Below are positions 1 to 64,000 of a stretch of 64,000 bases of DNA, piece after piece. The stretch spans positions 62,001 to 126,000 of the forward strand of contig NZ_JALPRS010000001.1 in assembly GCF_023630255.1 (NCBI RefSeq). Direction: 5' to 3'. Numbering within the stretch: position 1 is the first letter of the stretch; every line of letters begins with the position of its first letter. The DNA is from Pontibacter deserti (lineage in GTDB: Bacteria > Bacteroidota > Bacteroidia > Cytophagales > Hymenobacteraceae). The notes beneath the pieces were generated by a model that did not search any database, was not told where the DNA came from, and saw nothing but the letters and a program-made list of their open reading frames with translations. Both the position numbers and the translations under genes were made by a program.

Positions 1-502
1 TGTCCAGGTTCAGTTCGCCTACACCGGCAGCAATTTCCACTACTTTCACAGAACTGCCTTTCAGGTTTACATCGCAGCTAACAGCTCCGGCTTCTATATC
101 CAGTGTTTCCAGGTGGCTGTTGCTCAGGTCCAGCTTTGTTTCTCCGGCTCCCATCTTTAAGTATAAGTTTAGCGGGATGTTCTTATTCAGGCTGATGTTC
201 CATTTGTTTTCGCCACTATTGCTCTTGTTGCTGATGTCTTTCTGTGTCATGGTCAGGTCAGCCATACCATTTTTCTTACTGAAATCCATATTGGGCTTCC
301 AGTCGGTGCGGTTGTAGTTCACATTTGCATCGATCAGCTGTGTGGTACCTGTTTTCAGACTCAGTTCGCCTGCCGGAATCTCCAGCCGTATGGTTCCCCC
401 TTTTGTATCAGTCAACGGTATGGTTCCTTTAAATTGGTTTGAATCCTGTGCCAGCAACGACAACGGAAGTATAAACAGCAGAGATGATAATAGCTTTTTC
501 AT
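1..502 (-). CDS. Toast_rack (DUF2154)-like secreted protein, 3' end cut by window
   Basis: The reading frame opens at an ATG at 502 and runs off the left edge, giving the first 167 residues. It starts with a signal peptide of about 19 residues ending LLAQ, so the product is exported. The rest is rich in short beta repeats of the type GAGETKLDLSNSHLE and AAGVGELNLD, as in the toast_rack/DUF2154 and DUF4097 beta-helix families often found beside envelope-stress regulators. It follows the ABC permease on the same strand after 55 bp and is probably the last gene of the HlyD-ATPase-permease operon. The function of the family is poorly known. The C-terminus is not visible. I am fairly sure of the fold class, not of a role. 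Confidence 0.7.
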   Translation of the reverse strand, partial: MKKLLSSLLFILPLSLLAQDSNQFKGTIPLTDTKGGTIRLEIPAGELSLKTGTTQLIDANVNYNRTDWKPNMDFSKKNGMADLTMTQKDISNKSNSGENKWNISLNKNIPLNLYLKMGAGETKLDLSNSHLETLDIEAGAVSCDVNLKGSSVKVVEIAAGVGELNLD

Positions 503-557
503 AATTGAGGTTAGATATAAGGTATAAACAAAAGCCTTAGAGCCCTGCTATACTTGG

Positions 558-2957
558 TTATTGTGTACGGATAGCTTTTACAGGATCGAGCAGGGCAGCT
601 TTAACTGCCTGAAAACTTACCGTGAGCAGCGCAATGGCCATGGCGGCCACTCCGGCAACAGCAAATATCCACCAGCTCAGGTTAGTACGGTAAGCAAAGT
701 CCTGCAACCATTTATCCATTCCGTACCAGGCAATAGGTATGGCCAGCAGTATAGCTATAAGCACCAGCACTGCAAAATCGCGGGAGAGAAGCAAGACTAT
801 ACTTCCGGTAGAAGAGCCCAGCACTTTGCGGATACCGATCTCTTTGGTTCGTTGTTCTGCTGTAAAGGATGCCAGGCCGAATAAACCCAAGCATGCGATA
901 AATATGGTAAGCCCGGCAAAATACCCGAAAACGGTCAGCATCTTTTCTTCGGCCCGGTACTGCTTATCAAAGTGTTCATCCATAAAGAAGTACTCCATTG
1001 GGTGTTTTTGGTCAAATGCCTGCCATTTTGCCTGCACATATTCTATGGTTGCCGGCATATCCTGTGGCTTTAACCGCAACAGCAAGTATCCCGGAGAAGT
1101 CGGTGCCAGGGCCAGTACCAGTGGTTCTACTTTATTGTGCAACGAAGTAACATGAAAATCTTTTACTACCCCGATCACTTTTGCGTCCCAGTCACCTACC
1201 TGTATGCGTTTACCTAGCGGTTCCTTCCAACCCATTTTCCTAACAGCGGCTTCGTTTATAATCAAGCCACCTTTCAGGTCTGTTTTAAAGCTTCGGGAGT
1301 AGTTGCGGCCTTGCTTCACCTCAATACCCATAACATCTATAAACTCATAGTCTACAAACATGACATTCATGGTGTTTTGCAGCGTTTGCCCATTCTTTTC
1401 AGCAAAAACAAGTAATGTGCTCAGAGGCTCAGCCGGAATATTGGCCGTGTTCGACACGCTCTCGATGTTAGGGTTGCTGAGTAGCTCCTGTTTTATACTT
1501 GGCAATTGCTGCACCAGTACCGAATCCCCGACAGGTATGTCGATGGCCAGCACCCGTTCTTTGTTGAAGCCCAGGCTCCGGTTCTTCAGAAACTGCATCT
1601 GGCTAAAAACTACCAGTGTGCCAATGATCATAATAAGCGAAATGGTGAATTGCACCACTACCAGCGTACGGCGTAAGGCAGCGCTACCGCCTTTTGGCAT
1701 TTTATCGGTTTTCAGAACATCAGCCGGCTTAAATCCTGACAAAAAAATGGCCGGATAACTGCCTGCAACGGCGCCAATGAACACAACAATGGCAAAAAGC
1801 GCTAGCAGTACTTCTGTCTGTAAAAAGAAATTGGCGTCGAACTGCTTTCCGGTAAGGTTATTAAAGGTTGGTATCAGGATCTGGGCCAGGGCCAACGCCA
1901 GAACAACAGCTATCAGCGTGATCAGCAGCGACTCGCCGATGAACTGCCCGATGATCTGGGAACGGTAGGCCCCGACAACTTTGCGCAAACCTACTTCTCG
2001 GGCACGTTTTGAGGAGCGTGCTGTAGCCAAGTTCATGTAATTTATACTTGCTATCAGCAACAGAAATACAGCCACAGCTGCAAAAATGTAGAGGTAGTTG
2101 ATATTGCCCGGCGGAGACATATCAGACTCATACACTGTATCGAAATGGATGCTGCCCAGCGGTTGGAGTACAAAGCTCATAACGGCATCCAGTTTGTTTT
2201 CTTTTATCCAGGGGGTTACGTGTGTGGCTGCAAATGTCTTTAGCTTTTCCTGGAAAGGAGCAATCTGAGAGGCATCCCGCAGCAGCACATAGGTATAGCG
2301 GTTCATATTAAACCAGTGGTTCTCATCAGAGAGCTCATCCTGGCGTTTGGTATCGAAGGTGCTGCGTGCTAAGAAAGCGTTTGCCTGTATATGTGAGTGG
2401 CCTTTATCCTTAAACACTCCTGTTACACGGTACGAGTCCCGGCTGAATTTTAATACTTTGCCAATGGCCTCCTCAGCGCCGCCAAAGTATTTTTCTGCCA
2501 TCAGGTTGCTCACTACTATAGTCCGGGGCTCATCCAGGGCTGTGGCGGGGTTACCTGCCAAAAACTCATAATCAAATACTTCAAAGAAGGCGCTGTCGGC
2601 AAAGATCAGGTTATCTTCGTTAAAGCTTTTATTGTTGTACCAGATGGTTTGTTTGCGGGCATTCAGCAGTTGGGTAACATGCTCCAGTTCAGGGTAATCG
2701 CGGAGCAGGTAAGGGGCAAGTATAGGTGCCGATAAAGCAAATCTGTTAGTCTGGCCTTCGTGCTCTATTTCGCCGGCCACACGTACGATGCGGTCTGCTT
2801 TGCTAAAGTGTTTTTCATAGCTTAGTTCATCCTGCACATATAAAAAGATAAGGATACAGGAAGCCACCCCCAGCGCCAGTCCGGCGATGTTGATGGCTGA
2901 GTATACCTTGTTACGGTACAGGTTGCGGAGCGCTACTTTAAAGTAGTTCTGCAGCAT
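558..2957 (-). CDS. MacB/FtsX-family ABC transporter permease
   Basis: This is a 799-residue inner-membrane permease. One helix at about 20-41 is followed by a MacB-type periplasmic domain (about 60-270), three helices of a first FtsX block (about 286-306, 338-362, 383-405), a helix at about 433-453, a second periplasmic domain, and a second FtsX block of three helices (about 675-785). Both blocks carry the FtsX signature just after a helix (REVGLRKVVGA and KEIGIRKVLGS). This duplicated layout is typical of the roughly 800-residue permeases common in Bacteroidota, which work by mechanotransmission rather than as a classical pore. Its start overlaps the end of the upstream ATPase gene by 20 bp, which implies translational coupling. 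The substrate is unknown; efflux or lipoprotein/lipid handling is likely from the HlyD partner. Confidence 0.9.
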   Translation of the reverse strand: MLQNYFKVALRNLYRNKVYSAINIAGLALGVASCILIFLYVQDELSYEKHFSKADRIVRVAGEIEHEGQTNRFALSAPILAPYLLRDYPELEHVTQLLNARKQTIWYNNKSFNEDNLIFADSAFFEVFDYEFLAGNPATALDEPRTIVVSNLMAEKYFGGAEEAIGKVLKFSRDSYRVTGVFKDKGHSHIQANAFLARSTFDTKRQDELSDENHWFNMNRYTYVLLRDASQIAPFQEKLKTFAATHVTPWIKENKLDAVMSFVLQPLGSIHFDTVYESDMSPPGNINYLYIFAAVAVFLLLIASINYMNLATARSSKRAREVGLRKVVGAYRSQIIGQFIGESLLITLIAVVLALALAQILIPTFNNLTGKQFDANFFLQTEVLLALFAIVVFIGAVAGSYPAIFLSGFKPADVLKTDKMPKGGSAALRRTLVVVQFTISLIMIIGTLVVFSQMQFLKNRSLGFNKERVLAIDIPVGDSVLVQQLPSIKQELLSNPNIESVSNTANIPAEPLSTLLVFAEKNGQTLQNTMNVMFVDYEFIDVMGIEVKQGRNYSRSFKTDLKGGLIINEAAVRKMGWKEPLGKRIQVGDWDAKVIGVVKDFHVTSLHNKVEPLVLALAPTSPGYLLLRLKPQDMPATIEYVQAKWQAFDQKHPMEYFFMDEHFDKQYRAEEKMLTVFGYFAGLTIFIACLGLFGLASFTAEQRTKEIGIRKVLGSSTGSIVLLLSRDFAVLVLIAILLAIPIAWYGMDKWLQDFAYRTNLSWWIFAVAGVAAMAIALLTVSFQAVKAALLDPVKAIRTQ

Positions 2958-3654
2958 GTTTGCGTACGTTAAGGTTCTCTGTCACGATTTGTCCGTCGAA
3001 GAGGTTAACTATACGGTGCGCATATTCAGCATCGGAAGGAGAGTGCGTTACCATTACCACAGTTGTGCCAGCCTCGTTCAGTTCGGTTAATAAAGCCATC
3101 ACCTCGCGGCCATGTACCGAGTCCAGGTTACCGGTAGGTTCGTCGGCAAGTATAAGGCTTGGGCTCGAAACCGTAGCACGGGCAATAGCGGCGCGCTGCT
3201 GCTGACCGCCGGATAACTGCTGCGGGAAGTGGTTGCGGCGGTGCGCAATGCCCATACGTTCCATGGCTTCGGTTACGCGTTTCTCGGTTTCGGCTTTGCT
3301 CATGCCCAGGTAAGCCAGTGGCAGGCCAATGTTTTCTTCCACAGTCAACTCATCAATCAGGTTAAAGCTCTGGAATACGAAGCCCAGGTTCTGTTTGCGT
3401 ATTTTAGCACGCTGGCGTTCGCTGGCATGTGTAATATCCTGACCCAGGAATTTGAATGTACCACCAGATGGACTATCCAGTAAGCCAAGTATATTAAGCA
3501 GTGTAGATTTACCACAGCCCGATGGGCCCATGATAGCTACAAACTCGCCTTTAGCAATACGCAGGTCAACTCCTGCAAGTGCAGTAGTTTCTACAGTGTC
3601 AGTTACATATTTTTTCTGCAGCTGCTGTGTTTCGATTAATAGTTCCTTGTTCAT
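2938..3654 (-). CDS. MacB/LolD-type ABC transporter ATPase
   Basis: This 238-residue protein is the ATPase of the adjacent permease. Visible motifs are Walker A GPSGCGKST (residues 43-51), a Q-loop in FVFQSFNL, the signature LSGGQQQR near 147, and Walker B LILADEPTGNLD near 168, followed by the H-loop in VTHSP. The SGG-QQQR form and TGNLD are characteristic of the MacB/LolD/FtsE class. It overlaps the permease gene by 20 bp and lies 144 bp downstream of the HlyD adaptor gene; that gap holds an AT-rich imperfect dyad. It would energise the FtsX-type permease from the cytoplasmic side. Confidence 0.92.
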   Translation of the reverse strand: MNKELLIETQQLQKKYVTDTVETTALAGVDLRIAKGEFVAIMGPSGCGKSTLLNILGLLDSPSGGTFKFLGQDITHASERQRAKIRKQNLGFVFQSFNLIDELTVEENIGLPLAYLGMSKAETEKRVTEAMERMGIAHRRNHFPQQLSGGQQQRAAIARATVSSPSLILADEPTGNLDSVHGREVMALLTELNEAGTTVVMVTHSPSDAEYAHRIVNLFDGQIVTENLNVRKHAAELL

Positions 3655-3713
3655 TTTGTGGAGTAGCTTTAAATGTTTTTTAGTTTTATTTTGTACTAGC
3701 GGAGCGGATAATT

Positions 3714-3802
3714 TTAATTGTTTATTGTTAGTTGTTGATTGTTAGCTCTTGTTATGTAAGTATAGTTTTTAAGCAATTATCAATCAGCAATCAACTATCT
3801 AT
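3714..3802. repeat. AT-rich imperfect inverted repeat between adaptor and ATPase genes
   Basis: Words such as GTTGTTGATTGTTAG on the left reappear inverted as ATCAATCAGCAATCAAC on the right, with a TA-rich centre. Similar AT-rich dyads occur in several other spacers of the window (near 36.85, 54.3, 58.3 and 60.7 kb). No gene is visible here. It could attenuate transcription within the operon. Confidence 0.45.
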
Positions 3803-5049
3803 TTCAATTCCAGCCGGTCTATGTCGCCGTAGCTGTCGTAGGAGGATAGCACTACTTTTTCGCCGGGTTTCAGGCCATCAATCACTTCGTAATAGTTTGG
3901 GTTCTGGCGGCCCAGTTTTATACTTCGCTTTTCTGCAAAGTCCCCTGATTTATCTACTACAAACACCCAGTTACCGCCAGTGCTTTGGTAAAAGCCACCG
4001 CGTGGTAAAAGTATGGCTTTGGCACCATCGTTTAAGTTCAGCTTAAGTTGCAGCGTCTGGCCACGGCGTATACCTTCCGGGGTGCCATCTGCAAATTCCA
4101 TATCTACCTGAAAGGTGTTGTTCTGCACTTCGGGGAACACTTTAACTACTTTCACTTTATAGGTCTTTCCGTTAAAATCGAAGCTGCCATCCAGTCCCGG
4201 ATACACTTTGGAAATATAATGCTCGTCAATGTTTGCTTTTACTTTGTAGCCGTTCAGGTCATCTACCTGGCCAATGTTCTCGCCGGCTGCTTTGCTTTCG
4301 CCAACTTCTGCTTTTAAGGTAGATAACTGGCCTGTAAAAGGAGCCACTACATATAGGTTGTTTAAGGTATTGCGGGCCATATTAATATTAGCCTCCATGC
4401 GACGGATAGATTCATCGAGCTGGCGCAGTCGGTCATTCATTAATTGGGCATCCTGCTTTACTGAGCGATCTGCCAGGTCTTTGCGGCGTTTTAAGTATAA
4501 GTAATTGTCTTTAGAAGTTTCATATTCTTCTTTTGAGATCGCTCCTTCTGCTATCAGCATTTTGTTGCGGGTATAGGTGCGCTCCGCAGTTGTCATGTTA
4601 TACTCAATCTCGGCCAGCTCATTCATTTTTCGGATCTGGTCCTGCTTCATGGTAATCTCTGAGTTCTGGCGCTCGTTCATCAGGTCATAGAGCTGCGTTT
4701 CGCGCGTCATAAAGTCGATCTGGAGCGTAGTGTTAGAGAGCTTAAGTATGGTGTCGCCTTTCTGCACCATTCGGCCATCATCGGTATAAATCTTTTCTAC
4801 ACGGCCACCTTCTGTTATATCCAGGAAAAATGTTTTAAGCGGATCGACAGAGCCATCTACTGCTATAAACTCCTGAAAAGTACCTTCCTGCACATTACCC
4901 ATTGTAACACGCTGTGCTTCTACATTTAATTTAGATGTGCGCTCTGCAAAAAGCAGGTTGTAGATAACTACCACGAGTGCTAATGTAACAGCAGCTATAA
5001 TGGCTATTTTCTTAGGTGTGTACTTCTTTTTCTCAATAACGCGATCCAT
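3799..5049 (-). CDS. HlyD/RND-type periplasmic adaptor protein
   Basis: This 416-residue membrane-fusion protein has one N-terminal membrane helix (about 14-33), then a barrel-sandwich half starting near 60, a coiled-coil hairpin (about 105-225, charge-rich heptads), the second lipoyl half (KAEVGESKAAGENIG region, about 245-260) and a beta-barrel/membrane-proximal part to the end. The length and order match HlyD_D23/MacA-like adaptors. It is the first gene of the leftward operon and would link the MacB-like pump to the envelope. Its start lies 27 bp downstream of the inferred start of transcription of a sigma54-like promoter, and it diverges from the NtrC-type regulator gene, which probably controls it. 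Confidence 0.9.
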   Translation of the reverse strand: MDRVIEKKKYTPKKIAIIAAVTLALVVVIYNLLFAERTSKLNVEAQRVTMGNVQEGTFQEFIAVDGSVDPLKTFFLDITEGGRVEKIYTDDGRMVQKGDTILKLSNTTLQIDFMTRETQLYDLMNERQNSEITMKQDQIRKMNELAEIEYNMTTAERTYTRNKMLIAEGAISKEEYETSKDNYLYLKRRKDLADRSVKQDAQLMNDRLRQLDESIRRMEANINMARNTLNNLYVVAPFTGQLSTLKAEVGESKAAGENIGQVDDLNGYKVKANIDEHYISKVYPGLDGSFDFNGKTYKVKVVKVFPEVQNNTFQVDMEFADGTPEGIRRGQTLQLKLNLNDGAKAILLPRGGFYQSTGGNWVFVVDKSGDFAEKRSIKLGRQNPNYYEVIDGLKPGEKVVLSSYDSYGDIDRLELK

Positions 5050-5086
5050 AGTAAAGGTAATTGTAGGTCTTGTGTTTTTCTGTTTG

Positions 5087-5101
5087 TCAATATATGTGCC
5101 A
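5087..5101 (-). promoter_or_regulatory. Candidate sigma54-type promoter of the efflux operon
   Basis: Read on the minus strand, TGGCACATATATTGAC fits the -24/-12 pattern TGGCACG-N4-TTGC with the correct spacing. The -24 part is near perfect, while the -12 GC is replaced by GA. The start codon of the HlyD gene at 5049 would follow a leader of about 27 nt. The divergent NtrC-type activator gene supports this reading. Confidence 0.5.
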
Positions 5102-5163
5102 TTTTATATAACATCCTGTTTTACAGTATTTTATAGTGGTTGATAGTCTTGAGGATATATATA

Positions 5164-5272
5164 GACTGTCCGCAAACGTACAGTGGACTGTCTGCAAGCG
5201 GACACTCCTGAAATGCAGATATGGGGAACAACCTGAAACAGGGCGCAGACAACAGCTATTGCATGGCAGACA
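5164..5272. promoter_or_regulatory. Cluster of five TGTCYGC half-sites, likely activator binding region
   Basis: Half-sites TGTCCGC (5168-5174), TGTCTGC (5189-5195), GCGGACA (5198-5204), GCAGACA (5245-5251) and GCAGACA (5266-5272) lie between the divergent operons. The second and third form a dyad with 2 bp between arms and one mismatch. The same-orientation pairs are each exactly 21 bp apart, about two helical turns. This is how upstream activating sequences of NtrC-family regulators look; binding by the adjacent regulator is inferred. Confidence 0.55.
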
Positions 5273-5279
5273 GTTTGAT
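5264..5279 (+). promoter_or_regulatory. Candidate sigma54-type promoter of the regulator operon
   Basis: TGGCAGACAGTTTGAT keeps the -24 TGGCA and a TTG at the right spacing for -12, again with A in place of the invariant C. Start of transcription would fall near 5291, about 48 nt before the ATG at 5339. The -24 element overlaps the last TGTCYGC half-site, which would allow autoregulation. Confidence 0.4.
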
Positions 5280-5338
5280 TTTTTGCATAAAAAAGACTTA
5301 CATTAGTACATTCAATAATAAAAATAATGCCTTGATGT

Positions 5339-6730
5339 ATGAGTAAAATTGCCTGCCAGATTTTAATTGTTGACGATGAAGAAGATATTCTGACGGCCGG
5401 CAGGCTGCTGCTGAAACAGCATTTTACGTATGTTAAAACCACTTCAGACCCTTACCAGATACCGGCTATACTTACAGAGCAGCCCATAGATGTGGTATTG
5501 CTGGATATGAACTATAGCGCTGGAGCTACCTCAAGCAAAGAAGGCCTGCACTGGCTGAAGCAGATAAAACAGCTTGACCCCAGTGTTACGGTTATACTTA
5601 TGACCGCCTACGGCGACATAGAACTGGCGGTACGGGCGCTAAAAGAAGGTGCATCCGATTTTGTACTGAAACCCTGGAGAAACGAAAAACTTGTAGCTAT
5701 ACTTAAAACAGCCTGCCAGCATCGTCAGGAGCAACCTCTACCTTCAGTTGCAAAATCATCTCATTATAAAACCTTCCATTATGGGGAGTTTATAGGTACT
5801 TCGCCGGTTATGCAGCGGGTATACCAGACCATAGAGAAAGTTGCCGCTACCGACGCAAATGTGCTTATACTTGGTGAGAACGGAACAGGCAAGGAAGTAG
5901 CTGCCAGAGCCCTACACCAGCGATCAAAAAGAGCAAATCATGCCTTCGAAAAAGTGGATCTGGGTGCTGTAAGCGAAACATTGTTTGAAAGCGAGTTGTT
6001 TGGCCATGCCAAAGGAGCCTTTACCGATGCCAAAGAAGACCGGATAGGCAGAATAGAAGCAGCTAATGGCGGTACATTGTTTCTGGATGAAATCGGTAAC
6101 TTATCGTTGGCGCTCCAGGCAAAGCTACTGTCAGTGCTGCAAAACCGCCAGGTGATCAGGCTGGGTACTAACAAGCCACGGCCCATTGATATCCGGTTGA
6201 TTTGCGCTACCAATATGCCGCTTTACGACATGGTAAAACAGGGTACCTTCCGCCAGGATCTGCTTTACCGCATTAATACCGTTGAGATACAATTACCGCC
6301 ACTGCGCGAGCGACGCGAAGATATAAAACTACTCGCCGAGCATTTTCTGGAAATATACAGTCAGAAGTATAACCGCCCTGAACTAGGTATAAGCAAAGAA
6401 ACGCTTCGTCGTCTGTCAGAATATCGCTGGCCGGGTAACATTCGTGAACTGGACCATGCGCTGGAGCGTGCTGTTATACTTTGCGATGGCAACGAACTGC
6501 AAGCTGATGACTTTTATTTTGCACCGGGCGTAGATGGCATTCAGGTTTCCGATAAAGTACAGCATAGTGGGCAGGGGATATCAGAAGGCGATCATACGCT
6601 GGAAGAGCTTGAGAAAATGATGGTGCAGAAAGTGCTTGTAAAACACTCCGGCAACATTACGCACGCTGCTAAAGAACTAGGTATAACCCGCACTGCACTT
6701 TATCGCCGCATCGAGAAACATGGTCTTTAA
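5339..6730 (+). CDS. NtrC-family sigma54-dependent response regulator
   Basis: This 463-residue regulator has a receiver domain (about 7-125; acidic pocket VDDEED, phospho-acceptor D56, conserved K111), an AAA+ sigma54-activation domain (about 150-375; Walker A GENGTGKE at 179-186, Walker B GGTLFLDE at 244-251) and a C-terminal Fis-type helix-turn-helix (NITHAAKELGITRTALYRR). The sigma54-contact loop reads GAFTDA (226-231) rather than GAFTGA, a variant I associate with Bacteroidota members of this family. Its stop overlaps the kinase start by 11 bp, so the two form a two-component pair. It should activate the divergent HlyD/ABC operon through the half-site cluster between them. Confidence 0.92.
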   Translation: MSKIACQILIVDDEEDILTAGRLLLKQHFTYVKTTSDPYQIPAILTEQPIDVVLLDMNYSAGATSSKEGLHWLKQIKQLDPSVTVILMTAYGDIELAVRALKEGASDFVLKPWRNEKLVAILKTACQHRQEQPLPSVAKSSHYKTFHYGEFIGTSPVMQRVYQTIEKVAATDANVLILGENGTGKEVAARALHQRSKRANHAFEKVDLGAVSETLFESELFGHAKGAFTDAKEDRIGRIEAANGGTLFLDEIGNLSLALQAKLLSVLQNRQVIRLGTNKPRPIDIRLICATNMPLYDMVKQGTFRQDLLYRINTVEIQLPPLRERREDIKLLAEHFLEIYSQKYNRPELGISKETLRRLSEYRWPGNIRELDHALERAVILCDGNELQADDFYFAPGVDGIQVSDKVQHSGQGISEGDHTLEELEKMMVQKVLVKHSGNITHAAKELGITRTALYRRIEKHGL

Positions 6731-8081
6731 TCATTTCAGGGTCAGGTTGCTAGTACAGGTTTGCCTGGCTATGCTCAGTATGGTGGCCCTGATTGTGGTA
6801 TTGTTCCGCACCGATTGGTACATTACTGCTTTCTGCCTGGGGGTGCTGCTTACGTTGCAGTTATATGGCCTGATACACTTTGTAGAACGCACCAATCGCG
6901 ACATCACCAGCTTTCTGGAATCTATCCGGCAATCTGATTTTACACAGCGCTTTCCCGAAAAAGGGGGTAATCCGACCTTCAGCCATCTGTACCATTCTTT
7001 TAACGAGATATCTGATTCCTTCCTGAAGATAAAAGCTGAAAAGCAGGCGCATTATTTATACCTGCAAGCCATCGTAGAACACATAGGCATTGGTATACTT
7101 TCTTTTGATGAGAGCGGAAATGTACTGCTGCTAAACCACGTGGCTAAAGAGCAACTCAGCCTGCCTCACCTGACAAATATCAAAGCGCTAGACAGGGTAA
7201 GCAAGCAACTTCTGGATGTATTGCAGCGGATTACGAACAACGAGAAAGCACTGGTTACGCTACATCATAATCACGATCAGTTGCTGCTATCAGTACATGC
7301 CACGGTGCTGGTATCGCAGGGGAAAAGTATAAAGATCATATCGCTGCATAACATACAGGCCGAACTGGAAGAGCAGGAAGTGCAGACCTGGCAGAAAATG
7401 ATACGCGTGCTGACACATGAAATAATGAACTCGGTAACGCCGGTTATCTCGCTTACATCTACAGTTACAGGCATACTGGAAGAAGAAATAAAAGCAAAAC
7501 AGGCAGGCTGTGAGTTTAGTGACGAAGCCCTGGAAGATATTCAGGATGGCTTGAAAACAATAGAGCGCCGCGCTACAGGTATGCTGCACTTTGTGAAGAA
7601 TTATCGCAGACTGATGCGCCTGCCATTGCCCGAACTACAGGACGTAAGTATAAATGAACTGCTTCGCGATGTGCACACCCTGATGAAGCCAGATTTTGAG
7701 AAAGAACATGTAGCCCTCGCTGTATACTTGCCAACCTCTGATATAACCCTGCAGGCAGACCCCGAACAACTGGAACAGGTACTGATAAATTTACTGAAAA
7801 ATGCCATGGAAGCCTGCCGGCAAAGTAAAGCTCCGCAGGTAGAAGTGGTTGCGTATGCTGATGATAACAACAAGTATAAAGTTCGGATAGAGGTGCGTGA
7901 TAACGGCTCAGGCATCCCGGATGATGTACTCGACAGGTTGTTTATACCTTTCTACACTACAAAAAGACAAGGGTCCGGTATTGGCCTGAGTTTGTCTAAA
8001 CAGATCATGCGCCAGCACGGCGGCAGTATAAGAGTGAATAGCAAAGCCGGCGGACCAACGGTGTTTACGTTGCAGTTGTAG
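6720..8081 (+). CDS. Sensor histidine kinase, partner of the NtrC-type regulator
   Basis: This 453-residue kinase has two N-terminal helices (about 9-30 and 35-55) with almost no periplasmic loop, so it probably senses a signal in or near the membrane. A linker and PAS-like region (about 110-215) follow. The HisKA box is LTHEIMNS with H233, and the ATPase domain shows the N-box NLLKNAMEA, G1 DNGSGIP and G2 GSGIGLSL. The architecture resembles the NtrY-like kinases usually paired with sigma54 regulators. It is translationally coupled to the regulator by an 11-bp overlap. Confidence 0.92.
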   Translation: MVFNHFRVRLLVQVCLAMLSMVALIVVLFRTDWYITAFCLGVLLTLQLYGLIHFVERTNRDITSFLESIRQSDFTQRFPEKGGNPTFSHLYHSFNEISDSFLKIKAEKQAHYLYLQAIVEHIGIGILSFDESGNVLLLNHVAKEQLSLPHLTNIKALDRVSKQLLDVLQRITNNEKALVTLHHNHDQLLLSVHATVLVSQGKSIKIISLHNIQAELEEQEVQTWQKMIRVLTHEIMNSVTPVISLTSTVTGILEEEIKAKQAGCEFSDEALEDIQDGLKTIERRATGMLHFVKNYRRLMRLPLPELQDVSINELLRDVHTLMKPDFEKEHVALAVYLPTSDITLQADPEQLEQVLINLLKNAMEACRQSKAPQVEVVAYADDNNKYKVRIEVRDNGSGIPDDVLDRLFIPFYTTKRQGSGIGLSLSKQIMRQHGGSIRVNSKAGGPTVFTLQL

Positions 8082-8181
8082 CTTACTGGTAATGAAGCAA
8101 AGTATAAAGTGTTTAATCAGCAGAGAATAAAGGGTATTAACCAACTATGATGCAGGTACAGGATCTGAGATTAAGGAAGAT

Positions 8182-9450
8182 GTGCTTCCATTCTTCAACT
8201 TCACGAATAACTTACATGCTGAAAATCAATTGCTACACCTGCTGCATACCGTACCCGAAACAGAAATTGAAGTAGCGGAACGTACTGCCATTATCAGAGG
8301 AATGATTGGAAACTGGGCTATACTTGAACAGTTTACTTATCGCAGGCTTGATCTGCTGGAAGTGCATGCTTTCATGGATAATATGGCAGGGACAGGTGTG
8401 AGCAAACGTGAGGGCAAATTGATGAGATGGTTACGGCTGAAAGTGTTTGATTCAGAAAAAACCCAGTTGCAAGCAAAACTGGTGCAGCTAATCTTATTGC
8501 TGAATGGTTTGCAGCAGCAATACCTTAATCGCATGAATAGTGCTGTTTTTCCTGATAAATTTAAGTCTGATTTAAAATATGCTATAACATTTCTAAATAA
8601 ACTAAATCTGAAAATGCATTCAGAGCTTGTGCAGGAGCATAGGTTTCGTCTAGGAAGTATAGTTACTTTTTCAAAAATACTTTCCACACTTGACCCGCAG
8701 GAGATAACAGCTTTTTGGAAATTCTTCTTCTCTTTTGAAGCGCATTGGTCGGTAGCCAAAGCTATACAAACACACAGATTCACATTTGCTGCTTTTGAGG
8801 ATAATGGTTTTCAGATCACCGATTTTTATCACCCGGTTGTAAAAATGCCTGTTAAAAATTCTGTTGCGATAGATGCCGTGCAGAATGTGGTCTTACTCAC
8901 TGGCCCAAACATGTCGGGCAAATCTACCTTGCTTAAAGCTATAAGTTTATGTGTTTATCTTGCCAGAATTGGTTTTCCTGTGCCGGCTTCTGCCTGTACT
9001 GTTCCTTTTTTTCAGACAATTGCTGTAGCCATTAACCTGAATGATAACTTACATGATGGTTATAGTCATTTTATGGCGGAGATAAATAATCTGAAATCAG
9101 TGCTAGAGGCCACACACAGCGGGATGAAGTGTTTTGCCGTGTTTGATGAAATATTTAGAGGCACAAATGTAGACGATGCACTGGAAATAACACGCGCAAC
9201 TATAGATGGATTGGCAACCAAGAAGGGATCCTGTTTCTGGGTTTCAACACACTTGCTGCAACTCGAAGAACAGCTTAGTTCGGATAACAGAGAAAGTGTA
9301 CAGAAGTATTGTATAGAATGTTTGTTACAAAATGGAACACCTACCTTCACCTATAAACTTCAACATGGTTGGTCACAGTTAAAGATTGGTAAGATTTTTT
9401 TTGAAAAGGAGGGGCTAGGCAAACTCTTAGGAAGTACCGTAATTGCTTAA
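8182..9450 (+). CDS. MutS-family ATPase lacking the mismatch-recognition domain; start uncertain
   Basis: The 422-residue frame starting at GTG 8182 carries a MutS lever/clamp-like helical region (about 40-200) and the domain V ATPase: Walker A TGPNMSGKST (240-249), Walker B FAVFDE (D322, E323) and FRGTN. Domain I, with the mismatch-binding Phe-x-Glu, is absent, so this is a short MutS homologue rather than MutS1; it also lacks the Smr domain of MutS2. The frame is open back to 8131, but no ATG lies in it. A good ATG pair at 8147/8150 is in another frame, whose translation (MQVQDLRLRK) joins smoothly to DVLPFF after a one-base shift near 8179. A frameshift or sequencing error at the 5' end is therefore possible. 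The role is unknown beyond DNA-binding ATPase. Confidence 0.8.
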   Translation: MLPFFNFTNNLHAENQLLHLLHTVPETEIEVAERTAIIRGMIGNWAILEQFTYRRLDLLEVHAFMDNMAGTGVSKREGKLMRWLRLKVFDSEKTQLQAKLVQLILLLNGLQQQYLNRMNSAVFPDKFKSDLKYAITFLNKLNLKMHSELVQEHRFRLGSIVTFSKILSTLDPQEITAFWKFFFSFEAHWSVAKAIQTHRFTFAAFEDNGFQITDFYHPVVKMPVKNSVAIDAVQNVVLLTGPNMSGKSTLLKAISLCVYLARIGFPVPASACTVPFFQTIAVAINLNDNLHDGYSHFMAEINNLKSVLEATHSGMKCFAVFDEIFRGTNVDDALEITRATIDGLATKKGSCFWVSTHLLQLEEQLSSDNRESVQKYCIECLLQNGTPTFTYKLQHGWSQLKIGKIFFEKEGLGKLLGSTVIA

Positions 9451-9500
9451 ACTATAAAAGCTGAAGACACATCTGTATCAACTCTTACAACTGGACTAAA

Positions 9501-9809
9501 TTAACTAACATACTGCTTTATAACCTGCGCTAACTGGTTACCCGGCAACGCACCTGACTGTCGCCAGACAGCCTGGCCTTTATGGAAAAGTATAAACGTA
9601 GGCACACCCTGCACACGGTACTGTGAGGCGGCAGCCTGATTGTTATCCACGTTCACTTTTATCACCTTCAGCTTACCCGAAAACTCCGAAGCCACCTGTT
9701 GTATAACTGGGTTCATGGCTTTGCAGGGGCCGCACCAGTCAGCATAAAAATCAACTAAAACCGGCATGCCCGGGCTACTGATCAGTTCGTTAAAAGATTT
9801 CTTAGCCAT
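9501..9809 (-). CDS. trxA: Thioredoxin
   Basis: This is a 102-residue cytosolic thioredoxin. The active site is WCGPCK (C26 and C29), the cis-proline is in GVPTF, and the buried Asp is in LVDFYADW. No signal peptide is present and the length is that of a single thioredoxin fold. It reduces protein disulfides using thioredoxin reductase, which is not in the window. It sits 55 bp downstream of the MFS gene on the same strand and may be co-transcribed with it. The name is by family; a genome may hold several paralogues. Confidence 0.92.
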   Translation of the reverse strand: MAKKSFNELISSPGMPVLVDFYADWCGPCKAMNPVIQQVASEFSGKLKVIKVNVDNNQAAASQYRVQGVPTFILFHKGQAVWRQSGALPGNQLAQVIKQYVS

Positions 9810-9864
9810 AGTTTCTCAGGTTTTGTGGTTTATACTTACGAACCAACTCCGGAAAAGTATAAGC

Positions 9865-11118
9865 CTAGCCAACAGTCTTGATGTAGCGCACTGCCCAAAT
9901 AGTTACAAGCGTAATGAGACACGCCAGCACACCATCCCAGTTAAAATGCAGCAACTTGCCATCCGCAGCTTCCTGCACAATTAACCCTGATAAAAATGCT
10001 GCCACCCCCGCACTTAACTGCTGCACAGATGAATTGATGCTCATAAAACTGCCGCGCAGTTTAGGCTCTACGCTGGAAGTAATAAGTGACATAGCTGGTA
10101 CAAACCGGGCTCCAAAGAAGATGAAGAACACCGTGGTAACCATAAGTGCCATATAATGAGGTACTGGTGGCAGATTCGTAATCAGTAAAATAGGTATAAG
10201 CGAAAGTAATGCTGAAATAATAAACACTTTGTGCTTACCATGCTTATCTGCCAGGCGGCCTGCCCATTGCGAAGTAAACACGGTAGCAATACCACCAAAC
10301 AAATAAATATAGCTTAGCTCAGTTTCAGAGAAGCCCACATTGGCTACCATATAAGGGCTTATGAACGGAACCACCAAAAATCCTGACATCGTAAGCGTGA
10401 TCATCAAAGCCATGGCCCATTGCAGGTTTCGTTTTTGCAGGATCTCTTTTAGTACCAGGAAAGGGTTTTGCTTGACCGCATTGGTGAGGTGGCCACGCAT
10501 AGGAGGGAGCAGTTTAAAAGATGCCAGTAATACCAGGAAGCTCAAACCAGCCAGTAAGTAAAATGGCGCATGCCAGCTCGAGATGCTGGCTAAGTATAAA
10601 CCAACCGGCACACCTGCAATAGAAGCCACCGAAAAAGCAGCCATTACCTTACCTGTTGCAGCCCCACGTCTTTCTTCGGGTATGGCATCGCCGATTACGG
10701 CAAGTATAAGGGCACCCAGCACACCACCAAAAGCACCGGCCACCACACGCGCCACCAACAGCAACGTATAACCGGGTGCAAGCGCGCAGGCTAGTGTGCC
10801 AAGCGTAAAGCCAAGGTATAAGCCCAGCATGGCATGTTTCCTGTCGAACCTGTCGATAAAGAGTGCGCTAAGAAAACCGGCTACTGCAGCACTAAACGTA
10901 TAAGCTGAAACCAGCAAACCGAACTCACTTGGTGAAATGTTGAACACGCGCATCAGTTGTGGTCCCAACGGCATCATGATCACGAAGTCCATCATATGCG
11001 TAAACTGGATGGCAGCCAATGTAAAGATCAGCAGTCCTTCGCGTATTTCTTTTTTAGGAACCAGCACCTCAGCTTCCGGTGCGGCAATATCTGTATCTTG
11101 GTTCTGATGCATTTTCAT
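9865..11118 (-). CDS. Major facilitator superfamily transporter (drug/sugar efflux type)
   Basis: This 417-residue protein has about 12 hydrophobic segments. The first helix starts near residue 28 after a polar N-terminus, and the loop 2-3 motif A appears as FIDRFDRKHAML. The helix-5 motif (GVPVGLYLAS region) and the DHA1-like layout suggest a proton-coupled exporter. The upstream sequence read leftward has a TACATTTG (-7-like) box about 40 nt before the start. The substrate cannot be told from sequence. It diverges from the HNH-domain gene at 11260. Confidence 0.88.
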   Translation of the reverse strand: MKMHQNQDTDIAAPEAEVLVPKKEIREGLLIFTLAAIQFTHMMDFVIMMPLGPQLMRVFNISPSEFGLLVSAYTFSAAVAGFLSALFIDRFDRKHAMLGLYLGFTLGTLACALAPGYTLLLVARVVAGAFGGVLGALILAVIGDAIPEERRGAATGKVMAAFSVASIAGVPVGLYLASISSWHAPFYLLAGLSFLVLLASFKLLPPMRGHLTNAVKQNPFLVLKEILQKRNLQWAMALMITLTMSGFLVVPFISPYMVANVGFSETELSYIYLFGGIATVFTSQWAGRLADKHGKHKVFIISALLSLIPILLITNLPPVPHYMALMVTTVFFIFFGARFVPAMSLITSSVEPKLRGSFMSINSSVQQLSAGVAAFLSGLIVQEAADGKLLHFNWDGVLACLITLVTIWAVRYIKTVG

Positions 11119-11259
11119 AGTTTATAGTTCAGGCAAAGCAGGGTGGCAAATGTACAAATTATACATACGGAATATGTGGTAGGCGCACTTATACTTTAGC
11201 ACGAAAGCGTATAAAACCTGCAGCAATAGATAAATGTTTAGTAAAATAAAGTATAGCCT

Positions 11260-11556
11260 ATGCCAGGTAAAAAGGAGGAGCATTTTTGTGAGCTGTGCGG
11301 ACGCGAAGTGCAGCATGTGTCGAGGCATCATCTGGTGCCCCGTGAAGAGGGCGGCCGCTATGGTGCAACTGCCGACTTGTGTCAGCCTTGCCATAGTACC
11401 TTACACCTTACCTTTACCAACCGCGAGCTAGCCATACTTTACAACTCTATACCTGCACTGCAACAGGCCGAGCCGCTACAGAAATACCTGAAATGGGTAA
11501 AAGGCAAGCGCCTGGAGCGTATTACTAACCGCCGTGGCCGTAATAAAAAGAAGTAA
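11260..11556 (+). CDS. Small HNH-endonuclease-like protein
   Basis: This 98-residue protein has a treble-clef HNH pattern: CELCG near residue 10, RHHLVPR around 22-28 carrying the general-base His, then LCQPCHSTLH around 44-53. The two CxxC pairs would bind structural zinc and the HH...H set would form the beta-beta-alpha-metal site. The C-terminus is very basic (RRGRNKKK), consistent with nucleic-acid binding. Stand-alone HNH proteins of this length are common in Bacteroidota, mostly uncharacterised. It diverges from the MFS gene with 141 bp between them and has no toxin-immunity or restriction partner nearby. Confidence 0.75.
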   Translation: MPGKKEEHFCELCGREVQHVSRHHLVPREEGGRYGATADLCQPCHSTLHLTFTNRELAILYNSIPALQQAEPLQKYLKWVKGKRLERITNRRGRNKKK

Positions 11557-11639
11557 ACTTATACTTGAAGTAACGACTATCCTGTAATCAGTAAGCTACA
11601 ATTTTGCTTCTCTGTTGCCAGTTTCAGACCTTTATACTT

Positions 11640-12701
11640 ATGAGCAAAAAGCAGTTTATACCTTTCTCGGAATTAAAAGATAAAAAAGCCATTATAGTTG
11701 ACAGCACCCACCCGAACGGGCTTATACTTTCACATTGGCGCGGCGCACCTACCCCTAACGAGATACGAGGTGACACCAGCGCAGCTATTGTGTTAAATGC
11801 AATTCACCAGAATGTTGCCGGACTGGACTTGCCTTATGTAACTGCCAACCATTTTGATATAGACGGATTTGTAGGTGTATGGAGTTTGCTGAATCCTGAA
11901 CTGGCACTGGAGCATGAAGAACTGCTGCGCCAGATGGCTTTGATAGGAGACTTCCGGGAGTTGGACCTGAACCACCCGCTGGCTGGCGAAGCGCTGAAAC
12001 TGATTTGCTGGATCAATGCCCGAGAGCGCGAACTGTTTTACAAGCCTTTTGCTGCCGACGAGATGGAAGAAAAGGAAGTAGCGCAGTGCGTGAAAAAGTT
12101 TGAGTATTTCCTGCCACGATTTAAACAGGTACTAAAAGACCCGGACTGGGAACGTGGCGCCTGGGAAGATGAAGTTGGAGATGTATTGCTCGGTTACCGT
12201 ACCATGTATAGCCCGGCTACCAAACTTACACGCCATCCAGAGATCGGACTTATTATCATAGAAACACCCGAACCTGTACATTATTATGCCCTGTTCAGCC
12301 GCACGGCCGGATTTGACATTGTTTTGACTTGTTATGACAATAACCGCTACGAGTTAGAGTATAAGTATACCACCTGGGTAGATATTGCCTCAAGACCAAC
12401 ATTGCCACGCTTACCTATGGCTGCGCTTGCCGCTAAACTGGATGCCTTGGAGCAATCTAACTATACCTGGACGTATGATTCTGTAACTGAAACCGGTCCA
12501 CTGCTACGGCTTGATGGCGAAAACTTAAACCGGGAGGAAGCCTACGACAATCCCACGCAGCGTAAAATCTATAGTTCAAGTATACCTGTATCAGTGTTAA
12601 AAGTGGAGGTGGTGCAGCATTACCGTGAGGCCTATAAAGGTATAATGCCAAAGTATAACTGGTCCTGGAAAGAAGTAAAGGCGTTAGGGCAGGAAGTATA
12701 A
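11640..12701 (+). CDS. Uncharacterised protein, possibly DUF6687 family
   Basis: I chose the ATG at 11640 (MSKKQFIPFSELKDKK) over an in-frame start 36 bp upstream because the upstream residues are hydrophobic and non-conserved in character; the product is 353 residues. It is soluble, with no signal peptide or membrane segment. A conserved-looking HFDIDGFVGVWSLLNPE stretch (about residues 75-91) resembles the DUF6687 family and faintly recalls the acidic metal motif of DHH phosphoesterases, but no other DHH motif is visible. No operon partner is evident. The function is unknown and the family assignment is from memory of the motif. Confidence 0.6.
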   Translation: MSKKQFIPFSELKDKKAIIVDSTHPNGLILSHWRGAPTPNEIRGDTSAAIVLNAIHQNVAGLDLPYVTANHFDIDGFVGVWSLLNPELALEHEELLRQMALIGDFRELDLNHPLAGEALKLICWINARERELFYKPFAADEMEEKEVAQCVKKFEYFLPRFKQVLKDPDWERGAWEDEVGDVLLGYRTMYSPATKLTRHPEIGLIIIETPEPVHYYALFSRTAGFDIVLTCYDNNRYELEYKYTTWVDIASRPTLPRLPMAALAAKLDALEQSNYTWTYDSVTETGPLLRLDGENLNREEAYDNPTQRKIYSSSIPVSVLKVEVVQHYREAYKGIMPKYNWSWKEVKALGQEV

Positions 12702-12845
12702 GTTAGCACCAGTTTCTTTAGGTTGATGCATGTCTTGTAAGGTGATTGTTATCACTTTTGATTTTTTTCCGTTTATCAGATTTGGCAGGTTGCGTATACA
12801 TAGCAATCTTAGCATATAAATGAACTACATGCTCAACTAAAACTC

Positions 12846-13697
12846 ATGAAAAAGATACTCTGCCCAACCGATTTCTCTAAAACTGCCGCCAAGGCCTTAG
12901 ATTATGCTATTTATATTGCCCGCAAATCTGGCGCCCACCTTTCGTTGCTGCACGTGGTGCACCTGCCTATAGTAGATACTTCAGAAACAGCGTTGGTGGC
13001 CAGCGAACTTTTAGGAGAGCAGATACGGGATGCAGGTGAGCGCCTGAAAGCAATGGTGATGCAGATTGAAGAAATGCATGGTGCTAACCGCAGCGGCGAG
13101 TTTACCTGCGATTACATCATTAAAGAAGCATTGCTGACAGACCTGGCGGAACATCTTACCAAAAACGAAGGCTACGGACTTATTGTAATGGGAACAACCG
13201 GTGGCGGAAATGCCCTTGAAGAACTCCTGATCGGCAGCAACACAGAAGCGGTGGTAGAAGAGGTAAGAACCCCTTTGCTGGCAGTACCTGCACATGCCAA
13301 GGCTCCGGATTTTACCAGAATTGTATATGCTACAGACTATATACCCGAAGACTTAACAGCCCTGCACGAAGTAGTGGAATTTGCCAACATTTTTGGCGCC
13401 TGCATAGATCTGGTGCACGTATCTAAAACGCCATCTTCTGAATCGAAAGAACGTGCAGATAGCTTCTGGAATGAGGTAATGCAGAAGTTTCCGAGTGCTA
13501 CAATGTGTATGAAAGAAGTTGTGAATAAGCACTTGGACGAAGGTTTAAAAACCTATTTTGAAGAGGAAAATGCCAGTGTTTTAGCTATATTAAGAAGAGA
13601 CAGAGGCTTTTTTGCAGAAATGTTCTCACAACGTCTCGCCGACCGGATGACTTACAAGGCAGAAGTACCTTTGCTGATCTTACATGAAAGAAAATAA
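12846..13697 (+). CDS. Tandem-domain universal stress protein
   Basis: This 283-residue protein holds two UspA-like domains, about 1-145 and 150-283. The first has the ATP-binding signature G-2x-G-9x-G-S in GTTGGGNALEELLIGS and starts with the usual KKILCPTDFS strand. The second (RIVYATDY start) lacks a clear nucleotide loop and may be structural. Such two-domain proteins respond to energy or oxidative stress in the cytosol. The gene is monocistronic, 144 bp after its neighbour, and ends in a hairpin terminator shared with the convergent lipoprotein gene. Confidence 0.88.
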   Translation: MKKILCPTDFSKTAAKALDYAIYIARKSGAHLSLLHVVHLPIVDTSETALVASELLGEQIRDAGERLKAMVMQIEEMHGANRSGEFTCDYIIKEALLTDLAEHLTKNEGYGLIVMGTTGGGNALEELLIGSNTEAVVEEVRTPLLAVPAHAKAPDFTRIVYATDYIPEDLTALHEVVEFANIFGACIDLVHVSKTPSSESKERADSFWNEVMQKFPSATMCMKEVVNKHLDEGLKTYFEEENASVLAILRRDRGFFAEMFSQRLADRMTYKAEVPLLILHERK

Positions 13698-13700
13698 AAA

Positions 13701-13724
13701 AAGCCCCGAAAGGGGCTTTTTCTT
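13701..13724. terminator. Bidirectional terminator
   Basis: AAGCCCC / GGGGCTT stem with a GAAA loop, A-tract on the left and T-tract on the right. It fills the 26-bp gap between the convergent USP and lipoprotein genes. Confidence 0.85.
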
Positions 13725-14128
13725 TATCTGATCTTTTTGTCGTCGAATATATCACCTAACTCTTTACTGCACACTTCGCAGTTATAGCGCCCGAATTCTT
13801 CTATAGCACGTTGTAACGATACATTCCGCTTTGTGCCTTTGCAGTCCGTAAATACCTTACATCCTCCGTCTTTGTGAAATACATCATCGTTCCCATTATC
13901 GCATACAAAAACCCTAGTGCGCTCTGAACCAGGCGGTATAATGTAAAACTTAGGAGCCGGACGGCGCTGAACTCTATCAGCGGCAGCGGTGGTTTGCTCC
14001 ACAGCAGTAGTTGTGGTCTCTTGTTGCTCTGAAGGCTGGCAACCTGCTAAAAACGTGCTGCAAAGTATAAAAAATGCAAAGGCATTACCTGTTAAAGTAG
14101 GTAAACGTTTGGTTGTTTTCTTGTGCAT
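13724..14128 (-). CDS. Small lipoprotein with a Cys/His-rich C-terminal domain
   Basis: The start is set at the ATG at 14128 (MHKKTTKRLP), giving 134 residues and a good lipoprotein signal with lipobox FLAGC (C30); an ATG 21 bp upstream only lengthens the leader. After a Thr/Gln/Ala-rich linker (about 32-65) comes a compact domain with the pattern C-x6-V-F-H-x4-C-x5-C and a final CEVC. The same pattern ends the neighbouring thermonuclease lipoprotein, so the domain has been duplicated or shared. Its function is not known to me; metal or cell-wall binding is possible. Confidence 0.7.
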   Translation of the reverse strand: MHKKTTKRLPTLTGNAFAFFILCSTFLAGCQPSEQQETTTTAVEQTTAAADRVQRRPAPKFYIIPPGSERTRVFVCDNGNDDVFHKDGGCKVFTDCKGTKRNVSLQRAIEEFGRYNCEVCSKELGDIFDDKKIR

Positions 14129-14169
14129 ATTAAATAGGAAATCCTGCAAATATAAAGATAGTTTTAATC

Positions 14170-14994
14170 TCAGCTACAGGTTTTATCAGCCCGCCTGTTA
14201 TACCTCTGAATAGCAGTGGCTTCTGTTATGGTTAGCACTTCAACTTTGCAGCGCTTAAGAACTGAACAATTTTTGGTAAGATGGTAAACACTTGAGCCAG
14301 TGCTGTTACAGATGTATACATTGCGCGTAGTGGCTCCAGCAGGTAAGGCAGCAGGAGTAGTGGCTATTTTCTTATTAGCTGAAGCTGTTCTTTTATCTTT
14401 TCTATAGTCCCAGGGTGGGGTAGGGTTTGGTGCTGCCCACAGACCCCGTTTAAATCTGCGTGCATCCACTTCCAGGTTTGCAAGGTTCTGGTCTTTAGAA
14501 TAAGCCTTGTAGTGCCAGGCAAAACCATTCTTCACAAGCTCTTCGTTCAGGTTGCGCCCATCCGGAAGTATAATAGTGCCTACTGTGCGGCCATAGCGGT
14601 CTTTGTTATGCTCTATCAGGCGTACTGTTTTACCGAAAGCTAAATCTGAAGTAAACTGGCGGGCTCGCTGGCCAAAGTCCTGGGTTTTCTCAGGGCTGTC
14701 AACGCCATAAAGTCTTACTTTTATAGTTTGGCCGTTACGGAGCAGCTCTATAGTGTCACCATCTTTTATGGCTACCACTTTATCGCCGGCAGTAGTAGAA
14801 GGTGTTACAACGGCTGTATTTTCTGAGGCCGGTGCGGATTGGGTTTCGGGTGTTGGAGTGGTATTTTCCTGCTGCGTTTGTTCCTGATTTGCCCTTTGGC
14901 GTTGGCGGTATTGTTCCTGTGCTTCTTCTCTGTCGGTTTGTTTACAGGCAAGGGTACAGCATAAGGCAAAGTATAAAAATAGGATGCGGAGCAT
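14170..14994 (-). CDS. Staphylococcal-nuclease-like lipoprotein with extra Cys/His domain
   Basis: This 274-residue protein starts with a lipoprotein signal (lipobox TLAC, C17), then a Gln/Thr-rich linker (20-70). The SNase domain (about 72-190) keeps the catalytic set: R94 in VRLYGVD, E102 in SPEKTQ and R136 in DRYGRTVG. It should be a Ca2+-dependent DNase/RNase held on the outer membrane. The C-terminal 50 residues form a second domain, C-x6-V-Y-H-x4-C-x5-C, matching the end of the downstream lipoprotein. The two genes are 42 bp apart on one strand and are probably co-transcribed. Confidence 0.88.
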   Translation of the reverse strand: MLRILFLYFALCCTLACKQTDREEAQEQYRQRQRANQEQTQQENTTPTPETQSAPASENTAVVTPSTTAGDKVVAIKDGDTIELLRNGQTIKVRLYGVDSPEKTQDFGQRARQFTSDLAFGKTVRLIEHNKDRYGRTVGTIILPDGRNLNEELVKNGFAWHYKAYSKDQNLANLEVDARRFKRGLWAAPNPTPPWDYRKDKRTASANKKIATTPAALPAGATTRNVYICNSTGSSVYHLTKNCSVLKRCKVEVLTITEATAIQRYNRRADKTCS

Positions 14995-15039
14995 ATACAG
15001 GAAGTTTAACTAGTATACTTAATACAGGTTATTGTAGTT

Positions 15040-17040
15040 CTACACCAGCTCTGCAGTGTGTAACTTGGGAGTAGCGACTGTAGTTTGCACAAGCGCAGGT
15101 AAAGTAAATTTAAAGGTGCTGCCCTCGCCTGGGGAGCTTTCAACCCATATCTTGCCGTTGTTGCACTCTATGAAATCCTTGCATAACGCTAGTCCAAGTC
15201 CGCTTCCTTTTTCTTTTGCTGTGCCTAGCGTAGTAAGGCTACGAAGCCCAAACAGACGTGCCTGATTTTCGTCGCTTATACCAGTACCTGTATCGCGCAC
15301 CGCTACCTGCAGCATGTTATTTTCTACTAACTCTGTTTCTATGGTTATAATATCATCCTGATTACTGAATTTTATGGCATTCGCGATGAGGTTACGAAGC
15401 ACAAGCATAACCATATCTGTATCCGCGAGGGCACATAATTCCGGATCTGCGAGGTTGTGCAGGGTTATACCTTTACGCTGTGCCGGCAGCTCCAGCACTT
15501 TTATACTTTCCTCGGTTAATTTCTTAATACTGATGTTGTTGGTTTTAACACAAGTGCCCTGCATCTGCGACCTGGCCCAGAGAAGTAGATTATCTACTAA
15601 CCAGAGTGTGTTCTCCTGTTGGTTTTCCAGCTGTTTGGCAAAGTATACAAACTTATCTTCTGTTACCTTGCCCATTGCCAGCACCTGCAGCAACGATTTC
15701 AGTGAGAGCAGCGGGCCGCGTAAGTCATGGGCAACTATAGAGAAGAGCTTGTCTTTTAACTGGTTTAATTTTTCCAGTTCTTCTTTCTGGTCTTTAAGTA
15801 TAAGCGCCTGGGCTGCCAGTTCGTTTTTCTGTTGCTTAATGTTTTCGCTATACCGGCTCACTTTTCTATTCTTTACGTTAAGCTGTTTGTTCATGCGCTT
15901 CATACGCTGGTTGCCCCGGTATATCAGCACAACTACAGTTAATGCAAGAGCCAGTAGCCCGATTGTGGTATACTGAATAATGGTTTTATGTTCGATCTCC
16001 TGTTCGTGCAGCTCGTGTTCGGCTAGTAGTTTCAGGTTCTCTTTTTCTTTCTGAGCAGTCTCATATTTTACCTGTAAGCTGGTGGTCTGCCGGGTAATTT
16101 CCTCGTTGTTAATGCTATCGCTGTAAGCTACAAATTGGTTAAGGTAGCGGTAAGCCTGCTCATAATTTCCTGTCTGGCTGTAAATTGTATGAAGCACTTC
16201 AGCTGATATTTTTGCTTCTGCCTTCGAATGTAATTTCTCAGCCAGGTTTAAGCTTTTAAGTCCGAATGCAATGGCTTTTTCAGAATTTTTTAGCCCCTGA
16301 TATGTTTCAGCGAGCCCACGGAAAGCGTAGATCCGGTCGTGCAGATTATTTGTTTCTATGGTTAACGCTAAACCACGTTGCAGGTAGTGCAGTGCCTGAT
16401 CATACTGACCAAGTTTCTGATAGGCATCTCCAATATTTATAAGGCTTATAACGGTACCTTTTAGGTCTTTTGCTTTTTCTTTCAGCGGAAGCGCCCTCAG
16501 GAAGTATGTTAAAGCGGTATCAAAGTTTTTCTGGCGCAGGTGTACAATACCTATATTATTTAAAGCACGGCTAATAGATAATGGATCATGAATTTTGTTA
16601 GCTAAATGAAGTGCCTTATTATAATAAATAAGCGCTTTTTTATAGTTGTGCTGGTTGTTGTAAATGTTGCCAATATTATTGTAGCTCGCGCTCAGGCCGG
16701 CTGTATCTGCTAACACCTCGCGCAGTTTTATGGCTTTGTAGTAATAGTCTGCTGCAGTATTGTAGTCTCCTAAATTGTAGAAGCCGGCTCCTGTATTATT
16801 ATACGCCTGAGCGAGCAGTGGTTTATCATTCAGTTTACTGGCAATCTGAATAGCTTCTTTGCCATAGGCTACAGACTGTTTTGGGTTGGAGTACCATTGG
16901 GCTTTGCTAAGTTCGTTTAATTCTTCGGCCTTATGGTGTTGTGCCACCTTCTGATGACTTGTCGGAACGTGTGCATTAGCAGCCTTTGAGTCGGGCACTA
17001 TAATGAGCAGGAAAATTCGGACAAGTAGAAGTGTAATCAT
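15040..17040 (-). CDS. TPR-containing membrane sensor histidine kinase
   Basis: This 666-residue protein starts with a hydrophobic signal or anchor segment (1-20). About seven tetratricopeptide repeats follow (about 40-320, with repeated NNIGNIY/NNIGIVH-like helices) in the periplasm, then a membrane helix (about 353-373), a coiled coil (about 380-435), HisKA with the box FSIVAHDLRGP, and a HATPase_c domain (NLIANAIKFS, DTGTGIS, GSGLGLAL). This architecture is common in Bacteroidota, where the TPR region is thought to read a protein or envelope signal. No response regulator is adjacent, so it is an orphan kinase here. An in-frame response-regulator domain is absent. Confidence 0.9.
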   Translation of the reverse strand: MITLLLVRIFLLIIVPDSKAANAHVPTSHQKVAQHHKAEELNELSKAQWYSNPKQSVAYGKEAIQIASKLNDKPLLAQAYNNTGAGFYNLGDYNTAADYYYKAIKLREVLADTAGLSASYNNIGNIYNNQHNYKKALIYYNKALHLANKIHDPLSISRALNNIGIVHLRQKNFDTALTYFLRALPLKEKAKDLKGTVISLINIGDAYQKLGQYDQALHYLQRGLALTIETNNLHDRIYAFRGLAETYQGLKNSEKAIAFGLKSLNLAEKLHSKAEAKISAEVLHTIYSQTGNYEQAYRYLNQFVAYSDSINNEEITRQTTSLQVKYETAQKEKENLKLLAEHELHEQEIEHKTIIQYTTIGLLALALTVVVLIYRGNQRMKRMNKQLNVKNRKVSRYSENIKQQKNELAAQALILKDQKEELEKLNQLKDKLFSIVAHDLRGPLLSLKSLLQVLAMGKVTEDKFVYFAKQLENQQENTLWLVDNLLLWARSQMQGTCVKTNNISIKKLTEESIKVLELPAQRKGITLHNLADPELCALADTDMVMLVLRNLIANAIKFSNQDDIITIETELVENNMLQVAVRDTGTGISDENQARLFGLRSLTTLGTAKEKGSGLGLALCKDFIECNNGKIWVESSPGEGSTFKFTLPALVQTTVATPKLHTAELV

Positions 17041-17194
17041 CAGGAGTAACGTTGTAAAGTTTGTTTTGTGTCGGAAGTATAGGCGGCTTTAACTTAGCAA
17101 ATATAATATTTTAGCAATACAAAAGCATTGCTATATTGTTGTTTTAATGTACTTTAAAAAAGTAGTTTTAGGATAATTTGAAGTATAAAAAGAA

Positions 17195-17222
17195 AAGCCC
17201 TTCACGCAGGTGAAGGGCTTTT
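17195..17222 (-). terminator. Terminator of the PD40-amidohydrolase gene
   Basis: An 11-bp perfect stem AAGCCCTTCAC / GTGAAGGGCTT with a 4-nt loop lies just beyond the stop codon at 17242 of the leftward gene, followed on the minus strand by TTTTCTTTTT. Confidence 0.85.
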
Positions 17223-17241
17223 ACAATTTGATAACTAAAGA

Positions 17242-20200
17242 TTATTGCTTTATACCTGGTACGCCTACCGGGGTAGCGCTGTGCCAGTCAAAATCAGGGG
17301 CTTTGCGAGCAGTAGGTGCCAGTTCATCCATTGTAGAGGCATCGAACAGGCGGCCATTACGCATCACATACTTTATAGTATTCGTGTTACGGATGTTCTC
17401 CAGTGGGTTGCTGTCCATAATTACAAGGTCAGCCAGTTTACCAGTTTCGATCGATCCGATATCACCATCTAAACCAAGCGATTTGGCACCAAGTATAGTT
17501 GCAACTTTAAGTGCATCGTGGTTGCTCATGCCACCAGACTGCACCGACCACAGCTCCCAATGGTAACCAAGACCCTGCAACTGACCATGTGAACCTACAC
17601 CAGCCAAACCACCTTCTTTAACTAAATTGTTAACAAACTCGGCATGGCGAGAGAAGATGTGCTCATCTTTCGTGAACCAACCTGGTCTGCGGCGTGCTTT
17701 TGAGTCCAGTTCTGCTTTAGGTGTAAAGTAGTTTAGCTTTTTATCACCTACTACATCCTCTGTTGCATAGTAATAGTTTTCAGCCCACGGCCCACCGTAA
17801 GACACAAGCAGGGTAGGAGTATAAGCCATTTGTGTTTTGGCTACAAAGTCAACTACATCCTTATAAAGCGGGTAGATCGGGAATGAGTGCTCGTGACCTG
17901 GGTAACCGTCTATGGCTTGCGTCATGTTCAGTTTAAAGTCAAGACCGCCTTCAGTAGTTGGTAATAAGCCCTGCTCTTTAGCAGCCATAATTACCCACTG
18001 ACGATGCTGGCGGTTACCTACCAAGTACATTTTTATAGTTTTGGTATTGTAGTACTCGGAATATTGGCGCAATACACTTTTTGCGTGGTCTAAGCTCTTA
18101 ATATTATAAGCCCAGAAACCAACACCAGGACCAGTAGAGTAAACTCTTGGGCCTACCATTTTACCGGCATCCACTAAGTCACCATAAGTAAGTACGTCTG
18201 TAGTTCCGGTCTGTGGGTCGCGGGTAGTGGTTACACCGTAAGCCAGGTTAGCAGCATACATCCAAACTTGGTTGGTGTGTACGCCCCAGCGCGGCCACAT
18301 GTGCGAGTGCGTATCTATAAAACCAGGAGTAATAGTTTTACCTTTTACATCTACTACTTTAGCACCTTGTGGTACAGTTAATGAACCAGATTTGCCAACA
18401 GCTTTGATACGGTTGTTCTCTACCAGTATGTCGCCGTTCTCGATAACTTCATTACCGTTCATAGTAACGATGCGCGCACCTTGTAACAATACTATACCTT
18501 GCGGGATATCACGTGGAACCTGAATTGCAATCTTAGTTTCTTTCGGCTTATAGTTTTCGATTACGATAGCTTCTTTTTCAGCTTTGGCGCTATCAGTCTT
18601 AGCTTCGGTACCGTTTGCTTTAGCTTCTTTTTTCTTTTCAGCATCAAGGTCCATCTGCTCTTTCTTCGCTCTGGCCTCATCCAGGTTATAAGCGAAGAAA
18701 CCATTACCAATAGACCAGTAAACAGTTTTACCATCAGCAGACCAGCTCGGGAACTGACCACCAATTTCGGTTAACTTCCAGCTTGGGAACTGCGACGTAG
18801 CTACATCAGCTACAGATATAGTTGGTGTTTCGCCACCTACTACCGGAATAGTAACTACATAGATCTCATTGTTGATCAGCGCTAACGCTTTATCGCCAAC
18901 CGGAGCTTTGATAAGTGTGGTAGCAGTAGATGGCTGTTGCTGTGGCTCACGCTCGTTCTGGTGCAGCATGTGGCACATTTCTTCCATCACACCATCGCCG
19001 TTTACAGTACCAAACGTAGTTATACCTTTTACTTTTAGGTATGATTTTTTGTCGGTACCATCCCAACGAATCGATATCAAACCATCAGCATAGCTGTAAA
19101 GGTAAATGCGGTCATCGCCTTTTACAAAGTGTGGGTTAGCGCCAATGTTTGCATTGGTTACAAACGTAGTTTTACCACCTTTCGCCGGAATCCAGTTCAA
19201 CGTCTGGCGAGAATCGAAAGCACCCGGGCCTGGCTCCTCTTTATAAGATTGTGCCGAACCTTTTGCGAACACGATGCGCTCACCATTTGGTGTCCAAACC
19301 GGCTCCTGGAACACAGCGTTTTCCTGCGTTAGCTTTACAGGTTTGCCTTTGCCATTCGCGTTAGTTTTATAGATAGCTCCACCGTTCTTTTCGTGCCAGG
19401 TTACATAAGCTATAGTTTTACCATCCGGAGACCATGCTGGTTGCGCCTGTGTAAAGTCCTGATCTGTGATGCGTTTTGGTGTACCATTCGGATAGTCCAT
19501 GACATAGAGTCTGTCCAGGGCAGTGAAAGCAACACGCTTGCCATCCGGCGACACAGCTGCATCACGCAACTGCGTTACTGTCATCATCTTGTCGTCTTTG
19601 ATCGGATATTTAAAGTCCAGTTGCGGGCCAACAGCGATCTCAGTCTTAACTTCAAAAGGTATTTCTTTGGCAGGGCCACCAGCTACCGGAATGCTATAGA
19701 TCTTACCACCATAAGAGGCTATAAGGTTTTTACTATCCGGAGTAAATGACATGGCAGGCAACACACCAAGCGGAGCGATAGACTCCTGTTCGTCGCGCTG
19801 TACAGGGTAAGCCAGCCATTTTTCAGTACCGGTCTGCAGGTTTTGTGCTACTAAGCCTGTATGGTTGTTATGGCGCGTACCATATACCAGCCAGTTGCCA
19901 TCCGGAGAAAGAGTTGGAGTGAAGGCAGACCCATAACGTGCTGTTTTACCATCTATCTCTCCGGTTTCGCGGTCAAAAGTAGCTAATTGGTACTGTGGCA
20001 ACTGGGCGTTATAGTTCCAGGCACCGTTGCGCTGTGAGAACCAGATGTATCGGCTGTCTTTACCGAACGCCGGCTCAACAGTTTTCATGGTTTCTGGTTT
20101 GTTAATCAGTTGTACACCAGTGCCGCCATCTTTATGATAAAGGTGCAACTTCAGGTTGCGGCGTCCGCGCGAAGCCACCAGGTATTCACCATCCGGTGTC

Positions 20201-20670
20201 CACTCAGCAGAGAAGAAGTTCTCATTCTTGCTTTTGCTGATCTGCTTTGGCTTTTTAGTTGCCAGTTCCATTGTCCAGACGTTGTCAGCGCCATCTCTAT
20301 CCGAAATGAACACGATAGATTTACCATCTGGACTAAAACGAGCTTGCGTATCGAAAGCCATACCATCGGTTAGCTGGGTTGCTTTACCCCCTGTTATAGG
20401 CATCAGGTAAAGATCGCCCAGCATATCAAAGATGATCTGCTTACCGTCCGGGCTAACGTCCAGTGCCAGCCATGATCCTTCGCTGGTATTGATACTGATC
20501 TTGCGTGCACCTTCTAAAGGCAGATCTTTTTTCTCTTCCTTCTTCGGAGCGTCTTTTTTAGGTTTGGCTGCATCCTGCGCCATTGCCGGCTCCAGGAACA
20601 GACCCAATGAGCAGAGCAGAAGCAGATTTTTCTTCCAGCTGCCCTTTAATGGGTGTATTGGTTTCTTCAT
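17242..20670 (-). CDS. Secreted amidohydrolase with N-terminal PD40 beta-propeller
   Basis: This is a 1142-residue exported protein. A signal peptide (1-31) and a Lys-rich linker precede TolB/PD40-type propeller repeats (about 55-690, repeated phrases such as SPDGKSIVF, SPDGKRVAF and SADGKTVYW). The amidohydrolase domain (about 725-1110) keeps the metal motif GFIDTHSHMW, later His residues (EHSFP, GVGSHGQ) and the closing pattern LGLDGDIGSIETGKLADLVIMD. Such fusions are widespread in Bacteroidota and annotated as periplasmic peptidase or imidazolonepropionase-like enzymes; the true substrate is unknown. The gene is monocistronic with its own terminator. A 910-bp repeat-filled gap separates it from sbcC. 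Confidence 0.88.
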   Translation of the reverse strand: MKKPIHPLKGSWKKNLLLLCSLGLFLEPAMAQDAAKPKKDAPKKEEKKDLPLEGARKISINTSEGSWLALDVSPDGKQIIFDMLGDLYLMPITGGKATQLTDGMAFDTQARFSPDGKSIVFISDRDGADNVWTMELATKKPKQISKSKNENFFSAEWTPDGEYLVASRGRRNLKLHLYHKDGGTGVQLINKPETMKTVEPAFGKDSRYIWFSQRNGAWNYNAQLPQYQLATFDRETGEIDGKTARYGSAFTPTLSPDGNWLVYGTRHNNHTGLVAQNLQTGTEKWLAYPVQRDEQESIAPLGVLPAMSFTPDSKNLIASYGGKIYSIPVAGGPAKEIPFEVKTEIAVGPQLDFKYPIKDDKMMTVTQLRDAAVSPDGKRVAFTALDRLYVMDYPNGTPKRITDQDFTQAQPAWSPDGKTIAYVTWHEKNGGAIYKTNANGKGKPVKLTQENAVFQEPVWTPNGERIVFAKGSAQSYKEEPGPGAFDSRQTLNWIPAKGGKTTFVTNANIGANPHFVKGDDRIYLYSYADGLISIRWDGTDKKSYLKVKGITTFGTVNGDGVMEEMCHMLHQNEREPQQQPSTATTLIKAPVGDKALALINNEIYVVTIPVVGGETPTISVADVATSQFPSWKLTEIGGQFPSWSADGKTVYWSIGNGFFAYNLDEARAKKEQMDLDAEKKKEAKANGTEAKTDSAKAEKEAIVIENYKPKETKIAIQVPRDIPQGIVLLQGARIVTMNGNEVIENGDILVENNRIKAVGKSGSLTVPQGAKVVDVKGKTITPGFIDTHSHMWPRWGVHTNQVWMYAANLAYGVTTTRDPQTGTTDVLTYGDLVDAGKMVGPRVYSTGPGVGFWAYNIKSLDHAKSVLRQYSEYYNTKTIKMYLVGNRQHRQWVIMAAKEQGLLPTTEGGLDFKLNMTQAIDGYPGHEHSFPIYPLYKDVVDFVAKTQMAYTPTLLVSYGGPWAENYYYATEDVVGDKKLNYFTPKAELDSKARRRPGWFTKDEHIFSRHAEFVNNLVKEGGLAGVGSHGQLQGLGYHWELWSVQSGGMSNHDALKVATILGAKSLGLDGDIGSIETGKLADLVIMDSNPLENIRNTNTIKYVMRNGRLFDASTMDELAPTARKAPDFDWHSATPVGVPGIKQ

Positions 20671-21580
20671 ATGGTTCTGATTTTGAACACAAAGTATGGT
20701 TAGTCAAAGTGAATATACTAAAGGAATTTTAAGTCTGAAACTGCTTTATACAAACTATAGCTAATTATCGGCAAAATGGCTGATTTGCTAGGTGAATGGT
20801 TGGCGACCTAGTTAGGTTTTGTAAATAGCAGGGAAGGGGGTTACTGTACGAATCAGGATTTGCCTTAGCTATAAGTTTATAGTTCTAGGTTTCCAGCTAC
20901 CCCTTAATTTGCTCCTTGTCTAAGGCGGAGAGTTTTTTATTCTACAGCTGTAGTTGGTTTTATAGTTGCCGTTTCAACACCCCTATGACCTGCGGTCGCA
21001 AGTTTCGAACTCCCGTTCTCACTTGTCCTCAAGGGGACAGATTTGTTATTGCTATAGTTACTTCAATAGTTTTATAGTTACAGAAAAGGACAGGTCGTGA
21101 TCTGTCCCTATAGAATTAAGAAGCAGGTAAAGGCTAATAATCTATACTTCTCAAGTTAGCTATAGCTTAAGCTATCGAAAGATATCAGTCTTTGGGTTGA
21201 GCGCCTTTGATTTGTTGCGGTGCCGCCAGGCAGCCGGAGCTTTAGCGAAGGCAGCTTCAAATCAGCAGCGCGATGCCCGAAGACGGGGCCCCGCTTAAAG
21301 AGGGCCCCTACCCCCGCCGTGAGCGCACCAAAGTATAAATTAAAACTGTAGGCTACTAGAGCTCCCAGGATTGAAGCTAAATTGAAAGTATAGGTTGGTT
21401 CAAGTTGCAACTATAGTTAACTATAGAATTATAACAAAACTCCTTCTCCTGTTTTTAGGGGAAGGTTGGGAAAGGGTATAAACCAGACATTAGCAGGAGC
21501 TGCGCACATTGCTAGGTCTGGTAACTATAAATATAAATTGCAATATATTTCTCGCTTGGGCTCGAAATGACATTTACTTC
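20671..21580. repeat. Long intergenic spacer built of mosaic repeat modules
   Basis: No gene is supported in this 910-bp gap. It contains a GCTCCTTGTCTAAGGCGGAG hairpin (about 20911), a GTCCTCAAGGGGAC hairpin (21025-21040), GGACAGGTCGTGATCTGTCC (21088-21107), a composite repeat (21160-21410, listed separately) and GGAGCTGCGCACATTGCTAG (about 21495). All have counterparts in other spacers near 38.4, 48.0-48.5, 51.8 or 56.5-57.0 kb. CTATAG occurs six times. Confidence 0.7.
21160..21410 (+). repeat. Composite intergenic repeat, copy A
   Basis: About 250 bp resembling 48301-48545 (same strand) and 56616-56850 (opposite strand). Shared landmarks in order are CAGTCTTTGGGTKGAGCGCC, GATTTGTTGCGGTGCCG, a variable centre, CAAATCAGCAGCGCGATGCC, CGAAGACGGGGCC, GTGAGCGCACCAAAG and CTCCCAGGATTG. 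GATTTG and CAAATC can pair. This copy carries an extra segment with GAGGGCCCCTACCCCC. Reading frames are not kept between copies, so it is not coding. Confidence 0.75.
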
Positions 21581-24500
21581 TTACCAACCCACAACCTCAA
21601 CCTTACTAACCCCACCTGCTAATTTCTGTACTTTAATTTGTGTGCTGATGCGTTCTTTCAGGGCTTCTACGTGTGAGATGATGCCGATCATTTTGCCGCT
21701 TGCCTGCAGGTTTTCTAAAGTTGTTATTGCGGAATCAAGCGTATCAGCATCCAGCGTACCGAAACCTTCGTCGATGAACAGGGAATTAATCTGAGTGCGG
21801 CGGCCGGCCAGGTCTGATAAACCTAATGCTAGTGCCAAGCTTACCAAAAAGCTTTCGCCACCCGAGAGCGTGTTCATCGGGCGTACGGCTTCGGCCTGGT
21901 ACGTGTCTACAATCAATAACTCCAGGTCTTCAGTTGCAGATTTCTGGATTCGGTAACGGTCGTTTAGTTTTTGCAGGTGGCGGTTTGCCAGTTCTACCAG
22001 TCTTGCCAAGGTTAAGCCCTGCGCAAACCTGCTGAACTTGTTGCCGTCAGCAGAGCCGATCAGGTCTGAAAGCTGTGCCCAGCGGTTACATTCCTGCTGC
22101 TGCACATGCAGCTGGGTGGCAAGCTCCTGGTTCTTCTCGCGTTGCTGTTTATCCTGCTCTAAAAGTTGTTCTAAGCGGGCGCGTTTGGCTATCAGCTCTC
22201 TTAGTTCTTCAGTTTTAGAGGCAAGTTGCTGCTGCAGTAGATCTATACTTTCAGTGGTCAGTTTTTTGGCTTCGGCTTGGGCTAAATCGCGCTGCACATC
22301 GCTTAGCGATTTTCGGGTTTCAGTCAGCTGCTTTTCGGTCTGGGCTTTCAGGTTTGCCAGGCGGTCGGCTTCATCGCGGTCCAGCAGCATCTGGCTGAGC
22401 GCTTCTATAGTTTCAATACCTTTCTGTTGCAACACTAGTAGCAATCCATCACGGAGTGCATCCAGTTCAGATTTTTTGTTGGAGTGCGTGTTGGTATACT
22501 CCTGCTGGCGCAGGCGTTGCTCCTGTAGTTCCTGCTGTTTTTTCTGTTGGGCAGCACGTGCTTCTTCAGCTTGTTTTGTGCGTAAGGTTAGTTCCTGCTG
22601 TGCAGCTTTGCGCTCGTGCAGCGGATCTTTCTCCCCGAAAAGTTGGGTGCGTTTTTCCTTAAGTTCAGTCAGTTGAATATGTACCTGCTCCAGTGCAGCT
22701 TTTTTATCCTGAAGCTTTTGCTCTTTTTCTGTTGCCTTTTCTTTTAAGCTCTTTACCTGTCCCTGTAACTGCAGGTATGGGTCGCGTAGCGCTTCGTAGG
22801 CTTCATGTTGTTGCTGGTAAGATGCAGTCTGTTTTTCCAGGTGTTGCAGCAAGTCCTGACGCTTTTCAGAAGTATATTCCAAACTATAGCTTGCGGCAAA
22901 CGATTGTGCCGTTTCCGTGAAAACCTGTTGCTGCTCCTGCAGATCGTGTAGCTGAGAAGTATAGCGCTGCAATTGGGCTTTCAGCATTTCTTCTGATCGC
23001 TGAAGTTTGCCGATCTCGGCTTTTGCCTGTAACTGCTGCTCCCGAAGCTGCTGCAGGGTTAAGTTTATACTTTCTATTTCACGGCTGATGCTGCGGGCTT
23101 GTGTTAGAGTTAGGTTTAAGTTACCTAGTGCTTCGCGCTGGGCTTGTAGTTGCTGCTGCAGGTGCTCCGTTTGTGTAATAGCTATAGTTATACCTTCGCT
23201 TTGCTGCTGGTAAGTTTGTAAGGTTTGTGCTAATTCGGCGTCAGTCTCAGCTTTGGCTTTTGCAGCGCTTTCCTGCTGGTTTTGCAAGGTGTTTAGTTGC
23301 AGCTGAAGCTGGTTTATACTTGTCTCCAGTTCCTTTACCAATGCCAGTTGTGTATCGCGGCGCTGCTCTTCTTCAGATAACGAGTTAGTATAGTTGCCTT
23401 CCACAAACGGATGCTGCGCTGAGCCGCATAACGGGCAAGGTTGTTCAGGCTGCAACATGTGGCGGTGCTGCTCCAACTCCTGTATGCGCTGCTGCAAGGT
23501 TACCAGTTTCTGCAGGTCATCCAGGCGTTCTGAGGCCAAAGTATAGTTGCTCTGCGTAGTTGTAAGCTCAGTTTTTTTAGTAACTATAGTTTGCTCCAGT
23601 TCAGCGAGCTGCGTGCTCAGTTGGGTAGCCTTTTGCAGTTGCAAAGTATAGCCTTGGGATAGCTGTAACAGTCGCTCGTAACGAGCCAGCAAGAATGGTT
23701 GTTCCTGGGCCAGTTTCTCAAGCTCATCCATACTTTTAGTAGCAAGTTTAGTTTGCAGTTGTGTTAGTTTTTCCTGCTTTTGCTCATCCAGTACTTGCTG
23801 CTTTTGCTGATACTCTTTACCGGCCAGGTTTATACTTGCCAGTTGTGCTGCTTCGGTTTGCAGTTGCTGGTTTATACTTTGCTGCTCTTTTTGCAGGCTG
23901 GCTATACTTCGTTCGGTATCGGTCAGATCTTTAACTGTCTGGCGGAATTCATGCAAGTTCTCGCGAAGGTCTTTAAGTTTGATTTTCTCTTGTAGCCATT
24001 TCTTTAGTGAAGTAGCTTTTTGGGTAAGCGTAGCCAGATCACTCTCTTGTTGCACAAGTATAGTTTTCTCCTGTTGCAGGCCTGCAGCAAAAAGGTTGTA
24101 GTCTTCCTTGTCAGCTTTAAAGCGGTCGCGGATGGTATGTAATTGGTGGTCAAGTTGCTGAACTTGCAGCAGTAGCGGCTCCAGGTTCTGAAGCGCTTCT
24201 TCCTGCTGCTGATGTGCTTTGCCGGATTCCAGGGCGATGATGCCAGCCTGTTCCAGTTCAGTTTCCAGTACAGGAATGTGTTTTTCCAACGTTACCAGTT
24301 GCTGCTGTACTTCCGAAAGGTGGCCATTGGCAAGCTTTATCTGAGTAAGTTCGCTTACAAACTGATTGGCTTGCTCGTGTTTCTGCAGTTTTACAAAATC
24401 AGGCTGAAGCGTTGCCAGCTTCTCTTCCTGTGCCTGCAATACAATTTTATATTCTGAGGCTCGCTCGCGTAGTTGCTGCAATTGCTGCAACCACTGGCGT

Positions 24501-25228
24501 TTTTCCTGTAGTTCGCTGGTAGCCTGTGTAAGTATAGTTTCTGATTCGGTGAGCTCTTTTATACTTGCTTCGTAGCCCTGGCGCTGCTCTTCAGGCAGCA
24601 GTTTGCTATCCTGTAGTTTCCGCTCCAGTTCTTCTTTTTTCAGGCGTTCGGTCTTCGCTTTCTCATAAGCAAATTTCGAGATGTCTGAATAAATACCGGT
24701 ATCCGTAATTTTCTCTAACAGGCTGCTGCGCTCATTCGGGTTAGCTTTCAGGAAACGGGCGAAATCTCCCTGCGACAGCATCACAGAACGCAAAAACTGG
24801 CTGTAGTCCAGCCCCGAAATCTCAGCCACTTTATCCGGTACCTGGCTTGGTTTCAGGTCGAAAGGCTTGTCATCTTCCAGGTCGCAGAGTTCCATGTGCA
24901 CAGCCTGAATCTTGCCATCCAGTTTGCCCCGGCTGCGACGTATCTGCCATTTGCTGCGGTAGTGCCTGCCGTTGGCTTCAAACTCTACTTCCGATGTGCT
25001 TTCCGAAGTATGGCGAGTCATCAGGTCGAGTGGTTTGTCGTTGTTGTGGCGGTGCACCATGCCGTAAAGGCCAACTGTTATCGCATCCAGAATGGTGGTT
25101 TTGCCGGCTCCTGTGGGACCGGTTATAGCAAATAAACCAGCATCGGCCAAAGGGCTTTGGTCAAAACGGATTTCGTGCTCACCTTTCAGCGAGTTCAGGT
25201 TCTGGAAACGGACAGACAGGATCTTCAC
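21581..25228 (-). CDS. sbcC: SbcC, ATPase subunit of the SbcCD exonuclease
   Basis: This 1215-residue SMC-like protein has Walker A GPTGAGKTT (37-45), very long Gln/Glu-rich coiled coils broken by the zinc hook CPLCG near residue 600, the signature LSGGESFLVSLALALGLSDL near 1115, and Walker B LFIDEGFGTLD near 1155. With SbcD it forms the Mre11-Rad50-type complex that opens hairpins and cleaves protein-blocked DNA ends. Its usual partner gene sbcD is on the same strand but separated here by an erythromycin-esterase-like gene with its own terminator. Length and motif order are normal for the family. Confidence 0.95.
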   Translation of the reverse strand: MKILSVRFQNLNSLKGEHEIRFDQSPLADAGLFAITGPTGAGKTTILDAITVGLYGMVHRHNNDKPLDLMTRHTSESTSEVEFEANGRHYRSKWQIRRSRGKLDGKIQAVHMELCDLEDDKPFDLKPSQVPDKVAEISGLDYSQFLRSVMLSQGDFARFLKANPNERSSLLEKITDTGIYSDISKFAYEKAKTERLKKEELERKLQDSKLLPEEQRQGYEASIKELTESETILTQATSELQEKRQWLQQLQQLRERASEYKIVLQAQEEKLATLQPDFVKLQKHEQANQFVSELTQIKLANGHLSEVQQQLVTLEKHIPVLETELEQAGIIALESGKAHQQQEEALQNLEPLLLQVQQLDHQLHTIRDRFKADKEDYNLFAAGLQQEKTILVQQESDLATLTQKATSLKKWLQEKIKLKDLRENLHEFRQTVKDLTDTERSIASLQKEQQSINQQLQTEAAQLASINLAGKEYQQKQQVLDEQKQEKLTQLQTKLATKSMDELEKLAQEQPFLLARYERLLQLSQGYTLQLQKATQLSTQLAELEQTIVTKKTELTTTQSNYTLASERLDDLQKLVTLQQRIQELEQHRHMLQPEQPCPLCGSAQHPFVEGNYTNSLSEEEQRRDTQLALVKELETSINQLQLQLNTLQNQQESAAKAKAETDAELAQTLQTYQQQSEGITIAITQTEHLQQQLQAQREALGNLNLTLTQARSISREIESINLTLQQLREQQLQAKAEIGKLQRSEEMLKAQLQRYTSQLHDLQEQQQVFTETAQSFAASYSLEYTSEKRQDLLQHLEKQTASYQQQHEAYEALRDPYLQLQGQVKSLKEKATEKEQKLQDKKAALEQVHIQLTELKEKRTQLFGEKDPLHERKAAQQELTLRTKQAEEARAAQQKKQQELQEQRLRQQEYTNTHSNKKSELDALRDGLLLVLQQKGIETIEALSQMLLDRDEADRLANLKAQTEKQLTETRKSLSDVQRDLAQAEAKKLTTESIDLLQQQLASKTEELRELIAKRARLEQLLEQDKQQREKNQELATQLHVQQQECNRWAQLSDLIGSADGNKFSRFAQGLTLARLVELANRHLQKLNDRYRIQKSATEDLELLIVDTYQAEAVRPMNTLSGGESFLVSLALALGLSDLAGRRTQINSLFIDEGFGTLDADTLDSAITTLENLQASGKMIGIISHVEALKERISTQIKVQKLAGGVSKVEVVGW

Positions 25229-25371
25229 GGGAGTTGTACTTTAAAGAACAGTAAAGATAAAACTTTGAGCTATAGTATAGCAAGAGCTTAACATGTTTTA
25301 CCTGTCTTTAACAGAAGTCTTTCCTGTGTTATGATCAAGCGGTTACTGCTGCAGGTAAGTATAAAAAGAAA

Positions 25372-25396
25372 CGGCTACCTGTGCTCAGGTAGCCGC
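25372..25396 (-). terminator. Terminator of the erythromycin-esterase-like gene
   Basis: A 9-bp stem CGGCTACCT / AGGTAGCCG with loop GTGCTC lies 25 bp past the stop at 25421, followed on the minus strand by TTTCTTTTTAT. It should prevent read-through into sbcC. Confidence 0.75.
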
Positions 25397-25420
25397 TTGC
25401 TTAAAGTAATTCAGGATATG

Positions 25421-26776
25421 TTATCTGGCAATTTCCATTGCTGTTTGGGTAGCAATAGGAGCAAGCGCCTCTGTTTCGTCAATAAAGATAAAGGCATTAT
25501 AGCGCTCCGGCATTCTGGACGGAACATAGTTGCCGCTTTCGGAACCTGGCTGGTAAACCACGCCAATTGCCCTATGTCCGATCATTTTCTTAAATGCTTT
25601 TTCTTCTTTCAGATTATCTAAAAGCACTACTTTATCTATTGGCTGCACTTTATGAAGCAGCGCCTCCCAGCTATTGCCTTGTGCATTTGGTACGCCCATT
25701 ACCTGAGCCGGCGATCCCCATTTAGTAGCAGCTGTAACCGTACCCGTGTAAGAACCGAAACCTATACTATAAACACCTTTTTCGCTGTGCTGCTCACGTA
25801 CCAGCTGACCAATATTAAGCATTCCATACTGTCGCATATTGGTTGCACGTGCATCGCCCACGTGTGTGTTATGAGCCCAGACAATGACCTTTGAAGATGG
25901 GCCGTAGAAATTCATTAATCGATTAACAGTTTCCATCATGTGGCGGTCGCGCAGGTTCCAGGAGCTAACATCGCTTGCATACATTTCGCGGTAATACTTT
26001 TCGGCATTAACGGCTGTAAGCGCACTTTGCTCAGCTGCAAAGTCAGCTTCGGTAGGGGTGCCTTGCTGAGCCACATGTGTTTGCACTGCTTTTAGCAACG
26101 AAGCAAGTTTATCGGCACATCCAGCACCTTTATAGTTGACAGCATACCCATAGGCCTGCTCGTCCTGGTTATAAGGCGCCAGGCATGCTTTTACATCACG
26201 TACCTGTGCTACCAGCGCAGGATTGTTCTGCTGCAGGTATGCTTCCACCACGTCAAGCGATTCCCACAAACTATAGACATCCATACCATAAAAGCCAGCT
26301 TTGTCTTTATCGGGTAAGCTGCTGTTGTGCTGGCGCATCCAGTCTGCCAGTTCGACTACTTCATTGTTTGCCCACATCCAGGTCGGCCATCTATTCAGGT
26401 CTTCTAACACAGCTTGTCCGCTGCCGCCATGCTGGTTCGAGCCTTTAATGTACTGGTTCAGGCGGTATAGTTCCGGCCAGTCGCCTTCTACGGCTACAAA
26501 TGAGAAGCCTTTTTCCTTGATCAGGCGCTTGGTAAGTTCGGCCCGCCAGGTATAATATTCTTTTGTGCCATGCGATGCTTCGCCTAACAGCACAAAACGG
26601 GAGTCTCCGATCTGGTTAAGTAAAACATCTAAGTCCTGAGCAGTTTCGAGTTTACTGCTGTTAGATGCAATTATAGTAGTTGTGTTGCTTTCTTCCAGGC
26701 TGTTTACTTCATCTGTTGCTGAGCACGACGAAAACAGCAGCGCCAGAGAAAGCCACAGTAAGTGTACCTTCTTCAT
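25421..26776 (-). CDS. Erythromycin-esterase-like lipoprotein
   Basis: This 451-residue protein begins with a lipoprotein signal (lipobox FSSCS, about C18). The rest is the Ere/EreA-like domain, with the conserved GEASHGTKEYYTWRAELTKR (about residues 62-81), EGDWPE (about 97-102) and WAHNTHVGDAR (about 298-308), which carry the His and Glu residues of the active centre. Known members open the macrolide lactone ring, but most chromosomal homologues, including succinoglycan-related ones, have no proven macrolide activity. Being lipid-anchored outside the cytoplasm is notable. It lies between sbcD and sbcC on the same strand. A function in resistance cannot be asserted. Confidence 0.82.
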   Translation of the reverse strand: MKKVHLLWLSLALLFSSCSATDEVNSLEESNTTTIIASNSSKLETAQDLDVLLNQIGDSRFVLLGEASHGTKEYYTWRAELTKRLIKEKGFSFVAVEGDWPELYRLNQYIKGSNQHGGSGQAVLEDLNRWPTWMWANNEVVELADWMRQHNSSLPDKDKAGFYGMDVYSLWESLDVVEAYLQQNNPALVAQVRDVKACLAPYNQDEQAYGYAVNYKGAGCADKLASLLKAVQTHVAQQGTPTEADFAAEQSALTAVNAEKYYREMYASDVSSWNLRDRHMMETVNRLMNFYGPSSKVIVWAHNTHVGDARATNMRQYGMLNIGQLVREQHSEKGVYSIGFGSYTGTVTAATKWGSPAQVMGVPNAQGNSWEALLHKVQPIDKVVLLDNLKEEKAFKKMIGHRAIGVVYQPGSESGNYVPSRMPERYNAFIFIDETEALAPIATQTAMEIAR

Positions 26777-26966
26777 GGTTTACTTTTTAAATTAAGTTTA
26801 ATAAATAGGGGTGCTGTGCTCTGAACTTAGAGCCGAAAAACAGGGAGCTTGCTGCCGCGGTAAGGCTATGTCCCTGAGTTAGAAGATAAACAGCAGTAAG
26901 GGAAGAAAGATTTACTTTTTGGAAAGAATTTTAAAGGAATTTTAGATAGTAATTTAAAGCCTATAC

Positions 26967-28196
26967 TTAGCTTTCCACTTCCTGCCTCATCAGTTCCAGT
27001 AGCTCACTAAAGCTGGCTACAAGTTCAGTAGGGTCAGTTTCAGGGAAGGCACTTTCGCAGCGTTTCAGGAAAACGTCGCTCTCTTTTAAAGTATGCAGAT
27101 CGGCTTCTTCCTGAATCTGTTGCTCCAGTGTCTGGCGTTCTTTACTGATGATTGGTGGACGGTTGATGAGCAGGTGCAGTTCGTCTTTTTTAAGCTGCAG
27201 TACTTCGTCGAGTTGCTGGTTCAGGTCGGGTAAGGGAGTGTCTAATTCCAGTTGTATCTCAGCCCAGGCTGGCAAAGTATAGCTGCTGTTATCGTAAACG
27301 GCAATCTGTTGTTTTACCTTCTCCAGGTCGCCTTTAAAGCGAACCAGTTTGCGGCAAACCGGTATGTCCAATTCGCGCAGTTCAGCCAGCTTCCCGGCTT
27401 CAAAATCAAGTATAAAAACTACCTTATTATCGGTTACTTCGCTAAAGCTAAGCGGAATAGGTGAGCCGGAATAACGGATATGGTTGGTGTTGTTTACTTT
27501 CTGCGGACGATGCAAGTGCCCAAGTGCCACGTAGCCAAACTCAGCCGGGAATTGGGCTGCGCCGATCTGCCCTAAATTGCCAACATGTATTTCTTTTTCG
27601 CTTTCGGAAGCGGTGCCGCCGGCTGCAAACAAATGGCCCATAGCTACCACAGGTATATTTTGATTTTTATACGGCTGCACATGCGGCACAAACTGAGCGT
27701 AATGGTCGGCTATACCTTGTTTTATGCGGATTTCACGTTCTTCGTAACTCTCGCCAGGTACAGATAAACGGATGTCGCGGTCGCGTAGAAAAGGAACGGC
27801 GCAAACTACAAGCTCAGGTTTGCCGGCAGCATCATTCAGAACTATAAGCTCGTCGAGCGGATCTGGAGTAGCGCCACCAACTACCCGGATGTTCATGCAA
27901 GCCAACAGGTCTTTGGGCGCGTTTAGCGTAGAAACAGAATCGTGGTTACCTCCTATAAACACAATATGGCGGCAGCAGGTGTCGCACACTTTCCGCAGGA
28001 AATCATAGTATAATTTGAGGGCTGTATTGGAGGGAGCGCCTGTATCAAACACATCGCCGGCCATCAGCAGCGTATCTACCTGCTCACGTTCAATGGTTTG
28101 CAGCAACCAGTCCAGGAAGTGCTGGTGTTCTTCGGTACGTTCGAGGGTAACAAGGCGCTGGCCTAAATGCCAGTCTGAGGTGTGTAGTACGCGCAT
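26967..28196 (-). CDS. sbcD: SbcD, nuclease subunit of the SbcCD exonuclease
   Basis: This 409-residue calcineurin-like phosphoesterase shows the Mre11/SbcD motif series: I SDWHLGQ (about 6-12), II GDVFDTGAPSN (about 47-57), III GGNHDS (about 83-88), IV MGHLFAAGG (about 185) and V LGHLHRPQ (about 228). These bind two Mn2+ ions in the nuclease site. A C-terminal capping region follows (about 270-409). It pairs with SbcC encoded 1.7 kb downstream on the same strand. The normal direct coupling of sbcD and sbcC is broken by the intervening lipoprotein gene. Confidence 0.95.
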   Translation of the reverse strand: MRVLHTSDWHLGQRLVTLERTEEHQHFLDWLLQTIEREQVDTLLMAGDVFDTGAPSNTALKLYYDFLRKVCDTCCRHIVFIGGNHDSVSTLNAPKDLLACMNIRVVGGATPDPLDELIVLNDAAGKPELVVCAVPFLRDRDIRLSVPGESYEEREIRIKQGIADHYAQFVPHVQPYKNQNIPVVAMGHLFAAGGTASESEKEIHVGNLGQIGAAQFPAEFGYVALGHLHRPQKVNNTNHIRYSGSPIPLSFSEVTDNKVVFILDFEAGKLAELRELDIPVCRKLVRFKGDLEKVKQQIAVYDNSSYTLPAWAEIQLELDTPLPDLNQQLDEVLQLKKDELHLLINRPPIISKERQTLEQQIQEEADLHTLKESDVFLKRCESAFPETDPTELVASFSELLELMRQEVES

Positions 28197-28332
28197 AATT
28201 CTTCTTCTCCAAATCCGAACTCAAGATACATCAGAATATATAAATATTGCAAGTATAATAAGTGGAGAAATTTGAAAGCTGCTGCCTTCAGGGTGTAAAG
28301 TTCTGGAAAGAAAAGCGGTAAGAAAATGTATA

Positions 28333-28740
28333 CTATTCTATAATCCAAGCCAGTGCCTGATCGGGGTCTGAAAAGCTTTTAACCTCAAAGCGGGTTTTAC
28401 CCAGAGCCTCTGCCCGTGTAATAACAGATTCTAATGCCAGCTGATGAAACACGCTTTTAGGTAACACCCTGGCCAGTTTTTTAAGATTAGTTTGTGAGAG
28501 AAGTTCGTAAAACTCATACGACATCCAATCTTTAGCCTTTTGGGTCAGCGTCTCCAGAATTTGCCCGTTTGCAATGGCTCGCTCAACCTGTGTGTCCCGA
28601 AGTGTTTCGTAAAGTTTGGTGCCGCCGGTAATCAATTCGTCTTCAGTTACATGGCGTAACCATTCAGACAGCAACAAGTTGCCTTCCAGGTCGACTTCTA
28701 TTTTGTAAAAGTCAGAGGAGTAAACTGTTTTGAAAGGCAT
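28333..28740 (-). CDS. Conserved-looking small protein of unknown function (STAS-like?)
   Basis: I set the start at the ATG at 28740 (MPFKTVYSSDFYKIEVD), giving 135 residues; an ATG 27 bp upstream is less likely. The protein is soluble, with alternating strands and helices: a beta hairpin (YKIEVDLEGNLLLSEW), a central segment TLTQKAKDWMSYEFYELLSQTN and a C-terminal FEVKSFSDPDQALAWI. The last phrase resembles the C-terminal helix of the STAS/SpoIIAA-like proteins common in Cytophagales. No catalytic motif is seen. It lies 136 bp upstream of sbcD, on the same strand, but a functional link is not evident. Confidence 0.6.
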   Translation of the reverse strand: MPFKTVYSSDFYKIEVDLEGNLLLSEWLRHVTEDELITGGTKLYETLRDTQVERAIANGQILETLTQKAKDWMSYEFYELLSQTNLKKLARVLPKSVFHQLALESVITRAEALGKTRFEVKSFSDPDQALAWIIE

Positions 28741-28903
28741 TGTTCTTTTATTTAAAAGATTTAGCAAACAACCACTGCTGGGTGTTGTAATATAATAACA
28801 AAACTACAGAAAATAGGTTGCTAACCCGCTTGTTATAGAAGTTATTTTAATGCTACCAGCTTTGGTCAGTAATACAAAAAGCTCAGGTTTATACCTGGGT
28901 AAT

Positions 28904-28934
28904 AAAAAAGCCTGTCGGGTAGACAGGCTTTTTT
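28904..28934. terminator. Bidirectional-looking terminator after the CstB-like gene
   Basis: A 13-bp stem AAAAAAGCCTGTC / GACAGGCTTTTTT with loop GGGTA lies just beyond the stop codon at 28949 of the leftward sulfur locus. Confidence 0.88.
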
Positions 28935-28948
28935 ATTTATAGTCTGTT

Positions 28949-30292
28949 TTAGCGAGCTACCACGCTAAAGCTAGTGATCGCATCGCTCAGGTCGTAAACC
29001 GGCACACTGAACTCTTGCTCCAGTATACTTTGCCCGGCTGCAGAACGGTACCCTGCAGCACAATGTATCATCAATGGTTTGTCCTGCGGAATCTCGTTTT
29101 TGCGCTCGCGCAGCTCCGGTAGTGGAATAGTGATAGCGTTCTCAAATATCTTTCCGGCTTTTACTTCGCCCGTGTTCCGGATATCTACAATAGTATAGTT
29201 ATCGGGGTTCGTTCTGAAATCTTCCAGATCAGTTTCTGCGCTGGTTTCAGGAAGTATAGCTGGCGTAAGCAGTGCACCTTTTATGTTGCCTTCGTATCCG
29301 ATCTTCGCAGATTTGCGGATCACAGAATCAAGAACAGTTTCGTTTTCAGCAATCAGATAAAACTTTTCGGTAGGGCCAACTATAGAACCCAGCCACGTCT
29401 CAAATTTGCCTCCTTCCTGAATGTTAATGCTGTTGGGCAGGTGACCCTTCTTGAACTGTGCCTGCGGGCGTGTATCAACAACCAGCACTCCCTCTTCCAG
29501 GGTAGCATCATTTGCCAGGCGTGGTACTGCTTTTATACTTTCTTCAAAACCTACTGCACCGGCTTTGTTCATCGTAACATCGTGCCCAAAATACTTCGGT
29601 ATAAATGGCTGATCTTCGAGCAGGGTTTTTACAAAGTCGTCTTCGCTCCTATCCTGCAAGGCATAATTGGTGCTTTTTTCGCGGCCTATAGTGGAGTAAG
29701 TGTCTGAACTTAAATTTTTACCACAAAGCGAACCAGCGCCGTGTGCAGGATAAACTAAAACTTCCTCATCCAGCTTCTTAAATACGTTGTTCGTGGTCTG
29801 GTACATCTGGCGGGCAAGCTCTTCGCGCTTGGCGGTCATGTTACCTACATTTTCGCGCAGGTCCGGGCGGCCAACATCACCTACAAACAGGGCGTCGCCG
29901 GTAAAGGCTGCGTGTTGTTTGCCGTTCTCATCCAGCAGAAGTATGGTTACGCTGTCAGGAGAATGGCCAGGCGTGTTCAGGGCACGCAAGGTAACAGCAC
30001 CAAGCTTAATTTCATCGCCGTTATCAAAGCTTTTGTGCTCGTAGTCTGCACCCAGTAGTTTACTTACATAAATGGTAGCGCCTGTGTTTTTAGCTATCTC
30101 CAGGTGCGAGCTTACAAAATCGGCGTGCGGGTGTGTTTCAAAAACAGCTACAATCCCAGCGTTATGGTCCTTTGCGAAATCGTAATAAGGCTGCGGGTCG
30201 CGGGCCGGGTCTACAAGCGCCATCTGGCCTTCGCTTATAATTGCATAGCTGGCATGGGCCAATCCTTTATCGTAGAATTGCTCAATCTTCAT
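28949..30292 (-). CDS. CstB-like persulfide dioxygenase-rhodanese fusion
   Basis: This 447-residue cytosolic protein has an N-terminal metallo-beta-lactamase fold (1-245) with THPHADFVSSH (H54, H56, D58, H63), the ETHE1-type iron site. A first rhodanese-like domain (about 255-350) lacks the catalytic Cys (the loop reads YLIAENETV). A second rhodanese domain (about 360-447) has the active loop HCAAGYRS. The order dioxygenase, pseudo-rhodanese, rhodanese and the length match CstB-type enzymes, which oxidise low-molecular-weight persulfide to thiosulfate. It follows a rhodanese lipoprotein by 52 bp and ends at a strong terminator. An ArsR repressor and a YeiH exporter lie upstream, supporting a sulfide/persulfide detoxification role. 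Confidence 0.88.
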   Translation of the reverse strand: MKIEQFYDKGLAHASYAIISEGQMALVDPARDPQPYYDFAKDHNAGIVAVFETHPHADFVSSHLEIAKNTGATIYVSKLLGADYEHKSFDNGDEIKLGAVTLRALNTPGHSPDSVTILLLDENGKQHAAFTGDALFVGDVGRPDLRENVGNMTAKREELARQMYQTTNNVFKKLDEEVLVYPAHGAGSLCGKNLSSDTYSTIGREKSTNYALQDRSEDDFVKTLLEDQPFIPKYFGHDVTMNKAGAVGFEESIKAVPRLANDATLEEGVLVVDTRPQAQFKKGHLPNSINIQEGGKFETWLGSIVGPTEKFYLIAENETVLDSVIRKSAKIGYEGNIKGALLTPAILPETSAETDLEDFRTNPDNYTIVDIRNTGEVKAGKIFENAITIPLPELRERKNEIPQDKPLMIHCAAGYRSAAGQSILEQEFSVPVYDLSDAITSFSVVAR

Positions 30293-30344
30293 AGAGGTAT
30301 AGGTGATGTGGTTGGTAAGTTAGTTAAACAGCGGCTTTGCTGTG

Positions 30345-30725
30345 TTATTCTTTGGTTGGTAACCCGGCTGATTTCAGACTCTGGTACCCGCCAATGTTGT
30401 ACACATTTTTAAAACCGGCTTCCTGCATCAGTTTTGCTGCTTTTCCGCTGCGGTTGCCGCTGGCGCAGTAAAGATAATAGGTCTTTTCTTGATCCCAGCC
30501 TTTTATACTTTCCGCAAAAGTGCCATCCAGGAAATTAGAGTTTGTGGCTTCAGTCAGGTGGCCGGCAGCATACTCTTCCGGTGTACGCACGTCTACCAAA
30601 ACACCTTCTTTTGAGGCTTTTTCTTTATATTCTGTAGGGGTGAGGGTTTTAACGGCTGTGCCCTCTTGCTGTGGCTCCGCACAACTAAAAAATGCCGCTA
30701 CTAGGGTCACCAGGATCAGTTTCAT
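30345..30725 (-). CDS. Rhodanese-domain lipoprotein
   Basis: This 126-residue protein has a lipoprotein signal (lipobox FFSC, about C15) and one rhodanese domain (about 28-122) with the active-site loop YCASGNRSGKA and the conserved VDVRTPEEYAAGHL entry motif. It probably moves sulfane sulfur in the periplasm or at the outer membrane. It is 52 bp upstream of the CstB-like gene in the same direction and most likely co-transcribed, so it may pass persulfide toward that enzyme. A dyad terminator separates it from arsR. Confidence 0.88.
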   Translation of the reverse strand: MKLILVTLVAAFFSCAEPQQEGTAVKTLTPTEYKEKASKEGVLVDVRTPEEYAAGHLTEATNSNFLDGTFAESIKGWDQEKTYYLYCASGNRSGKAAKLMQEAGFKNVYNIGGYQSLKSAGLPTKE

Positions 30726-30872
30726 ATGCTAAAAATCAGGATCAGGTTTAAAACACGAAAGATACCAATATAAGAACAAAAAAGCCTCCTACACCTAAAG
30801 TTTATCTCTTCGCTTTACTGTACAGCTATTCTATACTTTATTCAGTTTTACGTAGTTAAGTAAAAACAATAA

Positions 30873-30911
30873 ATCGTTACCCGCAAATCCTGAGAAATAA
30901 CAGGTAACGAT
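30873..30911 (-). terminator. Dyad, probable terminator of arsR
   Basis: Perfect 9-bp arms ATCGTTACC (30873-30881) and GGTAACGAT (30903-30911) with a 21-nt spacer, followed on the minus strand by TTTATTGTTTTTAC. It lies 32 bp beyond the arsR stop, in front of the rhodanese gene. An alternative reading is an operator for that gene. Confidence 0.5.
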
Positions 30912-30942
30912 CTAAGAGAATGCTGGCCTTTGGTTCTGATTA

Positions 30943-31248
30943 TCAGAAGATGCTGCAGCTGTTTATACTTTCGATGATGTGGGTAATATTTTTATCGGTA
31001 AGGAAGTAATAAACATTTTTGCCTTCCCGCTTGGTATCAACCACGCCTTTGTCGCGCATGTTAGTGAGGTGATGCGAAAGAAGCGATTGCTCTATCTTAA
31101 GTACTTCCTGTAATTCACTCACCGTCAGTCGCTCTTTTTGCTCCAGCAGGTCTATGATGCTGATGCGAATCGGGTGCGCTACACATTTCAGCACATAAGC
31201 AGCCCGTTCTAACTTCTTCTTATCTATCCTTACCTGTATGTCAGCCAT
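30943..31248 (-). CDS. ArsR-family repressor, likely sulfur/redox sensor
   Basis: I set the start at the ATG at 31248 (MADIQVRIDKKK) because a longer frame beginning at 31293 would overlap the operator dyad; the product is 101 residues. It is a winged-helix ArsR protein with the recognition helix in EQSLLSHHLTNMRDKG and wing REGKNVYYFL. Cysteines occur only at C22 (LKCVAHP) and C98 (INSCS); no CxC metal motif is present. One Cys at each end of the dimer core recalls thiol-based persulfide sensors of this family (SqrR/BigR/YgaV), though the positions are not proven equivalent. The neighbours are CstB-like, rhodanese and YeiH genes, so persulfide sensing is the favoured inference. Confidence 0.82.
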   Translation of the reverse strand: MADIQVRIDKKKLERAAYVLKCVAHPIRISIIDLLEQKERLTVSELQEVLKIEQSLLSHHLTNMRDKGVVDTKREGKNVYYFLTDKNITHIIESINSCSIF

Positions 31249-31274
31249 GCTTGTACCAATATTTATTTTTCCTA

Positions 31275-31296
31275 TACATGAACATATCTTCATGTA
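31275..31296. promoter_or_regulatory. ArsR-type operator upstream of arsR
   Basis: A perfect dyad TACATGAA-N6-TTCATGTA. The core TGAACATATCTTCA is the classic ArsR/SmtB operator shape (TGAAnATnnTTCA type). It lies 27-48 bp upstream of the chosen arsR start, so autorepression is expected. No second copy was found in front of the rhodanese or YeiH genes. Confidence 0.75.
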
Positions 31297-31461
31297 ATGA
31301 ATTATAGTACAATTTGCCCGCTCACGAAGTTCCCATTTAAGGTATAAATGTTAAGGGAGGTAGATACAGGCAGGGCGTTACCTGCCGGCTTGAGGTGCCA
31401 TTTAAGCTGTAAGATTTCAGGTACTTAGAGTATAGCTCACAGTTTCTGTAGCCGAGTGTAA

Positions 31462-32409
31462 TTAAAGAAATATAACTGCCAGTAAGGTGCCTAAGGTTAC
31501 CAGGACCCAAAGTATAAAGCCTTGTAAAAAAGGCCTTGCGCTTATCTTTTTTAAGGTAGCAGGGTTAAGGTTAATGCCGATGAAGAACAAGCTAAGCACG
31601 AGAAGCTTTTTAGCTACTAAAACTATAGTTAGGGCAGCTACGGAAACAACAGGTACAAATGTATAAAGTACCGAAGCTACCAGGAACAGCGGAATAAAAA
31701 GCGGCAGACTAAGCTTTGTTTCTTTGCTTTTGAACAGGAAGGCAGACAACAGCACCATCGGGATGATCCAGAGAGCCCGGGTTAACTTTAAGGTGGTAGC
31801 AATCTGTAGTGCATCCAAACCATACCTGCTGGCCGCACCAACTACCGAGCTGGTATCGTGAATGGCTATAGCTGCCCACACACCAAACTGACTTTGCGTG
31901 AGCTCAAACCAATGCCCTACCACCGGAAATGTAAACAGAGCCAGTGCATTAAGTATAAACACAATAGCCAGCGATACAGAAATTTCAGTTGCGTCTGCTT
32001 TTATAGTTGGGGCAACGGCTGCAATCGCGCTACCGCCACAAATAGCAGTGCCCACACCTATCAAATGCGAAAGTTTTGCCTGTATGCCCAACGCTTTACC
32101 AAGTATAAACCCTAGGCCTAGCGTTACACTTAAAGAGATAGCGGTGTAAAGTATACCAGAAAGCCCGGTAGCGCTAACCTGATGCAGATCAATACTAAAT
32201 CCGAGGCCGACTACAGCTATCTGTAAAGCATATTTAGAGGAAAGAGAAGTATATTTTTGCCAGGGATTACCCAATACTAGGCCTACCACCAGACCAGCAA
32301 ATAAAGCCACGGGTGCAGAAAAAGCCTGCGTAAAAAGTATAGCCAGTATCAGCCCTGCAATGATCAGTTTTTGCAGTAACGGAAACTTGTTGAGCAGGGG
32401 TAGAGGCAT
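31462..32409 (-). CDS. YeiH-family putative sulfate exporter
   Basis: This 315-residue integral membrane protein of the UPF0324/YeiH family has about ten hydrophobic segments. Conserved phrases include the glycine-rich loop LIGVGTAICGGSAIAAVAPT (about 111-130) and IAIHDTSSVVGAA (about 184-196). Family members are annotated as putative sulfate exporters from genetic context, not direct transport proof. It reads into the arsR region (213 bp gap) on the same strand, next to persulfide-oxidising enzymes whose end product is oxidised sulfur. Export of sulfite, thiosulfate or sulfate would fit that context. Confidence 0.85.
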   Translation of the reverse strand: MPLPLLNKFPLLQKLIIAGLILAILFTQAFSAPVALFAGLVVGLVLGNPWQKYTSLSSKYALQIAVVGLGFSIDLHQVSATGLSGILYTAISLSVTLGLGFILGKALGIQAKLSHLIGVGTAICGGSAIAAVAPTIKADATEISVSLAIVFILNALALFTFPVVGHWFELTQSQFGVWAAIAIHDTSSVVGAASRYGLDALQIATTLKLTRALWIIPMVLLSAFLFKSKETKLSLPLFIPLFLVASVLYTFVPVVSVAALTIVLVAKKLLVLSLFFIGINLNPATLKKISARPFLQGFILWVLVTLGTLLAVIFL

Positions 32410-32456
32410 GCTGGTTGGTGTGGCTAAGCAGCAAAGTTATACTTTCCGGGGTAAAC

Positions 32457-33578
32457 CTAAAATGCTTCGCCTAATACAACAAAGAAGTTGGCTCCTTCTT
32501 TGCCATAACCAGCATCTACACGCACATTTATTTTTTCTTTCGGATTTAAGGCAAAACGCAGACCGGTACCAATAGTATACTTCAGTTCTTTCAGTTTCAG
32601 GTCAGAGGTACTATCAAACACATCGCCGATACCTGTAAAGGCTGCCATCCCAAACCTGCGCCAAACCGGAAAACGATATTCTACTTGTGTGGCTGCCACA
32701 TTTCTGGCCATGTAGCGGCTGCGGGCATAGCCCCGCAGCAAGCGATCTCCGCCTAACGTAGCCATCCGCATAAAAGGTACTTCGTTGGTATTTATATTCA
32801 GAACTGTATTACTTGCCAGGATATGATTTCCTTTTAGTTGAAAGTACTTGCTGAAGTTCAGGTTATAGTTGCTGTAACTAAAATCGCCACCTAAGTAACT
32901 TCCAAAACCGTACCCCGAGGCTTCCAGAAATACACCACGGCTGGCATAGGAAACATTATCCCGACTATCGATCATAAATATCAGACCTAGTCCGTTGTTG
33001 ATGCCGCCTTGGTACCCACTAACCTGCTGTTCTTCCAGTTGGCTGGGTCTGTCTTCTGCAATAGGGTTGGTTTTAAGGTTATAGTATTTGGTAAGCTGCA
33101 GGTCAGGGCCAAAAAAGGTCTTGTTTCCGATACGTTTTATACCTGCGAGCTTCGTTCCTATTAAGTCATATTCATACTTCTCCTCATTATCTACTGAGCT
33201 GTTGTTGCTGGTGCCATAAAAGCGATCGGTGTAGATGCGGTGCCTTAGTTCGCCACGCAACAGGTACTTTTCGTTGCGGGTGAAGATGTTCCACTCCAGC
33301 CATTGGTCCGTCTGTTTATTTAAAGTATAATCTGCTATCAATTTAACAGTAGAGAGGCGGGTATAAGTGCTGTCCGTTTTGCTTTGTAACTTAAAGAATC
33401 CAATCAGTGCAGCCCCGAAGCCCAGCTTGGTATCGGGAGTATAGTAGAGTACCGGAATAGGTATAATGCCTTTGGATTTTTCTGTGGATACGACTGTTGT
33501 GTCAGGCGACTGAGCTACAGCATGTACAGATGCTGCAAATAGCAGAAATATTAGCAGCAGAAGAGTGTGACAGCGCAT
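32457..33578 (-). CDS. BamA/TamA-family (surface antigen D15) outer-membrane barrel
   Basis: This 373-residue protein has a signal peptide (1-22) and then alternating beta strands typical of an Omp85-type barrel, ending in an aromatic residue (LGEAF), as outer-membrane beta signals do. GDRLLRGYARSRYMARN (about 275-291) is the conserved lid-loop region with the VRGF/IRG-like RGYA motif. No POTRA domain is present, so it is a short barrel-only member of unknown role rather than BamA itself. It diverges from the amidohydrolase gene at 33794 and lies 47 bp upstream of the YeiH gene on the same strand. Confidence 0.8.
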   Translation of the reverse strand: MRCHTLLLLIFLLFAASVHAVAQSPDTTVVSTEKSKGIIPIPVLYYTPDTKLGFGAALIGFFKLQSKTDSTYTRLSTVKLIADYTLNKQTDQWLEWNIFTRNEKYLLRGELRHRIYTDRFYGTSNNSSVDNEEKYEYDLIGTKLAGIKRIGNKTFFGPDLQLTKYYNLKTNPIAEDRPSQLEEQQVSGYQGGINNGLGLIFMIDSRDNVSYASRGVFLEASGYGFGSYLGGDFSYSNYNLNFSKYFQLKGNHILASNTVLNINTNEVPFMRMATLGGDRLLRGYARSRYMARNVAATQVEYRFPVWRRFGMAAFTGIGDVFDSTSDLKLKELKYTIGTGLRFALNPKEKINVRVDAGYGKEGANFFVVLGEAF

Positions 33579-33735
33579 AAAATGAAGCTTAAGGTTGAAA
33601 CTGCTAATTAAGAAATTGCAATACTTTAAAACAACTTAAGACACAATAAGATACAATCTATTTTTGATAAAATACAGAATCCGCAAAAAGCAGAAACTTT
33701 TTCAGAACAGTTCAAAGTTTTAACAACAGTATCGT

Positions 33736-33743
33736 TATATTTG
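33736..33743 (+). promoter_or_regulatory. Candidate -7 promoter box of the amidohydrolase pair
   Basis: TATATTTG matches the Bacteroidota TAnnTTTG box and lies 50 nt before the ATG at 33794. No clear TTTG-type -33 element is visible at the usual distance. Confidence 0.35.
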
Positions 33744-33793
33744 GTTAACCTAAACTAACTGAAAAAATTATACTCTCACTTTTACGCTGATCA

Positions 33794-36700
33794 ATGAAGA
33801 AAATCTTAACCATTGCAGCCTGCCTGGCTTTAGGAGCTGGTAGTGCGATGGCGCAGGAGACCTTTCCGCGCAACGGGGTGTACGACGAGCGTCCGGGCCT
33901 GGTAGCCCTAACAAACGCTACAATTCACACCGACTATAAAACCACACTTAACAATGCCACCCTCATTATCCGGAACGGGAAAGTAGAAGCTGTGGGCACC
34001 AATGTAAAAGTACCTGCCGGTGCTGTGGTAGTTGATGCCAAAGGCAAGCATATCTATCCTGGCTTCGTGGATATGTTCACGAGCTATGGCTTGCCCGAAG
34101 TAAAGCGTGCCCAACGCAACTGGGGTTCTGCACCGCAAATGGAGTCTACCAAGCTGGGCGCCTACAACTGGAACCAAGCTATCAGGCCGGAAACCAATGC
34201 CGTTGAGCTTTTTAAAGCTGACAGAAAGCAGGCAGAAGAGCTACGTAAGCAGGGCTTCGGAACTGTGCTGGCCGTACACCGCGATGGCATTGCCCGTGGA
34301 ACAGCCTCACTCGTAACACTGGCTGACAAGCGCGAAAATGAAGTGATTGTGCTCGATAAAGCTGCCGGTTCCTTGTCTTTTGATAAAGGCTCTTCTCCAC
34401 AAGATTATCCAAGTTCATTGATGGGTTCGGTGGCATTGCTGCGCCAGACTTACCTGGATGCTCAGTGGAATGCCCAGAACCCGGGCCGTGAGCAGAATAT
34501 CTCGCTTAAAGCCTTTACCGATGCCAACAGATTCCCGCAGATCTTTGAAGTTGAGGATAAGCTAAGTATACTTCGTGCTGATAAAGTAGGTGATGAGTTT
34601 AAAACGCAGTATATCATTAAAACAAACGGCGATGAGTACCAGATGCTGAAGGAAGTGAAGGCGACCAATGCACCACTTATCGTTTCTGTGAATTACCCGG
34701 ATGCCTATAACGTGGAAGACCCATATGATGCACGCCGTGTACCATTGGAGGCCATGAAGCATTGGGAAATGGCACCAGCTAATGCCGGTATCTTAGAGAA
34801 AGCAGGTATAACGTTTGCCTTTACTGCATCTGACCTGAGAGATAAAAAAGACTTTTTACCAAACGTGCGCAAAGCCGTAAAGTATGGCCTGTCGGAAGAA
34901 GAGGCCTTAAAAGCGCTGACTGCTACACCAGCAAAACTTCTTAAAGCAGAAAACCTGGTAGGTAGCTTGGATAAAGGTAAGTTAGCCAACTTTATTATCA
35001 CCTCCGATAATTTGTTTGCCAACGACAACATCATCCTGGAGAACTGGGTGCAGGGCGATCGTTACAAAATTACCGAAGTGCCTTCTGACTACAGAGGCGT
35101 TTATACCTTAAAGATTGGTGACAACACTACCAAGAAACTGAAAATTGCTGGTACACCTGATAAACCGGAGCTTTCTGTAATTGGCCAGGATACTGTTAAA
35201 GGTAAGATATCTTTCAGTGGTAACCTGGTAACCTTATCATTTACTGATAGCAAAAAGAGCAACGAAACGATACGTTTGAGCGGCTGGTTATCTGATAAAA
35301 ACCTGCAGGGCGAAGGCCAGTTACCGGATGCCAGCACCGTAAAATGGTCGGCTACGTTCTCTGAAGCTATGACGCAGCAGGATAAAAAAGAAACTGCCAG
35401 GAAAGCTGAGAAAGTAGAAGTAGGTCAGATGATCTACCCGTTCCGTGCTTACGGCCAAGCAGAATTGCCAAAGCAGGAAACTATACTTATTAAAAATGCC
35501 ACCGTCTGGACAAACGAGAAAGAAGGTAAGCTGGAAAATGCAGATGTGCTGATTAAGAATGGTAAGATCGCTAAAGTAGGTAAAAACCTGAGCGAATCTG
35601 GAGCCAAAGTAATAGACGGAACAGGCAAGCACGTAACCCCAGGTATCATTGATGAACACTCGCATATTGCGCTAAATGGTGTGAACGAAGGTACCCAGGC
35701 TGTAACTTCGGAAGTACGCATGCAGGATGTAGTAAACTCTGACGATATCAATATTTACCGCCAGTTAGCAGGTGGTGTTACTACCTCTCAGTTGCTGCAC
35801 GGTTCTGCTAACCCGGTTGGTGGCCAGTCGGCCATTATTAAGCTGCGTTGGGGTAAAAGCCCGCAGGATCTGTTGGTTGAAAACGCAGATGGCTTTATCA
35901 AATTTGCACTTGGCGAGAACGTGAAACAGTCTAATCGTAACAATGCCAGCGAGCGCTTCCCGCAATCCAGAATGGGTGTGGAGCAGGTTTATGTAGATGC
36001 CTTTACACGTGCCAAAGAATACGAACAGGCCTGGAAAAACTATAACAAGCTTTCTAAAAGACAACAGTCTAAAACAGCAGCACCACGTCGCGACCTGGAG
36101 CTTGATGCACTGGTAGAGATCCTGAACGGCAAACGCTTTATCACCTGCCATTCTTATGTGCAGTCTGAGATCAACATGATGTTGAAAGTGGCTGACCAGA
36201 TGGGCTTCAAGATCAACACATTCACACACATCCTGGAAGGTTATAAAGTAGCTGACAAAATGCAGCAACACGGCGCCGGTGGCTCAACATTCTCTGACTG
36301 GTGGGCTTATAAAATGGAAGTGAAAGATGCTATTCCGCAGAACGCCGGTATCATGAACCAACTGGGTGTGGTTACAGCTATCAACTCCGATGACGCTGAA
36401 ATGGCTCGTCGCCTGAACCAGGAAGCTGCCAAAAGCGTGAAGTATACCGGCATGAGCGAAGAGGAAGCCCTGAAAATGGTAACCCTGAACCCTGCTAAAC
36501 TGCTGCACCTTGATAACAGAATGGGTAGCCTGAAATCTGGTAAAGATGCCGACGTGGTACTTTGGAACAACCACCCGCTTTCTATTTATGCAAGACCTGA
36601 AAAAACCTTTGTTGATGGTGTAGCTTACTTTGATGCCGAGCGTGATGCACAGTTACAGCAGGATATTGAGAAAGAGCGCATGCGCCTGATCCAGAAAATG

Positions 36701-36814
36701 CTGACAGCCAAAGCCGGTGGTGCTAAAACACAAGCTCCAACTATAAAGAAGGCGAGCGTAATGCACTGCGAAGACGTGGAGCACAGCGAAGAGGAAAGCT
36801 ACATAGCTTACTAA
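33794..36814 (+). CDS. Secreted double amidohydrolase-family protein, first domain degenerate
   Basis: This 1006-residue exported protein (signal peptide 1-20, ending AMAQ) contains two amidohydrolase-like units. The first (about 25-420) keeps the flanking beta-sandwich phrases (NATLIIRNGKVEAVG, LVGSLDKGKLANFII) but the metal motif is GFVDMFTSYG instead of a HxH, so it is probably inactive. A linker domain (about 430-550) follows. The second (about 565-985) has an intact GIIDEHSHIALNG, later His in TCHSYVQSE and TFTHILEGYK, and Asp in INSDDAEMA. It is followed after 99 bp by a related single-domain gene, likely in one operon. The substrate is unknown; such proteins are often labelled imidazolonepropionase-like. 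Confidence 0.85.
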   Translation: MKKILTIAACLALGAGSAMAQETFPRNGVYDERPGLVALTNATIHTDYKTTLNNATLIIRNGKVEAVGTNVKVPAGAVVVDAKGKHIYPGFVDMFTSYGLPEVKRAQRNWGSAPQMESTKLGAYNWNQAIRPETNAVELFKADRKQAEELRKQGFGTVLAVHRDGIARGTASLVTLADKRENEVIVLDKAAGSLSFDKGSSPQDYPSSLMGSVALLRQTYLDAQWNAQNPGREQNISLKAFTDANRFPQIFEVEDKLSILRADKVGDEFKTQYIIKTNGDEYQMLKEVKATNAPLIVSVNYPDAYNVEDPYDARRVPLEAMKHWEMAPANAGILEKAGITFAFTASDLRDKKDFLPNVRKAVKYGLSEEEALKALTATPAKLLKAENLVGSLDKGKLANFIITSDNLFANDNIILENWVQGDRYKITEVPSDYRGVYTLKIGDNTTKKLKIAGTPDKPELSVIGQDTVKGKISFSGNLVTLSFTDSKKSNETIRLSGWLSDKNLQGEGQLPDASTVKWSATFSEAMTQQDKKETARKAEKVEVGQMIYPFRAYGQAELPKQETILIKNATVWTNEKEGKLENADVLIKNGKIAKVGKNLSESGAKVIDGTGKHVTPGIIDEHSHIALNGVNEGTQAVTSEVRMQDVVNSDDINIYRQLAGGVTTSQLLHGSANPVGGQSAIIKLRWGKSPQDLLVENADGFIKFALGENVKQSNRNNASERFPQSRMGVEQVYVDAFTRAKEYEQAWKNYNKLSKRQQSKTAAPRRDLELDALVEILNGKRFITCHSYVQSEINMMLKVADQMGFKINTFTHILEGYKVADKMQQHGAGGSTFSDWWAYKMEVKDAIPQNAGIMNQLGVVTAINSDDAEMARRLNQEAAKSVKYTGMSEEEALKMVTLNPAKLLHLDNRMGSLKSGKDADVVLWNNHPLSIYARPEKTFVDGVAYFDAERDAQLQQDIEKERMRLIQKMLTAKAGGAKTQAPTIKKASVMHCEDVEHSEEESYIAY

Positions 36815-36913
36815 GTGTTAAATTGTTTAATGGCTAATTGCTGAAGGTTAAAAAGTTGAGTTTATAGTTATAGATCAACAATTTAACAATGCAGCAATGC
36901 AACAATTAAAATC

Positions 36914-38257
36914 ATGAAGATCAATAAAAGATATATATCCGCTTTTGCAGCTTTAATGCTGAGCACTGCTGCGTTTGCGCAGGTGCCTGCTCCGGCTGCC
37001 AAGCAAAGCAAACCAATCCTGCTGAAAGGTGCTACACTGCACGTAGGTAACGGTACGGTAGTAGAGAATGCTGCTGTAGGTTTTGATAATGGCAAAATAA
37101 TTTACGCTGGTCCGCAGAGCGGTGCAAACCTGAGTGGCTACGAGGTGGTGGACGTAACGGGACAGCACATTTATCCGGGCTTAATCCATACAAATTCCAG
37201 TCTTGGCCTGAACGAGATAGAGAGCGTGCGGGCAACTATAGACTGGCGTGAAGTAGGCGATTTTAACCCGAACGTGCGCTCAGTAGTTGCCTATAACACC
37301 GATTCAGACATTATACCTACAGTGCGTGCCAACGGTGTACTGATGACGCAGCTTGCCCCGATCGGCGGAACAATTGCCGGTTCGTCGTCGGTGATGCAAC
37401 TGGATGCATGGAACTGGGAAGATGCCGTGGTTAAAGCGGATGAAGGGATACACCTGAACTGGCCAGCCATGCTGATACCAACCGGTAACAAAGAGCAGGA
37501 CGACCGCCTGAACCGCATGAAAGATGGCCGTGAAGTTACGTTGCGTGAGCTTGGCCAGTTACTGAGCGATGCCGCTGTGTTCAAAGCCGGTAAAAACGAC
37601 AACGAGAACCTGAAGCTGAGTGCTATGGCTGGTTTGTTTGATGGTTCTAAAAAGCTATACATCCACACCAACTATGGCAAGGAGATCATCGAATCGGTAA
37701 ATTTTGTGAAGCAGCATGGCGTGAAGAATATAGTTATAGTTGGCGCAGGCGATGCGTTGGCTGTAGCTGATTTCCTGAAAGCCAATAACATTCCGGTTAT
37801 CTACTCTGGTGTGCATGCCCTGCCTTCCCGTGCTGAAGAAGATGTATACCATCCATACAAAATGCCTTACCTGCTGCACAAAGCGGGTATACAGTTTGCT
37901 CTGGACTATGACCTGAGCATCCATGGTATCCGTAACCTGCCGTTTATTGCCGGTACAGCTGCTGCCTTTGGCTTAGATAAGGAGCAGGCACTGGCATCTG
38001 TTTCATTAAATGCAGCTAAGATTTTAGGTGTAGATAAACAAGTAGGTTCTGTAGAAGTGGGCAAAGATGCTACCATCGTGGTATCATCTGGCGACCTGCT
38101 GGATATGCGTACCAACAATGTTACACATGCTTTCATCCAAGGCCGTAAACTGGATCTGAACGACAAGCAAAAGTATCTCTATAAGAAGTTTGATGATAAG
38201 TATAAAGCACAGAAGAAGCAGGCACCAGCTGGTGCTACAACCTCTGCAGGTAAGTAA
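36914..38257 (+). CDS. Secreted amidohydrolase-family protein with lost metal motif
   Basis: This 447-residue exported protein (signal peptide 1-22, AFAQ) resembles the first, degenerate half of the preceding 1006-residue protein. The usual HxH metal motif is replaced in LIHTNSSLGLNE, and no SDD-type Asp is visible near the end, although the outer fold is kept (NLPFIAGTAAAFGLDKEQAL, VGSVEVGKDATIVV). It may be a non-catalytic partner of the larger protein, from whose gene it is separated by 99 bp of AT-rich spacer. The operon ends in a strong terminator. Confidence 0.82.
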   Translation: MKINKRYISAFAALMLSTAAFAQVPAPAAKQSKPILLKGATLHVGNGTVVENAAVGFDNGKIIYAGPQSGANLSGYEVVDVTGQHIYPGLIHTNSSLGLNEIESVRATIDWREVGDFNPNVRSVVAYNTDSDIIPTVRANGVLMTQLAPIGGTIAGSSSVMQLDAWNWEDAVVKADEGIHLNWPAMLIPTGNKEQDDRLNRMKDGREVTLRELGQLLSDAAVFKAGKNDNENLKLSAMAGLFDGSKKLYIHTNYGKEIIESVNFVKQHGVKNIVIVGAGDALAVADFLKANNIPVIYSGVHALPSRAEEDVYHPYKMPYLLHKAGIQFALDYDLSIHGIRNLPFIAGTAAAFGLDKEQALASVSLNAAKILGVDKQVGSVEVGKDATIVVSSGDLLDMRTNNVTHAFIQGRKLDLNDKQKYLYKKFDDKYKAQKKQAPAGATTSAGK

Positions 38258-38277
38258 TTTATACTTTAGCTAATAAC

Positions 38278-38313
38278 AAAAAAGAGCTGGCAGTCTTCTG
38301 CCGGCTCTTTTTT
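38278..38313. terminator. Terminator after the amidohydrolase pair
   Basis: A 16-bp stem beginning AAAAAAGAGCTGGCAG with loop TCTT and a mirrored arm ending GCTCTTTTTT, 20 bp past the stop at 38257. Confidence 0.88.
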
Positions 38314-38377
38314 GTATATCGCTTTTGCTTTAGATTATACGTAACGGTTATAGTTCCAGGACCTCGGAGCGTCTATG

Positions 38378-38560
38378 CTATGCCTTTGCTTCGTAGCAAG
38401 ACGCTTGTAGGAGCTGCGCACGCTACGAGGTCTGTGATAATTTGTAGGAACAGTTCACGATCTTTCCGCTCGTGGGCTGTATCTATAGAGCTATAGCAGT
38501 GGTAGAAACAACTCCCCTCCTTAGACAAGGAGGGGTAGGGGTGGTTGGAACACAGCAACT
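38378..38560. repeat. Mosaic repeat spacer
   Basis: The spacer holds a GCGTC...GACGC stem-loop (38387-38422), GGAGCTGCGCACGCTACGAG (shared with about 21495), a degenerate GGAACAGTTCACGATCTTTCC (compare the GGACAGGT hairpins) and the hairpin CCCCTCCTTAGACAAGGAGG followed by GGGTGGTTGGAAC, which matches 48138-48180 inverted. No gene is visible. Confidence 0.65.
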
Positions 38561-38574
38561 ATAATATTACAAAT

Positions 38575-39768
38575 TTACCTTCCCACCGTCTCATCAATAG
38601 ACTGAAGTATAATCTCACAGGCTTCATGTATTTGGGCCTCGGTTATAGTTAGGGGAGGAGCAATACGCATGGAGTTGTCGCAGAACAAAAACCAGTCTGT
38701 AAGAACGCCATTAAGTATAGCTTTGTCGATCACAGTCTTCAAAACTTCAAACGACTCAAACTCGGCAGCCATCATCAGCCCACAATTCCGGATCTCTTTA
38801 ATGCGCGGGTGCACCAGCAGTTTTTTAAACAACCCGGCTTTGGCAGTAACACCGCTTAGTAGGTCATCCTGAAGTATAGTTTGCAAGGTAGCCAGCGAGG
38901 CCACACACGAAACCGGGTGCCCGCCGAAAGTAGTGAGGTGCCCAAGTATTGGGTTCTCTTTAAAGACAGACATGATTTCCTGAGGTGCAATAAAGGCACC
39001 TATTGGCATGCCTCCGCCCATTCCTTTGGCACAAAGTAAAATATCCGGCTCTATACCAAATTGCTCAAAAGCCCAGAATGTGCCGGTACGGCCAAAGCCG
39101 CATTGTATCTCATCAAGTATAAGCAGTGCACCTACCTCAGTGCAGCGGGCACGCAGGTGTTGCAGATAATTGTCTTCAGGCACACGCAGGCCGGCTTCGC
39201 CTTGTATGGTCTCAACTATAACGGCTGCTGTTCGGGTGGTGATGTCCTGCAGGTCGGGCACGTTATTGTACCTAATGTGGCGTACATCGGGCAACAAAGG
39301 CCGGAATGCATTTTTGAAGTTCTCGCTGCCGTTTACAGACAGAGCTCCCTGGGTAGAGCCGTGGTAGGCATTGCGGCAGGAGATAAGTTCAGTACGGCCT
39401 GTGTAGCGCTTTGCAAGTTTCAATGCTCCTTCTACGGCTTCAGTTCCGGAGTTAAGCAGGTACACGTTGTTCAGGTGGGAGGGCAGGGTATTACAGATAG
39501 CTTCGGCCAGTTTTGCCTGCGGTGCTTGCACAAATTCGCCATACACCATCAGGTGCATATACTTATCTAATTGCTCGTGTATGGCTTTAACTACGCGCGG
39601 GTGGCGGTGGCCTACATTGCTTACTCCAATACCCGAGATCAGGTCCAGGTAACGGTCGCCGTTTGCTCCATACATATACACACCTTCGGCTTTCTCCACT
39701 TCAATCATCAGCGGGAAATCTGATGTCTGGGCCTGGTGCTTCAAAAATAACTGCCTCATTGAAATCAT
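38575..39768 (-). CDS. Class III (acetylornithine-type) aminotransferase
   Basis: This 397-residue PLP enzyme of fold type I has the family motifs NSGTEAVEGALKLAKRYTGR (about 106-125), the cofactor Asp in LILDEIQCGFGRTG (D219) and the Schiff-base Lys K248 in CAKGMGGGMPIG. The class covers acetylornithine, 4-aminobutyrate and beta-amino-acid transaminases; the substrate cannot be set from sequence, and no arginine genes are adjacent. Two candidate starts exist, ATG 39768 and ATG 39759 (MRQLFLKH); the second looks more typical. A TACCTTTG -7-like box ends only 4 nt before the first ATG, so the message may be leaderless or begin at or between these codons. Confidence 0.88.
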   Translation of the reverse strand: MISMRQLFLKHQAQTSDFPLMIEVEKAEGVYMYGANGDRYLDLISGIGVSNVGHRHPRVVKAIHEQLDKYMHLMVYGEFVQAPQAKLAEAICNTLPSHLNNVYLLNSGTEAVEGALKLAKRYTGRTELISCRNAYHGSTQGALSVNGSENFKNAFRPLLPDVRHIRYNNVPDLQDITTRTAAVIVETIQGEAGLRVPEDNYLQHLRARCTEVGALLILDEIQCGFGRTGTFWAFEQFGIEPDILLCAKGMGGGMPIGAFIAPQEIMSVFKENPILGHLTTFGGHPVSCVASLATLQTILQDDLLSGVTAKAGLFKKLLVHPRIKEIRNCGLMMAAEFESFEVLKTVIDKAILNGVLTDWFLFCDNSMRIAPPLTITEAQIHEACEIILQSIDETVGR

Positions 39769-39772
39769 GGTG

Positions 39773-39780
39773 CAAAGGTA
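39773..39780 (-). promoter_or_regulatory. Candidate -7 box abutting the aminotransferase start
   Basis: TACCTTTG on the minus strand fits TAnnTTTG and ends 4 nt before ATG 39768. This spacing predicts a leader of a few nucleotides or none. Confidence 0.4.
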
Positions 39781-40006
39781 GGCAATTATAGCTGAACGGT
39801 GTAATGCTGTAAGTCTTGTAACATCCTCTCCCTAAATGTTATGGTAAGTCAGGTTAAACTATATCTACAAGTATAAGCTTCGGATGATTGATAATTTGTA
39901 GATGAAAAGCTGAGCTCCATAGTTAATTTTCATGGGTTAGTATACTATTAATACTATATTATGAAAAATTAATACTTGGCATAATTATAGCTACTGGAAG
40001 ATTACA

Positions 40007-40014
40007 TAATTTTG
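40007..40014 (+). promoter_or_regulatory. Candidate -7 box of the TonB receptor gene
   Basis: TAATTTTG fits TAnnTTTG and lies 25 nt before the ATG at 40040, a normal leader length. Confidence 0.4.
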
Positions 40015-40039
40015 TCAGATTATTTAAGTTTTCTGAGCT

Positions 40040-42394
40040 ATGAAACACCTGTTTACACTTCTTTTGCTGGCCTGCTGTGTTAGCATGTCTGTTGCCCAAA
40101 CCCGCTATACCATAAGTGGTTATGTGCGGGAGAAAGGTAGCAGGGAACAACTCATTGGGGTAAGTATTTACCAGCCCGGCACTACCATAAGTACAAGCAC
40201 CAATACCTACGGCTTTTACTCCATAACCTTGCCTGCCACCGATTCTGTTAAACTAGCTTTTGGCTACCTGGGCTACAAGCAGGAAATAAGAACTATAGCT
40301 TTAAACAAACATGTGGAACTGAACATTGACCTGCAGCAACTGGAGACCTCACTTAAAGAAGTGGAAGTTGTGGCGGAGCGTGTAGAAAAAGTAAGCCAGA
40401 CCGTGGAGATGAGTAAGATTGAGGTGCCTGTTTCCCAAATTAAAAATATACCTATGCTGCTGGGTGAAAAGGATGTGATGAAGGTGCTGCAGTTGATGCC
40501 GGGGGTGCAGAAAGGTAGCGAAGGAAACAGCGGTATTTATGTGCGTGGTGGTGGCCCGGACCAGAACCTGATCATACTGGATGATGCTACCGTTTACAAT
40601 GCCTCGCACCTGTTTGGGTTTTTCTCGCTGTTTAACGGCGATGCCCTCAAAAGTGTAGAGCTGACCAAAGGTGGTTTCCCGGCACGCTATGGTGGCAGGT
40701 TATCTTCCGTTATAGAGCTGAACATGAAGGACGGGAACAAAGAAGAACTGCACGGGGAAGGCGGTATCGGGCTCATTTCATCCAGGTTGATGCTGGAAGG
40801 CCCCCTGAAGAAGGGTAAATCTTCCTTTTTGATCTCTGGCCGCAGAACGTACGCTGATATACTTGCCCGACCGTTTATGCCTGTTGATGGCAAAGCTGGT
40901 TATTATTTCTATGACCTGAACACCAAGGTTAACTATGATTTTGGCCGCAAAAACAAACTATACCTGAGCGGCTACTTTGGGCAGGACCGTTTCTATTATC
41001 GCAACAAAGAAGATGACAGTGAAACAGATGGAGGTGTGAACTGGGGAAATGCCACCGGTACGCTTCGCTGGAACCACCTGTTTAACGAGCGCCTGTTCTC
41101 TAACACGTCGTTAATCTTTAGCCGTTACCGTTTCAACATTACAGCAGAAGAAAGTGATGAAGAGAATGGCAACTTCGACCTGAACTACTTCTCGGGCATA
41201 CAGGATGTTGCTTTAAAGTCTGATTTTGATTTCCTTCCAAATCCGCAGCATTCCATTAAAGTAGGTGTGCAGTCAACGTTCCATATGTTTACGCCAAGCG
41301 CACTGGTTCTTAAAGATTCAGAAATAAAAGAATCGAAGGATCATAAGGAAAGTATAAACAGTGTGGAGTCTTCGGTGTATGTGGAAGATACTTATAAGCC
41401 ATCGCCTAAATTCAGGGTAAATGCCGGTTTCCGTTTAAGTCACTTCGCCTCCGAGAATAAGAATTATATTATGCCGGAGCCACGTTTATCAGCAGCTTAC
41501 AACATCTTTGATGATCTGGCTGTGAAAGCTTCTTATGCCCGCATGAACCAGTATGTGCACCTGATTAGCAACACAGGTATAGGCTTACCTACAGACCTTT
41601 GGGTACCAACTACAGACCGGGTAGCACCACAACGGTCGCAGCAGGTGGCAGTAGGTATTGCCAAAGATTTTATAGAGAAAGACCTTGCCCTTACGGTAGA
41701 GGGGTATTACAAAAAATCAGACAATATTATTGGTTATAAAGAAGGAGCCAGCTTCCTAATGATAGATGACCCGGAGACTGCTGATGAAGTGAGTTGGGAA
41801 GATAACATTACTGCCGGCCAGGCCTGGTCCTATGGTCTGGAGTTCCTGTTACAGAAAAAGGTTGGCCGCTTCTCGGGTTGGGCTGGCTATACATTGTCCT
41901 GGACACAGCATCAGTTCGATTCTGTTAACTATGGTAAAAAGTTCTACGCCCGTTACGACCGCCGCCATGATATATCGCTGGTTGGTATTTACGAGCTGCG
42001 CGAGAATATTACGTTATCTGGAACGTGGGTGTATGGTACAGGCAATGCGGTTACAATGCCAATAGGCAGTTACAGCGATAACTCTCACAAGCCATCTAAG
42101 TATGAGATAGAGTGGTACTCATATTATTATAACAAAGCAGTAGATTATGGCGAGCGCAACAGTTCGCGGATGGCTGCTTACCACCGCATGGATGTGGGTA
42201 TACAGTTCCATAAAAAGAAGAAGTGGGGCGAACGAACCTGGGAGATAAGTTTTTATAATGCCTATAACCGCAAAAATCCATTCTTTTATTATATCTCCGA
42301 AGAGTATAAAGATGGCGAACGAACGGAAGCAAAACTGAAGCAGATTACGCTCTTCCCAATCGTTCCTTCATTTAGTTATGGTTTCAAATTCTGA
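40040..42394 (+). CDS. TonB-dependent receptor with N-terminal carboxypeptidase-like domain
   Basis: This 784-residue outer-membrane receptor has a signal peptide (1-19), a CarboxypepD_reg-like/DUF4480 beta-sandwich (about 22-105, SGYVREKGSREQLIGVSIY), a plug domain (about 120-225) with the repeated YVRGGGPDQNLIILDD and PARYGGRLSSVIEL motifs, and a 22-strand barrel ending in SYGFKF with a C-terminal Phe. The downstream DUF4249 lipoprotein gene follows after 20 bp; this pair recurs in Bacteroidota and may import an unknown substrate with the lipoprotein as lid. No polysaccharide-degrading genes are nearby, so it is not a typical SusCD locus. Confidence 0.92.
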   Translation: MKHLFTLLLLACCVSMSVAQTRYTISGYVREKGSREQLIGVSIYQPGTTISTSTNTYGFYSITLPATDSVKLAFGYLGYKQEIRTIALNKHVELNIDLQQLETSLKEVEVVAERVEKVSQTVEMSKIEVPVSQIKNIPMLLGEKDVMKVLQLMPGVQKGSEGNSGIYVRGGGPDQNLIILDDATVYNASHLFGFFSLFNGDALKSVELTKGGFPARYGGRLSSVIELNMKDGNKEELHGEGGIGLISSRLMLEGPLKKGKSSFLISGRRTYADILARPFMPVDGKAGYYFYDLNTKVNYDFGRKNKLYLSGYFGQDRFYYRNKEDDSETDGGVNWGNATGTLRWNHLFNERLFSNTSLIFSRYRFNITAEESDEENGNFDLNYFSGIQDVALKSDFDFLPNPQHSIKVGVQSTFHMFTPSALVLKDSEIKESKDHKESINSVESSVYVEDTYKPSPKFRVNAGFRLSHFASENKNYIMPEPRLSAAYNIFDDLAVKASYARMNQYVHLISNTGIGLPTDLWVPTTDRVAPQRSQQVAVGIAKDFIEKDLALTVEGYYKKSDNIIGYKEGASFLMIDDPETADEVSWEDNITAGQAWSYGLEFLLQKKVGRFSGWAGYTLSWTQHQFDSVNYGKKFYARYDRRHDISLVGIYELRENITLSGTWVYGTGNAVTMPIGSYSDNSHKPSKYEIEWYSYYYNKAVDYGERNSSRMAAYHRMDVGIQFHKKKKWGERTWEISFYNAYNRKNPFFYYISEEYKDGERTEAKLKQITLFPIVPSFSYGFKF

Positions 42395-42414
42395 TCTTTC
42401 TGAGTAGCATTGAT

Positions 42415-43311
42415 ATGAAAACTTTACGATTAATAACCCTGCTGTTGGTAAGTATAGCTGTAACCTTTACAGGCTGCGAAAGCGATGTGGATAATATAGA
42501 TTCCTTCGAAAGTAAGTCGAAACTGGTTGTGCTCTCCTATATATCGCCGCAGGATACAATGCTGGAGGTAAGGGTGCAGAAAACCCAGCCTGCTATAGGC
42601 AAGCAACTAACCGATGAACAACGGAAGGTTAAGGATGCAACTGTTACTATTTCAAATGGTACTTCCGTTGTAAGCCTGGCCTACAATGCTGAAACAAACC
42701 AGTACGAAGCCGATGCACGCGCATGGCCTATAGAAGCCGGAAAAACATATAAGTTAAAAGTGGTTGCTCCGGGCGCCACTGCTGAAGCATCCTGCACCGT
42801 TCCTTTTACTGATGGTATAGAGATAACAGAAGCAACAGCCCCATATAGTATTATTGAGGATTATTATGGGCAGAGCGTGCGCAGGTATACTATAACTTTT
42901 AAATGGCGGGATGCACCCAATGTCAAAAATTTCTACCGCACCCTGGCTTTCAAAGAATACTCAATTACAGACTTTTATGGTAAGCGCGTTTACAAAGAAG
43001 GCCTTTATGCCAGCTACGAGGATGATAAGGAGATCCAGGATGATGAGGAAACTGACAATGGAATAATGACATCAGAACCTTTGGTTTTCCATGATTACAA
43101 CTATGAAAATATAGACAAACCGTATTATATACATTGTGTACTCGTGGTATCAGACCAAAACTACTATTTATACCATCGTTCACTAGACGAACAGGAAGAA
43201 TCGAACGGAAACCCTTTTGCTGAACCTACCCTGATGTATACCAACATGGAAGGAGGTATTGGCGTTTTTGCCGGGTATAATCAACTTCTCTCCACCATAG
43301 AAATAGAGTAA
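42415..43311 (+). CDS. DUF4249-family lipoprotein
   Basis: This 298-residue lipoprotein (lipobox FTGCE, C21) has a first beta-sandwich domain (about 35-130, LVVLSYISPQDTMLEVRVQ) followed by a second domain rich in aromatic residues. Length and phrases such as DATVTISNGTSVV and TYKLKVVAPGATAEASCTVP match DUF4249 proteins, which are found beside TonB receptors in Bacteroidota. It is 20 bp downstream of the receptor gene and must be co-transcribed; a terminator follows. It is probably a surface-exposed accessory of the receptor. The substrate is unknown. Confidence 0.88.
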   Translation: MKTLRLITLLLVSIAVTFTGCESDVDNIDSFESKSKLVVLSYISPQDTMLEVRVQKTQPAIGKQLTDEQRKVKDATVTISNGTSVVSLAYNAETNQYEADARAWPIEAGKTYKLKVVAPGATAEASCTVPFTDGIEITEATAPYSIIEDYYGQSVRRYTITFKWRDAPNVKNFYRTLAFKEYSITDFYGKRVYKEGLYASYEDDKEIQDDEETDNGIMTSEPLVFHDYNYENIDKPYYIHCVLVVSDQNYYLYHRSLDEQEESNGNPFAEPTLMYTNMEGGIGVFAGYNQLLSTIEIE

Positions 43312-43314
43312 GAC

Positions 43315-43346
43315 AAAAAAGCCCGGGCATTGCACCGGGCTTTTTT
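43315..43346. terminator. Terminator of the TonB receptor operon
   Basis: Stem GCCCGG / CCGGGC with an 8-nt loop flanked by A6 and T6, directly after the stop at 43311. Confidence 0.88.
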
Positions 43347-43515
43347 GTTTGGCTGGTTTAATAAGTAACGGGTAAGTATAGCCCGTTATATTTGTATTCT
43401 TCGAAACCCAACTGAGAATAGGAGAGTAGTTAATTGGTTTAGAAGCATAGATATACGTAGATTAGAGTTTATTTAAATTTTACCCTTCAGTTATCTGGAG
43501 GAAACGCCGCACATA

Positions 43516-44664
43516 ATGAGTAATATTAAAGATCCAGTGCCTGATGCGAACAGGGCAGTAAGCAGAAAGGAGAAGCGTGACTTTAACAATGAAGAGATAT
43601 ATCGGCTCATAATTGAAGGTGTAAAGGATTACGCTATTTTCATGCTCGACACTACCGGTAAAATAGTTACCTGGAATGCCGGAGCAGAGCATATAAAAGG
43701 GTATAAAGCTGACGAAATAATCGGCAAACACTTCTCCATCTTCTATCCGCGCGAAGCACTTGAGCGAAATTTTCCACAGTTTGAGTTAACCAAAGCGAAA
43801 GCTGATGGTAAATTTGAAGATGAAGGCTGGCGTGTGCGAAAAGATGGCAGCCTGATATGGGCCAACGTGGTTATAACTGCTCTATACAATAAGCAAGGCA
43901 AGCATATTGGCTTCTCGAAAGTTACCAGAGACCTATCGGAGCGGAAGAAGAATGAAGATCTGATGTTTAAAAACCAGGAACTGTTACGTATTAACAAAGA
44001 TCTGGATAACTTTATATACACTGCTTCGCATGATCTGAAAGCCCCTGTTATAAACCTGGAAGGGTTGGTAGAGGTGCTGAAAGAAGAGATAGGAGATAAC
44101 AAACATGAAGCAGTACTCTCCAGAATAACCCATTCCATAAACAGGCTAAAGAACGTAATAACGGACCTTTCAGATATAGCCAGATTGCAGGAATCAGGTA
44201 CGACTAAAGAACCTGTTCCTTTGCAGGAGCTTTTTGATGAAGTAAAGGAAGACCTTGATATAAGTATAGGAAGAACCGGAGCAAAAATAACTTCTGATCT
44301 TGGTGATTATACATTGTTGCGCTACCCGCGCAAGAACCTGCGCAGTGTGTTATATAACCTGTTGTCCAATGCCATTAAATACGCTTCTCCGGAGCGTACC
44401 CCGGAAGTACATATAAGTATAGAGCAGCCATCTCCGAACCTTTTAGTGCTTCGTGTTGCTGATAATGGTTTAGGCATGAATGAAGTACAGCTGCAGAAAA
44501 TCTTCCAGATGTACCGGCGCATGCATACCCATGTAGAAGGCTCCGGACTTGGGCTATACATTGTTAAAAGGATACTGGAAAATCAGGGCGACAGCATTGA
44601 AGTGCAGAGCGAAGAAGGAAAAGGTACGACGTTTACCATTTTCTTCCGCACAGGAGAATTATAG
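43516..44664 (+). CDS. Soluble PAS-domain histidine kinase
   Basis: This 382-residue kinase has no membrane segment. A PAS domain (about 30-142, NAGAEHIKGYKADEIIGKHFS) with a PAC-type end leads into HisKA with the box YTASHDLKAP (H172) and a HATPase_c domain (NLLSNAIKYA, DNGLGMN, GSGLGLYI). It resembles the phytochrome-like/PAS kinases that sense light, oxygen or small ligands in the cytosol, but PAS ligands cannot be read from sequence. No receiver domain or regulator gene is adjacent, so it is an orphan kinase in this window. Confidence 0.9.
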   Translation: MSNIKDPVPDANRAVSRKEKRDFNNEEIYRLIIEGVKDYAIFMLDTTGKIVTWNAGAEHIKGYKADEIIGKHFSIFYPREALERNFPQFELTKAKADGKFEDEGWRVRKDGSLIWANVVITALYNKQGKHIGFSKVTRDLSERKKNEDLMFKNQELLRINKDLDNFIYTASHDLKAPVINLEGLVEVLKEEIGDNKHEAVLSRITHSINRLKNVITDLSDIARLQESGTTKEPVPLQELFDEVKEDLDISIGRTGAKITSDLGDYTLLRYPRKNLRSVLYNLLSNAIKYASPERTPEVHISIEQPSPNLLVLRVADNGLGMNEVQLQKIFQMYRRMHTHVEGSGLGLYIVKRILENQGDSIEVQSEEGKGTTFTIFFRTGEL

Positions 44665-44771
44665 TTCCTGCAAGAGCCACTGAGTCATTTCCGGATCATT
44701 TATACTTTGTTGCCGTACATTATACCTAAGCCTTTGCGCTTTAAATTATGTATCATTAAACAAAGTAAACT

Positions 44772-44951
44772 ATGGCACAAGGAGATAAATCTGCTTACAC
44801 TGATAAGCAGAAACGCCAAGCAGAGCATATAGAAAAAAGCTATGAGAAACGCGGCGTAAGCGAAAAAGAAGCTGAAAAAAGAGCCTGGGCTACCGTAAAT
44901 AAACACGATGGCGGCGGTAAGAAAAGCGGCTCAGGAAGAGGCAAGTCTTAA
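44772..44951 (+). CDS. Small basic stress-type protein ('plasmid stabilization' annotated family)
   Basis: This 59-residue gene reads MAQGDKSAYTDKQKRQ, then HIEKSYEKRGVSEKEAEKRA, WATVNKHDGG and GKKSGSGRGKS. It is charged and helical with a glycine/lysine tail. Short proteins with the same YTDKQKRQAEHI...AWATVN pattern are common and often annotated 'plasmid stabilization protein' without evidence. The start is an ATG soon after a 107-bp spacer from the kinase gene, and it ends in a strong terminator shared with the convergent MBL gene. I infer a general stress or nucleoid role at most. Confidence 0.75.
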   Translation: MAQGDKSAYTDKQKRQAEHIEKSYEKRGVSEKEAEKRAWATVNKHDGGGKKSGSGRGKS

Positions 44952-44974
44952 TAGTTATTAAGTATAAATTTGAT

Positions 44975-45009
44975 AAAAAAGGCCGGTAGTTTCATCTACC
45001 GGCCTTTTT
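44975..45009. terminator. Bidirectional terminator
   Basis: A 9-bp stem GGCCGGTAG / CTACCGGCC with loop TTTCAT, flanked by A6 and T5, between the small protein gene and the convergent MBL gene. Confidence 0.9.
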
Positions 45010-45011
45010 GT

Positions 45012-46085
45012 TTACGGATAATTGTTAGTGTGCGCCTGCGGATCGTCGTAGTCTGGTTCTGCAGGTACATGCGGAGTGGTAATTGGTCTGTTATGAGAAA
45101 ATGGTCTCTCCGAAGTATAGGTTCTGCCTGCTCTTCGTTTGCCGTTTCTGTTGCGCATAGTAAGCAAAGCGGCTCCTGCCAGGGCAACAACTCCGGCAGC
45201 CAGCATTACTTTTGTAGCAGGGCTAGAGACAGCAGGAGGCACAGATACTACACCCAGTTCGTCGGTTATAGCGGGTTCGTGTACATAACGCCCATGCTCG
45301 GGTACAGCTATGGCCCAGAAATCTCGCACCAGTTCGTCCAGTTGCCATTGCAATGTTTGTCCGCGCATAGGCATGCCGTGGCCGGTTGCTGCAATAGCCG
45401 GGTTCAGGTGGGCCAGTTTTTCAACTGAATGATGTGCTTCAGCCCAGTTAGAAGTATAATACTTTGGAGGCCCATACACATGTTTCTTCTGAGTCATTAC
45501 GGCTACCATAGACTCACCATGCCGGGTTATGAAGGCATCGCCGGCAATTAATAACCTGTCGCTCTCCCTGAAAAAGGAGACATGTCCTGCTGTATGCCCT
45601 GGTGTATGAAGCCATTTCCAGTCTGGCAGGCCAGGAACAGATCCATCCTGAGGTAGCAGCTCTACATGGTTGGTTATATTAATTGGCTTTTTAGGGTACA
45701 GAAACGACATATAGGCCATGCCACCGCCGCCAACACCCGGATCAGGTGGCGGATAACTGGAGCGGCCTGTCAGGTAGGGTAGTTCCAGCGGGTGTGCGTA
45801 CACCGGCACATCCCACTCGTTGGCAAGTTCTTTTACTGCGCCAATATGGTCGAAGTGGCCATGTGTGAGCAGTATAGATCGTGGGCGTGCACCTGGTCCG
45901 AACAATTCTTCTGCAGCAGCTTTAATTTTTCCCGCTGAGCCATAAACACCAGTATCTATAAGTGTCCAGGTGCCGTCAGGTGCTGCTACAAAGTAAAGAT
46001 TTACGAAAACAGTTTTCATACCCCACACCCCGGGCGCAACCGGGAAAGTGTGCTTACTCCGGTTTATTGTTTCATTTGTCTCCAT
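45012..46085 (-). CDS. MBL-fold metallo-hydrolase with C-terminal membrane helix
   Basis: This 357-residue protein has a metallo-beta-lactamase domain with the full dinuclear site THGHFDH (H75, H77, D79, H80), plus His in HTPGHTAGH (about 187-195), Asp in IAGDAF and a late GHGMPM. It resembles glyoxalase II/quorum-quenching-type hydrolases. Unusually, it continues past the fold into a linker, a hydrophobic helix (about 294-314) and a basic tail (RNRNGKRR), so it is probably anchored in the membrane with the catalytic domain on one side; no signal peptide is present. The substrate is unknown. Confidence 0.85.
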   Translation of the reverse strand: METNETINRSKHTFPVAPGVWGMKTVFVNLYFVAAPDGTWTLIDTGVYGSAGKIKAAAEELFGPGARPRSILLTHGHFDHIGAVKELANEWDVPVYAHPLELPYLTGRSSYPPPDPGVGGGGMAYMSFLYPKKPINITNHVELLPQDGSVPGLPDWKWLHTPGHTAGHVSFFRESDRLLIAGDAFITRHGESMVAVMTQKKHVYGPPKYYTSNWAEAHHSVEKLAHLNPAIAATGHGMPMRGQTLQWQLDELVRDFWAIAVPEHGRYVHEPAITDELGVVSVPPAVSSPATKVMLAAGVVALAGAALLTMRNRNGKRRAGRTYTSERPFSHNRPITTPHVPAEPDYDDPQAHTNNYP

Positions 46086-46505
46086 AGGTTAGTACTGTAA
46101 ATGATCTGCTAATTTTATAGTTACAGGAATATTTAACTACGCACCACCGGCCAAAGTGGCTGGCAACTATAGAAGTAAATTAGTTAAGCTACCAGATGAA
46201 TTATTTACTGATGTATTAACATATGAATATACTTAACTGCCTGAATTAAAACAAACTATATATACTAAACCTCCTTATCAGCAGTTATTGCATTGTATTG
46301 TTTTATGTAATATATTACATCTACCTAAAGTATAAGTCTGCCAAAAACATAGTTGTAGATGTAATAAGCAGCCAAATCAGCAGAAATTTAATTGCACAAC
46401 TTTGGTAGAGCATACAGGCACGCTTTTTGTAATTTTGTAGTTAGCTGACACGCCTGCCCTGGTGTAGTAGCGGAATTATTTAACTGTTTTAGAAGTTAGA
46501 GTAAC
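46086..46505. other. 420-bp AT-rich spacer without a supported gene
   Basis: The region is AT-rich with several CTATA and AAGTATA words. A TAATTTTG (-7-like) box at 46430-46437 could serve the downstream 86-residue gene. No open frame with coding character was seen. Confidence 0.5.
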
Positions 46506-46766
46506 ATGGTTAACTTATTTGTACCTCCGGGATATATGGCAGTTTATGCCAAATGTATAGATGCATCGCTGCCGGCATTTGAGCCGGATGAGTGGGTGGA
46601 AGAAGGCAAAATATATTCTGTGAAGCACTTTACCGAGCCAATGAATCAGGGTGAAGGTTTTGCTATAACCTTGATGGATGAAGATGGTGTTGAGATCCAT
46701 CCTTCGCCGTCGCACTGGAGTTTTGCTTCGCACCGCTTCGAGCTTTATACTTTGTTTCTGAATTAA
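46506..46766 (+). CDS. Unknown 86-residue protein
   Basis: The frame starts at ATG 46506 (MVNLFVPPGYMAVYAK) and encodes a small, acidic, soluble protein with a likely all-beta fold. Charged residues alternate with aromatic ones (EWVEEGKIYSVKHFTEP, FAITLMDEDG) and it ends FELYTLFLN. I do not recognise a family. Coding is supported by codon pattern, by a -7-like box about 70 nt upstream and by a hairpin terminator 30 bp after the stop. It stands alone between two terminators, next to another tiny unknown gene. Confidence 0.6.
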   Translation: MVNLFVPPGYMAVYAKCIDASLPAFEPDEWVEEGKIYSVKHFTEPMNQGEGFAITLMDEDGVEIHPSPSHWSFASHRFELYTLFLN

Positions 46767-46797
46767 AATCTTTCAGTAACTATTTACGTTAATGAGA

Positions 46798-46824
46798 AAG
46801 GCTGCCACGAGCAGCCTTTTTTTT
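46798..46824 (+). terminator. Terminator of the 86-residue gene
   Basis: Stem AGGCTGC / GCAGCCT with loop CACGA followed by eight T. Confidence 0.88.
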
Positions 46825-46858
46825 ATTACCGTTGGTTTGTGTAGTACCAGGAGTGTTT

Positions 46859-47122
46859 ATGATCAGCCCCGAAGAATTCAATAATCTGCCTCCACACCTT
46901 CAGGCAGAGCTGGCCCTTACCGAGGGGCATTACCTGCATCACCGCATCAGAGGCTGGTGTAAAATAGACCTGTACTGGCTCTATGATTTTTATGTGGAAC
47001 TATGGTTCTTTTATGATCTGAAGAGCATTGGCCTTGTCCGTGCACTTACCACCTATAATGCTTTAGATCCTTACGCCGAAACTATAAAACTGAAGCTATC
47101 CATTAATAAAGAGAAAGATTAG
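46859..47122 (+). CDS. Unknown 87-residue protein
   Basis: I chose ATG 46859 (MISPEEFNNLPPHLQAELAL) because an AGGAG sits about 6 bp upstream; the frame is open a little further back. The protein has an acidic N-terminal helix and an aromatic-rich centre (WCKIDLYWLYDFYVELWFFYD), then a polar tail ending KEKD. The centre could pack against a membrane or a partner protein but is not a clear membrane helix. I do not recognise a family. The AGGAG makes it one of the few genes here with a good Shine-Dalgarno site. Confidence 0.6.
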   Translation: MISPEEFNNLPPHLQAELALTEGHYLHHRIRGWCKIDLYWLYDFYVELWFFYDLKSIGLVRALTTYNALDPYAETIKLKLSINKEKD

Positions 47123-47222
47123 TTTAGGAGGGACGAGTTAGAGAGTTTGGGAGTTAAAGCAATTAACTATTATCAACCAACCAAAAGTAAGGCTAGGTAT
47201 ACTATAGCTCATGCAAATTCTA

Positions 47223-47230
47223 TACTTTTG
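47223..47230 (+). promoter_or_regulatory. Candidate -7 box abutting pepE
   Basis: TACTTTTG fits TAnnTTTG and ends 4 nt before the pepE ATG at 47235, predicting a very short or absent leader. No clear -33 element is seen. Confidence 0.35.
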
Positions 47231-47234
47231 AAGT

Positions 47235-47954
47235 ATGAGCAGAAATCTATTATTAATCAGCACATCCACTACGCATGGCACCGGTTACCTGGAACATGCC
47301 GAACAAGAAATAAAAGAATTACTGAAAGGCAAAAACAGCATTCTGTTTATACCTTATGCCCGCCCAAATGGCATTTCGCATACACACTACACTGCCAAAG
47401 CCCGCGAAGCTTTTGAGAAGTGGGGGATTAGTGTAACCGGTGTGCACGAATATGAAAACCCGGTAAAAGCAGTGAACGAAGCTGAGGCAGTATTTATAGG
47501 TGGTGGCAACACATTTCTGCTGCTGAAGCAACTATACGCTAACAAACTGGTGGAGCCTTTAAAAGAGCGTGTTCGTAAAGGAATGCCTTATATAGGAACA
47601 AGTGCCGGAACAAACGTAGCCGGTAAAACTATAGGTACAACCAACGATATGCCAATCGTACATCCTAAAACACTTGATGCCCTAGAGTTAGTGCCATTTA
47701 ACATCAACCCGCATTACCTGGACCCAATCCCGGACTCTACCCACATGGGTGAAACCCGCGAAACCCGCATCCTGGAATTCCATGGCCATAACCGCCAGCC
47801 TGTTGTTGGCTTACGCGAAGGAAGCATGCTGCGTGTTGAGGGTGATAAGATACAGTTGTTAGGTCCGCTTACAGCGCGAGTATTCCTGCAGGGCCAAAAG
47901 CCAATGGAGTTTGCCCCATCTGATGATATTACTTTCCTGCTGGAAGCTTACTAG
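47235..47954 (+). CDS. pepE: Dipeptidase E (alpha-aspartyl dipeptidase)
   Basis: This 239-residue cytosolic peptidase of family S51 has the nucleophile S123 in GTSAGTNVAG (nucleophile elbow), H160 in NINPHYLDP and the FIGGGNTF loop (87-94). The length is normal for PepE, which hydrolyses Asp-X dipeptides. The motif positions match the enzyme from enteric bacteria closely. The gene is alone, with a hairpin terminator 28 bp downstream. Promoter spacing suggests a leaderless message. Confidence 0.92.
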   Translation: MSRNLLLISTSTTHGTGYLEHAEQEIKELLKGKNSILFIPYARPNGISHTHYTAKAREAFEKWGISVTGVHEYENPVKAVNEAEAVFIGGGNTFLLLKQLYANKLVEPLKERVRKGMPYIGTSAGTNVAGKTIGTTNDMPIVHPKTLDALELVPFNINPHYLDPIPDSTHMGETRETRILEFHGHNRQPVVGLREGSMLRVEGDKIQLLGPLTARVFLQGQKPMEFAPSDDITFLLEAY

Positions 47955-47982
47955 CAGGTAAATTATACTTTATAGTTTGAAG

Positions 47983-48012
47983 AAGACAGCTGCTGATGTG
48001 GCTGTCTTTTTT
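47983..48012 (+). terminator. Terminator of pepE
   Basis: Stem AAGACAGC / GCTGTCTT with a 10-nt loop followed by a T-run. Confidence 0.8.
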
Positions 48013-48300
48013 GTTTTTACCTCACCCCAGCCCTCTCCTTTTAATGAGGGCCCCTACCCCCAAAACAGGAGAGGGAGTTTGTTCTGTAATCTCGAACAGC
48101 GTGAGGGGTGTGGGAAAGTTTTATAGTTGGTGTTTTCCAACCACCCCCGGCCCCTCCTTGTCTAAGGCGGGGAGCTTTTTGTTTCTGCTATGGTTAGAGC
48201 TATAGTTTTATAGTTTACGATATTGAGCGGACAGGTTGTGACCTGTCCCTAAGAAACTACAACTACAAGAAAAGCTAAGTGCTATGGCATCTCCAACATC
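48013..48300. repeat. Mosaic repeat spacer before rlmD
   Basis: Modules seen are CTCACCCCAGCCCTCTCC with GAGGGCCCCTACCCCC (shared with about 21300) and AGGAGAGGGAG; the hairpin GCCCCTCCTTGTCTAAGGCG (48150 region, shared with 20911 and 38511); and GGACAGGTTGTGACCTGTCC (48229-48248, shared with 21088 and 56899). No gene is supported. Confidence 0.65.
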
Positions 48301-48545
48301 TATAGATTTACTATCGAACAGATCACAGTCTTTGGGTGGAGCGCCTTGTAGATTTCTGGTGCCGTAGGCATTGCGAGTATGCGAGCAAAAGGAATGTACA
48401 CAGCGCAATACCCGAAGACGGGGCCTCCCGGCCGTGAGCGCATCAAGGCATAGTATAGAACAGTAGGTAAGTAAAACTCCCAGGATTGGAAGTGGCTATG
48501 AAAGTATAGCTTGATTCAAGTAAGTATAAGCTTCAACTATAAGCT
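48301..48545 (+). repeat. Composite intergenic repeat, copy B
   Basis: Same landmark order as copy A: ACAGTCTTTGGGTGGAGCGCC-like start, GGTGCCGTAGGC, CGAAGACGGGGCC, GTGAGCGCATCAA and CTCCCAGGATTG, ending in AAGTATAGCTTGATTCAAG. It is the most diverged copy in the centre and lacks the GAGGGCCCC insertion of copy A. Confidence 0.7.
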
Positions 48546-48636
48546 GTAATAGATTTCTCTCTTAGGCCCGAAATAACATTAATAAGTATGAACGGTGCGG
48601 TTTTAAGAATCAAAAAGCTAAATCACAAAAATTAGC

Positions 48637-48644
48637 TAATTTTG
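48637..48644 (+). promoter_or_regulatory. Candidate -7 box abutting rlmD
   Basis: TAATTTTG ends 7 nt before the GTG start at 48652, so the transcript would start at or next to the start codon. Confidence 0.4.
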
Positions 48645-48651
48645 CAGTATC

Positions 48652-50061
48652 GTGAGAAATAAGAAACAAAAGACTTTCGAGATACTCGAAAATATTAGGA
48701 TAGAAGAGATGGTGGCCGAAGGTAAATGCCTGGCGCGCCATAATAATATGGTTGTTTTTGTAGGCGGCGTGGCTCCCGGCGACGTAGTAGACCTGCGCAT
48801 TACCAAAAAGAAAAAAAGCTTTATGGAAGCTGTGCCGGTGCAGTTCAGAGAATATTCTGAGCTACGTGTGCAGCCATTCTGCGAGCACTTCGGGATTTGT
48901 GGTGGTTGTAAGTGGCAACACATTGGCTACGATACCCAGCTATACTATAAAGAGAAACAGGTACGCGATAACCTGGAGCGCATTGGGAAAGTGGCATTAC
49001 CTCCATTTGATCCTATACTTGGTTCTAAAAAGGATAAGTTCTACCGCAACAAGTTAGAGTTCACGTTTTCTGGCTTTGGCTGGTTAACAAACGAGCAGAT
49101 TCAGTCGGGTCAGGAGTACGACCGTAACGCGCTGGGTTTTCATATGCCGGGCCGCTTTGATAAGATACTGGACATTCAGAACTGCTACCTGCAACCCGAT
49201 CCGTCTAACGCCATCCGGTTGGCAGTGCGTGATTATACCCGTGCAAAAGGTTTGGTATACTATGATGCGGTAAAACAGACTGGCTTCCTGCGTAACCTGA
49301 TCGTGCGTACGGCCAATACCGGCGACCTGATGGTAATTCTCTTAGTGAAGCATGACGATCGGGAAGCTATTCATGGCATTCTGGATGATCTGTATGCAAA
49401 ATTCCCGGAGATTACCTCGCTACAATATGTGGTGAACACCAAAATGAACGACACCTTCCACGATCAGGAGGTGATCTGCTACAAAGGCCAGCCTTATATT
49501 TATGAGCAGATGGAGGATATCCGTTTCCAGGTGGGGCCAAAATCTTTTTACCAGACCAACGCAGACCAGGCTTATGAACTGTACCGCCTGACACGCGAGT
49601 TTGCAGGATTAACTGGCAATGAACTGGTTTATGACCTGTATACAGGTGCCGGGACTATAGCTAACTTTGTTGCCCGTCAGGCCCGTGAAGTAATTGGTAT
49701 TGAGTATGTGCCAAGCGCTATTGAAGATGCTAAAATCAACTCGCAGCTAAACAACATTACCAATACTACTTTCTATGCCGGCGACATGAAAGATATACTT
49801 TCGGATGAGCTGATTGCCCGACATGGCCGACCGGAAGTAGTGATAACTGACCCTCCACGTGCTGGTATGCACCCTGATGTGGTAGAGAAATTACTGCAGG
49901 TGCACGCTGACCGTATAGTATATGTAAGCTGCAACCCAGCTACACAGGCCCGTGACCTGGAGCTTTTATCGGATAAGTATGATGTAACGCGAGTGCAGCC
50001 GGTGGATATGTTCCCGCAAACACACCATGTTGAAAATATAGTTTTACTAACAGCTAAATAG
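48652..50061 (+). CDS. rlmD: 23S rRNA (uracil-5)-methyltransferase RlmD
   Basis: This 469-residue enzyme of the RlmD/RumA family has a TRAM RNA-binding domain (about 10-68), an iron-sulfur cluster set (C77, C83, C86 in CEHFGICGGC and C178 in DIQNCYLQ), a SAM-binding motif VYDLYTGAGTIANFVA, TDPPRAGMHP, and the catalytic Cys in YVSCNPATQARDL. It makes 5-methyluridine in 23S rRNA (U1939 in E. coli). The start is GTG, as no better ATG lies upstream in frame before the promoter box. Family members may target other uridines (RlmC, TrmA type), but the four Cys favour RlmD. Confidence 0.9.
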   Translation: MRNKKQKTFEILENIRIEEMVAEGKCLARHNNMVVFVGGVAPGDVVDLRITKKKKSFMEAVPVQFREYSELRVQPFCEHFGICGGCKWQHIGYDTQLYYKEKQVRDNLERIGKVALPPFDPILGSKKDKFYRNKLEFTFSGFGWLTNEQIQSGQEYDRNALGFHMPGRFDKILDIQNCYLQPDPSNAIRLAVRDYTRAKGLVYYDAVKQTGFLRNLIVRTANTGDLMVILLVKHDDREAIHGILDDLYAKFPEITSLQYVVNTKMNDTFHDQEVICYKGQPYIYEQMEDIRFQVGPKSFYQTNADQAYELYRLTREFAGLTGNELVYDLYTGAGTIANFVARQAREVIGIEYVPSAIEDAKINSQLNNITNTTFYAGDMKDILSDELIARHGRPEVVITDPPRAGMHPDVVEKLLQVHADRIVYVSCNPATQARDLELLSDKYDVTRVQPVDMFPQTHHVENIVLLTAK

Positions 50062-50159
50062 ATATTAGGCTATAGTATTTAGATGTTACATGCTGGATGT
50101 ATGCCTCTTCCTAAAGAGATCAGATGTCTAATATCTAAAATCTAACGTCTGTAAAGAAT

Positions 50160-50528
50160 ATGGAAAACGATCCGGAATTAAACGGTAAATACCTCGGCAC
50201 CATTTCGAAGGATTTTGTGGTGGTGGCCGAAACTCTGCGCGAAGCTTCTTACCAGGTGCGCAAACGCCAGATATCAAAGTACCCGATCTTTGTGTTCAGC
50301 AGAACGCAGGTGCCGGTGGGTTCTAACTTTGTGGCGAAAGAAGAGTTGGCGCTTGAGTGGAATATCAACGCTTCGTACCTGGAGGATTTTATGCAACGCA
50401 ACCTGATTCTGGAAGACCGTGCAGAAGATTTTATAGCTGCCTACAAAGACCCGGATGAATTCTGTTGCCTGTTTGTGGTAGATGGCGAGTTCCAGAACTT
50501 CGTGTTCATTCCTTACCCGGAAGATTAG
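50160..50528 (+). CDS. Unknown 122-residue cytosolic protein
   Basis: The ATG at 50160 starts a soluble acidic protein. Phrases include KYLGTISKDFVVVAETLREA, QVRKRQISKYPIFVFSRT and CCLFVVDGEFQNFVFIPYPED. The alternation of strands and helices looks like a small alpha/beta domain, and the end is typical of a conserved Cytophagales hypothetical protein, but I cannot name a family. It lies 98 bp downstream of rlmD (AT-rich spacer with TCTAAxATCT words) and ends with a strong terminator. Confidence 0.7.
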   Translation: MENDPELNGKYLGTISKDFVVVAETLREASYQVRKRQISKYPIFVFSRTQVPVGSNFVAKEELALEWNINASYLEDFMQRNLILEDRAEDFIAAYKDPDEFCCLFVVDGEFQNFVFIPYPED

Positions 50529-50571
50529 GAACAGACGCTAGACACAGGACATAAGATTTAAAATTTTTAAT

Positions 50572-50602
50572 AAAAAAGGAAGCTCGAGAGCTTCCTTTTT
50601 TT
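50572..50602. terminator. Terminator after the 122-residue gene
   Basis: Stem GGAAGCT / AGCTTCC with loop CGAG, flanked by A6 and T7; it may serve the convergent thiL too. Confidence 0.88.
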
Positions 50603-50651
50603 GTATGCAGACTGTTTTCAGTCCTGCATCTTGTGTCTAAAATCTTAAGTC

Positions 50652-51677
50652 TTAAAAATGTGTCCAGCCTTGTGCTTTTAGCGGGAATGACTGGCCATGT
50701 TTATTGGCCATATTTATACCTTCGCTGGCTTCCGTAATTTTACCGATGATGCTGATATCCGGGTGGTTTTTTAGTTTGTCATAATCAGCTAGTGGGGCTG
50801 TAAACAGCAGTTCATAGTCTTCGCCGCCGTTTAGCATACACATGACCGGGTCCAGGTTAAATTCCATGGCAGCTTCCAGCATCTGCTCATCAGCAGGCAG
50901 GTTTTCGCGGTAGATGGTAGCACCTACTCCGGACTGAGAACATATATGCATCAGTTCCGAAGCCAGTCCGTCTGACACATCAATCATAGAAGTTGGTTTT
51001 ACTCCAATTTCTTTTAATTCGTGTATCACATCCATGCGTGCCTCCGGGCGCAACTGACGACCAACAATGTACTCATGGCTCTCTAGTTGTGGTTGCATGT
51101 CTGGATCAGCCATAAAAGCCTGTTTCTCACGCTCCAGTACCTGTAAACCTAAATAAGCTGCACCTAAATCGCCGGTCACACAAATAAGGTCGTTTACTTT
51201 AGCGCCACTACGCAGTGCTGCTTCGCCTTTGGCAACTTCACCAATGGCAGTTATACTTATAACTAAACCAGCTCTTGATGATGTAGTATCACCGCCAACC
51301 AAGTCTACTTTATAGTTCTCGCAAGCTAACCTTATACCTTCGTATAGTTCATCTATAGCTTCTACAGTATAGCGTGCACCTACCGCAATGTTCACTGTTA
51401 TCTGAGTAGGTTTCGCGTTCATAGCTGCTATATCAGACACGTTAACCGCTACAGCTTTATAACCCAAATGTTTGAGTGGGCAAAAAGTAAGGTCGAAATG
51501 AACCCCTTCCAGCAGCATATCACTGGTAATCACCAATTGCTTTTCTTCCGGCTCAATTACTGCTGCATCGTCGCCGATGCCTTTTATAGTTGATGGCTGC
51601 TGCAATACCACCTTCTCTTTTATGCGTCTGATCAGGCCAAACTCACCTACTTCGCTTAGTGGAGTTAGTTCGCTCAT
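50652..51677 (-). CDS. thiL: Thiamine-monophosphate kinase
   Basis: This 341-residue AIR-synthase-fold kinase shows GIGDDAAVI (about 37-45), the Mg2+-binding SDMLLEGVHFDL (about 53-64), VNVSDIAAMNAKPT (about 79-92), VGGDTTSS (about 125-132), a late IDVSDGLASELMHI and NGGEDYELLFT. It phosphorylates thiamine phosphate to thiamine diphosphate. It is monocistronic; a TAATTTTG box lies 25 nt upstream. No other thiamine genes or TPP riboswitch were seen nearby. Confidence 0.94.
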   Translation of the reverse strand: MSELTPLSEVGEFGLIRRIKEKVVLQQPSTIKGIGDDAAVIEPEEKQLVITSDMLLEGVHFDLTFCPLKHLGYKAVAVNVSDIAAMNAKPTQITVNIAVGARYTVEAIDELYEGIRLACENYKVDLVGGDTTSSRAGLVISITAIGEVAKGEAALRSGAKVNDLICVTGDLGAAYLGLQVLEREKQAFMADPDMQPQLESHEYIVGRQLRPEARMDVIHELKEIGVKPTSMIDVSDGLASELMHICSQSGVGATIYRENLPADEQMLEAAMEFNLDPVMCMLNGGEDYELLFTAPLADYDKLKNHPDISIIGKITEASEGINMANKHGQSFPLKAQGWTHF

Positions 51678-51702
51678 AGTTCTATCTTAAATTGAATGGC
51701 TG

Positions 51703-51710
51703 CAAAATTA
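51703..51710 (-). promoter_or_regulatory. Candidate -7 box of thiL
   Basis: TAATTTTG on the minus strand, 25 nt before the start at 51677. Confidence 0.4.
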
Positions 51711-51719
51711 CGAATTATA

Positions 51720-51845
51720 AGTAATAAACTGTCCCCTTGAGGGAACCATAACGGTGTTTACTTTATCAGATTTATACTTTGCTTAAAAGTGGTTGAGATT
51801 ACAACTGTACTTAACACCGCTGCAGTCCTCTCAAGAGGACAATCA
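51720..51845. repeat. Inverted pair of CCCCTTGAGG-type hairpin modules
   Basis: CTGTCCCCTTGAGGGAACC (about 51729) followed by CGGTGTTTA, and its mirror TTAACACCGC followed by GCAGTCCTCTCAAGAGGAC (about 51824). The same hairpin occurs at 21025 and 56971. No gene is present. Confidence 0.65.
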
Positions 51846-51875
51846 CTTAAAATTATTGCTCTCTTAAACAGAAAA

Positions 51876-51896
51876 GGCGCAACTATAAGCTGCGCC
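51876..51896 (-). terminator. Weak terminator of the M23 peptidase gene
   Basis: Stem GGCGCA / TGCGCC with a 9-nt loop; the minus-strand tail TTTTCTGTTT is only moderately T-rich. Confidence 0.55.
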
Positions 51897-51925
51897 CTCT
51901 CCACTATGTTTCACTATAGTTTCTT

Positions 51926-53251
51926 TTATGCTCCTTTTTGATCTTCCTGTTTATCTGATGCTAACAACTGCTGTGATTTTGAACCGCCCTCGTTAATGGC
52001 TTGCATCTGGTTTATAGTTGCATCTTTAACCTCGTCAAATTCATCTTTATACTTTTTGCTCACCGGGTCAGCCGATGGTAGTTTCACGCGGAGGGCGTCT
52101 ACCTGCTTCCCATTCTTCCAGAAGCGGTAGCAAAGGTGCGGACCGGTTGCCAGGCCGGTGCTGCCTACATAACCTATGGTTTGGCCTTGTTTTACACGTT
52201 TGCCTGCACGCATGCCTTTTGCAAACTTCGACATGTGGAGGTATTGGGTAGTATAAGTCTTATTGTGTTTGATCTTTACATAATAGCCATTGCCACGGCT
52301 ATACTTTGCTTCTAATACCACACCGTCGCCTACTGTTCGGATAGGAGTACCATAACGAGCTGCAAAGTCGGTGCCCAGGTGTGGCTTGTAGCGTTTCTGC
52401 ACCGGGTGAAAACGCTTTTTAGAAAAGCGGGAGCTAACGCGGCTATACTCCAGTGGCTCTCTCAGAAATGCTCTTTTCAGACTTTTGCCATCCTGATCGT
52501 AGTAACTCAGGTTTTTACCTTGCTGAAATCCGATAGCGTAGATCTCTGTTCCTTCGTGCTCAAAGTATGCTGATTTGATTTTGCCGAACCCTATCGTTTT
52601 ACCATTTACTACATGCTCGTCGTAGATCAGCTTAAACTTGTCGCCGGGCTGTATACGGTTCAGGTCGAGGCGCCAGGCATAGATGTCGGCAAAGTGGTTT
52701 ACAAGCTGCGCAGATCCACCTGCTTCGGTTAAAGCATCAAACAGAGAATTTTGTATGATACCCGCAATGGCGCGCTCTACAGTATCAACCTTACGTTTTT
52801 CCAGCGTCACATTCAGCTCACCGCGCAGGTCATAAATTACATATTCTGTTTCGCAGGGCTCATAAATAAAGTATTGCGCAGTTCTGCCAGAATCAGGTAA
52901 GTGCAGAATGGTATAGTTGCGGTTGGCACTAATGCGACGGACGTTAAATACATCCCTTGATTTTTTTGCCAGTTCCGAAATGGTAGTTAGTGTAATGTTA
53001 TATTCATCAAGTATTTCTGAAAGGTTTTCTCCTCGTTTAACAGTGGCTTCTACAATCTCCAATGAGTCGGTTGGGATGCCATAAACAATAGGAGCGGGTG
53101 CTTTTACTTTAATTGGTTGAGCTAGTGGTGCTGTTGTGTTTGGTCTGCTTTGGGCACTGGCTTTTTCAAAAGTTAAGTTTTGTGCTACCGTAAAAAACAC
53201 TAACATCGAAATAGCTATCAGGGTGGCCAGGCTGATACTACGTTTGAACAT
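51926..53251 (-). CDS. M23-family (OapA/LytM-like) envelope peptidase
   Basis: This 441-residue protein has an N-terminal signal anchor (about 8-27), a LysM/OapA-like domain (about 63-110, VKRGENLSEILDEYNITL), a linker domain (about 150-260), and a peptidase M23 domain (about 280-390) with HLGTDFAA, YLHMSKF and GPHLCYRF. In the last motif the usual HxH is HLC, so the third zinc ligand would be Cys; I believe this variant recurs in Bacteroidota members. It should cleave peptidoglycan cross-bridges or act as an activator. The C-terminal 50 residues are charged and probably disordered. Confidence 0.88.
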   Translation of the reverse strand: MFKRSISLATLIAISMLVFFTVAQNLTFEKASAQSRPNTTAPLAQPIKVKAPAPIVYGIPTDSLEIVEATVKRGENLSEILDEYNITLTTISELAKKSRDVFNVRRISANRNYTILHLPDSGRTAQYFIYEPCETEYVIYDLRGELNVTLEKRKVDTVERAIAGIIQNSLFDALTEAGGSAQLVNHFADIYAWRLDLNRIQPGDKFKLIYDEHVVNGKTIGFGKIKSAYFEHEGTEIYAIGFQQGKNLSYYDQDGKSLKRAFLREPLEYSRVSSRFSKKRFHPVQKRYKPHLGTDFAARYGTPIRTVGDGVVLEAKYSRGNGYYVKIKHNKTYTTQYLHMSKFAKGMRAGKRVKQGQTIGYVGSTGLATGPHLCYRFWKNGKQVDALRVKLPSADPVSKKYKDEFDEVKDATINQMQAINEGGSKSQQLLASDKQEDQKGA

Positions 53252-53493
53252 TACTAATTGGCTAAAATTGAAACTATGCGCGAAAATATGGCTTAAACAA
53301 TAGAAATAAAAATAAAGCTATACACAATAATCAGATTATAAATTAGTTACGCTTGTTTTTGATTGACTTGATTTAGCATTAATGTTGCACTTGTTGTAAA
53401 GTGAGTTTGCATTATATAAATGTATATAATTTGCTATGTTTCTAACTGTCAGTGGTTTATAGTTGTTTTGCCTCTAAGTGCTTTGATTGCATA

Positions 53494-53522
53494 TTTGCTT
53501 TAAAAAATCTTTTATAACTTTG
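53494..53522 (+). promoter_or_regulatory. Candidate promoter of fabG (TTTG-17-TAACTTTG)
   Basis: TTTG at 53494-53497 and TAACTTTG at 53515-53522 are 17 nt apart, fitting the Bacteroidota primary sigma pattern. The ATG at 53529 is only 6 nt beyond, so the message may be leaderless. Confidence 0.5.
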
Positions 53523-53528
53523 GTGCTT

Positions 53529-54275
53529 ATGAAAGCATTAGAAGGAAAAGTAGCTCTGGTAACCGGGGCATCAAAAGGAATAGGCCGTGCCATTGCACAA
53601 AAGTTTGTGGAAGAAGGCGCGCAGGTAGCATTTACCTACTTATCAAGTGTTGAAAAAGGTCAGGCCCTGGAGCAGGAACTTACTGCCAACGGTGGTAAAG
53701 CAAAAGGCTATCGCTCCGATGCTTCTGACATCGCGCAGGCTGACAAGCTGATCGAAGATGTTGTTGCTGAGTTCGGTAAGATCGACATATTGGTGAACAA
53801 CGCCGGCATTACCCGCGACGGTTTGCTGATGCGCATGACCGAGGACCAGTGGGATGCCGTGATCAACACCAACCTGAAATCTGTTTTTAACCTGACAAAA
53901 GGTGCTACCAAGCACATGATGCGTGCCAAGAATGGCTCTATTATCAACATCACATCGGTGGTAGGTATAAAAGGTAACGCAGGTCAGGCTAACTATGCAG
54001 CTTCTAAAGCTGGTAGCATTGGCTTTACCAAGTCTGTTGCCTTGGAGCTGGGTTCGCGAAATATCCGTTGCAACGCTATTGCCCCAGGCTTTATTGAAAC
54101 AGAAATGACCGGCGAGCTGGATCAGAAAGTGGTAGACGAGTGGAGAAAGGCTATTCCGTTGAAGCGTGGCGGTACTCCTGAGGATGTGGCAAACTGCGCT
54201 GTATTCCTGGCGTCCGACCAGTCATCTTACATTACCGGGCAGGTATTGCAGGTAGATGGCGGTATGCTGACTTAA
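53529..54275 (+). CDS. fabG: 3-oxoacyl-[acyl-carrier-protein] reductase
   Basis: This 248-residue classical SDR starts at ATG 53529 (MKALEGKVALVTGASKG); a frame open 42 bp further upstream overlaps the promoter and is rejected. It has the nucleotide loop TGASKGIG (12-19), NNAG (90-93), the catalytic S143, Y156 and K160 in NITSVVG...YAASKAG, and the C-terminal phrase QVLQVDGGM. NITRDGLLMRM-type residues after NNAG are hallmarks of FabG, which reduces beta-ketoacyl-ACP with NADPH in fatty-acid elongation. No other fab genes are adjacent. A terminator follows. Confidence 0.92.
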   Translation: MKALEGKVALVTGASKGIGRAIAQKFVEEGAQVAFTYLSSVEKGQALEQELTANGGKAKGYRSDASDIAQADKLIEDVVAEFGKIDILVNNAGITRDGLLMRMTEDQWDAVINTNLKSVFNLTKGATKHMMRAKNGSIINITSVVGIKGNAGQANYAASKAGSIGFTKSVALELGSRNIRCNAIAPGFIETEMTGELDQKVVDEWRKAIPLKRGGTPEDVANCAVFLASDQSSYITGQVLQVDGGMLT

Positions 54276-54333
54276 CAATTAAGAATGAAGAATTGCGGAT
54301 TATGAATTAAATTTATACTTCGTAAAACTATAT

Positions 54334-54380
54334 AAAGACCAATGCTGTAACGTTTACGTTAGTAGCATTGGTCTTTTTCG
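54334..54380 (+). terminator. Terminator of fabG with nested stem
   Basis: A 13-bp stem AAAGACCAATGCT / AGCATTGGTCTTT followed by T-rich sequence. The loop contains a smaller TAACG / CGTTA stem. Confidence 0.8.
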
Positions 54381-54430
54381 TTTATCTTTAGTTGAAAGAC
54401 ATCCATTCGTAATTCAAAATCAGAAATAGC

Positions 54431-56512
54431 TTGAACAGTTTCCGACTGATAACGACTTATTCGCCGTGGCTTATACTTGCCTGCCTGGCTGTGGGGGCGC
54501 TGTATGCGTGGTTACTGTATAGTAAGCGTGCGCCGTGGCCTAAAAGTATAAACTATGGCTTAGCAGCTTTAAGGTTTCTGGTAGTTAGCTTTTTGTGCTT
54601 CCTGCTGCTGGGGCCAATGGTGCGGTATATTGCGAACACTACTATAAAGCCGGCTATAGTTTTTGCGATGGACAATTCGCAGTCGGTGAAGTTGTTTTCT
54701 GATTCGGTGCAACTGAACCAGGCGCAGCTGCGCTTGCAAACTATACTTTCCAAATTACAGGATGCTGGCTATGAAACAGAGATCCGAACCCTGAGCGATA
54801 CTACCAAACCTGAAACACTGGAGCAACTGCATTTTAAGGCACCTGCCACTAACCTGAGTCAGTTTTTACAGAACATCCGTAGCGACTATAGTAACCAGAA
54901 CCTAGCAGGTGTGGTTTTGCTTTCTGATGGTATCGTGAATCAGGGAATCTCACCTACCTATGCCAACTATAACTATAGTATTTACCCGGTAGCAGTAGGC
55001 GATACAGTGCCTAAAAAAGATATTGTGCTGGCATCGTTGCGTTACAATAAAGTAACCTATAGTGGCAATCGTTTCCCGTTGGAGGCAGAAGTGGAACAAC
55101 AGGGCTTTGGCAATAGAACAGTGGCCGTAACATTAAAAGAGAATGGCAAAGCGATAGACCGAAAAACTATAACTCTAAAGCAGGGGCAGGCCGTACAGCA
55201 GGTGCCTTTCCAGGTGATGGCTGGTGGTTTGGGTAAACGCCATTACGAAGTGCAAGTTGTGCCGCAGCAAGGTGAGTTTACAGCCATCAACAACACCAAG
55301 CATGCTTATATTGATGTGGTAAAAGGCAAGATAAAAATACTGATAGCCGCCGCTGCGCCACACCCGGATATCAATGCCCTGCGTGCCGCCATTGAAACGA
55401 ACGAGAACTACGAAACAGAACTGTTTATACCTGGCCTTACCTCTTTAAAACAACAGGATTATGATGTGGCTATACTCCACCAGTTGCCGGGCAGAACAGC
55501 CGGAGGCGATGCAGCTTTAAGTCTGGTACGACAAAAGAACATTCCGAGCCTGTTTATACTTGGCCCACAAAGTGACATTCAGGATTTTAACCGTCTGAAC
55601 GCAGGAGTAAGGGTAAGTACAACTGGTCAGGCAGATGAAGTAACTACGGCTATTAACCCTAACTTCAGTACATTTAAAGTGGCAGATGAGGCTACAGAGC
55701 GACTGAAACAATATCCGCCGGCTACAGTGCCTTTTGGCGATTACCAGGTGGCTCCTAATACTGAGACCGTGCTATACCAGCAGGTTGGCAGTGTTCGCAC
55801 GACAAAACCTTTGCTTACAGTGCAAACGGCTGGTAACACACGTAACGCTACGTTGCTGGCATCCGGAACATGGCAATGGCGCATTGCTGAAGCAGCCAAT
55901 AACCAAAATCCTGTGGTATATGATAAGCTGATTACAAACCTGGTACAGCTGCTAAGCGCGCCCCGTAATAAGAAACGCCTGAACGTATATCCATCCCAGA
56001 ACGACTATACCAGCAACGACGAGATTATTTTTGAAGCAGAAGCTTACAACGAAGCGCTTGAGCCTGTCTACGGACAGAAAATTACACTAAGGATTACCGA
56101 TGAAAAAGGAGGGGCCAAGTCTTTCACCTTCGCAAATGGGGAGAACCAGGCAGGAGTAAATATAGGTTCGCTGGTTGGCGGCCGCTATACCTACACAGCA
56201 ACAGCACACATTAACGGCTCGCTGCAGCAGGACAAAGGCGAATTTATAGTTGAGGAACTGCAATTAGAAGCGCTGCATGCCGTAGCCGATCATAATCTGC
56301 TTTACCAACTGGCCAGCAACACCGGCTCCCGATTATACTACCCTAACACCTTAGAGCAGCTTGAGCAGGATATCTTAAAAGCCAACCATAAACCTGTAAT
56401 CGACAGCACTGAAGATGTGCGGGATGTTGTGGATCTGAAGTGGCTGTTCTTTGTATTGTTAGCGTTGATAACCGCGGAGTGGTTTGTAAGGAAGTATAAT
56501 GGGAGTTATTGA
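54431..56512 (+). CDS. Membrane protein with VWA-type domain
   Basis: This 693-residue protein starts at TTG 54431, as no in-frame ATG lies upstream near it. It has two N-terminal helices (about 13-30 and 44-64), then a von Willebrand A-like domain with the MIDAS start DNSQS (81-85) and VVLLSDGIVNQG (about 160-171), several beta-rich domains, and a C-terminal helix (about 668-686). The layout resembles the BatA/BatB-related membrane proteins of Bacteroidota, where a large periplasmic part is held by helices at both ends. The function is unknown; adhesion or envelope maintenance is possible. It stands alone. Confidence 0.82.
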   Translation: MNSFRLITTYSPWLILACLAVGALYAWLLYSKRAPWPKSINYGLAALRFLVVSFLCFLLLGPMVRYIANTTIKPAIVFAMDNSQSVKLFSDSVQLNQAQLRLQTILSKLQDAGYETEIRTLSDTTKPETLEQLHFKAPATNLSQFLQNIRSDYSNQNLAGVVLLSDGIVNQGISPTYANYNYSIYPVAVGDTVPKKDIVLASLRYNKVTYSGNRFPLEAEVEQQGFGNRTVAVTLKENGKAIDRKTITLKQGQAVQQVPFQVMAGGLGKRHYEVQVVPQQGEFTAINNTKHAYIDVVKGKIKILIAAAAPHPDINALRAAIETNENYETELFIPGLTSLKQQDYDVAILHQLPGRTAGGDAALSLVRQKNIPSLFILGPQSDIQDFNRLNAGVRVSTTGQADEVTTAINPNFSTFKVADEATERLKQYPPATVPFGDYQVAPNTETVLYQQVGSVRTTKPLLTVQTAGNTRNATLLASGTWQWRIAEAANNQNPVVYDKLITNLVQLLSAPRNKKRLNVYPSQNDYTSNDEIIFEAEAYNEALEPVYGQKITLRITDEKGGAKSFTFANGENQAGVNIGSLVGGRYTYTATAHINGSLQQDKGEFIVEELQLEALHAVADHNLLYQLASNTGSRLYYPNTLEQLEQDILKANHKPVIDSTEDVRDVVDLKWLFFVLLALITAEWFVRKYNGSY

Positions 56513-57143
56513 TAAAGATTCCTTAGTTTCCTCAGCGCCTGTGAGCGTCTTACTGCTATAGTTTGCATATTGTCATCCCGAGCGCAGTCGAGGGATCTTA
56601 TATGTCCTGTAGTTAGAGTCTATACTTACTTGAACCAAGCTATACTTCCATAGCTGCCTCTATTCCTGGGAGCTCTACTTGCCTTTCGTTCATTTCCAGC
56701 TTTGGTGCGCTCACCGCCGCGGGGCCTCGCCTTTGGGCATCGCGCTGCTGATTTGAAGCTACCCTCGCTGTGCTCGTGTTGCCTTCGGCACCGCAACAAA
56801 TCAAAGGCGCTCCACCCAAAGACTGTTAGCAGTTCGATAGCTATAGATAATTAGAGATACTATAGTTGCATAGCTTTATCAGCAATGTATTTCCGTAGGG
56901 ACAGGTCACGAACTGTCCGCTCATGGTCTGTAGCTATAAAATTATAGCTTGTGCTATAGCAAAGGCAGAACTGTCCCCTTAAGGGGACTACAGGGGTGTA
57001 AAACAGTTACTATAAAACAATAACTTAAGAGTTCGCAGGAGCTGAGAAGCGTGCCAAAGGCTTTTGGATTCTGTAAGGTCTTCATAACCTGAACCAGTAA
57101 TCATATAAGTACTAATTCCCACTAAACTAGGAAGGACTAAAAC
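56513..57143. repeat. Long mosaic-repeat spacer before the tRNA genes
   Basis: No gene is supported. Elements seen are TGTCATCCCGAGCGCAGTCG followed by AGGGATCT (56573-56600, a word common in many bacterial genomes), the composite repeat (56616-56850, listed separately), GGACAGGTCACGAACTGTCC (56899-56918), CTGTCCCCTTAAGGGGACTA followed by CAGGGGTGT (56971 onward), and GCAGGAGCTGAGAAGCGTGC (about 57035). Confidence 0.65.
56616..56850 (-). repeat. Composite intergenic repeat, copy C (inverted)
   Basis: On the minus strand it reads CAGTCTTTGGGTGGAGCGCC, TTTGATTTGTTGCGGTGCCG, a variable centre, CTTCAAATCAGCAGCGCGAT, GGGGCC, GTGAGCGCACCAAAG and CTCCCAGGA. It is closer to copy A than copy B is. 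Small length differences in the centre change the frame relative to copy A. Confidence 0.75.
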
Positions 57144-57174
57144 AAAAAAGCCACTCGGTTAAGAGTGGCTTTTT
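57144..57174 (-). terminator. Terminator after the first tRNA-Lys gene
   Basis: Stem GCCACTC / GAGTGGC with loop GGTTAA, flanked by A6 and T5; it lies downstream of the leftward tRNA. Confidence 0.85.
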
Positions 57175-57180
57175 ATCTTG

Positions 57181-57253
57181 TGATCCCGCTGGGATTCGAA
57201 CCCAGGACCCATACATTAAAAGTGTATTGCTCTACCAGCTGAGCTACGGAATC
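57181..57253 (-). tRNA. tRNA-Lys (anticodon TTT)
   Basis: On the minus strand the 73 nt fold into a full cloverleaf. The acceptor GATTCCG pairs with CGGGATC, the D-arm holds AGCTCAGCTGGTAGAGC, the anticodon stem ATACA / TGTAT encloses loop CTTTTAA (anticodon TTT), and the T-arm is CTGGGTTCGAATCCCAG. The discriminator is A and CCA is not encoded. It is identical to the copy at 57405. Confidence 0.95.
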
Positions 57254-57365
57254 GGTACTGCTTGTTTACCCTGAATGGGAGCGCAAAATTAGAAGCTTCA
57301 TTTTAAAAATCAAATTTAAATTCAGCTTTTATTTTACAGCTTTACCCTTACAGGTGCAAGAAACA

Positions 57366-57391
57366 AAAAGCCTTTTCGTTCAGAAAAGGCT
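57366..57391 (-). terminator. Terminator after the second tRNA-Lys gene
   Basis: Stem AGCCTTTTC / GAAAAGGCT with loop GTTCA; the minus-strand tail is TTTTTGTTTC. It separates the two tRNA genes. Confidence 0.8.
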
Positions 57392-57404
57392 CTGCTCTTA
57401 TTTG

Positions 57405-57477
57405 TGATCCCGCTGGGATTCGAACCCAGGACCCATACATTAAAAGTGTATTGCTCTACCAGCTGAGCTACGGAATC
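57405..57477 (-). tRNA. tRNA-Lys (anticodon TTT), second copy
   Basis: Identical over 73 nt to the gene at 57181-57253, with the same anticodon loop CTTTTAA and no encoded CCA. The copies are 151 bp apart and each has its own downstream hairpin terminator, so they are probably separate transcription units or processed from one precursor with leaky termination. Confidence 0.95.
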
Positions 57478-57546
57478 TTTTAGTAACTTGCAGTGCTAAG
57501 GGCGTTTCCCTTAATTGCGATGCAAAAGTAACAGCAATCTGATTAA

Positions 57547-58284
57547 ATGCAAAATCTTTGGTTCAAAATATCTGGCTTTTTAGCTGTTTTTTTGCTCTTG
57601 CTTTTAAAACCAGCTTATAGTCAGGAACATAAATTTATGTATGCCAAAGCTGATTCTTTGTTTGAACGGCAGCATTATACCGAAGCGCTGACGTTATATG
57701 AGCAAATCCTGAATAAAGAGCAGCAGTACTCCCCGCAAATGCTGCTTAAAATGGCTTACATAAAAGAAGGACTTCGTGATTATACCGGGGCTATGTATTA
57801 CCTGCATTTGTTTTACACCAAGCAACCCAGCCGGTCGGTGTTGAAGAAGATGGAAGAACTGGCCCAGGCGCACCGCCTGAGTGGCTATGAGTATAACGAC
57901 TTGCAGTTCTTTAAAACACAGTTCAGTAAATACTACATGCGTATCCTGGAGCTGATGTTATTGGCGGCTGTGGTAACAGTAACGGTGATGGTAGTAAGCT
58001 GGCGGAAAGGCCATACATTTACCCGTACTTTTAAGACTGGCTTTGTGCTATACCTGCTGTTTATACTTTACTATATCAATTTCCTGAACCTGGGCCGTGG
58101 CGGCATCATTAAAAGTAACCAAGTTGCTATTATGTCAGCGCCTTCGGCTGGGGCTAACTGGCTGGCTACAGTTTCCCAAGGCCATAAAGTACCCATTACT
58201 GGTGAGCGCGATATCTGGTACGAGATAAAATGGAAAGGGGAGACGGCCTATATCCGCAAGAAGAACCTACTGCAGTTACCTTAA
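57547..58284 (+). CDS. TPR membrane protein with C-terminal SH3-like domain
   Basis: This 245-residue protein has a signal peptide (1-25), a TPR region (about 30-110, ADSLFERQHYTEALTLYEQI), two membrane helices (about 133-152 and 162-181) and a bacterial SH3-like domain (about 186-245, KVPITGERDIWYEIKWKGETAYIRKKNL). The order recalls BatE-like proteins, which combine TPR and SH3 parts, but no bat genes are next to it. It is probably inner-membrane anchored with the TPR part in the periplasm. Its function is unknown. Confidence 0.75.
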   Translation: MQNLWFKISGFLAVFLLLLLKPAYSQEHKFMYAKADSLFERQHYTEALTLYEQILNKEQQYSPQMLLKMAYIKEGLRDYTGAMYYLHLFYTKQPSRSVLKKMEELAQAHRLSGYEYNDLQFFKTQFSKYYMRILELMLLAAVVTVTVMVVSWRKGHTFTRTFKTGFVLYLLFILYYINFLNLGRGGIIKSNQVAIMSAPSAGANWLATVSQGHKVPITGERDIWYEIKWKGETAYIRKKNLLQLP

Positions 58285-58290
58285 GTAGTT

Positions 58291-58349
58291 TTTAGTTTTT
58301 CGTGTTTCGAATTAATTATAAAATGAAATACCAAACACGAAAAACTAAA
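58291..58349. repeat. Perfect 17-bp AT-rich inverted repeat between convergent genes
   Basis: TTTAGTTTTTCGTGTTT (58291-58307) and AAACACGAAAAACTAAA (58333-58349) are perfect inverses with a 25-nt AT-rich spacer. The dyad fills the gap between the convergent TPR/SH3 and SDR genes. It may end transcription both ways, though it lacks the GC-rich stem of the other terminators. Confidence 0.7.
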
Positions 58350-58355
58350 CACGAT

Positions 58356-59162
58356 CTATTTCAGCGGCGAATCCTTCTCTTTAGCCATATGGTTGTAAAC
58401 AAGCTTATCTGTTAGACTTGGAAACCACTTATTCAGGAACACAGTCAGCTTGCCCTGAAAGGTCATTACAAGATCTCGCTTGCGTTTTATAGTTGCTTTA
58501 AGTATCTGGTCTGCTACTTCCTCCGCTGTCATCATGTTACCTTCGTCGCGTGGCGATTCACCTTGCTGCTGACCATTAGCAGCCAATGCCGTGTTTCGGA
58601 TATTGGATGCAGTAAAGCCAGGGCAGGCAATAAGTACATGTACACCTTTGTGCAGCATTTCGGTACGTAGTGTTTCCAGGAAGCCATGCATGGCAAACTT
58701 AGAAGCGGAATAACCCGTGCGGGCAGGCAAGCCACGATATCCAGCTATAGATGAGATACCGATAATAGAACCTTTAGCAGCCATAATGTAAGGCAGCGCA
58801 AATTTGGTAGTGTAAACAGTACCCCAGAAGTTAATATCCATCACCTTCCTAATCACATTCAGGTCCAGGTCCTGGAATAAGGCGCGCATTGATATACCAG
58901 CGTTATTGATCAGGATGTCCAGCCTGCCAAAGCGATCTACGGTTTCCTGCACCATGCGCTGACAATCTGCTTCTATACTTACGTCGGCGTTAATGGCTAC
59001 ATTCGCTATACCTGCTGCGCTAAGTTCCTGGCTCGTCTGGTCCAGGTTCTGCTGGTTACGACCTGATACGGCTACTTTAGCACCTGCCTTACCAAATGCA
59101 ATAGCACATGCCTTGCCTATACCTGATGTACCACCAGTGATCAATACAACTTTATCTTTCAT
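58356..59162 (-). CDS. Short-chain dehydrogenase/reductase
   Basis: This 268-residue classical SDR has the cofactor loop TGGTSGIG (9-16), NNAG (about 87-90), and a catalytic Ser-Tyr-Lys in ISSIAGYRGLPARTGYSASK. Its longer C-terminus (KWFPSLTDKLVYNHMAKEKD) resembles the DltE/YqjQ-like SDRs with a hydrophobic tail region. The substrate is unknown. A TATCTTTG box lies about 25 nt upstream on the minus strand. It is monocistronic. Confidence 0.88.
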   Translation of the reverse strand: MKDKVVLITGGTSGIGKACAIAFGKAGAKVAVSGRNQQNLDQTSQELSAAGIANVAINADVSIEADCQRMVQETVDRFGRLDILINNAGISMRALFQDLDLNVIRKVMDINFWGTVYTTKFALPYIMAAKGSIIGISSIAGYRGLPARTGYSASKFAMHGFLETLRTEMLHKGVHVLIACPGFTASNIRNTALAANGQQQGESPRDEGNMMTAEEVADQILKATIKRKRDLVMTFQGKLTVFLNKWFPSLTDKLVYNHMAKEKDSPLK

Positions 59163-59289
59163 TAAATAATTGCTGTTTCTATAATTGCAAAGATAAGCTA
59201 AGATTATCAGGATAAAAGAATAGCGGGAAGTGTTGCCGTTATGTATTTTAAACTTAAGCTATGGGTAGGATTATAGCTGATACAAATAA

Positions 59290-59318
59290 AAAGCCCCTGC
59301 TGTGATGGCAGGGACTTT
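59290..59318 (-). terminator. Terminator of the DUF5687 gene
   Basis: Stem AAGCCCCTGC / GCAGGGACTT with one mismatch and loop TGTGATG, about 15 bp past the stop at 59333; T-rich on the minus strand. Confidence 0.8.
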
Positions 59319-59332
59319 AAAATACTTAATTA

Positions 59333-60691
59333 TTAGGCTTCAACTTTAAAGAGTCTGCCAAAAAGTTCGTGTTTATACTTCCGGTTCTCTCTGAGTACAG
59401 CTATCATTGCAAATACAGAAACAGCTATTAATACAGGGTATAGCAGGTAAAGCAATGGGTGTAGTAACGGTAATAACAATAAGCCAACAAGCAGCAACGA
59501 AAGCATGTTATAAAGGTATGATGTTTTAGCACTAAAGCTCATCATGCTGCCTTTAACTACTTTAGGACTAACAAATGAGGCAAGTATACCTAGCGGAGTT
59601 AAAACAAGTACCGAAGCCACATACATTACCAGCATGAACATAGCATCTTCATGGTTAAAGAGTGCTACATAAAGCGCCAGCATTGCGGCATCAATCAGTA
59701 AAGGCACACGCAAAGGTATCAGGCTTGATTTAAAGAAATCTTTAGCACTGCCGCTGGTGCGCTCAACCGTTAACCACAGGTTTTTGTAAAAGCCCCACAC
59801 GTTGTTGAACACGTACGAGTAAATAATAGCTGGGCCAAAGAAGATCCAGATCGTTAAGTTCTTATCGTAGATGTGGATGCCTTTAGCTGTGTAAACAGCT
59901 GCATCTGCACCAAGTATAATCAGTTTTAGTCCTAGGCCAAACAATAGTAACTGACGCGCCTGCTTAGAATTTTTGAACAAGCGCCAGCCCAGGCTGCGGT
60001 GTTTGTTGTGGCTATAGTTTACCACCTTGCGTTTCGGCTCCATGGCTGCCAGTTCCAGGAAATAATTTGCGCCCAGAAATGCTCCCAAAGATGCCAGATG
60101 TACTACCAGATCAAACCAACTCTGTGCTGGGTTATACATAGGCAGTCTTGCCTGCAACGCTATAAATGCACCACCCAAAACAGCTGCAGAAATAAAGTTG
60201 AGGTGAAGCCAGCGCATTTTACGCTCCACCAGTACCTGCAAAGAGCGTTTGGTAACGTGTGCCGTGAGCAGCACCATCGTACTTTGTAAAAGGTACAGGA
60301 AAGTATAATCCGGTGAAAGTATAAACAGCAGGAACAGGAAATTAACCAGTACAAAGTTAAAGGGAGAGAAAAGCTCAACAGGCAATTCTACCCAAAAACG
60401 TTTTAAAGGCTTAATAGGGTACAGGCGCGGGATCAGGTCTAGTTTAGGTACATAGGCCGGGAAAAAGCCCCGAATTACAGTAATACCCAGGACAAATAAG
60501 TTAATGTAGCGGATTACTTCTGTAACACTTGTAGCACCTCCATTATGGGCCTGCTCCAGTAAATAGGAAAACAGCCATCCATAGAAGCCCGATAACACAA
60601 TACCACCGCCAAGCAGGAGCACCCGTTGTAGTTTATTTTGTCTGAAAAATCCGGCAAGTCTCGCGTTAAGCGAAAACAGTACTAAATCCAT
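59333..60691 (-). CDS. DUF5687-family ABC-2-like membrane protein
   Basis: This 452-residue protein has about ten hydrophobic segments and a basic interhelical loop near residue 225 (KRKVVNYSHNKHRSLG). Its length, its layout and the adjacent ATPase gene match DUF5687 proteins, thought to be permeases of heterodimeric-looking ABC exporters in Bacteroidota. It lies 85 bp downstream of the ATPase gene on the same strand; the spacer carries repeated GAGTTAAGAGTT-like words. The substrate is unknown. Confidence 0.8.
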   Translation of the reverse strand: MDLVLFSLNARLAGFFRQNKLQRVLLLGGGIVLSGFYGWLFSYLLEQAHNGGATSVTEVIRYINLFVLGITVIRGFFPAYVPKLDLIPRLYPIKPLKRFWVELPVELFSPFNFVLVNFLFLLFILSPDYTFLYLLQSTMVLLTAHVTKRSLQVLVERKMRWLHLNFISAAVLGGAFIALQARLPMYNPAQSWFDLVVHLASLGAFLGANYFLELAAMEPKRKVVNYSHNKHRSLGWRLFKNSKQARQLLLFGLGLKLIILGADAAVYTAKGIHIYDKNLTIWIFFGPAIIYSYVFNNVWGFYKNLWLTVERTSGSAKDFFKSSLIPLRVPLLIDAAMLALYVALFNHEDAMFMLVMYVASVLVLTPLGILASFVSPKVVKGSMMSFSAKTSYLYNMLSLLLVGLLLLPLLHPLLYLLYPVLIAVSVFAMIAVLRENRKYKHELFGRLFKVEA

Positions 60692-60776
60692 TATCTGTAG
60701 TTAAGAGTTATGAGTTAAGAGTTTTGAGTCGGAAATATAAATTACTTTCTAACTTCTCACTTTTTAACTTTCTAAC

Positions 60777-61538
60777 TTAGTTAAGCATCCACTCAAAATC
60801 AGCTTCGGCTGTCTGGTGGTGTGGTAGCAGTAGCTGGAACAGGGCCTGATCGATCAGGTTTTCTCCGTTCATGGTGAACTCCTGTAATGAGCCGTTATAC
60901 ATCAGTTGTCCATCGTTCAGCACACCTATGTGGGTGGCAATACGCTCTACATAGTTAAGGTCATGCGACGATATCAAAACCACGCGGTTAGGAGTAGAGT
61001 AGCTTCGGATTAGCTTAACCAGTAGCTGCGCTGCAATCGGGTCAAGGCCGGTAAATGGTTCGTCAAGTATAAGCACCTGCGGTTTGTGAAGTATAGCTGC
61101 CACTATTCCTATCTTCTTTTTCATACCTGTAGAGTAACCCGCAATGTTCTTATGCAACGACTCCTGGTCAGTGAAAAAGTAATTGGTAAGGCTCTTTATG
61201 CGCTCGGCAGCTTCTGCAGTAGGCAACTGGTATAGTTTAGACACAAAGTTCAGGTACTCCAACCCAGTAAATTCTTCTATCAATGGGTTGTCTTCGCATA
61301 ATGCACCTAAATTTCGCTTTACTTCAAGGTGATTAGTGGCATAGTCTTTACCAAAAAGAGAGATAGATCCTTTATCCGGCTGTATCAGATCAAGTATAGC
61401 ATTCAGGAAAGTACTTTTACCAACACCGTTTTTGCCAAGTAAACAATAGCATTGACCGCTCTCTATTATCAGGTCCAGCTCCTGCAGCACATGCTTCTTA
61501 CCATATGCTTTCGTTAATCCTTTTATCGCTATACTCAT
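60777..61538 (-). CDS. ABC transporter ATPase, partner of DUF5687 protein
   Basis: This 253-residue ATPase has Walker A GKNGVGKST (35-43), a signature of the form YSTGMKKKIG near 134 (as in ABC-2-type exporters rather than LSGGQ), Walker B VLILDEPFTGLDP near 157 and the H-loop in SSHDLNYVE. It belongs to the CcmA/NatA-like class. It would drive the DUF5687 membrane protein encoded just downstream. Confidence 0.9.
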   Translation of the reverse strand: MSIAIKGLTKAYGKKHVLQELDLIIESGQCYCLLGKNGVGKSTFLNAILDLIQPDKGSISLFGKDYATNHLEVKRNLGALCEDNPLIEEFTGLEYLNFVSKLYQLPTAEAAERIKSLTNYFFTDQESLHKNIAGYSTGMKKKIGIVAAILHKPQVLILDEPFTGLDPIAAQLLVKLIRSYSTPNRVVLISSHDLNYVERIATHIGVLNDGQLMYNGSLQEFTMNGENLIDQALFQLLLPHHQTAEADFEWMLN

Positions 61539-61919
61539 ATGCTCTTTTGTACTTTTACCTTTGTGCCTAATTGAAAACTGTTTCAGGTTGAGTCGCTTTA
61601 AAGTTACTTACTGCCTCTGAAAAGTCCTAGTGTAAAGCTTTTAAATTTAAAGCTTTATATTTTGTAACAGACATATTTTAAGTGTGTATGTTTTGCAACA
61701 TCCGTAACAAAGAAAATAGTTCTGTAACAGAGTTATACTTTTAGATAATATTTAAACTAGTAAATAAGACTTGCTTGGGTTATATCTGAATTGTATTTAA
61801 TTTATGTAATGGTGTAGTTGGTAAGGCTATATTAAATAACATTTTAAGGGTTATGTCGTTTATTATTTAGATAAACCTAAAATTTAGTTTAAGTTTGTTT
61901 ATTAATAGTTACGGCTGAT
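61539..61919. other. 381-bp AT-rich regulatory-looking spacer
   Basis: No gene is visible between the divergent ATPase and TonB receptor genes. It holds a dyad TAAAGCTT (61634-61641) / AAGCTTTA (61651-61658) with a 9-nt spacer, and three related words: TTGTAACAGA (about 61663), CCGTAACAAA (about 61703) and CTGTAACAGA (about 61722). These could be binding sites for a regulator of the receptor, but I cannot match them to a known box. Confidence 0.45.
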
Positions 61920-64000
61920 ATGATAAAATTGTACACTGCTTTACTTCTGTCTATTCTTCCTGTTATAGGGTTAGCACAGAACGGCAAGGTAACAGGCATT
62001 ATAAAGAGTGGAACTGAAAGGATTGGATTTGCAAGTATCGGGCTTGAAGGAACCAGCCTTGGTGCCACGGCAACAGCTAATGGTAGTTTCGAGATAGGAC
62101 AGGTGCCTGCAGGCAACTATAAGCTTCTGGTGTCGGTGCTGGGTTATAAAAAGTTTAGGCAAAGTATATCCGTAAAACCCGGCCTGGATACAAACCTGCA
62201 GGTGCAATTGGAAAAAGATGATGCCCGGCTAAACGAAGTAGTGGTAACCGGAACAATGCGCGAAACCTACTTAACGGAGTCGCCAGTGCCGGTTGAAATC
62301 TATACCCCGGCCTATTTCCGGAAGAACCCGACTCCAGCTTTGTTTGAGGCCCTGGAAATAGTAAATGGCGTACAGCCTCAGATAAACTGCAACGTATGCG
62401 GTACCGGCGATATTCATATAAACGGAATGGAAGGGGCCTATACAATGGTGTTGATAGATGGTATGCCGATCATGAGTGCATTGTCTACGGTGTATGGGCT
62501 GAGCGGCATACCCAACAGCCTGGTAGAGCGGATAGAGGTGGTAAAAGGGCCGGCATCTACCTTGTATGGGTCAGAAGCGGTGGCCGGCCTGATAAATGTG
62601 ATCACTAAAAGCCCTGTAAAAGCGCCTGTTGCAACAGCAGATGTATTTTATACTTCCCATAAAGAACTGAACGCGGATGTAGGTATAAGTAAAAGGCTGG
62701 GTGCAGCATCCACTATACTTAGTACCAACTATTTCCGGAACCAAGACAGGCGCGATGTGAACAACGATAACTTTACAGACATTCCTCTACAGCACCGGGT
62801 ATCCGTTTTTAATAAGTGGAGCCTTGCAAGAACGGGCGGTAAAACAGCTGACCTAGCACTCCGGTATTATTATGAAGACCGCTTCGGCGGTGAATTGCAA
62901 TGGTCTCAGGCTTTTCGGGGCGGCGACAGCATTTATGGCGAGTCGGTGTATACACGTCGCTACGAAATGCTGGGCGCTTATCAACTGCCCATATCGGAGC
63001 GTGTTATGCTCAGCTACTCTTATAATGATCATCTCCAGAACTCAGTTTATGGCAATACTATTTACAAAGGCCACCAACGGGTATTATTTGGGCAACTGGT
63101 TTGGGATAAGCAACTTACATCTGCCTTTAACTTACTGGCGGGCACTGCTTACCGCTATACTTATTACGATGATAATACCCCTGCAACCGGTACCCAGGAC
63201 AAAACTGATCCGGATTATACTTCGCTGCCCGGAGCTTTTCTACAGGGCGAGTATAAAATTGCCCCAACCACAACGTTATTAACCGGGTTGCGCTACGACT
63301 ATAATTCCGACCACGGCAGCATATTTACGCCACGCTTTAACCTGAAATGGAGTCCGGATAAAGACAACACGCTCCGGCTTAGCCTGGGCAATGGCTACCG
63401 TGTGGTAAACCTTTTTACAGAAGACCATGCCGCGCTGACCGGAGCCCGCACCATCGTTATCCGGAATGAACTTAAACCTGAGCAGTCTTACAACGCCAGC
63501 CTTAACTACCAGCGCTATATTAACCTGAGCGCAGGGTACCTCGAACTGGAAGGCTCTGCATTCTATACTTACTTCACAAACAAGATCGTAGCAGATTTTC
63601 TGACAGATAATGACCTGATCATTTATGACAACCTGAGCGGGTATGCTATTTCAAAAGGGTTGGCCCTGGATGCAGAGTTGGTTTTTACACTTCCGCTTAA
63701 GTTAAATACAGGCATTACCTGGATGGACGTATACCAGGTAAACAAACTTGGCGAAGGCCGTAAAGAACGTGTTCCGCAACTTAATGCACCTGCTTTTTCA
63801 GCTACGTTTGCGGCTTCTTATAACTTTATAAATGCAGGGCTTACCTTAGATTATACCGGAAGTATAAAAGGGCCTATGCACCTGCCTGTGCAGGAAAACG
63901 ACTTCAGGCCGGATAGGTCGCCGTGGTTTACCCTGCAGAATATCCAGCTTACCAAGGCATTGGCTAATGGACTGGAGTTTTATGGTGGTGTAAAGAATAT
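61920..64000 (+). CDS. TonB-dependent receptor with CxxC plug motif, 3' end cut by window
   Basis: The first 693 residues of an outer-membrane receptor start at ATG 61920. It has a signal peptide (1-19), a carboxypeptidase-like N-terminal domain (about 22-98), a plug domain (about 105-225) with the classic VVVTGTMRE TonB-box region, EVVKGPASTLYGSEAVAGLINVITK in two parts, and then barrel strands. The plug carries an unusual INCNVCGTGDIHINGMEG segment (about 158-175), with two Cys in CxxC that could bind a metal such as copper; I recall this motif from a subgroup of metal-linked receptors but cannot prove the substrate. The C-terminus lies beyond the window. Confidence 0.9.
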   Translation, partial: MIKLYTALLLSILPVIGLAQNGKVTGIIKSGTERIGFASIGLEGTSLGATATANGSFEIGQVPAGNYKLLVSVLGYKKFRQSISVKPGLDTNLQVQLEKDDARLNEVVVTGTMRETYLTESPVPVEIYTPAYFRKNPTPALFEALEIVNGVQPQINCNVCGTGDIHINGMEGAYTMVLIDGMPIMSALSTVYGLSGIPNSLVERIEVVKGPASTLYGSEAVAGLINVITKSPVKAPVATADVFYTSHKELNADVGISKRLGAASTILSTNYFRNQDRRDVNNDNFTDIPLQHRVSVFNKWSLARTGGKTADLALRYYYEDRFGGELQWSQAFRGGDSIYGESVYTRRYEMLGAYQLPISERVMLSYSYNDHLQNSVYGNTIYKGHQRVLFGQLVWDKQLTSAFNLLAGTAYRYTYYDDNTPATGTQDKTDPDYTSLPGAFLQGEYKIAPTTTLLTGLRYDYNSDHGSIFTPRFNLKWSPDKDNTLRLSLGNGYRVVNLFTEDHAALTGARTIVIRNELKPEQSYNASLNYQRYINLSAGYLELEGSAFYTYFTNKIVADFLTDNDLIIYDNLSGYAISKGLALDAELVFTLPLKLNTGITWMDVYQVNKLGEGRKERVPQLNAPAFSATFAASYNFINAGLTLDYTGSIKGPMHLPVQENDFRPDRSPWFTLQNIQLTKALANGLEFYGGVKN

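Follow-up and report, generated by a model that had tools for sequence, protein, structure and literature searches.

The spacer between a MacB-type exporter operon and a divergently oriented two-component system in Pontibacter deserti carries a conserved sigma-54 enhancer-promoter in which the enhancer is phase-locked to the promoter. This arrangement is real and ordinary in kind, and what is new is a second locus with mini-protein genes. We consider it likely that these elements form a sigma-54 enhancer-promoter module, the second locus being very likely activated by the same regulator. The window, i.e. the whole stretch of DNA that was analysed, comprises 64,000 nucleotides of a genome of 4.15 Mb in 7 contigs, and the named relatives whose regulator loci show 78–84% protein identity all belong to Pontibacter. 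The spacer (5050–5338) lies between the exporter operon on the minus strand and the regulator and kinase genes on the plus strand:

558..2957, minus strand: ADOP/DarB-like permease of the MacB_PCD/FtsX type, at the end of the exporter operon (Pfam MacB_PCD, 4.5e-39; FtsX, 1.3e-25)
2938..3654, minus strand: ABC ATPase of the exporter (Pfam ABC_tran, 3.3e-36)
3799..5049, minus strand: membrane fusion protein of the HlyD/MacA type, encoded at the start of the operon (Pfam HlyD_3)
5339..6730, plus strand: NtrC-family response regulator with receiver, AAA+ (GAFTDA loop) and Fis-type HTH domains (Pfam)
6720..8081, plus strand: histidine kinase whose two TM helices are separated by about 8 residues; no periplasmic sensor domain

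A MacB_PCD/FtsX permease, an ATPase and an HlyD adaptor, as identified by their Pfam domains, make up a tripartite MacB-type exporter, which bears out the MacB-like efflux locus proposed in an earlier reading of the sequence alone (sequence-only reading). The NCBIfam scores of the permease (558–2957) for ADOP and DarB stayed under the cut-off. Since the curated cut-offs were not reached by the permease with the DarB model (150 bits near full length; cut-off 700) or by the HlyD protein (3799–5049) with the DarC model (200 bits near full length; cut-off 450), an assignment as the darobactin exporter DarBCD is not supported.

The genome contains a single copy of rpoN (PF04552, 3.9e-57). The sigma-54 contact loop of the window's regulator is GAFTDA, not GAFTGA, and GAFTDA, GSFTDA or GAYTDA was present in every regulator of the set in which the motif was located, 9 of the 21 group-C sequences being unmatched by the search expression. 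According to the accessible parts of the reports on Desulfovibrio vulgaris, GAFTDA is also found in DVU2106, an activator of divergent sigma-54 operons with IHF (PMC4641369, PMC3897727), for which it is listed as compatible with activation (PMC4641369); in a pull-down with Dickeya VfmH, which likewise carries GAFTDA, sigma-54 was not recovered (PMC10714721). For the kinase, the loop between the TM helices measures 4–8 residues in the window and in relatives with two helices called (from hydropathy only). Its predicted architecture, with two TM helices, a very short loop and no periplasmic domain, is that of intramembrane-sensing kinases.

Within and near the interval 5087–5279 of the spacer, the following elements were annotated:

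5087..5101, minus strand: predicted sigma-54 promoter of hlyD, TGGCAC-N5-TTGA, sequence TGGCACATATATTGA (pattern search)
5121..5133, plus strand: IHF-like element between promoter and enhancer; the window copy deviates from WATCAR-N4-TTR at 2 positions
5167..5182, plus strand: enhancer dyad 1, TGTCCG-CAAA-CGTACA, nearer hlyD (repeat search, orthologue alignment)
5189..5204, plus strand: enhancer dyad 2, TGTCTG-CAAG-CGGACA, 22 bp from dyad 1 (repeat search, orthologue alignment)
5245..5251, minus strand: TGTCTGC heptamer, unconserved (exact in 1/21 orthologues), probably no site
5264..5278, plus strand: right-hand sigma-54-like element, TGGCAG-N5-TTGA, sequence TGGCAGACAGTTTGA, containing the heptamer 5266–5272
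5299..5306, plus strand: candidate −7 element TACATTAG (TAnnTTTG type) of a primary-sigma promoter of the regulator gene

The two outward-facing TGGCA-N-TTGA elements described in the sequence-only reading were both found and have sigma-54 spacing; as a claim of divergent sigma-54 promoters, this held on the hlyD side and failed on the regulator side, where TGGCA is retained in 2/21 Pontibacter orthologues. At the hlyD promoter, the −24 GG and the −12 TTG are present in 21/21 orthologues. With a sigma-54 matrix trained on the left promoters of other groups and 200 Markov-resampled sequences as control, it outscored all 200 resampled sequences in 26/26 distinct loci (P<1/200).

Orthologues also keep the enhancer-like array that separates the exporter from the NtrC-type regulator, in a form that differs from the first description. 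All five TGTCYGC sites claimed for the interval are present (5167 and 5189 on the plus strand; 5198, 5245 and 5266 on the minus strand), compared with 0.04 expected per 193 bp from window-wide shuffles (Poisson P about 9e-10, uncorrected for the motif choice). The two pairs said to be exactly 21 bp apart reduce to one, 5245 to 5266, the distance from 5167 to 5189 being 22 bp. A repeat search gave two imperfect palindromes (5164–5182 and 5186–5204) 22 bp apart. For the alignment, the spacers of the window and of 20 orthologues of the same genus were used (21 sequences). Both dyads are kept in it, and the heptamers at 5245 and 5266, the latter inside the right-hand TGGCA element, are exact in 1/21 and 2/21 sequences, respectively; with two of its five heptamers unconserved, the half-site array with 21-bp spacing was rejected. 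The unit in Pontibacter is a tandem 16-bp dyad, TGTNCG-N4-CGNACA, with the consensus half-site TGTNCG and not TGTCYGC. Across the 21 sequences, TGT is invariant in all four half-sites and CG nearly so in three, and the mean column identity is 0.80 for the dyads, 0.89 for the hlyD promoter and 0.59 for the remaining spacer.

The distance from the dyads to the hlyD promoter is 64–65 bp in 26/26 Pontibacter loci. Tandem upstream dyads phase-locked to the promoter, by which an NtrC-type enhancer is recognised, are thereby present on the sequence level. Between promoter and enhancer, exact copies of WATCAR-N4-TTR occur at a fixed place in 8/26 hlyD loci on the plus and 12/26 on the minus strand (expected 0.1 and 0.3), and the element may be a binding place for IHF or HU. 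Also, an inverted repeat resembling GTATAGC-N6-GCTATG is found between the IHF-like element and the dyads in the window (5140–5165) and in many hlyD-locus orthologues.

The gene order permease-ATPase-hlyD/regulator-kinase is also found in Cyclobacteriaceae, Fulvivirgaceae, Saprospirales and others. In 24 such relatives, the hlyD promoter is near-invariant (TTGGCACNCTTGTTGGCA-like), and the dyads are CGTTCA-N4-TGAACG and TGTCCG-N4-CGGACA, 20 bp apart, a pattern with only four exact matches in 194 genomes of the order. The dyad edge lies 52–54 bp from the promoter in 22/24 of these Cyclobacteriaceae-type loci, with single cases at 42 and 64 bp. Steps of 11 bp in enhancer distance are predicted for a looped enhancer that stays on a fixed helical face, and natural ones are on display here. 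In the regulator tree, the Pontibacter clade and the Cyclobacteriaceae-type relatives are not resolved as sisters. Their loci have the module in common and are candidate orthologues, with the sister grouping unsupported by the tree.

The switch had also been called self-contained, and this does not apply, as the same enhancer-promoter arrangement recurs at a second, unlinked locus. Searching for the tandem dyad with at most one mismatch gave matches in 34/41 Pontibacter genomes, often two in each, and the reversed control pattern gave 0. In the window's genome, the second tandem dyad is located on contig C3 at 17226–17263 (L200, 5227–5264). It precedes two or three tandem genes (L200:4600–5264, C3 about 16600–17264) whose products are 51–60 aa long (roughly 54 aa), have a hydrophobic stretch at the N terminus and share a conserved core, PNLLPxVE. 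In all 42 cases with both elements found, a TGGCAY-N6-TG promoter, looked for 40–95 bp from the dyads, is 63–66 bp away. Exact WATCAR-N4-TTR copies are present at 12/42 and 19/42 of the small-protein loci (plus and minus strand, respectively; expected 0.2). The mini-proteins have no match in Pfam or NCBIfam. The family occurs in 50/50 Pontibacter genomes and is absent at E 1e-5 from 226 other Cytophagales genomes, in a sample that included five Pontibacter genomes, all positive. The conserved C-terminal PNLLPxVEIVA stretch presumably resembles a TonB-box-type sequence.

A nearly identical switch in front of the mini-protein genes points to joint induction of exporter and mini-proteins, and judging from these matches one regulator very likely co-activates both. 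Alternatively, the mini-protein genes could be functionally separate from the exporter and have only the enhancer type in common with it, a real possibility that we nevertheless lean against. It draws on the distribution of the genes: a close copy of the regulator (E 1e-200) is present in 32/50 and missing in 18/50 Pontibacter genomes, all of which have the small proteins, so that strict co-occurrence of mini-proteins and regulator is false. On the other side, the dyad, the 22-bp spacing, the distance of 63–66 bp and the IHF-like element all match, and across the genus it is at these two loci that the pattern recurs, although co-regulation alone is no proof that one acts on the other. Beyond co-activation, it is conceivable but rather improbable that exporter and mini-proteins constitute one system, in which the genus-specific 54-aa proteins, either as secreted peptides with a signalling or antibacterial role or as accessories of the exporter, would be handled by a DarBCD-like MacB machine and co-induced by a GAFTDA activator whose kinase senses transporter or cargo in the membrane. 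In one genome without a close regulator copy (G026:C45, L217), a tandem dyad and a sigma-54 promoter stand before a different secreted-type protein.

Three more regulators of the same family are encoded in the genome, each divergently from a MacB/FtsX permease gene; in one relative the divergent gene codes for an ABC ATPase instead. Their tandem dyads are TGTCCR-N4-YGGACA with 21 bp for paralogue A, TGTGCG-N4-CGCACA with 21 bp for paralogue B, and TGTACGCTTTCGATACA-like with 34 bp for paralogue C. Exact WATCAR-N4-TTR is present in 13/17 paralogue-B loci (expected 0.1); between promoter and dyads of the paralogue-A and Cyclobacteriaceae-type loci none was found. None of the 50 genomes searched has more than one A or more than one B tandem, and each lies next to the regulator of its own group. 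Second sites for A and B were not found beyond their own loci, bar one A-pattern match (1 mismatch), which is the small-protein site of G006 with 21-bp spacing. This indicates that each regulator tends to adjoin its sites. For paralogue C, an extra site is sometimes present about 3–6 kb from the first. In groups A and B (L002, L003, L049–L088), a conserved TGGCAYAAT-like element lies on the regulator side and could be another sigma-54 promoter whose −12 part is weak.

For the promoter of the regulator gene itself, the right-hand element gave a matrix P of about 0.1 in the window and was insignificant in nearly all other loci, the commonest variant of its TGGCA being TAGC. A TAnnTT[TA][AG] element precedes the regulator gene in 20/26 orthologues (expected 5.8), mostly 37–42 nt from the start codon, and TAnnTTTG is the −7 element of the primary sigma factor in Bacteroidetes (PMC7366714). 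With TGGCA lost, the matrix insignificant and TAnnTT[TA][AG] kept, the promoter is probably of the primary-sigma type. The conclusion is weaker here than for hlyD, since CGGTAY-N5-TTG is retained at this place in relatives from outside the genus. As a genus-wide conserved feature, the right-hand sigma-54 promoter was rejected; for the window species it is still a rival. Two divergent sigma-54 promoters would then use the central enhancer in common, and TGGCAG-N5-TTGA would drive regulator and kinase in a positive autoregulation like that of zraP-zraSR. The canonical spacing in the window is in favour of this, as are the conserved CGGTAY-N5-TTG of the Cyclobacteriaceae-type loci, by which divergent sigma-54 control may be ancestral, and a TGGCAY element that paralogues A and B conserve on their regulator side. 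We think it unlikely, given that TAnnTTTR is kept instead of the right-hand TGGCA and that the CGGTAY-N5-TTG of Cyclobacteriaceae also fails the sigma-54 matrix. At most, a few species would use the right-hand site as an accessory promoter for autoregulation.

The dyads are also found without the regulator. In G013, G061 and G002 (L292, L293, L294), dyads and promoter are kept and no regulator or kinase match is present beside hlyD; the neighbour of hlyD in G013 is a thioredoxin gene, found on the far side of the kinase gene in the window, and the same gene lies about 3 kb further away in G002. In G009 and G017 (L295, L296), hlyD and the ATPase gene are relocated beside a B-type permease with the dyads kept; their hlyD dyad begins with TGTGCG, as the B half-site does, which may reflect a rewiring. 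The small-protein promoter often persists in regulator-less genomes, and in many of these its dyads do so too, partly degraded. As dyads outlast the regulator, either it was lost recently or the sites can be used by another activator, in a comparison of regulator loss and dyad retention that is confounded by phylogeny. Another sigma-54 activator might therefore be the main binder of the dyads, the adjacent response regulator being incidental or redundant. For this speaks, besides the retained dyads, a 36%-identical activator that most of the inspected genomes encode about 7–12 kb away from the small-protein genes (L303–L315, L320, L321). Around the cluster of the window's genome and of its closest relatives, which have intact dyads, no copy of this activator turned up; the A and B dyads adjoin their own regulators, and a TGTCCG dyad stands beside the regulator in Cyclobacteriaceae-type loci too, so that we regard such a main binder as quite unlikely. 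As the sole dyad binder, the 36%-identical activator is ruled out for the window's clade, in which it was not found.

We therefore retain control by the adjacent two-component system as the working model. An envelope or peptide signal would be perceived by the membrane kinase (6720–8081), which would phosphorylate the response regulator (5339–6730). Regulator dimers would bind the two tandem TGTNCG-N4-CGNACA dyads, oligomerise and, aided by an IHF/HU-type bend, loop to RNA polymerase-sigma54 at the −24/−12 promoter 64–65 bp off, and this contact would switch on hlyD-ABC-MacB. The gene of the regulator would probably be read from the primary-sigma promoter, and the same regulator would very likely activate the unlinked unit of two or three secreted or membrane-anchored proteins of about 54 aa.

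The architecture is nearest to the DVU2106/orp and ZraR/zraP systems. Bce regulators, by comparison, are of the OmpR type and are not known to be sigma-54 activators. Like the Pontibacter system, BceAB-RS of Firmicutes has a kinase that lacks an extracytoplasmic sensor domain beside an ABC transporter whose extracytoplasmic loop is large; in Pontibacter, the regulator is of the NtrC type and an HlyD adaptor belongs to the exporter, and transporter sensing is an analogy only (PMC3023708, PMC10314905). With DVU2106/orp of D. vulgaris, as far as described in the accessible parts of the reports, the likeness extends to a GAFTDA activator, palindromic activator sites, IHF sites between these and −24/−12, divergent transcription and an activator gene on a sigma-70 promoter. 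In contrast, its targets concern cell division, its activator is a single-component protein and not a response regulator, and a second unlinked small-protein locus is not described for it in these parts (PMC3897727, PMC4641369). In zraP-zraSR, an NtrC-family regulator and a kinase are divergent from an envelope-stress target, and the regulon includes a small periplasmic accessory protein; both sides of it are sigma-54 dependent, whereas the Pontibacter regulator side is without a conserved sigma-54 promoter, and its target is one chaperone, whereas that in Pontibacter is an exporter, with unlinked small proteins that have no family match (PMC4987338).

A search of the open literature, with subscription literature outside its scope, gave no publication on the exporter locus or the small proteins. 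The promoter logic is that of the textbook; the case supplies a candidate activator-enhancer pair in a phylum for which few characterised sigma-54 activators were found. The unlinked mini-protein target, lacking Pfam and NCBIfam matches, is a candidate partner for sigma-54-controlled MacB exporters of Bacteroidota, and the question what these exporters do becomes testable. In its accessible part, a survey from 2025 predicts sigma-54 promoters before COG0577 (FtsX/MacB) permeases in Bacteroidia, i.e. before the same transporter family in the same phylum, and calls its evidence for this link the first; activator, enhancer, phasing or small proteins are not given in that part (PMC12316311). The activator census of this survey, as described there, kept GAFTGA sequences only and would leave out the GAFTDA family (PMC12316311), which makes the GAFTDA loop relevant to surveys requiring exact GAFTGA.
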